A stretch of 36,342 nt of DNA. It comes from an uncultured bacterium. Lineage in GTDB: Bacteria > Bacillota_I > Bacilli_A > RFN20 > CAG-826. The stretch spans positions 1-36,342 of the forward strand of contig CASGAD010000036.1 in NCBI GenBank assembly GCA_949299335.1. Direction: 5' to 3'. The notes beneath the pieces were generated by a model that ran no database searches, was not told the origin of the DNA, and saw nothing but the letters and a program-made list of their open reading frames with translations. A program made the position numbers and the translations under genes. This document shows, piece after piece, positions 1 to 36,342 of the stretch (positions within the stretch are counted from its first letter, which is position 1; each line of letters begins with the position of its first letter).

Positions 1-222
1 AAACACAGAAAATGGTGCTGAAAGTAGTTTAATATTTTTCTCCTTACAACAAACAGCTCGAGCTAATAATCTAAATCCAGTTGATTATCTTATAAAACTT
101 ATAAACATTCTTGGTACTACAAATAATATCAGTAAAGAACTGCTTGATAACTTATTACCTTGGAAAATAAAATTTTAAAAAAGACCGAACTTGATTTCGA
201 ATGGTATATCTTTTACGCTTAC
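1..222 (+). mobile_element. Right end of an IS66-family insertion sequence
   Basis: The element enters from outside the window. It consists of the 3' end of tnpC (stop at 176-178), about 20 noncoding bases, and a terminal inverted repeat at 200-222. Read outward-in on the minus strand the repeat begins GTAAGCGTAAAAGATATACC. The same 23 bases occur in the opposite orientation at 36204-36226, which identifies both as ends of one IS family. The eight bases just outside (223-230, AAATAGAA) would be one copy of the IS66 8-bp target duplication; the partner lies outside the window. Confidence 0.85.
2..178 (+). CDS. tnpC: IS66 transposase TnpC, C-terminal fragment (cut by window edge)
   Basis: The last 58 codons of an IS66-family DDE transposase, running in from the left edge. 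The peptide contains SLQQTARANNLNPVDYL and ends LLPWKIKF. This matches the IS66 C-terminal signature (a helix of the form S-L-x-x-T-A-[KR]-A-N-G-L-[ND]-P-x-x-Y-L, followed by a terminal L-L-P-W). The catalytic DDE core lies upstream and cannot be judged. The stop is 21 bases from the terminal repeat, as expected for tnpC, the last gene of the element. Recognition rests on this short signature only, but the adjoining repeat supports it. Confidence 0.8.
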   Translation, partial: NTENGAESSLIFFSLQQTARANNLNPVDYLIKLINILGTTNNISKELLDNLLPWKIKF

Positions 223-286
223 AAATAGAAAGCATAAGTTACCATAATTAAAATTTTTTATACTTAAAAAAATGACATTTATATTT

Positions 287-1702
287 TTAATTATTTTTTA
301 AACCTCTTAATAAATTAAACTTTTTCCAAGTTCCTCTTTTCCATCTTATATAAAAACTAATTCCTCTTACACATTCATCTAAGCAAGCCCCTATAAAAGC
401 CCCGTATATTCCTAAATTAAACACAAGGCAAAGGAGGACTGAAACACCAACTGTTAAAATCCATGATGTTAAAATTGAACTTGTTACTGGAAAAGCAATA
501 TCTCCTGCAGTTTCTAATCCTTTTACATAAACTAGGTTTGTAGCTCTTCCTTGCTCTAAAACCACATTTATAAGTAAACAATATACAGCAGTAAGCCCAC
601 AATATATAGAATCTACATTATTAACATTAATAGTTGGGCTATCGACAGCTGATTGCATTAATGCAGAAAGCACCGGGAAAGCTATTGCCAAAACAATTAT
701 AGACATAATAAAAGATACAATTCTAGCCATTTTTCCAGTATCAGAAACTAATTTACTAGCTTTTTCTTTATCATCTTGTCCAAGCAAATTTCCTTCTATT
801 ACTTGCATGGCAATACCACTTCCGTTCGCAAATAAATATATTATAGAAGTAAAGGTCATGATATAAGCTCTTAAGTTTTGATCTAAGACATTGCATGACA
901 TATTTACAATAATTGCTAGAACAAACTGAGATAAATTATAAGATAGTGTTTCTCCAGCTGTTGGTAAGCCGATTTTAAGTTGTTTTTTTAAATAATTCCA
1001 AGGGAATGGTTTTAATTCTTTTAAAGATATTTTTTCTTTTATACTAATTTTAAAAAACAAGTACGAAGCAAAAAAAGAAATAAATCTTGAAATAAGTGTA
1101 GCAAAACCAACACCAATAATTTTTTCTTCAATACTTAAGTCTGGTATTCCCCATATGACAATTGCCGAAATTATTATATTAGATATATTTGTTGCGAAAG
1201 AAATAATTGTTGGTTGAACCATCTTTTTATTGGCTCTTAAAAAACTAGAATATGCTTGATTTAGCGAATAAAAAATAAGAGATGGTGCAGATATATATAA
1301 ATATAATTTAGCAAGAGGAATTATTTGAGTATCTACATTCATTAAATTAAATATAAAAAAGGAAATTAAAAGTAGAACTAAACAAACTAATAAACCTAAA
1401 ATAAGGTTAATTGATAAAGTTAGTGGATATATCTTTTTAATTCCTTCGTTATTATTAGAACCTTTAAGTTGAGCAATTAAAATTAAAGAAGAAGATGATA
1501 ATACAGTAAAAGAGACAATAAAAATATTTGTAACTTGATTTACTTGACCGATGGCATTTGTTGCTTGTGGAATTCCAGCAAACATAAATTGATTTATATA
1601 GCCAATTGATACACCTAAAATTAGTTCTATAAATACAGGCAGAGCTAATTTTATTGTTTCTTTATTTTGATAAAATAGTCTAAAAATTGGTAAGTTTTTC
1701 AT
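287..1702 (-). CDS. MATE family efflux transporter
   Basis: An integral membrane Na+- or H+-coupled multidrug/toxin exporter of the MATE family, 471 residues, the usual length. About twelve hydrophobic segments fill the protein. The N-terminal half has the family pattern of a first helix (LALPVFIELILG), a loop with INQFMFA, then INQVTNIFIV. A TTG two codons upstream (1708) is the only other start before an in-frame stop; the ATG at 1702 is preferred. No Shine-Dalgarno sequence is visible in front of either. It is less similar to the other two MATE genes in the window (6714-7927, 11518-13008) than those are to each other, so it is a separate subfamily. It lies between the IS66 end and a broken AP2 gene, in an accessory-looking stretch. 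The substrate is unknown. Confidence 0.85.
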   Translation of the reverse strand: MKNLPIFRLFYQNKETIKLALPVFIELILGVSIGYINQFMFAGIPQATNAIGQVNQVTNIFIVSFTVLSSSSLILIAQLKGSNNNEGIKKIYPLTLSINLILGLLVCLVLLLISFFIFNLMNVDTQIIPLAKLYLYISAPSLIFYSLNQAYSSFLRANKKMVQPTIISFATNISNIIISAIVIWGIPDLSIEEKIIGVGFATLISRFISFFASYLFFKISIKEKISLKELKPFPWNYLKKQLKIGLPTAGETLSYNLSQFVLAIIVNMSCNVLDQNLRAYIMTFTSIIYLFANGSGIAMQVIEGNLLGQDDKEKASKLVSDTGKMARIVSFIMSIIVLAIAFPVLSALMQSAVDSPTINVNNVDSIYCGLTAVYCLLINVVLEQGRATNLVYVKGLETAGDIAFPVTSSILTSWILTVGVSVLLCLVFNLGIYGAFIGACLDECVRGISFYIRWKRGTWKKFNLLRGLKNN

Positions 1703-1721
1703 ATACAAATAGATATGTTAA

Positions 1722-2258
1722 AACGAATTAAATATTAGTCAATATATAAGTGGTAAGGAAATAGAAGTTAATATCAATAAGCTACATTCTGGTCATGTTA
1801 AATCCTGTGGATGCAGAAGATTTAGGTGGAGAGATTTTACAAGTCAGAAGTTTGGTAGGCTGACTGTTCTTGAGTTTGCATATACCAAAAATAGAAAGAA
1901 CTATTGGAAGTGTCAGTGTGATTGCGGAAATATCTGCTATGTTTCAACAGCTCAACTTACTACAGGAGAGACTGTTTCATGTGGATGTAAGAATGATGAG
2001 AATAGAGCGAATCTTCCTAATCTAGATAGAGGACTAATTGATGGAACGATGAAGGCTGCTATTCAAAAGGATAGGAAACGCAACAAAAACAACACCTCAG
2101 GTGTTACAGGCGTTCATTTTGATAGTAAGCGAGGACTATGGGTAGCGCAGATTATGTTCCAAAACAAAGCCTATCTCTTAGGCAGGTTCAAATATAAAAG
2201 AGAAGCAATAAAAGCAAGAAGAGCTGGTGAAGATAAATATTTTGGAAAATATCGATAA
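1722..2258 (+). pseudogene. AP2-domain endonuclease-like protein, 5'-truncated remnant
   Basis: An open frame of 178 codons with no ATG, GTG or TTG start before Met at 2049. Three blocks are visible. First is the tail of a zinc-ribbon-like module (KLHSGHVKSCGC). Second is a complete module starting DFTSQKFGRLTVLE, with CQCDCGN and VSCGC cysteine pairs. Third, from 2049, is an AP2/integrase-type DNA-binding domain (NNTSGVTGVHFDSKRGLWVA, then AYLLGRF and EAIKARRAGEDKYFGKYR). This layout is known from phage and mobile HNH/AP2 homing-type proteins; no HNH motif is present here. The missing start and the half zinc-ribbon indicate loss of the 5' end by rearrangement. The 69-codon piece from 2049 could still be translated, but lacks a clear ribosome binding site. 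Base composition is visibly richer in G and C than the neighbours, which suggests transfer. Confidence 0.7.
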
Positions 2259-2384
2259 AATTCATGTCTTTAGGGGTATGCGTTTCTCTAGTAGACATAT
2301 AAAGTTGTATCGATATATACGTTTAGAGCCATAATTGTGGTTATATTTTGATACAATCTGCTCTGTCGAAATTAAGCATAGAAA

Positions 2385-2412
2385 CCTCGAGAAATCGGGG
2401 CTTTTTTCTTTT
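2385..2412 (+). terminator. Rho-independent terminator
   Basis: Stem CCTCGA / TCGGGG (one G-U pair) closed by a GAAA tetraloop, followed by CTTTTTTCTTTT. It lies 126 bases after the AP2 remnant and is probably that element's original terminator. Confidence 0.7.
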
Positions 2413-2905
2413 GTAATCGTTGTTAATAATTTTGTAAAAATCCCCTTATGTACATTTTATATCCGTGATTGACGGGGGTCGCAAAGTTGGGAAAGGTGTT
2501 GCATATCGTAAATAGGGGTCGAAAGTGCATCACAATTGGTATTTATTGCCAAGTTTGATGAAGTTAGGTTTGATACAGCAAAAACAGTTGGTCAAGCCTT
2601 TTTATTTTCAAATTTTTAAGATATTTTAATAAGCGTAAAATTCGAACCTCAAACCGTTTGAAAAAAACCTATTCGAATTTAAATTTGAACTAATCAAATT
2701 TTACTTTCTAAGGTGATTATAGCTAGAAAATGAAAGGAAGAGTATTTCTGGTAATATTGATAAAATTATCTTTTAGCAAAAAGTTAACTTTCATTCTAAA
2801 TACAAATTTTCTATAAAGTGATTAGACTTTTAGATAATTAATTAGATAATAGAATTGACTAAATATGGTTTTAATTCCTTTCAATTGTGTATAAACAATT
2901 TATTT
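2413..2905. other. Noncoding stretch, no gene recognised
   Basis: About 490 bases without a supported gene. A 28-codon frame near 2729 has no recognisable content. At 2629-2646 the sequence ATAAGCGTAAAA directly followed by TTCGAAC resembles the IS66 left end of this window with about 18 bases missing. An inverted repeat of 9 bases (AAATTCGAA 2638-2646, TTCGAATTT 2672-2680) lies over it. ATTGCCAAGTTT at 2546-2557 matches the core of the tandem repeat that starts at 2908. The stretch reads as decayed mobile-element DNA. Confidence 0.4.
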
Positions 2906-2907
2906 TT

Positions 2908-2999
2908 GCCAGTCTTTCAAATCAAATTTCGCCAACTTTCCAAATGAAATTACGCCAATATTCCAAATAAAAAATTGCCAAGTTTCCAAAAGTTCTTTT
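2908..2999 (+). repeat. Four tandem 23-bp repeats upstream of the DUF4143 ATPase
   Basis: GCCA recurs at exactly 2908, 2931, 2954 and 2977, a strict 23-base period. The rough consensus is GCCAAnTTTCCAAAT followed by AT-rich filler. The copies abut without spacers, so this is not a CRISPR. The array ends 43 bases before the ATG at 3043, in the promoter/operator position. Iterated sites spaced just over two helical turns usually bind a protein cooperatively on one face. No binding protein is identified. Confidence 0.8.
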
Positions 3000-3042
3000 T
3001 AAATAGTATTTTTTAATTTATAATTTTTATAGGTATAGAAAT

Positions 3043-4317
3043 ATGAAGTTTTATAGAAAAAGGATAGCTGATGATATTTTAAAAAGAAAGTTGGAAGGAA
3101 AAGGAGCAGTTTTGATTGAGGGTCCTAAATGGTGTGGAAAGACTACAACAGCAGAGCAAATGTCTTCAAGTGTTTTATATATGGATGATCCTCAATTTAA
3201 AACACAAAACATTTTAATGGCCCAAGTAAATCCAAAAGTTTTGCTTCAAGGCAAAACACCTAGACTAATAGATGAATGGCAACTTGCGCCTGAACTTTGG
3301 GATGCGATTAGATTTGAAGTTGATCATCGTCCTGAGTTAGGACAATTTATACTTACTGGTTCAGCTGTACCTTTAGAAACAAAAAATATTTCTCATTCAG
3401 GAACCGGTAGATTCGCATGGGTTATAATGAGACCAATGAGCTTATTTGAATCTGGTGATTCAACAGGTGATGTAAGTTTAGCAAATCTTTTTTTAAATCC
3501 TAAAACTATTGAAGGCATTTCAAATTTAAATCTTGAAAGACTATCTTTTCTTACTTGTAGAGGAGGTTGGCCACAAGCAATTGATATGTCTCAGGACATT
3601 GCTCTTGATCAGGCCACTGATTATTATGAGGCTGTTGTTCGTTATGATATAAATCGCGTTGATGGTATTAAAAAAAGTCAAGATAAAATTCGTAGATTTA
3701 TGAGGTCTTATGCTAGAAATCAAGGAGAGCAAATAGCGAACACAGTTCTTGCTAAAGATGTTACTGGAAATAATGAAACAGAAATAAGTGATGAAACAGT
3801 CGCTACTTATTTAGATGCATTAAGAAAAATATATGTCATAGAAGAAATGGCAGCATGGAATCCTAATTTAAGGTCGAAAACTGCAATTAGAACATCAAAC
3901 ACTCGCTATTTCGTTGATCCATCTATTGCTGTAGCTGCATTAGGAATTGGGCCAAATGACCTTATTAACGATTTAAAAACATTTGGGTTTATATTTGAAA
4001 CCCTATGTGTTAGAGATTTAAGAGTGTATGCAGATTCATTGAATGGAAATGTCTATCATTATCGCGATAAAGATGGTCAAGAGTGTGACGCTGTTGTTCA
4101 CCTAAGAAATGGCAGATATGGATTAATTGAAATAAAACTTGGTGGAGAAACATTAATTGAAGAAGGAGTAAATAATTTAAAAAGAATGGAAAATAAGATT
4201 GATAAAGACAAAATGGGTCAACCTTCCTTTTTAATGGTTCTTATTGGAGTAGGCAATTATGCTTATAAGCGTAGCGATGGAATCTATGTCGTGCCAATTG
4301 GATGTTTAAAAAATTAA
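3043..4317 (+). CDS. AAA ATPase with DUF4143 domain
   Basis: A P-loop ATPase of the AAA_14/DUF4143 family, 424 residues, a normal length. Walker A is GPKWCGKTT (27-35), Walker B is PRLIDEWQ (73-80), a sensor-like strand is QFILTGSA (101-108), and a likely arginine finger is in HSGTGRFA (118-125). The DUF4143 part follows, with a winged-helix-like segment (about 245-295) and a C-terminal PD-(D/E)xK-like fold: FETLCVRDL (318-326), ECDAVV (347-352) and IEIKLGG (362-368). The last two carry the acidic residue and the ExK expected of that fold. Members are common, often multicopy and horizontally moved; their biochemical role is not established. It stands alone, preceded by the 23-bp array and a weak Shine-Dalgarno (AGG nine bases before the ATG). 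An AT-rich 12-bp hairpin begins just after the stop. Confidence 0.85.
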   Translation: MKFYRKRIADDILKRKLEGKGAVLIEGPKWCGKTTTAEQMSSSVLYMDDPQFKTQNILMAQVNPKVLLQGKTPRLIDEWQLAPELWDAIRFEVDHRPELGQFILTGSAVPLETKNISHSGTGRFAWVIMRPMSLFESGDSTGDVSLANLFLNPKTIEGISNLNLERLSFLTCRGGWPQAIDMSQDIALDQATDYYEAVVRYDINRVDGIKKSQDKIRRFMRSYARNQGEQIANTVLAKDVTGNNETEISDETVATYLDALRKIYVIEEMAAWNPNLRSKTAIRTSNTRYFVDPSIAVAALGIGPNDLINDLKTFGFIFETLCVRDLRVYADSLNGNVYHYRDKDGQECDAVVHLRNGRYGLIEIKLGGETLIEEGVNNLKRMENKIDKDKMGQPSFLMVLIGVGNYAYKRSDGIYVVPIGCLKN

Positions 4318-4320
4318 ATC

Positions 4321-4355
4321 TTATTAATTAGAAAATTATGGTGTCTAATTAATAA
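4321..4355 (+). terminator. Possible terminator hairpin after the DUF4143 gene
   Basis: A perfect 12-bp inverted repeat, TTATTAATTAGA (4321-4332) and TCTAATTAATAA (4344-4355), with an 11-base loop, followed by TTTTA. It directly follows the stop codon. The stem is nearly all A-T, so termination strength is uncertain. Confidence 0.4.
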
Positions 4356-4831
4356 TTTTAATATAAGAATTGCTTTATGAGATTTGACATAAGCTAAATT
4401 TAAAGATTAGTTAAACTGATAAGACAAATTAATAATGAATTAGCTATTATATTTACTTAATAAAATAATAGAAAATAAGCTACTATTGCAAGGATATTAA
4501 CTTTTTTAGTGTAAATACCATTTAAAATCACAATTGATATGATAATGAAAATTTATGTTTTAAGATGTTTTATAAAAATAAATATATCTTAAAAAGATAA
4601 TTCACGAATTTATCTTAGTAAATATGATTTTATTAGTAAATGATAAGATATCAAAATCTTGATTTTGGTGCACTTGTTACCTTGAAAATGGTGCACTAGC
4701 ATATAAATTTATTAGATAAGTGCATTAACTTTATGATAATAAGTTGGATAATTATATTTATTTCTGCTTTCCTTGATATTTCTTTAATATGAATAAAATT
4801 TATTGAATGTTAAAATAATTAAGGGCAATTT
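4356..4831. other. Noncoding stretch before the DUF2075 gene
   Basis: Very AT-rich, with no coding frame that can be supported. It holds the GGTGCACT repeat pair (4667-4697). The last bases before 4832 contain AAGGG, a usable Shine-Dalgarno sequence. Nothing else is recognised. Confidence 0.5.
4667..4697 (+). repeat. GGTGCACT direct repeat, 23-base spacing, upstream of DUF2075 gene
   Basis: TTTGGTGCACTTG and AATGGTGCACTAG share GGTGCACT at 4667-4674 and 4690-4697, exactly 23 bases apart. GTGCAC is itself palindromic. The pair lies about 135 bases before the ATG at 4832. The sequence differs from the array at 2908-2999 but the period is identical. Confidence 0.55.
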
Positions 4832-6706
4832 ATGATTATATATAAGAGTACACTTGGAAATTTTATTGAAGATGTTAAATTGAATGTAATTTCAGATAAA
4901 TTATTGGATAAGTTGAGAGATTTACATTTAAGTGGTGGTGGAGTTAGCGAAATTAATTCATGGAACAATTCACTACACTTTATGAAAGATGTTCTTGATA
5001 CCCCTGAAATTTCTAAAGATTGTGATGTAGCAGTTGAATACAATATACCAAACACTTCAAAAAGAGTGGACTTTATGATTTCGGGACAAGGCGAGTCAAA
5101 AGAAAATCATTTAGTTATTGTTGAGTTAAAACAATGGGCTAAAGTAGAAAAAGTCGATGATATATCAAAGCATTCTGTTCTTTCAGATTTAAGAAACCAT
5201 GAACCTACTGCACATCCTTCATATCAAGCGTATTCTTATAAAAGCTTAATTAGTAACTATTGTGATAATGTTAATATACTAAAGGAAAATATTAAACCAT
5301 GTGCTTATCTACATAATCTAAACGAATCATATAGAGATGTATTAGAAGACTCTTTATATAAAGAGTGGATTGAAGAAGCTCCTGTTTTTTTAAAAAATGA
5401 TGTTCTTAAATTAAGAAATTTTTTAGTAAAATATGTTAGCGCAAAATCTAGTGATGGCAGACTCTTATATGAAATAGATTTTGGTAGGATAAAGCCTCAA
5501 AAATATTTGCAAGATTCATTAGACTCAATGTTATCAGGAAACGAAGAATTTAAAATGATCGATGAACAAGTAGTTGCTTATGATTTAATAATGAAATCAA
5601 TAATTAAATCTTTAAATGACGATGATAAGCATGTCTTCATTATTCAGGGAGGACCTGGAACAGGAAAATCTGTTCTTGCAATTAATTTGCTCGCAAATTG
5701 CATTTCAAAATTAAAATTAAATGCATCATATATAACTAAAAATTCAGCTCCACGCAATTGCTATTCATCATTACTAGCTAAAGGAAACGCTAAAAAAGAA
5801 GTTGATTTGAAATTAGCAATTAGATCACCTTTTAGTTTGCCTCATACACCTAATAATGGTATTGAAGTGGGTATATTTGATGAAGCACATAGATTGCAAA
5901 AATCACCTTTTATGTATCCAGGTAAAGATATGTTAATGGATGCTATAAATGCATGTAAAGTTTCAATATTCTTTGTTGATGAAGATCAAAGAATTACAGT
6001 TAAAGATTGTTATTCAATTGAAACAATTTATGCATATGCAAAATTCTTTAACGCAATAATTGAAACGCCAACACCTTTTAAACTTACTTCTCAATTTAGA
6101 TGCAATGGAAGTAATGGTTATATTGAATTAGTTGATATTATTACAGGTAAAAAAGAATTTAGTGATATACCAATAGATTTGGATGATTATGATCTTAGAG
6201 TTTTTGATGACCCAGATGACTTAAGAACTGAATTAAGAAAGTTAAATCAAATTAGAAATAAATGTCGTATGGTAGCTGGATATTGTTATGATTGGAATGT
6301 TAAAAATAAAAAAGGAGATTGGGATATAATTTTACCTTTTGACTTTAAAGCTAAATGGAATTTAGAAAAAGATGCAATTTGGGCTATAAATAAGAGTTCT
6401 TTTGAGGAAATAGGATGTATTCATACATGTCAAGGAATGGAATTTGATTATGTTGGAGTTTTTATTGGAAAAGATTTAATTTATAAGAACGGGAAAGTAA
6501 TTACTAATCAAGAAGCCACTAGTAGAGATGATAAAACTAGTGGTATAAGATCATGCAAAAATAAAGCTTTAGCAGATATGTTAATAAGAAATACATATAA
6601 AGTTTTATTAACGAGAGGTCAAAAAGGTTGTTTCATTTATTGCGAAGATGATAATTTAAGGCAATTTATTAAAAAAGTGATTTATGATATTGCAAAAAAT
6701 GATTAG
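4832..6706 (+). CDS. DUF2075 protein: nuclease-like N-terminus fused to SF1-helicase-like ATPase
   Basis: 624 residues, the normal size for DUF2075 proteins. The N-terminal region (about 1-110) ends in a PD-(D/E)xK-like signature: RVDFMIS (78-84) and VIVELKQW (95-102), with Asp80, Glu98 and Lys100. The P-loop domain has Walker A GGPGTGKS (273-280), Walker B IFDEAH (348-353), FVDEDQ (381-386), TSQFRCNGS (419-427), HTCQGMEFDYVGV (531-543) and a motif-VI-like LLTRGQKGC (592-600), as in superfamily 1 helicases. It probably acts on DNA or RNA with ATP hydrolysis. The family is often found in variable genome regions and is suspected in phage defence, but no activity can be assigned. The stop lies seven bases from the truncated MATE gene on the other strand, marking a rearrangement junction. 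Confidence 0.85.
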   Translation: MIIYKSTLGNFIEDVKLNVISDKLLDKLRDLHLSGGGVSEINSWNNSLHFMKDVLDTPEISKDCDVAVEYNIPNTSKRVDFMISGQGESKENHLVIVELKQWAKVEKVDDISKHSVLSDLRNHEPTAHPSYQAYSYKSLISNYCDNVNILKENIKPCAYLHNLNESYRDVLEDSLYKEWIEEAPVFLKNDVLKLRNFLVKYVSAKSSDGRLLYEIDFGRIKPQKYLQDSLDSMLSGNEEFKMIDEQVVAYDLIMKSIIKSLNDDDKHVFIIQGGPGTGKSVLAINLLANCISKLKLNASYITKNSAPRNCYSSLLAKGNAKKEVDLKLAIRSPFSLPHTPNNGIEVGIFDEAHRLQKSPFMYPGKDMLMDAINACKVSIFFVDEDQRITVKDCYSIETIYAYAKFFNAIIETPTPFKLTSQFRCNGSNGYIELVDIITGKKEFSDIPIDLDDYDLRVFDDPDDLRTELRKLNQIRNKCRMVAGYCYDWNVKNKKGDWDIILPFDFKAKWNLEKDAIWAINKSSFEEIGCIHTCQGMEFDYVGVFIGKDLIYKNGKVITNQEATSRDDKTSGIRSCKNKALADMLIRNTYKVLLTRGQKGCFIYCEDDNLRQFIKKVIYDIAKND

Positions 6707-6713
6707 ATAACAA

Positions 6714-7927
6714 TCAAATATAAAGTAAATATAAGAATATTCCCGCTGTTAATGAAGTATATAAGTATGTATTTGCATAAGCGATAGTCTCATTATATAT
6801 TTGAGAATTTTTTAAGAAAATATATAAAAAAGCACCATTAATTGTTAATAAAAGCCCTATAGTCATCACAATTAAATAGATTATAATTCCAATAATGTAA
6901 GAATCCTTAATTCCTTCTCTGACTCTTAAATAATCTCCCTTTCCTTTATTTTGAGCAATATAAGAAAGCATAGCCACTGATATTGCAGTATAAGGAGCAT
7001 TTAAAAAGTTTTGAAGTTTACAAGCGGCACCGTATCCATCTTGCGCATAATGGGCATTTATATCTGTACCAGGAATATATACATTATAATCAAAACTTAC
7101 AATCTTACCTTGCATTACAATAATCCCAATTGCAAGAATAGAAAATTGTATTCCTAATGGGAAACCTAGTTTTATATGATTCCATAATTCTTTATGGTCA
7201 AGTTTAAAGTCTTTTAATTGTAATTTCAAATAAGGGTATTTATGAAATGTGTAAATAAAACATAAAATAGCACTTAATGCTTGAGCTAATATAGTAGCCA
7301 AGGCAACTCCTGCAACATTTAAATCAATTGAAGGCATTACATTTACAAACAACAAGTCAAGTATGATATTTGTTATTGAAGAAAGAATTAAGAAAAGTAG
7401 AGGAGTGATACTATCTCCAATACTTCTATTAATACTAACGATTAAGTTATAAAAGATTTGAGAAACTAATCCAGCAAAAATAACTGTAATATAAATACTA
7501 GCTGCTTTATATGTGACTTCATCAATTTCTTTTGATACTCCAACCCAACTAAGTAATATGTCTTTAAAGACTAAACTTATAATTGTTAATAATATAGAAG
7601 TGATAATCGAAAGCGTAATTGAATTAGCAAAAGACTTTCTAACTCCATCATAATCTTTTTGTCCAAATCTATTAGATGTTATGACACTCATCCCAGCAGT
7701 CATACCAAAGGCAAACTCTAAAATCATAAATGATAGAGGCCCTGTATTATTGATTCCGGCAAATTGAAGAGGGATAGATTGACCAACTATAATTGCATTG
7801 CTAATACTATAAATTTGTTGAAAAATATTAGATAATAAAATAGGTATCGCAAATAACAAAATAACTTTCCAAGGTTTGCTACTTGTTAAGTCAATAGGAA
7901 AAAAATCTTTTTAATAAAGTTAATCAT
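6714..7927 (-). pseudogene. MATE transporter pseudogene (frameshift at start, C-terminus lost)
   Basis: Homologous throughout to the intact MATE gene at 11518-13008, but damaged twice. Translation from the natural-looking ATG at 7927 (MINFIKKIF) meets a stop after about a dozen codons. One extra T in the seven-T run (complement of 7899-7905) would restore a frame reading FFPIDLTSSKPWKVILLF, matching LFEPVDLTKNKPYKQLLIF of the intact copy. The remaining frame (open from a TTG at 7859, 381 codons) then ends in YLLYI-stop, where the intact copy continues for roughly 90 more residues (RNYLQGLG onward). The loss coincides with the end of the DUF2075 gene, so arrival of that gene probably removed the 3' end. 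It is unlikely to make a working transporter. Confidence 0.8.
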
Positions 7928-8109
7928 AACGCTTGATATTCTATGCTCATTATCAAGAGATAACAATATAAAGCTAAACATTATTTTTAATAATATTAAT
8001 GTTGATTTACAAAATGCATTTTAAGATATTTTATATGATATACTTTTATTTATATTAGCGTTTAATATATTAAATTAGATAAAATAATAATAGTAAAAGA
8101 GGACTATTT

Positions 8110-8682
8110 ATGCAAAAAGAAAAAATCGTCATAGTAGATATGATTAATGGATTTATTAATGAAGGAGCATTATCGGATAAAAATATAATAAAAATTGTTC
8201 CTAACATTAAAGAGTTAATTAATAGAAAAAAGGATGCTCAAATAATATTTTTAAGAGATTGCCATTTAGAAAAATGTAATGAATTTAATTATTTTCCCCC
8301 TCATTGCTTAATTAGTTCAAGTGAATCGGAAATTATTGATGAATTAAAGTATTTAGTAAATTCAAAAGATAAAGACACAAAAGTCATTTTAAAAAATTCT
8401 ACTAATGGATTTTATAAATTAAAGGAAGCTCATTTAGTTGAAAACGATTCAACTTATTACATTACAGGATGTTGCTATGATATTTGTGTGTTGGATTTAG
8501 CACTTGCTTTAATTACTTATTTTAATGAATATAATTTAAATTCTAAAGTTATTGTAATTAACGATGCCTGTGATACATATAATAGTCCTATGCATGAAAG
8601 AGAAAAATATATCGAGTTTGCAAGGAAATTACTTGAATTATCAGGGGTTATGGTTAAAAATTTAAGCGATATTAAGGAGTAA
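8110..8682 (+). CDS. pncA: Nicotinamidase (isochorismatase family)
   Basis: Hydrolyses nicotinamide to nicotinate and ammonia, the entry step of the NAD salvage route completed by the next three genes. The cysteine-hydrolase triad is visible: Asp10 in VDMINGF, Lys95 in ILKNSTNGF, and the nucleophile in TGCCYDICV (Cys122 by alignment with the usual GVC). Metal-site residues typical of nicotinamidases rather than other isochorismatases occur in RDCHLEKCNEF and FPPHC (Asp50, His52, His65). At 190 residues it is of normal length. GAGGA lies eight bases before the ATG. It is first in the operon; the stop is three bases from pncB. A half-cre-like AAACGCTAA (minus strand) lies upstream near 8060, too weak to call. 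Confidence 0.85.
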   Translation: MQKEKIVIVDMINGFINEGALSDKNIIKIVPNIKELINRKKDAQIIFLRDCHLEKCNEFNYFPPHCLISSSESEIIDELKYLVNSKDKDTKVILKNSTNGFYKLKEAHLVENDSTYYITGCCYDICVLDLALALITYFNEYNLNSKVIVINDACDTYNSPMHEREKYIEFARKLLELSGVMVKNLSDIKE

Positions 8683-8685
8683 CGC

Positions 8686-10128
8686 ATGGATAGAAATCTT
8701 ACAATGTTAATGGACTATTACGAATTAACAATGGCTAATGGATACTTTAAAAAAGGTTTTAAGGATACTAAAGTTGTTTTTGACATGTTTTATAGAAAAA
8801 ATCCTGATAATGGTGGATTTGTTATTTTTGCTGGGTTAGAGCAGTTCATTAATTATTTATTAAACATGAAATTTGAAGATTCAGATATTGAGTATTTAAG
8901 AAGTAGAAATATGTTTGATGAAGAGTTTCTAAAATATTTAAAAAATTTCAAATTCACTGGTGATGTATATAGTGTTAAAGAAGGCGAAGTTGTCTATCCG
9001 AATACACCTTTAGTGACAATTGTTGCTCCAGTTTGTGAGGCTCAACTCATTGAAACAATGTTACTTTTAACTATTAATCATCAATCTTTAATTGCTACTA
9101 AAGCTAATAGAATAGTGAGAGCTGCTAGAGGAAAGCAAGTTATGGAATTTGGAGCTAGAAGAGCTCATGGATATGATGCTGCAACTTTAGGAAGTAGAGC
9201 TTGTTTTATTGGTGGAGTTGATTCAACTGCTACAGTAAGTGCTGATATTGCTTTTGGGGTAAAAGCAGTAGGAACAATGGCTCATTCTTGGATTCAATTT
9301 TTTGATAATGAATATGAAGCCTTTAAAGCTTATGCAGAAATTTATCCTACAAATTGTGTCCTTTTAATCGATACTTATAATGTCTTAGAAAGTGGAATAA
9401 AAAATGCAATAAAAGTTGCTAAAGAAGTTTTAATGCCAAAAGGTTATCGCTTAAGTGGAGTTAGAATTGATAGTGGAGATCTAGCATATTTATCTAAAAA
9501 AGTTAGAAAAAAATTAGATGAAGCTGGATTAACTGATTGTAAAATTGTAGTTTCTAATAGCATTGATGAATATTTACTTGAATCTTTATTTTCTCAAGGG
9601 GCTAAAATTGATTCATTTGGTGTAGGAGAAAGAATGATTACTTCTAAATCAGAACCTGTATTTGGAGGAGTATATAAATTAAGTGCTGTTCAAGAAAATG
9701 ATGCATTTATTCCTAAGATTAAAATTAGTGAAAATGTTGAAAAAGTTACGAACCCAGGCTATAAAAAGTTATATAGAGTATATGATGAAAACGATATGGC
9801 AATCTTTGATTTTATAGGTCTATATGATGAAGAAGTTAATAAATCTACAAAGCTAGTTTATCCTTTAAAAGACTATAAATTTTATCATATTGAAGATAAA
9901 TGGAGTATTAAGGAGCTTCAAGTATGCTACGTTAAAGATGGTAAATTAATTAAAAAAATGCCTTCTTTAAAAGAAATTAGAAAGTATTCAGAAGAAGAAC
10001 TTAGTAAAACTTGGAACGAAGAAAAACGTTTTGAAAACCCTCACATCCATTTTGTTGATTTAACAGAAAAACTTTATAGAGTCAAAAAAGAATTAATCGC
10101 AAAAGAGAACGATAAATCATGCATATAG
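8686..10128 (+). CDS. pncB: Nicotinate phosphoribosyltransferase
   Basis: Joins nicotinate to phosphoribosyl pyrophosphate to give nicotinate mononucleotide, with ATP hydrolysis. The protein has 480 residues, the long bacterial form. Signatures are LTMLMDYYELTMANGYF at the N-terminus, EFGARRAHGYDAA (154-166), GTMAHSW (196-202, holding the conserved histidine of the family), LIDTYNV and VRIDSGDL in the phosphate-binding barrel, and GVGERMIT further on. AAGGAG lies seven bases before the ATG. The 3' end overlaps nadD by ten bases, so the two are translationally coupled. Confidence 0.95.
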   Translation: MDRNLTMLMDYYELTMANGYFKKGFKDTKVVFDMFYRKNPDNGGFVIFAGLEQFINYLLNMKFEDSDIEYLRSRNMFDEEFLKYLKNFKFTGDVYSVKEGEVVYPNTPLVTIVAPVCEAQLIETMLLLTINHQSLIATKANRIVRAARGKQVMEFGARRAHGYDAATLGSRACFIGGVDSTATVSADIAFGVKAVGTMAHSWIQFFDNEYEAFKAYAEIYPTNCVLLIDTYNVLESGIKNAIKVAKEVLMPKGYRLSGVRIDSGDLAYLSKKVRKKLDEAGLTDCKIVVSNSIDEYLLESLFSQGAKIDSFGVGERMITSKSEPVFGGVYKLSAVQENDAFIPKIKISENVEKVTNPGYKKLYRVYDENDMAIFDFIGLYDEEVNKSTKLVYPLKDYKFYHIEDKWSIKELQVCYVKDGKLIKKMPSLKEIRKYSEEELSKTWNEEKRFENPHIHFVDLTEKLYRVKKELIAKENDKSCI

Positions 10129-10712
10129 TATTTTTTGGAACTTTTAATCCGGTTACAAATGCTCATATAAAAATTGCTAGTAAAGCTAGTAAAGTTTTTA
10201 ATAATGCTGAAGTTATTTTTGTACCTGTTTCTGATTCTTATAGTAAAAATAGTTTAAATACTTCCTTTAATGATAGAGTTAATATGCTTAGACTTGCTAT
10301 TAAGAATCATCCAAATTTTATTATTGAAGAGATTGAAGAAAATTATTTTAAAAAAGAAAATAGGCAACTTAAATCCATCGAGACTTTAAGGTTATTAAAA
10401 GAAAAATATAATGATGAATTAGCTTTTTTAATAGGTACAGACAACTATTTTGATTTACCAAATTGGTATAAAGTTAATGATTTATTAACTGAATTTATTC
10501 CAATTATTTATCCTAGAACTAACGAATTTAATAAAACTGATTTAGTTTTATATGAAAAATATAAAAATAGATTCATATTTTTGGATAATATGGAACTTGT
10601 ATTGATGAGTTCAACATTAGTTAGAGAAAATTTAACTAAAGGATTGGATGTAAGTAATATGCTTGATAAAGATGTATTAAAATATATAAAAGAAAAAGGA
10701 ATTAAATTTTAA
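10119..10712 (+). CDS. nadD: Nicotinate-nucleotide adenylyltransferase
   Basis: Adenylates nicotinate mononucleotide to nicotinate adenine dinucleotide. It is a nucleotidyltransferase of the HIGH superfamily: FFGTFNPVTNAH at residues 5-16 is the nucleotide-binding motif, and MSSTLVREN near the C-terminus is the second signature (SSTxxR). IGTDNYFDLPNWY in the middle matches the NadD loop. 197 residues, normal. The start overlaps the end of pncB, and there is an eleven-base gap to nadE. Confidence 0.93.
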   Translation: MHIVFFGTFNPVTNAHIKIASKASKVFNNAEVIFVPVSDSYSKNSLNTSFNDRVNMLRLAIKNHPNFIIEEIEENYFKKENRQLKSIETLRLLKEKYNDELAFLIGTDNYFDLPNWYKVNDLLTEFIPIIYPRTNEFNKTDLVLYEKYKNRFIFLDNMELVLMSSTLVRENLTKGLDVSNMLDKDVLKYIKEKGIKF

Positions 10713-10722
10713 AGGTGAAGTT

Positions 10723-11511
10723 ATGACTAAGTATGAAAATTATTTATTAGAATTTGAGAAAAATGTTGATATTCATATTGATGAAACAATAAAAGAAATT
10801 AAGGAATTTGCTACAAAAAACAATGTAAAGCGTTTTGTTATTGGAATGAGTGGAGGAATCGATTGCGCTTTAAGCAGTGCTATAGTCAAAAAAGCTGGCT
10901 ATGAAGTAATTGCATTAACCATGCCTTATGAAGAAAATACCTCTAAACAAAGAGTAAAAGGAATTAGTGATGCTAAAAAACATTGCGAAGCAATTAATAT
11001 ACCACTTTACGAAGTTAGTATAACTAATATGGTCAATTCAATGCTTAAAGAACAAGACAAAATTAAAAGTGAATTTAATAAATATAACGGCAATGAACGC
11101 CTTGCTAAAGTTAATATTTTACCTCGAGCTAGAATGATTAATGTATATTATGTTGCTCAATTAATTAATGGAGTAGTTTTAGGGACTGGCAATTTAAGTG
11201 AATATACTATGGGTTATTTTACAAAATGGGGTGATGGTGGATATGACTATGATCCAATTTTAAAATATACAAAAACTGAGGTTTATATTTTAGCCAAACG
11301 TTTAAATATTATTGAAGAGATAATCAATAAAAAACCATCCGCAGATTTATGGGATGGTCAAACCGATGAAGAAGAAATGAATATTTCTTATAGTGAAATT
11401 GATAAATACATTAGATTTCCTGAAGAATGTAATGAAAATACCAAGTTAATTGTAGAAAATGCTAAAAGAAGAAGTGCCCATAAAAAACAAAATAGTAGGG
11501 TTTTGCACTAA
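10723..11511 (+). CDS. nadE: NH3-dependent NAD+ synthetase
   Basis: Amidates nicotinate adenine dinucleotide to NAD+ with ATP, the last step of the pathway. It is an adenine-nucleotide alpha-hydrolase (PP-loop) enzyme: MSGGIDCALSS (42-52) binds pyrophosphate, and GTGNLSEYTMGYFTKWGDGG and KPSADLWDGQTDEEE are NadE signatures. At 262 residues it lacks the glutaminase domain, so it must use free ammonia. AAGGTG precedes the ATG. It is last in the operon and faces the MATE gene across six bases; no terminator is visible between them. Confidence 0.95.
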   Translation: MTKYENYLLEFEKNVDIHIDETIKEIKEFATKNNVKRFVIGMSGGIDCALSSAIVKKAGYEVIALTMPYEENTSKQRVKGISDAKKHCEAINIPLYEVSITNMVNSMLKEQDKIKSEFNKYNGNERLAKVNILPRARMINVYYVAQLINGVVLGTGNLSEYTMGYFTKWGDGGYDYDPILKYTKTEVYILAKRLNIIEEIINKKPSADLWDGQTDEEEMNISYSEIDKYIRFPEECNENTKLIVENAKRRSAHKKQNSRVLH

Positions 11512-11517
11512 TTTTAC

Positions 11518-13008
11518 TTATTTTACTGCAGGAATTTTCTTAGGAAAGGCTTCGATTTCTTTAAATACTTTACCTTTAATTATATAAATATAAATACCTA
11601 CCATTAAGATTAAAAATGCAAATAACCAAGCTAAAGAGTCTGAAAAACAAACTGAGACAAATGCCTTATCACTATAAGGATTATTTTTATCTACGATTAA
11701 TGGCATAAATTCAGCAATCATGACTCTAGCGATTAATTCGAATACTCCTGCTAAAAAAGGATAAAGAGCTTTTCCTAAGCCTTGAAGATAATTTCTGCCA
11801 ATAAATAGTAATCCAAGTAAAAAATATAATGAGGAATCAATAATCATATAAGTTGAAGCATAAAATCTTACTCTTTCGTTATTATTGCTATCACTTAAAA
11901 ATAACGAAGTGTAAGTTCCATTGATTGAAAGGGCAATTCCTATTATTAATAAAATAAAATAGATTATAAATATTAAAAAGATAGCTTCTTTTAAGCCCTT
12001 TTTTAATCTTATAACATCTTTTGCTCCATAATTTTGTCCGGCATAAGATAAACAAGCTGTACCTAAAGCACTTAATGGGCACATTAAAAAGTCGTTGAAT
12101 TTAACAGCAGCCCCATATGCTAACTTACAATCAAATATTTCGTGTCCATAGACTAAAGCATTGCCGGTATCAAATTTAACCATAGCCTTTTCTAAAGTAA
12201 TTAAGCCTATTGCTAAAATAGAAAATTGGAAAGCTAGAGGGAGCCCAAGTTTTAAGTGTTCAAAGACAAAATGAGATGATAATTTAAAATCACTTAATTT
12301 AACTCTAAAAAACGGATATTTTATTAATGAGTAAATTAAGCAAGCAATAAAAGCAACAAATTGAGAGAATATAGTGGCTAGGGCAGCTCCAGCGACACCC
12401 CATTTTAAAAATAGTATACAAATAAAATCTAAGGCTATATTTAAAATCGTTGAGCCGATTAAAAATAGTAAAGGTGTTAAGGAGTCTCCTATGCTTCTTA
12501 ATACGCTAGCAATAAGGTTATAGAAAACTTGAGTAAATAAACCAAGATAAATTATTAATAAATAAGTTTTAGCATATTCATAATCTCCATTACCTGGTTT
12601 TAAATCAATATAGGCAAGTAAAGTTGGAATTAAAAGTATAGCAACAATCGTTAAAACTATAGAAATAATTAAAGATAAGAGTAGTTGAGTAGCAAAAGAT
12701 TTTCTAATTCCTTCTTCATTTTTCTCACCAGCAAAATTACTAGTGATAACACTAAATCCACTAGAACATCCAAAAGCGAACTGCAAAACAATAAAAATTA
12801 AAGAATAAACAACATTAACTCCACTTACTTCAGCAGCACTTAAGTATTTTCCTACTATAGCTGCATCACTAATTGTATAAACTTGTTGAAATAAGTAAGA
12901 AATTAAGATTGGTAACATAAAAATAAGTAGTTGTTTATAAGGCTTATTTTTAGTTAAGTCTACTGGTTCAAATAGTTTTTTGACTTTACTAACAATACCA
13001 AGTTTCAT
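11518..13008 (-). CDS. MATE family efflux transporter
   Basis: An intact 496-residue MATE exporter in the cytoplasmic membrane. The family pattern DLTKNKPYKQLLIFMLPILI is followed by FQQVYTISDAAIVGKYL and about twelve hydrophobic helices. VLRSIGDSLTPL and YNLIASVLRSIG are typical loop sequences. It is the close relative against which the pseudogene at 6714-7927 can be read. AAGAGGA lies before the ATG, and a TTTACT-16-TATAAT promoter and a perfect cre site lie upstream, so expression is probably tied to sugar supply through CcpA. The substrate cannot be deduced. Confidence 0.88.
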   Translation of the reverse strand: MKLGIVSKVKKLFEPVDLTKNKPYKQLLIFMLPILISYLFQQVYTISDAAIVGKYLSAAEVSGVNVVYSLIFIVLQFAFGCSSGFSVITSNFAGEKNEEGIRKSFATQLLLSLIISIVLTIVAILLIPTLLAYIDLKPGNGDYEYAKTYLLIIYLGLFTQVFYNLIASVLRSIGDSLTPLLFLIGSTILNIALDFICILFLKWGVAGAALATIFSQFVAFIACLIYSLIKYPFFRVKLSDFKLSSHFVFEHLKLGLPLAFQFSILAIGLITLEKAMVKFDTGNALVYGHEIFDCKLAYGAAVKFNDFLMCPLSALGTACLSYAGQNYGAKDVIRLKKGLKEAIFLIFIIYFILLIIGIALSINGTYTSLFLSDSNNNERVRFYASTYMIIDSSLYFLLGLLFIGRNYLQGLGKALYPFLAGVFELIARVMIAEFMPLIVDKNNPYSDKAFVSVCFSDSLAWLFAFLILMVGIYIYIIKGKVFKEIEAFPKKIPAVK

Positions 13009-13032
13009 AATAATTCCTCTTACAAATGAATT

Positions 13033-13061
13033 ATTATATTCACTTTGATTTGTTAGTAAAT
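13033..13061 (-). promoter_or_regulatory. Sigma-A-type promoter of the MATE gene
   Basis: Minus strand: TTTACT (13055-13060), 16-base spacer, TATAAT (13033-13038), then about 25 bases to the ATG with AAGAGGA in between. The same TTTACT-16-TATAAT arrangement precedes the aminopeptidase gene at 19996. Confidence 0.65.
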
Positions 13062-13082
13062 ATAAAATTAGTAAATTTTATA

Positions 13083-13096
13083 TGATAGCGTTTACA
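13083..13096 (-). promoter_or_regulatory. Catabolite-responsive element (cre, CcpA site)
   Basis: Minus strand reads TGTAAACGCTATCA, matching the consensus TGWAARCGYTWNCA at every defined position. It lies about 22 bases upstream of the -35 box of the MATE promoter, a position usually linked to activation rather than blockage in Gram-positive bacteria. It also lies next to the terminator of the flavin reductase operon. Confidence 0.7.
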
Positions 13097-13097
13097 T

Positions 13098-13125
13098 AAA
13101 AAAAGAAGTGATATTTTTCCACTTC
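13098..13125 (-). terminator. Terminator of the SDR/flavin reductase operon
   Basis: On the minus strand GAAGTG, a nine-base loop and CACTTC are followed by seven T (complement of 13098-13104). It begins nine bases after the stop codon of the flavin reductase. Confidence 0.7.
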
Positions 13126-13133
13126 ATAACTAT

Positions 13134-13694
13134 TTATAACAATTTTTCGCCATCTGAGAAAGCTGAACCAACAACCTCCCCAAAGGCATAATATCTATGA
13201 TTAGATGGATCAAAAATTAATGGTTCAAATTTTCTAACATCAATTCTACCATTTTCTTTTAAAATTGATTCATCACAACTTACATTAATTATTTTCCCAA
13301 ACAAGAATTCGCTAGTTTCATCATAAGAAATTAATTCGCATTCTAAAGTTAATGGAAGTTCGTCAATAATAGGGGCATTTACAAAAGTGCTTTTTGTGAC
13401 TGTGAAACTACTATGCTTAACTTTATCAACTTTTTCATTAGCACTTACGATTCCTAAATAGTCTTCATTAACAACAAACTTTTTAATGGCTGCACTAATT
13501 GTAAAAGCTTTATTAGCTAAAATATTTTTAGTAGTTTTATGGTCTTTACTAATGCTAATAAAAACTTTATCGTAATCAGCAATAGATCCCCAAGCAGCAA
13601 CCATAATATCTGGAACATCATGCTCATCATAAGTAGCAATCATTAGTACAGGTTGAGGGTAAAGTAATTGTTTAACACCTAAATTTTTTCTCAT
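13134..13694 (-). CDS. Flavin reductase-like protein (FMN-binding split barrel)
   Basis: 186 residues, an FMN-binding split-barrel protein of the flavin reductase/flavoredoxin type. Signatures are LLYPQPVLMIATYDEHD at the N-terminus, PDIMVAAWGSIADYDKVFISIS, KTTKNILANKAFTISA, and a late LTLECELIS strand and FGKIINVSCDE. Such proteins reduce flavins with NAD(P)H or pass electrons to partner redox enzymes; the partner is unknown. The ATG at 13694 is chosen because AAGGAG sits seven bases ahead, inside the last codons of the SDR gene; a longer frame from 13739 would overlap the SDR gene without such a signal. The gap between SDR stop and this start is one base, so the two are coupled. Confidence 0.8.
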   Translation of the reverse strand: MRKNLGVKQLLYPQPVLMIATYDEHDVPDIMVAAWGSIADYDKVFISISKDHKTTKNILANKAFTISAAIKKFVVNEDYLGIVSANEKVDKVKHSSFTVTKSTFVNAPIIDELPLTLECELISYDETSEFLFGKIINVSCDESILKENGRIDVRKFEPLIFDPSNHRYYAFGEVVGSAFSDGEKLL

Positions 13695-13695
13695 A

Positions 13696-14472
13696 TTAAG
13701 CTCCTTTTTTGATTCCTTTTGCGCTAGTTTTAGTGACAAAATTTCTAGAAAAAAATCTAGTTATAAATATTGTTAATTTATTTTTTAAGCCAACTATTGC
13801 GACTTTTTTACCTTTTTTAGACATTTTATATCCATATTTAGCAACGATAGATGCATCTACTGGTTTAATCTTAGAAAAGGTATAATCGTTATGAGCTAGC
13901 TTAACAAAGTTTGAATTAAATGGACCTGGACAAAGGGTTAATAATTTAACATTTGTACCTTTTAATTCATAAGAAATAGACTCGCCTAATAGTAAGACAA
14001 ATCCTTTAGTAGCATGATAAGTACACATGTAAGGTCCAGGAATAAATCCAGCAATTGAACTAATATTAATAATATGTCCTTGGTTCATATCAAGCATATT
14101 TTTTAAATAAACATTAGTGAAGTATAATAAAGCATTACAATTTAAATTAGTCATAGCGATTTGTTTATCGATGTCCATATTTTTAAAGTCCTCACGATCT
14201 CCAAATCCTGCGGCATTGATTAAAGTAGTGACTTTTAAATTTTCTTTATTAGTGTATTCATACACACTTTTAACTTCATCGATATTAGTTAAATCTTTAA
14301 TAAGTAAATGAATATCTAGCGATTTATAAGTTTTTTCAAGTTCACTTTTAAATTCATTAAGTCCAAGTTCGTTTTTATCGACAAGAATTAAAATTTCACT
14401 TTCTTTAGCGTATAACTTAGCAAATTCTTTTCCTAAGCCACTTGCTGCTCCAGTGATTAATGTAGTTTCCAT
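13696..14472 (-). CDS. Short-chain dehydrogenase/reductase (classical SDR)
   Basis: 258-residue NAD(P)-dependent oxidoreductase with a Rossmann fold. Cofactor motif TGAASGLG (7-14), NAAG (86-89), catalytic Ser138 or Ser139 in NISSIAG, and YxxxK as Tyr152-Lys156 in YHATKG; PGP follows at the usual place. Asp32 at the end of the second strand (VDK) suggests preference for NAD(H). The basic C-terminal tail is typical of membrane-associated members of this group. It lies between a small membrane protein and a flavin reductase on one transcript, which suggests a shared redox task on an unknown substrate. Confidence 0.88.
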   Translation of the reverse strand: METTLITGAASGLGKEFAKLYAKESEILILVDKNELGLNEFKSELEKTYKSLDIHLLIKDLTNIDEVKSVYEYTNKENLKVTTLINAAGFGDREDFKNMDIDKQIAMTNLNCNALLYFTNVYLKNMLDMNQGHIINISSIAGFIPGPYMCTYHATKGFVLLLGESISYELKGTNVKLLTLCPGPFNSNFVKLAHNDYTFSKIKPVDASIVAKYGYKMSKKGKKVAIVGLKNKLTIFITRFFSRNFVTKTSAKGIKKGA

Positions 14473-14485
14473 CTTTATACCTCTA

Positions 14486-14959
14486 TTAAAAATTATTATC
14501 TATTTTATGTGCAACTTGATAACCAGCAAAATCTGATATCAAAGAAGATAAAAAACCAACTAAAAACATACATGGTATATTAATTAACCAATTCATAAAG
14601 CATTCATAAACTGTCATATCATGTAAAATAAAGTAATTTAAAATAGTTAAAGTAGGATTAATTATAATAAAGAAAATAAATGAACTAATAAAAGTAGCTA
14701 ATAATCTATACTTTATATTGCCTTTATATGTTTTATTGTCGACTTTAAATAAGGCTGTAAACCATCTACCAATTCTAGTTAAAGGAATAAATAAGCCAAT
14801 TGCCATTGCGATAACAAAAGAAACAGCATAATTAATACCAAAATTAACCCAATCAATTTGTTTAGGATCAGCAAGTAAAGCCGCGGCTAAACATAAGAAA
14901 AAACATACAAAGATGTTAGTAATAACGTTATAAATTATTTTAGATAATATAGGCTTCAT
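14486..14959 (-). CDS. Small integral membrane protein, unknown function
   Basis: 157 residues with four predicted transmembrane helices (about 9-29, 43-62, 86-108 and 125-147) and a basic loop after the second (LTRIGRWFTALFKVDNKTYK). No family is recognised; repeated ADPKQ- and DFAGYQ-type polar turns resemble small DUF2798-like membrane proteins, but not enough to assign. It is first in a unit with the SDR and flavin reductase (13-base gap to the SDR). A good promoter places the -10 box seven bases before the ATG and no Shine-Dalgarno is present, so the mRNA is probably leaderless. Confidence 0.7.
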   Translation of the reverse strand: MKPILSKIIYNVITNIFVCFFLCLAAALLADPKQIDWVNFGINYAVSFVIAMAIGLFIPLTRIGRWFTALFKVDNKTYKGNIKYRLLATFISSFIFFIIINPTLTILNYFILHDMTVYECFMNWLINIPCMFLVGFLSSLISDFAGYQVAHKIDNNF

Positions 14960-14966
14960 CTAAATA

Positions 14967-14996
14967 ATTATAATGTTTATATATTTGGCTTGTAAA
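14967..14996 (-). promoter_or_regulatory. Promoter giving a probably leaderless transcript
   Basis: Minus strand TTTACA (14991-14996), 18-base spacer, TATAAT (14967-14972), then seven bases to the ATG at 14959. Transcription would start at or next to the A of the start codon. Confidence 0.6.
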
Positions 14997-15024
14997 TAAA
15001 AAACCTAGGACTAGCGCCTAGGTT
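14995..15024 (-). terminator. Terminator of the pflB-pflA operon
   Basis: Perfect 8-bp stem AACCTAGG (15002-15009) / CCTAGGTT (15017-15024), followed on the minus strand by a run of T. The stem includes the first two bases of the pflA stop codon, so termination sits flush with the gene end. Confidence 0.85.
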
Positions 15025-15751
15025 AATCAATATGTAGCATTTTTTTTGCTTTAAAAATATCTTCCTCAGTTGGTTCTTTAATCTTTTCTAGCTGATAAAC
15101 TAAATTTAGTTCTTTATATTTATAAACACCAAATGTGTGATAAGGCAAGATTTCTACTTTTTCAACATTTTTTAAAGGTTTTATAAATTCATAAATTCCA
15201 TTTAAATTTAAATAACTATCAGTAAGCGTAGGAACTAAGACATGTCTAATCCACATTCTTTTATTATGCGAATCTAAGTATTTTATTCCTTCTAGAATAT
15301 TTGTATTAGTTTTAGTAGTTAGTTTAATATGTTCGATTGGATCAATATGTTTAATATCAACTAAAAATAAATCTGTATAATTTAATAAATCATTAAATTT
15401 GTTTAAAAAGTTTGAATCTGCTGAGAAAGGCTCTAGACTCGTATCTATACATGTATTGATGTTGAATTCTTTAGCCTTTTTAAATAAATCGATTAAAAAG
15501 TCAATTTGGAGGAGTGGCTCCCCGCCACTAACTGTAATACCTCCAACATTTTTCCAATAACTTTTATATCTAAGAGCCTTTTTTAAAAGTTCATCGCTAG
15601 AGATTAAGTTTGCCTGATTATAGCACCAAGTATCAGGATTATGACAATATTTACATCTAAGATTGCATCCTTTTAAAAAGATAACAAATCTTATACCTGG
15701 TCCATCAACTGCACCAAAAGTTTCTATAGAATGAATATTGCCTAAACTCAT
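15023..15751 (-). CDS. pflA: Pyruvate formate-lyase activating enzyme
   Basis: Radical SAM enzyme that uses S-adenosylmethionine and a 4Fe-4S cluster to place the glycyl radical on PflB. The 242 residues are the usual length for an activase without an extra ferredoxin domain. The cluster motif CNLRCKYC (Cys29, Cys33, Cys36) follows GAVDGPGIRFVIFLKGC, a PflA hallmark; VSGGEPLLQ is the SAM-binding GGE motif; and WIRHVLVPTLTD and LPYHTFG are family signatures. It lies five bases after pflB and ends in the operon terminator. Confidence 0.95.
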   Translation of the reverse strand: MSLGNIHSIETFGAVDGPGIRFVIFLKGCNLRCKYCHNPDTWCYNQANLISSDELLKKALRYKSYWKNVGGITVSGGEPLLQIDFLIDLFKKAKEFNINTCIDTSLEPFSADSNFLNKFNDLLNYTDLFLVDIKHIDPIEHIKLTTKTNTNILEGIKYLDSHNKRMWIRHVLVPTLTDSYLNLNGIYEFIKPLKNVEKVEILPYHTFGVYKYKELNLVYQLEKIKEPTEEDIFKAKKMLHID

Positions 15752-15756
15752 ATTTA

Positions 15757-18000
15757 TTAAAGAACTTTATGGCAAGTTCTTGAAATAACATCCATTTGTT
15801 GCTCTCTAGTTAAATCAATAAATTTAACTGCGTAGCCACTAACTCTAATTGTAAAGTTAGCATATTCTTCTTTTTCTGGATGATTCATGGCATCAATTAA
15901 TTTTTCTGTGCCGAAAACGTTAACATTTAAGTGATGAGCACCTTGATCAAAATAACCATCCATAATATTTACAAGGTTATTCTTTTGTTCATCAAGATTA
16001 TGACCTAATGCACTTGGTGAAATAGTTTGAGTATTTGAAATACCATCCAAAGCGTATTCATAAGGAAGTTTAGCTAATGAATTTAAAGAAGCGAGTAAGC
16101 CGTTTTTCTCAGCACCATAACTTGGATTTGCTCCAGGGGCGAGTGGTTCTCCAGCCTTTCTTCCATCTGGTAAAGTACCAGTTGCTTTTCCGTAAACAAC
16201 ATTAGAAGTGATTGTCAAAATTGAAGTGGTTGGTTCAGAATCTCTATAGGTATGATATTTTTTAATTTTATTTAAGAATGTCTTTAATAACCATACAGCT
16301 ATATCATCAGCTCTATCATCATCATTACCATATCTAGGGAAATCACCTTTAATCTCAAAATCTTTGGTAACTCCGTCTTCATCTCTAATTGCTTTTACTT
16401 TTGCATATTTAATTGCTGAAAGTGAGTCAACAACATGACTAAATCCAGCAATACCAGTAGCAAATGTTCTTCTTACATTTGTATCAATTAAGGCCATTTC
16501 TGCGGCTTCATAATAATATTTATCATGCATATATTGAATAAGATTTAATGTGTTAACATATAGTCCTGCAAGCCAATCCATCATTAAATCATATTTATGC
16601 ATGACTTCATCGTAGTTTAAGTATTCACTTGTAATTGTGGCAAACTCAGGGCCAACTTGTTTTTTGGTAAGTTCATCTTTTCCGCCGTTAATAGCGTAAA
16701 GTAAACATTTAGCTAAGTTAGCTCTAGCACCAAAAAATTGCATTTCTTTTCCAGTTTGAGTTGCACTAACACAGCAACAAATAGAGTAATCATCTCCCCA
16801 AATTGGTCTCATTACATCATCATTTTCATATTGAATTGAAGAAGTAGTGATTGAAATTTTACTTGCATATTTTTTAAAGTTTTCATTAAGTTTTGATGAA
16901 TACAAGACTGTTAAATTAGGTTCTGGAGAAGGACCCATATTTTCTAAGGTATGAAGGAAACGATAGTCGTTTTTAGTAACCATGCCTCTTCCATCCATTC
17001 CGAGTCCGCCAACTTCTAAAGTTGCCCATACAGGGTCACCAGAGAATAATTGGTTATAAGAAGGAATTCTAGCAAATTTAACCATTCTAAATTTCATAAC
17101 GATTTGGTCTACTAATTCTTGAGCCTCATCTTCAGTTAAAGTACCTTCTTTTAAATCTCTTTCAATATAAATGTCTAAGAAAGTTGAAATTCTTCCTACT
17201 GACATAGCAGCCCCATTTTGCGTTTTGATTGCTGCTAAATAACCAAAATATAACCATTGGAAAGCTTCATGGGCGTTTGTAGCTGGTTTAGAAATATCAA
17301 ATCCATAGCTACTTGCCATAACTTTTATTTCTTTTAATGCTTTAATTTGATCAGTGATTTCTTCCCTTAATCTAATGACTTCATCAGTCATAATACCACA
17401 TCCAGTATTAGCAAAATCTTCTTGCTTTTTTTGAATTAAAAAATCAATTCCATATAAAGCAACTCTTCTATAATCACCAACGATACGGCCTCTTCCATAT
17501 GTATCTGGAAGTCCAGTAATGATTTTAGAGTGTCTAGCGAGTTTCATTTCTGGAGTATAAGCATCAAAAACACCTTGATTATGAGTTTTGTGATAATCTG
17601 TGAAAATTTTATGTAATTCTGGATCAGGAGTGTACCCATAAGTTGTACAAGCTTCCTCAGCCATTTTTATACCACCAAAAGGCATGAAAGCTCTTTTTAA
17701 TGGCTTGTCTGTTTGAAGTCCGACAATTTTTTCTAATGATTTATCGCTTGTGATATAACTAGCATCATAAGCAGTGATAGAAGAAACAACCTTTGTTTCC
17801 ATATCTAGGACACCACCTTTTTTTCTTTCTTCTTTTTGAAGCTTTTGGACTTCGTTCCAAAGTAAAGAAGTAGATTTAGTAGGCCCGACTAAAAAACTTT
17901 CATCCCCAGAATATGGAGTATAGTTCTTTTGTATAAAATCTCTAACGTTTATGTCATTTGTCCAATGACCTTCAGTAAAATTGCGCCATTCGTTTCTCAT
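15757..18000 (-). CDS. pflB: Formate C-acetyltransferase (pyruvate formate-lyase)
   Basis: Converts pyruvate and CoA to acetyl-CoA and formate under anaerobic conditions, in the cytoplasm. 747 residues, full length. The active-site pair is in [12 protein letters not shown] (Cys409-Cys410 by alignment with the usual ACCVS). The glycyl radical site is RVSGYAVKF near the C-terminus, with Gly722. The N-terminal [19 protein letters not shown] and the [14 protein letters not shown] block (166-179) are typical. GAGAAGG lies 12 bases before the ATG. A sigma-A-type promoter lies upstream. It marks the organism as a mixed-acid fermenter able to live without oxygen. Confidence 0.97.
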
Positions 18001-18043
18001 AAATTTTAATACCTTCTCTTTCTATTATTTTACTTACGAAGAT

Positions 18044-18072
18044 ATATTAAATGAGTTCAGTAAATATATCAA
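18044..18072 (-). promoter_or_regulatory. Promoter of pflB-pflA
   Basis: Minus strand TTGATA (18067-18072), 17-base spacer, TAATAT (18044-18049), about 43 bases before the pflB ATG. No cre site is seen near it. Confidence 0.55.
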
Positions 18073-18203
18073 TAATAATAATTTTTATTAATAAGGATAA
18101 AAATACTGAATTATATTTTTTGCATTTTTTACACATTAATTAAGGAAAAAAATATCAATAAAAATTAGTAGTGTTTTAATATAACAATTACTTATTTATT
18201 TGA

Positions 18204-18209
18204 TATAAT
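18204..18209 (+). promoter_or_regulatory. Extended -10 promoter for the gene at 18234
   Basis: TGATATAAT: a perfect -10 hexamer with the TGn extension. No good -35 box is present, as is common for extended -10 promoters. AAAGGAAG follows as Shine-Dalgarno. Confidence 0.55.
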
Positions 18210-18233
18210 AGTTAACTAAAGGAAGTCTACTAG

Positions 18234-18617
18234 ATGAGTTTTTACGAAGTAAATGAAAATACGACGATTTTTGTAATTAATCCTGAACAAACTATGTTCA
18301 AAAATGTTGCTAATTTTCAAAAAGTTATGCTAGTTTTGCATGGAAATTCACTTATTTTTGATACTTTAGAAGAGAAATTTACTTTTAAACTAGATGATAT
18401 TAAAGAAGTTAGTTTTTTTAGAATTGGCAGCGCTCTAGTTACTAAAATTGCTACAAGCAGAGGAAATTTTGTAGGCTCCCAAGGGTATAAACAATATAAG
18501 TCAAAGGCTTCAAAAGAAATATTTAAATTCTTAAAAGATAAGATTAGTGACTCAAAACAATATGACAATCTTTTGAAATCTAAATTTGAATTGACTTATG
18601 CTTTATTTGGAAAATAA
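18234..18617 (+). CDS. Hypothetical protein, possible PH-like fold
   Basis: 127 residues, soluble, no signal peptide. The alternation of short strands (TIFVINPEQ, KVMLVLHGNSLIF, KFTFKLDDIKEVSFF, ALVTKIATSRGNFV) followed by a C-terminal helix (SKEIFKFLKDKI) is like bacterial pleckstrin-homology-type domains, but no firm family match can be claimed. AAAGGAAG lies eight bases upstream of the ATG. It is followed after 12 bases by an M18 aminopeptidase with its own Shine-Dalgarno, so the two are probably one transcript. It faces the pfl operon head to head. Confidence 0.65.
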   Translation: MSFYEVNENTTIFVINPEQTMFKNVANFQKVMLVLHGNSLIFDTLEEKFTFKLDDIKEVSFFRIGSALVTKIATSRGNFVGSQGYKQYKSKASKEIFKFLKDKISDSKQYDNLLKSKFELTYALFGK

Positions 18618-18629
18618 TATGGAGAATTT

Positions 18630-19934
18630 ATGAAAGATATTAATAAAATTTTAATGGAGAATTTAAACTATTCTCATAGTGAGTACCATAGTGTTAATAA
18701 AATTAAGGAAACTCTTTTGTCTAATGGATTTATTGAACTAGATGAAAGCAAAAACTATGAATTAAAAAAGGGTGAGAAATATTTTGCTATAAGAAACTTA
18801 ACTGGTATCATTGCTTTTAAAATTCCTAATAACCTTGATGATTGTTATTTTAAAATTTTAGCAAGTCACGTAGATTCACCTGCTTATAAAATTAAAGAAA
18901 ATCCAACTTTAATCGAAAACGGATATGAAAAACTTAAAGTTGAAGGATATGGTGGAATGATAATTTCTTCATGGTTAGATAAACCTTTAGGCATTGCTGG
19001 AAGAATTGTAATAAATGATGGAAAGAAAGTGTATTCAAAACTTATTGATTCAAATAGCGATATAGCAATTATTCCTAATGTAGCAATTCATCAAAATAGA
19101 GAAATAAATAATGGTTATAAATACAATAATCAAATTGATTTATGTGCCATAATTGGTGAAACAAGTGAGAATAAATCCAATTATGAGAAATTTTTAGATA
19201 GTTTTATTAGTAAAGACGAAAAAATAATGGCTACAGATTTATATTTATATAATAGAAATAAAGCCACTTATTTAGGATTTAATAAAAAATATATTGGTAG
19301 CCCTAAATTAGATGATTTAGCAAGTGCTTTTATATCTTTAGAAGCTTTCATTGATAGCGAAAATAATAACGGAATTAATGTATTTTTTGGTTCAAATAAT
19401 GAAGAAGTTGGAAGTTTATCAATTAGTGGAGCAGATTCAACCTTTTTATATGACACATTAAAGAGAATTAGTTTATATTTATTTAATAACGAGGAAGAAT
19501 ATTTTAAATCAATTGCTAAGTCAAGTTTGATTAGTATTGATAATGCTCATGCAATTCATCCTAATCATCCTGAATTAAGCGATAATAAAAATATTTGTTT
19601 AATTAATAAAGGGGTTGTAATAAAACATAATTCAAATATGTTTTATACTACTGATGCTTTATCCAGTTCCTTAATTAAATCAATTTCAGAAAAATCTAAT
19701 GTACCATATCAAGAATTTTTCAATAGAAGTGATGCTAGAGGTGGATCTACTTTAGGAAATATTTCTAATAGCCATGTTTCACTTTTAAGTGTTGATATAG
19801 GTTTACCTCAATTAGCAATGCACTCTAATTTTGAGGTGATTGGATCTAAAGATACCTATTATCTTTATATATTAATAAAAGAGTATTTAAATTCTAAGAT
19901 TACATTAAATAATTTAGGATTAATAATTGAGTAA
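18630..19934 (+). CDS. M18 family metallo-aminopeptidase
   Basis: 434-residue dinuclear zinc aminopeptidase of family M18 (aspartyl aminopeptidase/APE type), removing N-terminal residues from peptides in the cytoplasm. Metal and catalytic residues by family pattern: His80 and Asp82 in ASHVDSPA, Asp228 or Asp229 in SPKLDDLA, Glu258-Glu259 in NNEEVGS, Asp304 in SIDNAHA, and His398 in MHSNFE. The order of motifs fits the shorter M18 form found in many bacteria. It differs clearly from its neighbour at 19996, so the pair is not a recent duplication. GGAG precedes the ATG. Confidence 0.88.
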   Translation: MKDINKILMENLNYSHSEYHSVNKIKETLLSNGFIELDESKNYELKKGEKYFAIRNLTGIIAFKIPNNLDDCYFKILASHVDSPAYKIKENPTLIENGYEKLKVEGYGGMIISSWLDKPLGIAGRIVINDGKKVYSKLIDSNSDIAIIPNVAIHQNREINNGYKYNNQIDLCAIIGETSENKSNYEKFLDSFISKDEKIMATDLYLYNRNKATYLGFNKKYIGSPKLDDLASAFISLEAFIDSENNNGINVFFGSNNEEVGSLSISGADSTFLYDTLKRISLYLFNNEEEYFKSIAKSSLISIDNAHAIHPNHPELSDNKNICLINKGVVIKHNSNMFYTTDALSSSLIKSISEKSNVPYQEFFNRSDARGGSTLGNISNSHVSLLSVDIGLPQLAMHSNFEVIGSKDTYYLYILIKEYLNSKITLNNLGLIIE

Positions 19935-19943
19935 TCATTATTA

Positions 19944-19971
19944 TTTACTAATATTATTTATGACATATAAT
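19944..19971 (+). promoter_or_regulatory. Promoter for the second M18 aminopeptidase
   Basis: TTTACT (19944-19949), 16-base spacer, TATAAT (19966-19971), ten bases after the preceding stop; AGGAGGT follows before the ATG at 19996. The second peptidase can thus be transcribed independently. Confidence 0.6.
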
Positions 19972-19995
19972 AGTGTGGTTTAGGAGGTAAAAGAA

Positions 19996-21366
19996 ATGTA
20001 CGGAAAATATGCATACGAAAAATATGAAAACGGATTAATGAAGCCAGTCACTGAATTTAATGATGATTATATTGACTTTTTGAGCGATTCAAAAACTGAG
20101 AGATTAGCTGTTAAAAATTCATTAAAATTAGCAAAAGAAAATGGTTTTAAAGATATCAAGGAATTTAAAAAGCTAACTAGTGGCGATAAAGTTTATGTTA
20201 TTAATAGAGATAAAAACATTGCTTTATTTGTTATTGGTAAAGAAAGAGTTGAAAACGGACTCAATATTTTAGGAGCTCATATTGATTCACCAAGAATTGA
20301 TTTAAAACAAATTCCACTTTATGAATCAACTGGCTTTGCTTTATTTGATACCCATTATTATGGTGGAATAAAAAAATATCAATTTGTTACTATTCCTTTA
20401 GCTCTTTATGGAGTAGTTATTAAAAAGGATGGAACTAAAATTGATATAAATATTGGAGACAATGAAGGTGATCCAGTCGTTGGCATTAGTGATTTATTAA
20501 TCCATCTTTCAGGTGAACAAATGACTAAGCCAGCTAATAAAGTTATCGAAGGTGAAAATTTAGATGTTACAGTTGGCTCTTTACCTTTAAAAGGAGAAGA
20601 AAAGGACGCAATTAAGGCAAATATTCTCAAAATTTTAAAAGATAAATACAATTTTGAAGAAGAAGATTTCTTAAGTGCTGAAATTGAAGTTGTACCAGCT
20701 GGAAGAGCTAGAAGTTATGGCTTAGATAGTTCAATGGTTGCTGGATATGGACATGATGATAGAGTTTGTGCTTATACATCTTTAAGAGCAATTTTAGATT
20801 TAAAAGAAGTTCCTAATAGAACAAGTTGCTGTATTTTAGTTGACAAAGAAGAAGTTGGTTCAATTGGAGCAACTGGAGCTCAATCAAGATTTTTTGAAAA
20901 CACTATAGCAGAGATTTTAGAATTAACTGGCGAATATAGTGATTTAGCATTAAGAAAAACATTAACAAATTCAAAAATGTTATCAAGCGATGTTAGTGCA
21001 GGTGTCGATCCTTTGTTCTTAGGAGTAAATGAACTTAAAAACAGTGCTTATTTAAATAAAGGAATAGTCTTTAATAAATACACCGGTAGTAGGGGTAAGG
21101 GAGGTTGTAATGATGCAAATCCTGAATATATTGCCCACTTAAGAAACATATTAGATGAAGATGGAGTTTATTATCAAACTGCTGAACTTGGCAAAGTTGA
21201 TCAAGGTGGCGGAGGCACAATTGCTTATATTTTAGCGAATTTAAATATTGATGTAATTGATGCAGGAATTGCTGTATTAAATATGCATTCACCAATGGAA
21301 ATTGTTGCAAAAATCGATGTTTTTGAAGCATATTTAGCATATATGACATTTTTAAAGAAAGCTTAA
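19996..21366 (+). CDS. M18 family aminopeptidase
   Basis: 456 residues, the longer bacterial M18 form often annotated as aminopeptidase 1. Zinc-site motifs: His95 and Asp97 in GAHIDSPR, Asp254-Asp255 in GHDDRV, Glu285-Glu286 in DKEEVGS, an aspartate in DVSAGVDP, and the late histidine in NMHSPMEIV. The GRARSYGLDSSMVAG block before the second motif is characteristic. It has a strong Shine-Dalgarno (AGGAGGT) and its own promoter. Two different M18 enzymes side by side suggest use of peptides as a nutrient source. It ends at a strong bidirectional hairpin. Confidence 0.92.
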   Translation: MYGKYAYEKYENGLMKPVTEFNDDYIDFLSDSKTERLAVKNSLKLAKENGFKDIKEFKKLTSGDKVYVINRDKNIALFVIGKERVENGLNILGAHIDSPRIDLKQIPLYESTGFALFDTHYYGGIKKYQFVTIPLALYGVVIKKDGTKIDINIGDNEGDPVVGISDLLIHLSGEQMTKPANKVIEGENLDVTVGSLPLKGEEKDAIKANILKILKDKYNFEEEDFLSAEIEVVPAGRARSYGLDSSMVAGYGHDDRVCAYTSLRAILDLKEVPNRTSCCILVDKEEVGSIGATGAQSRFFENTIAEILELTGEYSDLALRKTLTNSKMLSSDVSAGVDPLFLGVNELKNSAYLNKGIVFNKYTGSRGKGGCNDANPEYIAHLRNILDEDGVYYQTAELGKVDQGGGGTIAYILANLNIDVIDAGIAVLNMHSPMEIVAKIDVFEAYLAYMTFLKKA

Positions 21367-21384
21367 CTTATTTTATTAAACAAC

Positions 21385-21426
21385 AAAAAAGAAGCAAGTT
21401 TTATTATATTCACTTGCTTCTTTTTT
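21385..21426. terminator. Bidirectional rho-independent terminator
   Basis: Stem GAAGCAAGT (21391-21399) / ACTTGCTTC (21412-21420), extended by an A run before and a T run after. It works for the aminopeptidase on the plus strand, and the A run could serve transcripts coming from the tRNA on the minus strand. Confidence 0.85.
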
Positions 21427-21472
21427 AATGCCTTAATAAGTTAAAAACTAAGAATATGAGGTATTTTGGCAA

Positions 21473-21498
21473 TAAAAAAACATGGCTTCGAACCATGT
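21473..21498 (-). terminator. Terminator of tRNA-Val
   Basis: Minus strand ACATGG / CCATGT stem with a seven-base loop, followed by a run of T (complement of the A run ending at 21480), 13 bases after the tRNA 3' end. Confidence 0.7.
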
Positions 21499-21511
21499 CA
21501 ATTTTTCTAAG

Positions 21512-21587
21512 TGGTGGGTACTGCAGGGATCGAACCTACGACCTTCTGTACGTCAAACAGATGCTCTCCCAGCTGAGCTAAGTACCC
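21512..21587 (-). tRNA. tRNA-Val (anticodon GAC)
   Basis: Full cloverleaf on the minus strand: acceptor GGGTACT pairs with AGTACCC, discriminator A, encoded CCA. The D arm begins AGCTCAGCTGGGAGAGC. The anticodon arm is TCTGT-TTGACGT-ACAGA (anticodon GAC), and the T arm contains GGTTCGATCCC-type sequence. It is a single tRNA, with a TATAAT at 21597-21602 (complement) nine bases upstream of its 5' end. Confidence 0.95.
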
Positions 21588-21828
21588 AAGCGCTTTATTA
21601 TATTATCACAGGCCCTATATACGTGCAAGAAGTTTTTTTACTTTTTATAAAAAAATTTCTTATAAAACTATAAGAATAGGACATATCTTTTTCTAACAGT
21701 TTGCATTTTTGTTAAAAATGAGCCATAAATTTGAAAAAGTGTTTAAAAACTCATTGAATTTTTAAAAAAATGTGATTTTTTATCTTTTTTCTCTTTATAA
21801 AATATAAAAATTTATTTAAAATATATTC

Positions 21829-22716
21829 ATGAATATAGCAGATGTGATATTAATACTATTCATCGGTTTTGGTCTTATAATTGGTCTACTTAGAAAATGG
21901 TGGAGATTGTTAATTGGGCTAGTTGTTTTTAGTATTGTCATTTGTGCTTATTTATACTTGGGTCCTGTAGACTATTTTTCTAATTTTATTCGTTATGATT
22001 TGCTTAATTGGTTGGTTGAAAATAATTTCATGCAACCAATTGTAATAAATTTAGAAGAACAGTTTGGTGTTACTTTAAGAATCGAAACCGTGCAAGAAGC
22101 CTTCCTTTTGCTTCAAAATTTCGATATTGACCCAAAAACTATTGTCGCAACTGCCGATGTATTTTGCAAAATGATTGCAATAATTATTGGTTTACCAGTG
22201 ATAATACTTGCTTCTTTTATTATTAGTACAGTGTTATATTGGTTAATCTTAAGGTGGATAATGCCAAAGATTTTAAGAAAAGGAATTATCCCAATGTTAT
22301 TTGGTGGAGTACTTGGTGCTGTAGGTTATGGAATTATTGGCTTAATCATCATCTGCTCAGTATATTCACCAGTTTATGGATTAGAAAAAAATATTATTAA
22401 TCCTTTATTAGATTCAAATTCAGAGTTATATAAAGCAGTTGTCAATTTATTTGGCTCTGGATCACTTGACAATGTTACTAGCATGTTAAACACAGTTTCA
22501 GGTTACATTAAGAATTTAAATCCAATTGCTGATTCATCATTCTTATGTAAGCCACTTATTAATTTACTTGACAGTATGGGACTTGATCCTTTCTATATTA
22601 TCTCAACAACGTCTAACGACGGAGAAAAAATGTCATTTATTGAGACGTTTGATAATTTCTTAAAAGACGTTTCAAATGCCGTTATAGAAAAATCTGGTTC
22701 TGTGGCTGGAGCTTAG
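21829..22716 (+). CDS. CvpA-like integral membrane protein
   Basis: 295 residues with four predicted helices: about 4-20, 25-45, a paired segment 108-137 and 150-180. The opening (DVILILFIGFGLIIGLLRKWWRLL) fits the CvpA/colicin V production family pattern of a hydrophobic helix, a glycine, a basic turn and a second helix. The C-terminal 100 residues are extracellular or cytoplasmic and unassigned. No Shine-Dalgarno is present; TAAAAT lies six bases before the ATG with TTTATA 17 bases further up, a leaderless arrangement. It is followed by the two large membrane proteins with three- and one-codon-scale gaps, so the trio is one operon. The CvpA assignment is tentative. Confidence 0.6.
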   Translation: MNIADVILILFIGFGLIIGLLRKWWRLLIGLVVFSIVICAYLYLGPVDYFSNFIRYDLLNWLVENNFMQPIVINLEEQFGVTLRIETVQEAFLLLQNFDIDPKTIVATADVFCKMIAIIIGLPVIILASFIISTVLYWLILRWIMPKILRKGIIPMLFGGVLGAVGYGIIGLIIICSVYSPVYGLEKNIINPLLDSNSELYKAVVNLFGSGSLDNVTSMLNTVSGYIKNLNPIADSSFLCKPLINLLDSMGLDPFYIISTTSNDGEKMSFIETFDNFLKDVSNAVIEKSGSVAGA

Positions 22717-22740
22717 TTTATGCGATGGGGGGAGGAGATT

Positions 22741-24777
22741 ATGAAGAAGAAAAACCACACGCTTAGGCACTTTACTATTGTAGCTATCGTTGGATTAGTA
22801 GTTACATGGGTGCTACTTGTTTTAGGAACAATTCTTTCCGGCAGTCTTAATAATGGAAAAGATGTCGTTCCTGTATCCGTTGGATGGTTCAATGAATTTG
22901 GAACTTATCTCGCAGCATTACAATCATTAGGTAATGGAACAATTTGGGACTTTACCCATGTTTATGCCGACATAATTTGGTATGTAACTGTTTGCGGAAC
23001 AGTTTTAGCATTCATAATACCATTTATTATTGCTTGTGCAAAAAAGAGAGGCAAATACGTTTTTGTTAGTGTTTTGAATTTGGTATTCTGCTTAGCACTT
23101 GCATATGCATTCATTGGTTTCTATTATACAAACTACTTAAATGAATCATACGTTGCAGCTGGCAAATTATTCGCTGAATTCAAAAACATGATGATTTTTG
23201 AAACTGGAAGCTATAACTTTGGTTGGGCATTCTACGTTTACGGAATCATGGTTGGCTGTTTATTAGCTTTTGTCGGTATCGTTGGAATTTTCTTTACAAC
23301 TATTTATAGATTATTCAAGAAAGAAGCCGTTGAAGTTAAAGAAGAAGTCAAGGTTGATGCAGTTCCTGCTGAAACAACAGAACCTGTCGTTACTGAACCA
23401 GTTGAAGAACCTGCAAAGAAAAAAGGTGTCCTTATTATTAGAAGATATAATAAGTACGGACACAATGGTCCTGTTTTAGAATCACACGAATGTTATGACA
23501 GACCAATCATCTCAAAACCATTAAGTGCTGAAGAAATCAGAAATGTTATTAGAGATGAACTCGATAGAAAAGAAGCAATGAGACTTGCTGAGGAATATAA
23601 GCAAGAAAAAAACGCTAAGATGATTGCAGAAGCAATTGTTAAAGCAACAAACGCTAATAGACCTACAGAAGTCAGAAGAGAATGTGAAGAGACTTGTGCT
23701 TGCGAAAAAAAAGAAGAGAAGGGTGAGGACAAAGGTATTTATCCCTCGCCTATAGTATTCGCAATGCCATCTAGTGCTAGAGATGACTTTTATCCTAAAG
23801 AAGAGAAAAAAGTTGCACCAAAACCAGAAAAAAAGCCTAGATTGAGTGAAGATACAGTTAAATCAATTATTAGTGAAGAAATCGCAAAAGCTTTAAAAGA
23901 TTTTGTTATCACTAAAGAAACAATTATTCAAAAGCCTGTTGAAGTTACTTTAACTAAAGCAGTCGAAGAAACAGTTGAAAACGCTGAAGAAGATGCAAAA
24001 GAAGCTACAGAAGCTGTTTGTGAGGAACCAAAGGTTGAAGAAACCGTTGTTGATGAAACAGTCAAAGCAGATGAAGTAGTTGAAGAAAAGGTCGTTGAAG
24101 TAGCTCCTGCTTATGAAGAAACACAAGAAACAGCTGTCGAGGAAACAAAAGTAGAAGAAACACCTGTTGAAGAACCAAAACCAACAAGTGAACCAGCAGT
24201 TGAAGAAGAACCAGTAACAGAAACTTCTACTGAACCAGTTGAGGAAGTTACAGAACCTGAAACTGCTACTACTGAAGAACCAAAAAAAGAAGTTTTATTA
24301 ACAAGTAATGGAACTCCAAAAATTATTAGAATTCCATTTACAACAAGAATGGCAGCTGCTGATGATTCATTAAAAGCTGCATATAATGAGATTAAATCAT
24401 TACTTAAATCTTATGGACTCAATAATAGAGTTTCAAATAGTGGCGATTCATTTAGATTACATAGAGTTACCTATTGTAAGATTACAATCGCTGGTAAATC
24501 GTTAAAATTATATTTAGCATTAAATCCTGAAGATTACGCAGATACAACTTACCCAGTAAAAGATGCTTCTTCAAAAGCTATTTATAAAGAAACACCATTA
24601 GTCTTCAAAGTTAAGAGCGGACTTTCATTAAGAAGAGGCGAAGAACTTATTAGAGACTGTATGGATAAACATGGTCTTGAACAAATTGATCAAGTTCAAT
24701 TAAAAGATTGGGCAACTGACTTGCAAAATACTCAAGTTGAAGATGATGGTCAAGATGCTGAAGATGATGAAGAATAA
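22741..24777 (+). CDS. Membrane protein with long acidic linker and conserved C-terminal domain (paralogue A)
   Basis: 678 residues. Four transmembrane helices lie in the first 190 residues (about 11-35, 77-100, 106-129, 160-190). Next comes a cytoplasmic linker of some 330 residues rich in Glu, Pro, Val and Thr that is probably disordered, then a compact domain of about 120 residues at the C-terminus. That domain has YNEIKSLLKSYGLNNRVSNS, TYCKITIAGKSLKLYLALNP and FKVKSGLSLRRGEEL, and is repeated in the next gene. It faintly resembles DUF5655-type domains. Two amphipathic helices in the linker (SAEEIRNVIRDEL and SEDTVKSIISEEIAKAL) recur in the paralogue. The start is the ATG at 22741, because the strong GGGGAGGAG lies between it and an upstream ATG at 22720. 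The function is unknown. Confidence 0.75.
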   Translation: MKKKNHTLRHFTIVAIVGLVVTWVLLVLGTILSGSLNNGKDVVPVSVGWFNEFGTYLAALQSLGNGTIWDFTHVYADIIWYVTVCGTVLAFIIPFIIACAKKRGKYVFVSVLNLVFCLALAYAFIGFYYTNYLNESYVAAGKLFAEFKNMMIFETGSYNFGWAFYVYGIMVGCLLAFVGIVGIFFTTIYRLFKKEAVEVKEEVKVDAVPAETTEPVVTEPVEEPAKKKGVLIIRRYNKYGHNGPVLESHECYDRPIISKPLSAEEIRNVIRDELDRKEAMRLAEEYKQEKNAKMIAEAIVKATNANRPTEVRRECEETCACEKKEEKGEDKGIYPSPIVFAMPSSARDDFYPKEEKKVAPKPEKKPRLSEDTVKSIISEEIAKALKDFVITKETIIQKPVEVTLTKAVEETVENAEEDAKEATEAVCEEPKVEETVVDETVKADEVVEEKVVEVAPAYEETQETAVEETKVEETPVEEPKPTSEPAVEEEPVTETSTEPVEEVTEPETATTEEPKKEVLLTSNGTPKIIRIPFTTRMAAADDSLKAAYNEIKSLLKSYGLNNRVSNSGDSFRLHRVTYCKITIAGKSLKLYLALNPEDYADTTYPVKDASSKAIYKETPLVFKVKSGLSLRRGEELIRDCMDKHGLEQIDQVQLKDWATDLQNTQVEDDGQDAEDDEE

Positions 24778-24792
24778 TTGGGGGTATTAATT

Positions 24793-27165
24793 ATGACTAA
24801 AGGGAGAATTTTTAAAGGTATAATTTTGACTACTATCTTTGGTGTAGTCATGGTTGCATTATTCTTACTCGCTTTTTCAACAACACCTGTCACTCAAGTT
24901 GGTTTTGATACCTTAATTTTTGGTGGAAAACCTGTTTCAATGACCGCATTATTCAGCAAAGATTTTGCTGCAGTATTCGCTGATGCTTGGAAAAATACTT
25001 GGCTCATTGCTTTAACAAATTGGGGCAAAGAATTCCTTAATTTCTTTGTTCACTTAGGTGATGTTAATTGGTGGGCAAGCAATAATATCACAAATTCAAT
25101 AGTTTTCTGGGCTTTTGCATTAGTTTTAGTTATTTATGCAGTACTCGCACTTTACTATTTAATTTTTGGATTATTTGTTTACAAAAAGAAAAAATCAGCT
25201 GTTTTAAATATTATTTGGACAGCTATTCCTACAGCAGTAATTCTTTTCTTAATCGTTGGATTACATGGAGTAATCTATGGTAATGCAGCATATGCTGATA
25301 TTAATGCTGGAAATGTAACAACTGCACCAATCTATGTTATGTTCGCAAACGCTGGCACATTCTTTACAAATACTGGCGTTGGAAATTTAACAAAAGTTAA
25401 ACTTGGCGGTATTTACTTTGTTATCGCAGTTTATGCTATTCTTCTTATCGTTGTTTTATATCAAACAATCGGAAACGTTTGGATTGGTACACCAAGATAC
25501 TTAAGTGCTCACAAGTACGATTATCTTGAAAAGTTAGAAAGAAAGAGAAGAGAAAAATTCTACAAAACACATGGATACGAAAATATTGCTAATCAACCAA
25601 ATGGTAAGAAAGGCAAAAAAGCTACTGAATATGCAAGTAACAATCCATATGTTCAACAACAACAAGCCGCAATGGGTGTTAATGGACAACCTAACCCATA
25701 TGCAAATCCATATCCTTATCAATATCAATATGGCTATGGTGCACCTACAATGACATATCCTCCAATGGGCGGAAATACTGTCCATACAGGAAATAATGCT
25801 CCATTAATCGTTCAATATATTACTAATGGAACAGAAGGAAATGGTTTAAAATCAACAAGAATTGATGATAATACCACTTCAATTTATGGAACAAGCAGAG
25901 TCCATACAGCTGAGGAAAGACCAGCACCTGCTCCTGAAAAAGCACAACCACAAGTAATTCCTCAACCAATCGTCGTTAATAGCAACCCAGAAAAAGGATT
26001 ATCTAAAAACGATATTAAAGATGCAATTTTAGAAATCTTAAAAGAAACAAACGTTATCGTTGAAGATGAACCAGAACCAAAGAAAGAAAAAACAATCGAA
26101 GATGAATACGATGTTCTTTCAATGGATGATCTTAAAGCTTTAATTAAAGACAGTGTTTCTGAACTTTTGCCAAAAGAAGAACCAAAACCTGTTGAGCCTC
26201 CAAAACCAGAGCCAGTTAAAGAGGTAAGACCAGATGAAGCTGTTGCTATTCCTGAACCACCACATGAAAAACCTGAACCTCGTCATGAAAGACCTCTTCC
26301 TCCAAAAGAAGATGAAGAGAGAGTAATTCCTCCAATCGTTGTAGCTATTCCTGCGAAGATTGAAGAAGACGAACCAGTAGTCGAAGAACCTGAAGAAGAA
26401 GATGATGGTTTTGATGAAACATCATTGAGAGAAATGGTTTCTGCTCAATTAATGGAAGCTTTAAAAGATATTAAAGTTGTTGAAAAAGAAACTGTTCAAG
26501 AAGTCCCAGTTTATGTTAAAGAAGTCGAAAAGCCTCAACAAGTCATTAAGGAAGTAATTAAGGAAGTCCCTGTTGTTAAGGAAGTAATTAAGGAAGTCCC
26601 TGTTGAAAAGACTGTCGAAGTTGTTAAGGAAGTCCCAGTAGTTAAAGAAGAAGCTCCAGCAAAAGAAGAAACTCCTGCTGAACCAGTTAAAAGACCTTTA
26701 ATTAAACAACCAGAAGTAAGAGGAAAGGAAAAAGAATTAAAGAAAGTTGACGCAGTTAAACTTAACTTTAGTGAAAGACTCTTAACAAGTGGATCTGAAA
26801 TCGTCTTAGCTTATAATTCATTAAAGAACTTATTATTAAGTTATGGATTAAAAGATAGAGTTTCTAATAGTGGAGATACATTCAGATTGCATAAGAATAC
26901 TTATTGTAAGATTACAATGGGTGGATCGCATTTAAAGATTTATTTAGCTCTTAATCCAAAGAATTATTTAAATAGTGCTATTCCTGTTGGTGATGCTTCA
27001 TTTAAAGACTTATATAAAGACATTCCATTAGTCTTTAGAGTCAAGAGTGATTTATCATTAAGACGCGCTAGGGATTTAGTCAATGATTGTATGAATTCTA
27101 ATGGACTTACTAAAGTCGCAGAAGAAGGAAACGTTGATTACGCTAGCGAACTTAAAAATCTCTAA
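24793..27165 (+). CDS. Membrane protein with long linker and conserved C-terminal domain (paralogue B)
   Basis: 790 residues with the same plan as the gene before it: transmembrane helices in the first 230 residues (about 7-28, 104-130, 140-165, 205-228), a basic juxtamembrane helix (EKLERKRREKF), a Gln/Tyr/Pro-rich stretch (PYPYQYQYGYG), a long Glu/Pro/Val linker, and the same C-terminal domain (YNSLKNLLLSYGLKDRVSNS, YCKITMGGSHLKIYLALNP, VFRVKSDLSLRRARDL). The linker carries three more copies of the short amphipathic helix and a KEVP repeat. The N-terminal membrane parts of A and B are not obviously alike, so duplication was old or the C-terminal half was copied onto another membrane anchor. 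GGGGG before the ATG at 24793 favours it over a TTG at 24778. Confidence 0.75.
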   Translation: MTKGRIFKGIILTTIFGVVMVALFLLAFSTTPVTQVGFDTLIFGGKPVSMTALFSKDFAAVFADAWKNTWLIALTNWGKEFLNFFVHLGDVNWWASNNITNSIVFWAFALVLVIYAVLALYYLIFGLFVYKKKKSAVLNIIWTAIPTAVILFLIVGLHGVIYGNAAYADINAGNVTTAPIYVMFANAGTFFTNTGVGNLTKVKLGGIYFVIAVYAILLIVVLYQTIGNVWIGTPRYLSAHKYDYLEKLERKRREKFYKTHGYENIANQPNGKKGKKATEYASNNPYVQQQQAAMGVNGQPNPYANPYPYQYQYGYGAPTMTYPPMGGNTVHTGNNAPLIVQYITNGTEGNGLKSTRIDDNTTSIYGTSRVHTAEERPAPAPEKAQPQVIPQPIVVNSNPEKGLSKNDIKDAILEILKETNVIVEDEPEPKKEKTIEDEYDVLSMDDLKALIKDSVSELLPKEEPKPVEPPKPEPVKEVRPDEAVAIPEPPHEKPEPRHERPLPPKEDEERVIPPIVVAIPAKIEEDEPVVEEPEEEDDGFDETSLREMVSAQLMEALKDIKVVEKETVQEVPVYVKEVEKPQQVIKEVIKEVPVVKEVIKEVPVEKTVEVVKEVPVVKEEAPAKEETPAEPVKRPLIKQPEVRGKEKELKKVDAVKLNFSERLLTSGSEIVLAYNSLKNLLLSYGLKDRVSNSGDTFRLHKNTYCKITMGGSHLKIYLALNPKNYLNSAIPVGDASFKDLYKDIPLVFRVKSDLSLRRARDLVNDCMNSNGLTKVAEEGNVDYASELKNL
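26548..26607 (+). repeat. 30-bp tandem duplication in the linker of paralogue B
   Basis: AAGGAAGTAATTAAGGAAGT followed by CCCTGTTG occurs at 26548 and again at 26578, with a period of 30 bases and at most two differences; a partial third copy starts near 26624. It encodes the repeat KEVIKEVPVV. The near-identity at the base level indicates recent slippage. Confidence 0.8.
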
Positions 27166-27190
27166 TTAATATTTAATTAAGATAGTAAAA

Positions 27191-27216
27191 AGTCCCTTTT
27201 AAAAAGGGGCTTTTTA
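27191..27216 (+). terminator. Terminator of the membrane-protein operon
   Basis: AGTCCCTTTT and AAAAGGGGCT pair over ten bases (one G-U) and are followed by TTTTT. It lies 25 bases after the stop of paralogue B and before tdk. Confidence 0.8.
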
Positions 27217-27244
27217 TATTATATTTGTAGAGTTGAGGTTTTTT

Positions 27245-27823
27245 ATGGGAAATGAAGAATTAGCTAAAGGCACTATTGAAATTATTTGTGGACCAATGTT
27301 TGCAGGTAAGAGCGAAGAATTATTAAGAAGAATTAATAGATTAATATATGCTAAAAAGAAATTTTTGGTTTTTAAGCCATCAATTGACAATCGTTATAGC
27401 GAGACTGAAGTAGTCTCTCATAACCATCGTGCATATAAAGCAATCGCATTAATGGATCCTAAAAAGATTTTAGAATATTATAATGATGAACTTGATGCAA
27501 TTTGTATTGATGAAGTCCAATTTTTTGATGAGTCCATCATTGATGTTATTGATTTTTATGCAAATCATGGTGTAAGAGTAATTTGTGCTGGACTTGATAT
27601 GGACTTTAAAGGTGATCCATTCATGGTTGTTGCTAAATTATTAGCTAAAAGTGAATATGTTACTAAGTTAACTGCAATTTGCACTGTATGTGGCAAAGAA
27701 GCAACTAGAACTCAAAGATTAATCAATGGTGAGCCAGCTTCTATTAATGATCCTGTTGTTTTAGTAGGTGCTAGCGAAAGTTATGAAGCTAGATGTAGAC
27801 ACCACCATATTGTAAAAAAGTAA
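27245..27823 (+). CDS. tdk: Thymidine kinase
   Basis: Phosphorylates thymidine (or deoxyuridine) with ATP for the salvage of deoxynucleosides. 192 residues, the usual type II size. Walker A GPMFAGKS (16-23), Walker B region CIDEVQFF (87-94), lasso/zinc motifs Cys146-x2-Cys149 in ICTVCGK and Cys184-x2-His187 in ARCRHHH. The ATG at 27245 is preferred over a TTG four codons upstream, because GAGG lies just before it and the protein then begins at the family's usual place. Confidence 0.93.
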
Positions 27824-27838
27824 TCTTTTTGTTATACT
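27810..27838 (+). promoter_or_regulatory. Promoter for the CNNM gene pair, probably leaderless
   Basis: TTGTAA (27810-27815), 17-base spacer, TATACT (27833-27838), then nine bases to the ATG at 27848. The -35 box lies inside the end of tdk. No Shine-Dalgarno sequence is present. Confidence 0.5.
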
Positions 27839-27847
27839 ATTATTATT

Positions 27848-28975
27848 ATGTCGCCGAGTTTTCTGAATGTTTTAGTTGATAACCCCGAATACCACAATGT
27901 TTATGGAATACCAGATTGGGGTTGCTGGATTATAATAGCCGTATTATTACTTGTTAGCGCTTTATTTAGCGCTAGTGAAAATGCTTTTAGTAATTGTAAT
28001 AAGTATCATTTTAAAGTTTTGGCAGATGAAGGGAAAATTACCGCTTCGATTATTTTGAAATTGGTAACTAAATTTGATAATACACTTGTTACTATTTTAG
28101 TTGGAAATAATATTGTCCAAACATTGACTTCTTATTTAAGTGCAATGTTATTTTATAATCTTGTGCAAATTTATGGTCTTGCTGATGGATTAGATGCTAT
28201 TTTATCAACAGTTTGCATGGGCTTTTTAGTTTATATTGTTAGTGATACAGTTCCTAAAATTATTTCTAAAGAGATACCAAATAAGCTCTGCTATGTTTTA
28301 GCTTATCCAGTTTATTTTATGTACTTAATTTTGACACCAATAAGACTATTATTCCAAGGAGTCCTTGTTTTAGTTCATAAAATTTTCAAGATAAAAGATG
28401 AAAATATTTTAACTAAAGATGATTTTATTTTAAGTGCTGATGAAGCAGTTACAACTGAAGAAGATAATAGCGATGAGAAAAGTGAAGAAGAGCAAGAACT
28501 ATTTGAGCCTAATGAAATTAAAATTTTAAATCAAGCTTTTTATTTTGACTCTATATCTGTTAAAGATGTTTTAACTCCTAAAGAGAAAATTTTTGCTTTA
28601 GATATCAACGAATTAACTATTGATAAACTTAATGATTATATTTTAAATACGACATATTCTCGTATTCCTATTTATGATAAATCTATTAATAATGTGATTG
28701 GCATATTAAATGTTAAAAATTATTTTAAAGAATATTCTAACGACCATCATTTAGATATTAGAAGTGTTTTAACTAGACCTTATTTTGTTGATAAGAACGC
28801 AAAAGTTGATGATATTTTTAAAGAATTTAATAGAGAGAAACAACATATTGCTATTGTTAAATCTGCTGATGAAGTCATTGGTATGGTGACAATGGAAGAT
28901 ATTTTAGAAGAGTTAGTTGGTGAAATTAGTGAAAAGCGTGTCAACGTTTTAAAAGAGGAGAATAAACATGAGTAA
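27848..28975 (+). CDS. CNNM/CBS-domain membrane protein (hemolysin C/CorC family), short form
   Basis: 375 residues. An N-terminal CNNM (DUF21) transmembrane domain has the small-residue motif ALFSASENAFSN (about 39-50) and VGNNIVQTL, and is followed by an acidic linker and two CBS motifs (VLTPKEKIFALDI to RIPIYDKSINNVIGIL, and IVKSADEVIGMVTMEDILEELVGEI). Members of this family move Mg2+ or Na+ or regulate such transport. The protein ends straight after the second CBS, so the C-terminal CorC_HlyC domain found in the next gene is missing. The 3' end overlaps the next gene by eight bases, so the two products are probably made together and may pair. Confidence 0.88.
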   Translation: MSPSFLNVLVDNPEYHNVYGIPDWGCWIIIAVLLLVSALFSASENAFSNCNKYHFKVLADEGKITASIILKLVTKFDNTLVTILVGNNIVQTLTSYLSAMLFYNLVQIYGLADGLDAILSTVCMGFLVYIVSDTVPKIISKEIPNKLCYVLAYPVYFMYLILTPIRLLFQGVLVLVHKIFKIKDENILTKDDFILSADEAVTTEEDNSDEKSEEEQELFEPNEIKILNQAFYFDSISVKDVLTPKEKIFALDINELTIDKLNDYILNTTYSRIPIYDKSINNVIGILNVKNYFKEYSNDHHLDIRSVLTRPYFVDKNAKVDDIFKEFNREKQHIAIVKSADEVIGMVTMEDILEELVGEISEKRVNVLKEENKHE

Positions 28976-30320
28976 GGAAATGATTCTAGTTTTTGTTTAT
29001 TCTTTAATTTTAGTTGTGCTTCTGTTTTTAAGCATGTTTTTCTCAAGTAGTGATATGGTTTATGGAAGTGTTAATTTAACTAAATTAGAAAGACTTAGCA
29101 ATGAAAATCCAAATAAAAAAAGCCATAAATTAGCATTTAAATTGGCTAATGATTATGATCAAACTATTTCAACTATTTTATTATGTAACGACACTGTCAA
29201 TGCAGGATTAGATACATTTGCAACTTTATTAGGTGTTAATATTGCCTTAATTGTGTATAAAGATAATCCTATTGCAATCCAAATGAGCGAAACTTTTGGT
29301 TTAATAACTTCTTTGATTTGTTTACTTTTTAAAATTACTTTTGGCGAAATTATAGCTAAATCAATTGGTAAAATCTATAATGTGAAATTATCGATTTTTT
29401 ATAGTAAAACAATTAATTTTTTAACTTATTTATTTTACCCAATTACAATATTTGTTAGTGGATTTGGTAAAGTTGTTTCTTTCCCGGTTACTAAAAATGT
29501 TAAGGAAGTAAAAATTGGTGATGAAGAACTTCATGAAATGGTCGATGAAATCGAAGAAGTAGGGATAGTTGATGAAGAAAAAGCAGAATTATTACATGGA
29601 ACGATTGACTACGCTTCAACAGAAGCTTACGAAGTCATGACCCCTCGAGTAGATGTTTATGCTATTGATATTAACGACGATTTAAAAGAGATATTAAAAG
29701 ATGAGAGAACTTTTAAATTTTCTCGTATCCCTGTTTATGAAGATTCAATTGATAATATTATTGGGTATGTAGTCAGCAAGAGTTTAGTTAGAATCAATCT
29801 AGAAATGGAAAAAGATCCTAGTAAGGAATTAGGGCTAAAAGACATTATGTTAGAACCATTAACTTTCCCTAGGTCAATGGAAATTAATGACATACTTATT
29901 AAATTTAAAGAAACACATCAACATTTCGCTGTAATTTTAGATGAGTATGGTGGAACAGAAGGTGTATTAACTATGGAAGATATTTTAGAAGAAATTGTTG
30001 GAGAAATTTGGGATGAAAGTGATGATGCTTCTGAACCATTTGTTAAGACTAGAAGTGGTGCTTATATAGTTGATGGAAAAATGAATTTAGAGGACTTTTG
30101 CAACCTTTTTGATTTAGATTTCAGTGAAATTGATACAGAATATGTTACAATTGGAGGCTTTTGTATTGAGTTATTAGACGATAATTTCGCTAAATTAAAC
30201 GATGTGATTTATTTTAAAAATCTAGAAATGAAAGTTATTGCTATTGATGAAAAATCTACAATCGAAAAGTTAAAAGTTAAAGTTTTTAATGATGACTCTA
30301 ACAATGAAAATAAAGAATAA
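28968..30320 (+). CDS. CNNM/CBS/CorC membrane protein, full-length form
   Basis: 450 residues: CNNM domain with SMFFSSSDMVYGSV and LLCNDTVNAGLDTFATLL, CBS pair (EVMTPRVDVYAIDI ... FSRIPVYEDSIDNIIGYV and HFAVILDEYGGTEGVLTMED), then a complete CorC_HlyC domain (GAYIVDGKMNLEDF ... VTIGGFCIELL). The EYGGTEGVLTMEDILEEIVGE run is the family hallmark. GAGGAG of its ribosome site lies inside the preceding gene. It is probably a divalent-cation or sodium transporter or regulator; the substrate is not shown by the sequence. Confidence 0.92.
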   Translation: MSKEMILVFVYSLILVVLLFLSMFFSSSDMVYGSVNLTKLERLSNENPNKKSHKLAFKLANDYDQTISTILLCNDTVNAGLDTFATLLGVNIALIVYKDNPIAIQMSETFGLITSLICLLFKITFGEIIAKSIGKIYNVKLSIFYSKTINFLTYLFYPITIFVSGFGKVVSFPVTKNVKEVKIGDEELHEMVDEIEEVGIVDEEKAELLHGTIDYASTEAYEVMTPRVDVYAIDINDDLKEILKDERTFKFSRIPVYEDSIDNIIGYVVSKSLVRINLEMEKDPSKELGLKDIMLEPLTFPRSMEINDILIKFKETHQHFAVILDEYGGTEGVLTMEDILEEIVGEIWDESDDASEPFVKTRSGAYIVDGKMNLEDFCNLFDLDFSEIDTEYVTIGGFCIELLDDNFAKLNDVIYFKNLEMKVIAIDEKSTIEKLKVKVFNDDSNNENKE

Positions 30321-30866
30321 TTATTTTATCTTATTTATATATAGAGTATAAATTTGAGCAGCAATTTTATTTAAAGATGTTTCATTACTATTATTGTCGA
30401 TAATGTAATCAACATCTTTTTTTGATTCAGCAAAATATTTGTCATCGTTATGAATACGCTTTAAAATTTCTTCTTCTTTGTCTTTTCTTTCAACCATTCT
30501 TTTATATCTAGTTTCTTTGGATGCGTCTATATAGAAAGAAACAATATTTTTATCGTTCAATTTTAAAAATTCTTTTAATCCTTTAGGCTCTAAAATAAGA
30601 ACTTTGTTATCATCAATTTCTTCTAAAGTAGTTCCATAATAGTTGTCATTATAAAAAACATATTCAATAAATTTTTTATTTGAAATTTTATTATTAAAAT
30701 CATTTATTGAAATAAAATGATAATCCATATCATTGATTTCGTTTAATCTAGGGGATCTTGTAGTTGTGGTTACGAACTTTTTAAACCCATAGTCTTTAAT
30801 TAAAATTTTAGCAATTTCTGTTTTGCCACTTGCGCTAGGACCAATAAGAATAATCATAGCTAACAT
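30321..30866 (-). CDS. Guanylate kinase-like P-loop kinase
   Basis: 181 residues. Walker A is GPSASGKT (9-16). VTTTTRSPRLNEINDMDYHF corresponds to the GMP-binding stretch of guanylate kinases (TTRxPRxxExxGxDYxF), and EYVFYNDNYYGTT to the ExxxxxGxxYGT block. Asn replaces the usual Gly before D-Y, and the GPSGVGKxT loop is altered, so it may be a divergent guanylate kinase or a paralogue with another substrate. It abuts the CorC gene tail to tail. No Shine-Dalgarno sequence is seen; TATGAT (complement of 30870-30875) lies three bases before the first ATG and 12 before a second at 30857, so a leaderless or near-leaderless mRNA is likely and the exact start is uncertain. Confidence 0.75.
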   Translation of the reverse strand: MLAMIILIGPSASGKTEIAKILIKDYGFKKFVTTTTRSPRLNEINDMDYHFISINDFNNKISNKKFIEYVFYNDNYYGTTLEEIDDNKVLILEPKGLKEFLKLNDKNIVSFYIDASKETRYKRMVERKDKEEEILKRIHNDDKYFAESKKDVDYIIDNNSNETSLNKIAAQIYTLYINKIK

Positions 30867-30933
30867 TTTATCATATACAAAAATAAAAAAATATTTTTTG
30901 AAAACGGAAAAATTATTTTTCTTAATTTGTTGT

Positions 30934-31062
30934 ACTAGTGAAAGCCAATCAAAGACTAGTTGGCGAAATTAGGAAAGGAGGTGTCCTAAGTGTTACATAG
31001 TCTTATTCTCCCCCTTTTATTTAGCTTTTTAAATGATAAGGCTATGTAACACAAATGCTTTT
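30934..31062 (+). promoter_or_regulatory. Highly structured 5' leader of the pilus operon
   Basis: Three adjoining structures. (1) ACTAGT at 30934-30939 can pair with 30955-30960, or alternatively GCCAA 30944-30948 with TTGGC 30960-30964; the two are mutually exclusive. (2) TTAGGA 30969-30974 pairs with TCCTAA 30984-30989, presenting the Shine-Dalgarno sequence AAGGAGGTG in the nine-base loop. (3) Directly after, a 17-base inverted repeat (30990-31006 with 31036-31052, one G-U pair, 29-base loop). The ATG at 31063 follows ten bases later. If (3) folds, the Shine-Dalgarno is brought close to that ATG. It matches no riboswitch class I can recognise. Confidence 0.6.
30990..31049 (+). CDS. Putative leader peptide, 19 residues
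   Basis: A GTG codon stands eight bases after the perfect AAAGGAGGTG and opens a 19-codon frame (MLHSLILPLLF...) ending in TAA at 31047-31049, fourteen bases before the ATG of the next gene. The peptide is hydrophobic. Its codons cover both arms of the 17-base inverted repeat, so translating ribosomes would melt it and could couple into the downstream gene. The alternative is that the frame is accidental and the Shine-Dalgarno serves the ATG at 31063 across the folded hairpin. Confidence 0.35.
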   Translation: MLHSLILPLLFSFLNDKAM

Positions 31063-32163
31063 ATGAAATTAAGCTGTTTATTTAGACTATTTTTATTAAT
31101 CCCAGGTAGTTTATTTATTAATAAGGTTAGTGAAGTAGAAATTAACGTTCCTTATTATAGCTATGAAAATAAATTAGATGAATATACTTGTGACCATCAA
31201 TTTCATTATCAAGATCCACCTTATGGTAGAATCTTAGATTTTACTATTGATTTAAAAAAATTCGAAGGTTTAGAGTATGGAAAAATTTATATCCCGTTTA
31301 TCCGTCATTATAATGATGGAAATATTAATTATAAAATGAAAATAGTTAACGATAGTGAAACTACTATTGTTGGAGAAGGGGTAAATAAACCTACTGATTA
31401 TAACTACCATGGTGAATTTTCGATTGGATTTAATCTTCCTTTGAATAAATTAGGGATGAAAAGTGAAGTTATTTTTGAAACTTGGCAAGATGGAGCTATA
31501 AATAGAGATTTTATTTCCTTTTATTTAACGACTCCTAATTTTATTTATCCTACTGAGCAATATGCTTTGATATATTCTTATGTTGTTTTTGAAGATGATA
31601 TTTTACATAACTATGAAGAAAGGTTTGAATTTATTAATTTACCTAAAGAGCTATATATTAAAAACTATTTTAAGATGTATAGCGATTATTTATACCTTAA
31701 GTATGGTGTCTATAACAATAATCAAAAATTTCAACAAGCCTTTTTACTTTTTATTGATGAACCAGGTTACTTAAAAAAGTCATTTAATGAATATAGCCAA
31801 TTCCCAGATTATTATGGAATGAACTTAGATTATTTTGATAGCACCCCAATTGAAGGAGTAATGCGTTTATTTTATCAAAAAGCGCTTTATTTAGATTTAG
31901 AAACTCTAATGATGAGTACAAATAAAAATGATTTTAAGAACTATGTTGCTGTTAGAGATTTATTCTTTCCAATAAATAAATTTGATGAGTATCGATATTT
32001 TCCAATGCGATTATATATCAAAAATGCCGGAAGAAGTTCAACTGATATTGTCTATGATTTTTTAGTTATTTTTGGTGATGAACACATTCAAGAAACATTA
32101 GATGTATCTAGAGGAAATCCAATAAAAGAATTCACTCCTTATATGGAGGAAGTAATAATATGA
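31063..32163 (+). CDS. Secreted or membrane-anchored protein of the pilus operon, unknown
   Basis: 366 residues from the ATG at 31063. A basic residue and a hydrophobic stretch (KLSCLFRLFLLIPGSLFI) form a signal peptide or anchor; the rest is soluble, rich in Tyr, Phe, Asn and Asp and probably beta-rich. No family is recognised. An in-frame ATG at 31033 would add ten residues, but lies within the inverted repeat and lacks a ribosome site. The stop overlaps the following gene, so it belongs to the pilus operon. It could be a tip adhesin or an assembly factor; this is inferred from position only. Confidence 0.6.
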   Translation: MKLSCLFRLFLLIPGSLFINKVSEVEINVPYYSYENKLDEYTCDHQFHYQDPPYGRILDFTIDLKKFEGLEYGKIYIPFIRHYNDGNINYKMKIVNDSETTIVGEGVNKPTDYNYHGEFSIGFNLPLNKLGMKSEVIFETWQDGAINRDFISFYLTTPNFIYPTEQYALIYSYVVFEDDILHNYEERFEFINLPKELYIKNYFKMYSDYLYLKYGVYNNNQKFQQAFLLFIDEPGYLKKSFNEYSQFPDYYGMNLDYFDSTPIEGVMRLFYQKALYLDLETLMMSTNKNDFKNYVAVRDLFFPINKFDEYRYFPMRLYIKNAGRSSTDIVYDFLVIFGDEHIQETLDVSRGNPIKEFTPYMEEVII

Positions 32164-32570
32164 TGAGTGCAATTTTATTCTTTTCCTTAACAACGATGAT
32201 GACAATAACCTCAGTTTCGATGTTTTCAATTAACGGAAATTTTATAAGAAGGACTTTTTATGAAATGTCACCCGATGTTGTTTCAAGTGCAGTATTTTTA
32301 GTATCAACTAATGGTCTTTATGATCCTCATTTTAATAAAGAAAAGTTAGAGGAAAATGTAAATTATTATTTGAAATTAAATTTAAAAAATATAGTTAGTA
32401 AGTATCAAATTGGATTTGTGTATATAGAAGAAAAAAACGGCAATTACTATATCGATTATGGTAGATACCCGAAAATTGTAGATATAACTTTTAAATGCAA
32501 ATATAACAAAATATTTGATTTTAGCGGGGTTATTAATTTTAAAGCAAGTGGAGTATATAATGGAAAATGA
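32160..32570 (+). CDS. TadE-like pseudopilin (tentative)
   Basis: 136 residues with one N-terminal hydrophobic helix (SAILFFSLTTMMTITSVSMFSI) and a soluble C-terminal part, the plan of TadE/TadF minor pilins. It has no family motif beyond that. GGAGG lies before the ATG; it overlaps the previous stop by four bases and the cpaF start by eleven. Its place directly before the ATPase supports a role in the pilus. Confidence 0.55.
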   Translation: MMSAILFFSLTTMMTITSVSMFSINGNFIRRTFYEMSPDVVSSAVFLVSTNGLYDPHFNKEKLEENVNYYLKLNLKNIVSKYQIGFVYIEEKNGNYYIDYGRYPKIVDITFKCKYNKIFDFSGVINFKASGVYNGK

Positions 32571-33609
32571 AAAATTAATAGAATATATAGAGCAAAGCAT
32601 TTTAAAAGATTTATTAAAAGAAGAGAATGTTACAGATATCTCATATAACGGAGAGACTATTTATTATAAGGACAACTTAAAAGGAAGGTTAAAAAGTGAT
32701 TTAGTGATATCTAAAGTTGATGCATATAACTTTTTAAGACAAATCTCTAATTTAACCGACTCTTTATTTAGTTATAAAGATCCTATTTTGGATGTTAGCG
32801 TAGGTAGATATAGAATAAATGCTACTCATTATTCAATAAGTAGAAAAAATAGAGAAAAAGCAGTTACCTTTTCAATAAGAATTGGATATGAACAATTGCG
32901 CATTCATGATGGTGATGGATTTATACATAAAAAAGCTTTAAAGCTAGTTGAATTTGCTATTAAAGCTAAAAATTCAATAATAATAAGTGGTAAAACAGGA
33001 GTTGGTAAGACTGAATTTCAAAAATATATTTTAAGTAAACTTGAACCATTCTCTCGCTTAGTTACTATTGATAATATTAATGAATTAGAGACTGACTATT
33101 TCGTTAAAGATATAGACAGTGTAACTTGGCTATCTTTAAGTAATGGTAATGGATTAGACATGAATATCTTAATTAAAAACGCCTTAAGAAGCACTCCAGA
33201 TTGGATTATAGTCGGTGAAGTAAGAGGTAAAGAGATGCTTACTTTATTAAATAGTGCTATGAGTGGACATCCAACAATTACAACACTCCATTCAAAAAAT
33301 GGTGAAAATACATATAAAAGAATGACACGTATGGCTATGATTGGTAATGAGTCTTTAATTTATGAAGAAACGTTAGATGATATTTATGACCATTTTAAAT
33401 TAGTTGTTCATTTAAAGTCTTATTATGATTTGAATAAGAAAAAATATGTTCGTTATGTTGATTCGATAGGAACTAATAACAAAGGAAGTTACCTTGAATT
33501 ATATAAATATCCAAATAAATTTACTAAGTTGCCACTTAATTTTAAAGAGGAATTTGAACTAGGTAATGAAGAATACTCATCCTATAATTCGGAGATTAAG
33601 AAAGAATGA
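32560..33609 (+). CDS. cpaF: CpaF/TadA-type secretion ATPase
   Basis: 349 residues, the cytoplasmic motor of Tad (type IVc) pili, a member of the type II/IV secretion ATPase superfamily. Walker A SGKTGVGKT (143-151), Asp box DNINELE (171-177), Walker B WIIVGEVRG (215-223), His box HPTITTLHS (237-245). The N-terminal domain is short compared with typical TadA. The ATG at 32560 is used: GGAG lies eight bases upstream, and an earlier in-frame start at 32515 would extend into the preceding gene without a site. The stop overlaps tadB by four bases. Confidence 0.88.
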   Translation: MENEKLIEYIEQSILKDLLKEENVTDISYNGETIYYKDNLKGRLKSDLVISKVDAYNFLRQISNLTDSLFSYKDPILDVSVGRYRINATHYSISRKNREKAVTFSIRIGYEQLRIHDGDGFIHKKALKLVEFAIKAKNSIIISGKTGVGKTEFQKYILSKLEPFSRLVTIDNINELETDYFVKDIDSVTWLSLSNGNGLDMNILIKNALRSTPDWIIVGEVRGKEMLTLLNSAMSGHPTITTLHSKNGENTYKRMTRMAMIGNESLIYEETLDDIYDHFKLVVHLKSYYDLNKKKYVRYVDSIGTNNKGSYLELYKYPNKFTKLPLNFKEEFELGNEEYSSYNSEIKKE

Positions 33610-34388
33610 ACAATTATTTAAAAAATAGTCTATTTTGCGTAGTTTTTACTTTAATTTATTATTTAATTACTTTCAATTGGGTTTATACAATAGTTGTTTT
33701 TTTACTATACACACTCTTCTTTTTCTTATTTTATGAAACTAAAAGAAAAAGATATTATCTATTTTTAAATAGATCTATTGAAGCTGTTTCTTATATAAAC
33801 AATTTTATTATTTCTTTAAGTGTTACAAACTCGGTTTATTCGACGTTCAATAAGTTAAAAGAAAATGTTAGCAATGAATTAAAGCTACAAATTGATTCAA
33901 TTGAACATCTTGATGTAGAAACTAAGATTGAATATTTAAACACCTATTTTGAATTGCCTTTATATGGAGTCTTTATTAATATCATTAAACAATATATCGA
34001 ATCAGGAACAAATATATTAGAGATATCTCAACTATTAATCCATGACACAAGAAATTTAGAAAATAGAATACATGAATTTGAAATAGTTAGTAAGAAAAAA
34101 GAAAAAGAATTTTTAATAAGTTGGGGATTAACTTTCCTTATTCTAGTCATAATGCAATTTTCATTAAGTACTTTAGTAAAAAATATAGAAGAGGAATTAG
34201 TTTACTATCCTATTTTAGTCTTAGTTTATTTTGTTGCATTTTTAGGTGTTTATTACCTCTATGCATTAAAAATATTTGATACAAGTTTCATAGTTAAAGG
34301 AGAAACATATCATGAAAAAAATCAAACAAAGAGTAGAAAACCTAGGTTTGGACTTAAGAAAAGAAATAACGTTACTAACAATAGTTAG
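33606..34388 (+). CDS. TadB-like pilus platform protein
   Basis: 260 residues. Two N-terminal helices (about 8-45), a cytoplasmic T2SSF-like helical domain (IEAVSYINNFIISLSVTNSVY ... YIESGTNILEISQLL), then two more helices (175-195 and 202-222). This is the TadB layout: the inner-membrane platform on which the ATPase acts. Divergent at the sequence level; identified mainly from topology and position between cpaF and a TadC-like gene. The last 25 codons run 77 bases into the next gene in another frame and encode a basic tail, which is unusual. Confidence 0.7.
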   Translation: MNNYLKNSLFCVVFTLIYYLITFNWVYTIVVFLLYTLFFFLFYETKRKRYYLFLNRSIEAVSYINNFIISLSVTNSVYSTFNKLKENVSNELKLQIDSIEHLDVETKIEYLNTYFELPLYGVFINIIKQYIESGTNILEISQLLIHDTRNLENRIHEFEIVSKKKEKEFLISWGLTFLILVIMQFSLSTLVKNIEEELVYYPILVLVYFVAFLGVYYLYALKIFDTSFIVKGETYHEKNQTKSRKPRFGLKKRNNVTNNS

Positions 34389-34980
34389 TATTCTAGGAAT
34401 ATCATTAGCAATTTTAGTTTATTTTTTTACCAGAAATTTGCTGTTTTTAGGCACAGGAATTTGTCTAGCTTTTGTCTTAATAACGTTATTTTTTAAAAAA
34501 TACGACATTTTAGAAGAAAGGAGGAGAATTAATCTTGAGCTAGAATTTATAGAAGTGTTTTCGTATTTAAGAATTTATTTATCAAATAGTGAAAATGTTT
34601 ATCGAGCTTTATTGCAGGCTAGTGAATATACGTCTAATGAAATGAAAAATGAAATAAGTAAATTCATCAAATCTATTGACAATGATAAAACCATCATGCC
34701 GTTTATAGAATTTAGCAAGTTATTTAAAAACAAAGTGATTGAAGAAGTCATGATTTCTTTATACCAAATGATCGATGGAGGATTTACTGGATACTATTTA
34801 ACGCAGTTTATATCTTTATTTGATAACTTTAAATCAAGGTATCTCAATGAAGATTTAACTAAAAGATATAAAAAGATGGATTTATTTACAACCTTCTCGT
34901 TATTTGGAGGAGCATACATCATGTTTATCATTTTAATTTTAATTATAAATGTTATTGGAGGAGTGATTAGTGGCTTCTAA
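34312..34980 (+). CDS. TadC-like pilus platform protein
   Basis: 222 residues: two hydrophobic helices (about 20-57), a T2SSF-like cytoplasmic domain (LEFIEVFSYLRIYLSNSENVYRALLQAS ... SLYQMIDGGFTGYYLTQFI) and a C-terminal helix (TFSLFGGAYIMFIILILIINVI). This is the partner of the TadB-like protein in the membrane platform. AAAGGAG lies nine bases before the ATG, inside the tadB-like gene. The stop overlaps the next GTG start by eleven bases. Confidence 0.7.
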   Translation: MKKIKQRVENLGLDLRKEITLLTIVSILGISLAILVYFFTRNLLFLGTGICLAFVLITLFFKKYDILEERRRINLELEFIEVFSYLRIYLSNSENVYRALLQASEYTSNEMKNEISKFIKSIDNDKTIMPFIEFSKLFKNKVIEEVMISLYQMIDGGFTGYYLTQFISLFDNFKSRYLNEDLTKRYKKMDLFTTFSLFGGAYIMFIILILIINVIGGVISGF

Positions 34981-35314
34981 ATTAGGGACGATTTTATCTT
35001 TGTTTTTCATATTTATTGCATTTATATTTGGTGTAGATTTTGTAATGATTCAATTAACTTATACAACTTTAGATTCTTTATCAACGAGTGTAAGCTATAG
35101 AATTTCTAAGACTGGTGAGATAAGTGATTCATTAAAAGAATACGTTCTTAAAAATGATAACGTAATTTTAGAAGCTATTGGAAATGATCATGCATATGAA
35201 GAAGGAGCCATATTAAGTTATTATTTAATAAAAGAATATAAATTAATTTCTTATGAGGCACCTCCTATTCCAATAAAAGTAAAACGTTACGCAGTCGTTA
35301 ATATATATGGTTAA
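34970..35314 (+). CDS. Minor pilin-like protein, small
   Basis: 114 residues starting at GTG, seven bases after GGAGG. One N-terminal helix (LGTILSLFFIFIAFIFGVDFVMI) and a soluble C-terminal part, the same plan as the gene at 32160 and as TadE-type pseudopilins. No known motif. Placed between the platform genes and the pilin. Confidence 0.55.
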   Translation: MASKLGTILSLFFIFIAFIFGVDFVMIQLTYTTLDSLSTSVSYRISKTGEISDSLKEYVLKNDNVILEAIGNDHAYEEGAILSYYLIKEYKLISYEAPPIPIKVKRYAVVNIYG

Positions 35315-35331
35315 TTCAGAAAGGAGAATTT

Positions 35332-35520
35332 ATGTCAGAAATTAAAGGACAACTTTTAGGTATTGTATTAGTATTAGCAATTTTTGGAGCCGTCTCAACA
35401 GCTTTATTAGCAGCTTTTAAAACAGCAACTGAAAATGTAAGTCAAAAAGTTTCAGAAGAAACAACAATTACTACAGAAACTAGTTTATTTAATTCTAATA
35501 ATGCCAATTTATTATTTTAA
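35332..35520 (+). CDS. Flp-like major pilin candidate
   Basis: 62 residues: a short polar leader (MSEIKG), a hydrophobic helix (QLLGIVLVLAIFGAVSTALL) and a Ser/Thr/Glu/Asn-rich tail, the size and design of Flp-type pilins. A peptidase could cut after Gly6, but the glutamate usual at position five of the mature pilin is absent. AAAGGAG precedes the ATG. It is last in the operon. No prepilin peptidase is encoded nearby. Confidence 0.6.
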   Translation: MSEIKGQLLGIVLVLAIFGAVSTALLAAFKTATENVSQKVSEETTITTETSLFNSNNANLLF

Positions 35521-35613
35521 TTAACGAAAAACCTCGCAAAAATAAGGTAAAATAGTGCAAAATCAATTTTGATTTAATTTTAATATTATTTTGTAATTTT
35601 TACTTTTCATTAA

Positions 35614-35622
35614 TGCTATAAT
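35614..35622 (+). promoter_or_regulatory. Extended -10 promoter of acpP
   Basis: TGCTATAAT: perfect -10 with TGn extension, 26 bases before the ATG, with GAAAGGA in between. No good -35 box at the usual distance. Confidence 0.6.
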
Positions 35623-35647
35623 ATTATAGCGAAAGGAAATAAAGAAA

Positions 35648-35872
35648 ATGGCAGATAAAAAAACTGAAATCGAAACAATGATTAAAGAGAAATTAAAAAT
35701 TTCTGAAATTGATAGAGATGCAACTATTTCGACTTATGGACTTGATTCTTTAGATGTCGTTGAATTTTTATTAGATTTAGAAGACAGATTTAATATTACT
35801 TTTGAGTCAAACGAAACTAAAGGTATTAAAACAGTTGGCGAACTCTTAGACTTAATTTATAAAAAGATTTAA
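35648..35872 (+). CDS. acpP: Acyl carrier protein
   Basis: 74 residues, acidic, four-helix carrier of fatty acyl chains. The phosphopantetheine site is the serine of YGLDSLDVVEFLLDLEDRF, close to the family's DSLD motif; the usual helix order follows. Shorter than typical AcpP by a few residues but complete. Own promoter and Shine-Dalgarno (AAAGGA). It stands alone between the pilus operon and two tRNA genes; no fatty-acid genes are adjacent. Confidence 0.93.
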   Translation: MADKKTEIETMIKEKLKISEIDRDATISTYGLDSLDVVEFLLDLEDRFNITFESNETKGIKTVGELLDLIYKKI

Positions 35873-35930
35873 ATTGTTAGGTACGCTTTTCCAATAGGTA
35901 GAAAAAAATCAAAAAAGTTTAAAATAATAC

Positions 35931-35960
35931 TTGCTCATTAGTTTAAATATGTGGTACTAT
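35931..35960 (+). promoter_or_regulatory. Promoter of the tRNA-Asn/tRNA-Glu unit
   Basis: TTGCTC (35931-35936), 18-base spacer, TACTAT (35955-35960). A ten-base palindrome CGCTTAAGCG at 35968-35977 lies in the short leader before the tRNA. Confidence 0.5.
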
Positions 35961-35986
35961 ATTTGAGCGCTTAAGCGTAGTGTTGT

Positions 35987-36061
35987 GCTGACTTAGCTCA
36001 ATGGTAGAGCAATCGGCTGTTAACCGATCGGTTGTAGGTTCGAGCCCTATAGTCAGCGCCA
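35987..36061 (+). tRNA. tRNA-Asn (anticodon GTT)
   Basis: Acceptor GCTGACT pairs with AGTCAGC, discriminator G, encoded CCA. Anticodon arm ATCGG-CTGTTAA-CCGAT with anticodon GTT, T arm with GGTTCGAGCC. Complete cloverleaf. Confidence 0.96.
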
Positions 36062-36068
36062 CTTATTT

Positions 36069-36145
36069 GGCCTATTGGAGAAGTGGCTTAACTCACATGC
36101 CTTTCACGCATGCATTCATGGGTTCGAATCCCGTATAGGTCACCA
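36069..36145 (+). tRNA. tRNA-Glu (anticodon TTC)
   Basis: Acceptor GGCCTAT pairs with ATAGGTC (one G-U), discriminator A, encoded CCA. Anticodon arm CATGC-CTTTCAC-GCATG gives TTC; T arm GGGTTCGAATCCC. Seven bases after tRNA-Asn, so both come from one transcript. Confidence 0.94.
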
Positions 36146-36158
36146 AATTGAATGAGTC

Positions 36159-36186
36159 CCGATGTCCGAAGTGATGTCGGTTTTTT
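36159..36186 (+). terminator. Terminator of the tRNA unit
   Basis: CCGATGTC (36159-36166) pairs with GATGTCGG (36173-36180), two G-U pairs, six-base loop, followed by TTTTTT. Confidence 0.8.
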
Positions 36187-36203
36187 ATTTTATTAGATTG
36201 AAT

Positions 36204-36342
36204 GTAAGCGTAAAAGATATACCATTATTTTCGTTCGAACACTTGAGCCTCATAATGTATTCATAAATAAAGGAGACAATTATGGGAGTAATTACAAACA
36301 CTTATCCTGAGGCTTTTAAAATTAGCTTAGTTAGACGTTATC
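36204..36342 (+). mobile_element. Left end of a second IS66-family copy (cut by window edge)
   Basis: Terminal repeat at 36204-36226 identical over 23 bases to the complement of 200-222, then an untranslated region and tnpA. It inserted about 18 bases after the tRNA terminator. The outer eight bases (36196-36203, GATTGAAT) differ from those next to the first copy, as expected for two separate insertions. Confidence 0.85.
36282..36342 (+). CDS. tnpA: IS66 TnpA, N-terminal fragment
   Basis: First 20 codons (MGVITNTYPEAFKISLVRRY) of the small accessory protein at the start of IS66 elements, preceded by AAGGAG. The position, 55 bases inside the terminal repeat, is typical. It runs off the right edge. 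Confidence 0.65.
   Translation, partial: MGVITNTYPEAFKISLVRRY

Follow-up and report, generated by a model that had tools for sequence, protein, structure and literature searches.

How does the ribosome reach the first gene of an operon when a very strong Shine-Dalgarno (SD) sequence in the leader is separated from the start codon by a large hairpin? The question is raised by a leader of about 121 nt in an uncultured bacterium, whose genome assembly (1.42 Mb, low GC) is 98% complete. The leader lies in the window, by which we mean the whole stretch of 36,342 nucleotides that was analysed (contig CASGAD010000036.1). A sequence-only reading of this DNA had drawn attention to an SD displayed in the loop of one hairpin, to a 17-bp inverted repeat next to it and to two mutually exclusive hairpins just upstream, and had proposed that they form an RNA switch, thermometer or translation-coupling device. 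Its letters and coordinates are exact (TTAGGA at 30969-30974, AAGGAGGTG in the loop and TCCTAA at 30984-30989, then the 17-bp stem and the ATG at 31063). The elements themselves fare differently, as we discuss below.

The operon and the elements of its leader

Six genes, one of them for a CpaF/TadA/VirB11-like ATPase, make up the operon downstream of the leader. Operon gene 1 (31063..32163, + strand) encodes a protein of 366 aa with a signal-peptide-like N-terminus, for which Pfam and NCBIfam searches gave no match. The secretion ATPase (32515..33609, + strand) matches Pfam T2SSE (4e-23) and has solved CpaF and VirB11 relatives; the NCBIfam VirB11 and TadA families score below cut-off. Between the host and its sister species G014 (uncultured Bacilli), the gene 1 protein is 64-65% identical and the CpaF-like protein 81%, and the start position of gene 1 is conserved. 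Gene 1 is fast-evolving: it is recognisable in 8 of 26 genus genomes, against 24 of 26 with a CpaF-like match. Upstream, a divergent gene at 30321-30866 (- strand) is guanylate-kinase-like (Pfam 3.5e-27, below the NCBIfam guanylate kinase cut-off) and keeps its place beside the operon in several relatives.

Transcription probably begins close to the small upstream hairpins. A promoter-like motif, TTGTACTAGTG at 30930..30940 (+ strand), appears in relatives as TTGTATAGTG, TTGTATTAGTG and TTATATAAGTG and is 16/18 identical in G014; in roughly half of the relatives with a readable start, a similar TTGTA..AGTG motif stands directly upstream of the SD. A scan for the sigma-70 consensus found no 9-of-12 site. 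The motif is probably a -10 region, and its placement would have transcripts begin at about 30941-30946, 5' of a small hairpin. This 5'-proximal hairpin (GCCAAT/GTTGGC, 30944..30964, + strand) is the conserved member of the two that were thought to exclude one another: G014 keeps it as ACCAAC/GTTGGT, with all six pairs retained (100% of cells paired across both leaders), one of them compensatory (G-C to A-U) and another changed from U-G to C-G. The other member, the ACTAGT/ACTAGT stem, is absent in G014. Its 5' arm is probably promoter, and not transcribed, if the proposed promoter is right, because it overlaps the likely -10 box. An H-type pseudoknot that combines the ACTAGT with the GCCAA stem was rejected for both of these reasons.

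The extended SD, GAAAGGAGGTG (30973..30983, + strand), has a GGAGG that ends 81 nt before the ATG at 31063. Its pairing energy is -19.6 kcal/mol in the host and -16.3 kcal/mol in G014, both calculated against the standard 3' end of 16S rRNA. Genus members G018 and G017 have the normal CACCTCCTTTCT end; a search of the host and G014 assemblies found no 16S 3' end. The ATG at 31063 has no SD nearby in the host (+1.3 kcal/mol), whereas a strong SD precedes most of the other operon genes; in G014 the ATG has a modest SD of its own beside it (AAAGGA, -6.1 kcal/mol). The display of the distant SD in a hairpin loop does not hold up as an element. The TTAGGA/TCCTAA hairpin (30969..30989, + strand) is of ordinary stability (z -0.97, equalled by 30 of 200 shuffles), loses four of its six pairs in G014 and is probably incidental. 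Each of the two genomes has two copies of GAAAGGAGGNG, one in the leader and one inside a conserved part of a tadC-like coding sequence. The second GAAAGGAGGAG of the window, at 34516-34526, encodes E-R-R-R; it is found in G014 too, and is probably a coincidence.

Between the SD and the ATG lies the 17-bp inverted-repeat hairpin (30990..31052, + strand), in which GTGTTACATAGTCTTAT (30990-31006) pairs with ATAAGGCTATGTAACAC (31036-31052) with one G-U, around a loop that starts with TCTCCCCCT. The hairpin by itself folds with a z of -6.9 and a stability of about -21 kcal/mol, and the whole leader with a z of -3.2 to -3.5. That this leader is more structured than the others of the window is borne out: it is the most stable of 30 (-37.4 kcal/mol vs at best -32.4). 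The stem is also the longest in the window (18 pairs counting wobble). Whole-window shuffles (n=25) have a longest stem of 13-19, so that this length is not extreme for an AT-rich window; but when the 121-nt leader alone was shuffled 400 times, a stem of 15 pairs never arose. Folding would shorten the SD-ATG gap from 81 to 18 nt. The element is 63 nt long in the host and about 75 nt in G014, where the residual gap is 18 nt as well, though divided differently (8+10 vs 6+12 across the two species). Two familiar identities of such a repeat were rejected. It is single-copy, which argues against a mobile element, and an intrinsic terminator or attenuator is contradicted by the lack of a terminator-like site on either strand and of a U run after the stem (the 3' flank is CAAATGCTTTT).

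Conservation and distribution of the leader

Conservation between the host and G014 is best judged against gene 1, whose fourfold-degenerate sites are 44% identical, implying that unconstrained bases are close to saturated. Against this background the SD core GAAAGGAGG is identical at 9/9 positions and the 5' arm of the hairpin at 15/15, the latter with a probability of 5e-6 at 44% identity and of 1e-4 if the third-position rate (54%) is taken. The core of the 3' arm is identical at 12/13, and its single change turns a U-G into a U-A. The loop diverges in length and letters, with the exception of TCCCCCT. A covariation test on the two leaders gave one double change, equalled in 264 of 500 shuffles; since two sequences give such a test no power, the case rests on conserved position, stem and letters. 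We judge the leader to be real, selected and lineage-specific. The arm letters are unchanged beyond what pairing demands, which suggests specific recognition of the arms. No extra copies of the arm were found above control level in the host or G014 genome, so any reader of the arm would be dedicated to this operon.

The leader has a narrow distribution. A first search of 144 genomes found it in one, G014, which is also the only carrier among the 25 other genus genomes searched, and a scan of genome contigs returned the same G014 contig only. A covariance model built from both leaders and run over 224 family genomes and a sample of 279 from the order gave no credible leader beyond these two; its weak hits lie at unrelated genes without SD or repeat. 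Viral contigs yielded no homologous leader. The region upstream of the CpaF-like gene was taken from 19 more genus members, 16 of which have a readable start. In all 16, a mere 2-8 nt separate the SD from the ATG, 15 of these SDs have -8 kcal/mol or better, and no stem of their leaders exceeds 12 pairs. The expectation that relatives would conserve the structures is thus borne out by the sister species, which keeps the large stem, the 5' hairpin and the SD, and not by the 16 other members, which have no such structure. Because SD and ATG adjoin in these 16, the split arrangement is, on this sampling, derived and limited to two sister species.

A proposed split ribosome-binding site and the rival explanations

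The explanation that we consider the best, and adopt tentatively, is a derived ribosome-binding site that is interrupted ('split') by the hairpin. The 30S subunit would anchor on the very strong distant SD, the folded hairpin would be accommodated on the outside of the 30S, and the ribosome would reach the start codon over the 18-nt residual spacer. In the host alone, the route may lead via an ATG at 31055, which lies 10 nt from the SD when the hairpin is folded. It opens a mini-ORF (ATG CTT TTA TGA, 31055..31066, + strand; absent in G014) whose stop overlaps the start codon at 31063 (ATGA). The hairpin would probably also be recognised by some factor, as the thrS hairpin is by threonyl-tRNA synthetase, and translation of the pilus-like operon would depend on the state of the hairpin. 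A fuller version, in which the strong SD is permanently cut off from the ATG, a regulator reads the arms sequence-specifically and the hairpin is a ribosome bridge that can be adjusted to control a Tad-like surface apparatus, is considerably less likely.

The split site is favoured because the SD adjoins the ATG in every readable relative, because the SD and the 5' arm are unchanged at a divergence where fourfold sites are not, because the host ATG lacks the SD that most other operon genes have, and because the residual spacing is the same in both species despite its different division. The SD-ATG spacing is above normal, and a stable intervening hairpin is kept in one homologous leader. It is favoured also because there are precedents. 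In phage T4 gene 38, a hairpin cuts the SD-AUG spacing from 22 to 5 nt, and in gene 25 from 27 to 11 nt, the latter arrangement being derived and restricted to close relatives (PMC3014915). In E. coli thrS, the 30S accommodates a hairpin that threonyl-tRNA synthetase binds as a repressor (PMC3858243, PMC3936740). The split ribosome-binding sites of the cited literature are those of these three genes (PMC3014915; PMC3858243, PMC3936740).

The likeness to the T4 genes is that the SD is too far from the AUG on the strand and that a hairpin lies between, and to gene 25 also that a derived arrangement is limited to close relatives. The comparison with gene 38, drawn in the sequence-only reading, is strengthened by the relatives, in which this strong SD stands immediately next to the ATG. 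The accompanying claim that the folded stem places the SD next to the ATG goes too far, as the gap of 81 nt falls to 18 nt, not to the 5 and 11 nt of the phage genes. The present case differs from theirs also in its much larger hairpin and its chromosomal pilus-like operon. With thrS it would share the importance of the hairpin sequence. The SD of thrS, however, is beside the AUG and the upstream half of the thrS site is a U-rich single strand, whereas the host leader has its SD across the hairpin from the ATG; and the thrS hairpin has a ligand in threonyl-tRNA synthetase, whereas recognition of the host hairpin is suggested by its conserved letters. Several points count against the split site: a residual spacer longer than in the T4 cases, the SD beside the ATG of G014, which would make the distant SD redundant there, the arm constraint, which a mere spacer does not explain, and the number of sequences, which is two. 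If the split site is right, the 16 congeneric species with a normal arrangement and the two with a split one would allow a comparison in nature of the states before and after such a site arose. The case would then bear on how long a structured gap an extreme SD allows a ribosome to cross, and would add uncultured Bacilli to the precedents from phage T4 and E. coli.

The long residual gap and the second SD in G014 leave a serious, though less likely, rival in a 5' mRNA stabiliser of the STAB-SD type. Here the 5'-end hairpin and a distant, non-initiating SD that binds the 30S would stop RNase J, and the large hairpin would be an extra barrier or insulator. The model is cry3A (PMC4113751): its leader of 129 nt has a STAB-SD close to the 5' end, and translation is not initiated there. 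The two cases have in common a long leader whose SD is close to the 5' end and remote from the start codon. A stabiliser would suit the exceptional complementarity of the distant SD, the 5' hairpin with its compensatory pair at the expected transcript end, and the lack of a start codon within reach of the SD in G014, although in the host there is a GTG at 8 nt. It would also suit a coding gene with an SD of its own, which is present in G014 and missing in the host. There the ATG is left without SD, in contrast to the 16 relatives and to most of the operon's other genes, and a conserved hairpin lies 3' of the distant SD; in both respects the host differs from cry3A. The stabiliser further leaves unexplained the initiating role of the SD in relatives and the arm constraint. 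Neither spacer nor stabiliser, in fact, accounts for the unchanged arm letters.

Those letters are what a sequence-specific operator would explain, an unlikely reading in which a dedicated regulator recognises the repeat as RNA or DNA and the ribosome site is merely blocked. The identity of the arms exceeds the needs of pairing. Equivalent arm positions are 44 bp apart in the host (30990-31052) and 54 bp in G014 (L030 hairpin); the two distances differ by about one helical turn, as would suit a protein that binds DNA at both arms. However, the lack of arm copies above control in either genome leaves no regulon, no regulator gene was recognised beside the operon, and loop and stem fold strongly as RNA.

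An improbable reading invokes a leader peptide with reinitiation. Translation would start at GTG 30990, at ideal spacing from the SD in the host (8 nt), run for 19 codons through the hairpin to a TAA in the 3' arm (31047-31049; ORF at 30990..31049, + strand) and restart at 31063. G014 has no start codon at the matching place, and a coding sequence would not show conserved arms around a loop that diverges. The least probable reading is the switch first proposed, an RNA thermometer, or a riboswitch that senses a ligand, with mutually exclusive folds: the strong structure of the leader and a C-tract in the hairpin loop that could pair weakly with the SD would fit it, but the alternative upstream hairpins are not conserved, the stem, at about -21 kcal/mol, would probably not melt with temperature, the leader has no match in Rfam, and it is absent from the 279 order genomes sampled, apart from host and G014. 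The suggested Rfam search, run on the window, matched three tRNAs only, with the best leader scores far below the gathering cut-off, and a switch is not supported.

The C-rich loop

The conserved C-tract of the hairpin loop has a parallel elsewhere. Staphylococcal regulatory RNAs have C-rich loops that expose UCCCCC in a hairpin and can in principle pair with an SD. The host leader likewise has UCCCCC in a hairpin loop; it differs in that the loop is in cis in the leader and pairs imperfectly with the SD, at a level that the shuffled control also reaches. Sequestration of the SD by the CCCCC loop was rejected, as an A-C mismatch is found in both species and pairing is no better than with shuffled loops. 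A C-rich stretch also occurs near the operon in three relatives: in G006, G020 and G017 (L069, L073 and L075), a CCCCCC tract lies just upstream of the operon's promoter-like motif.
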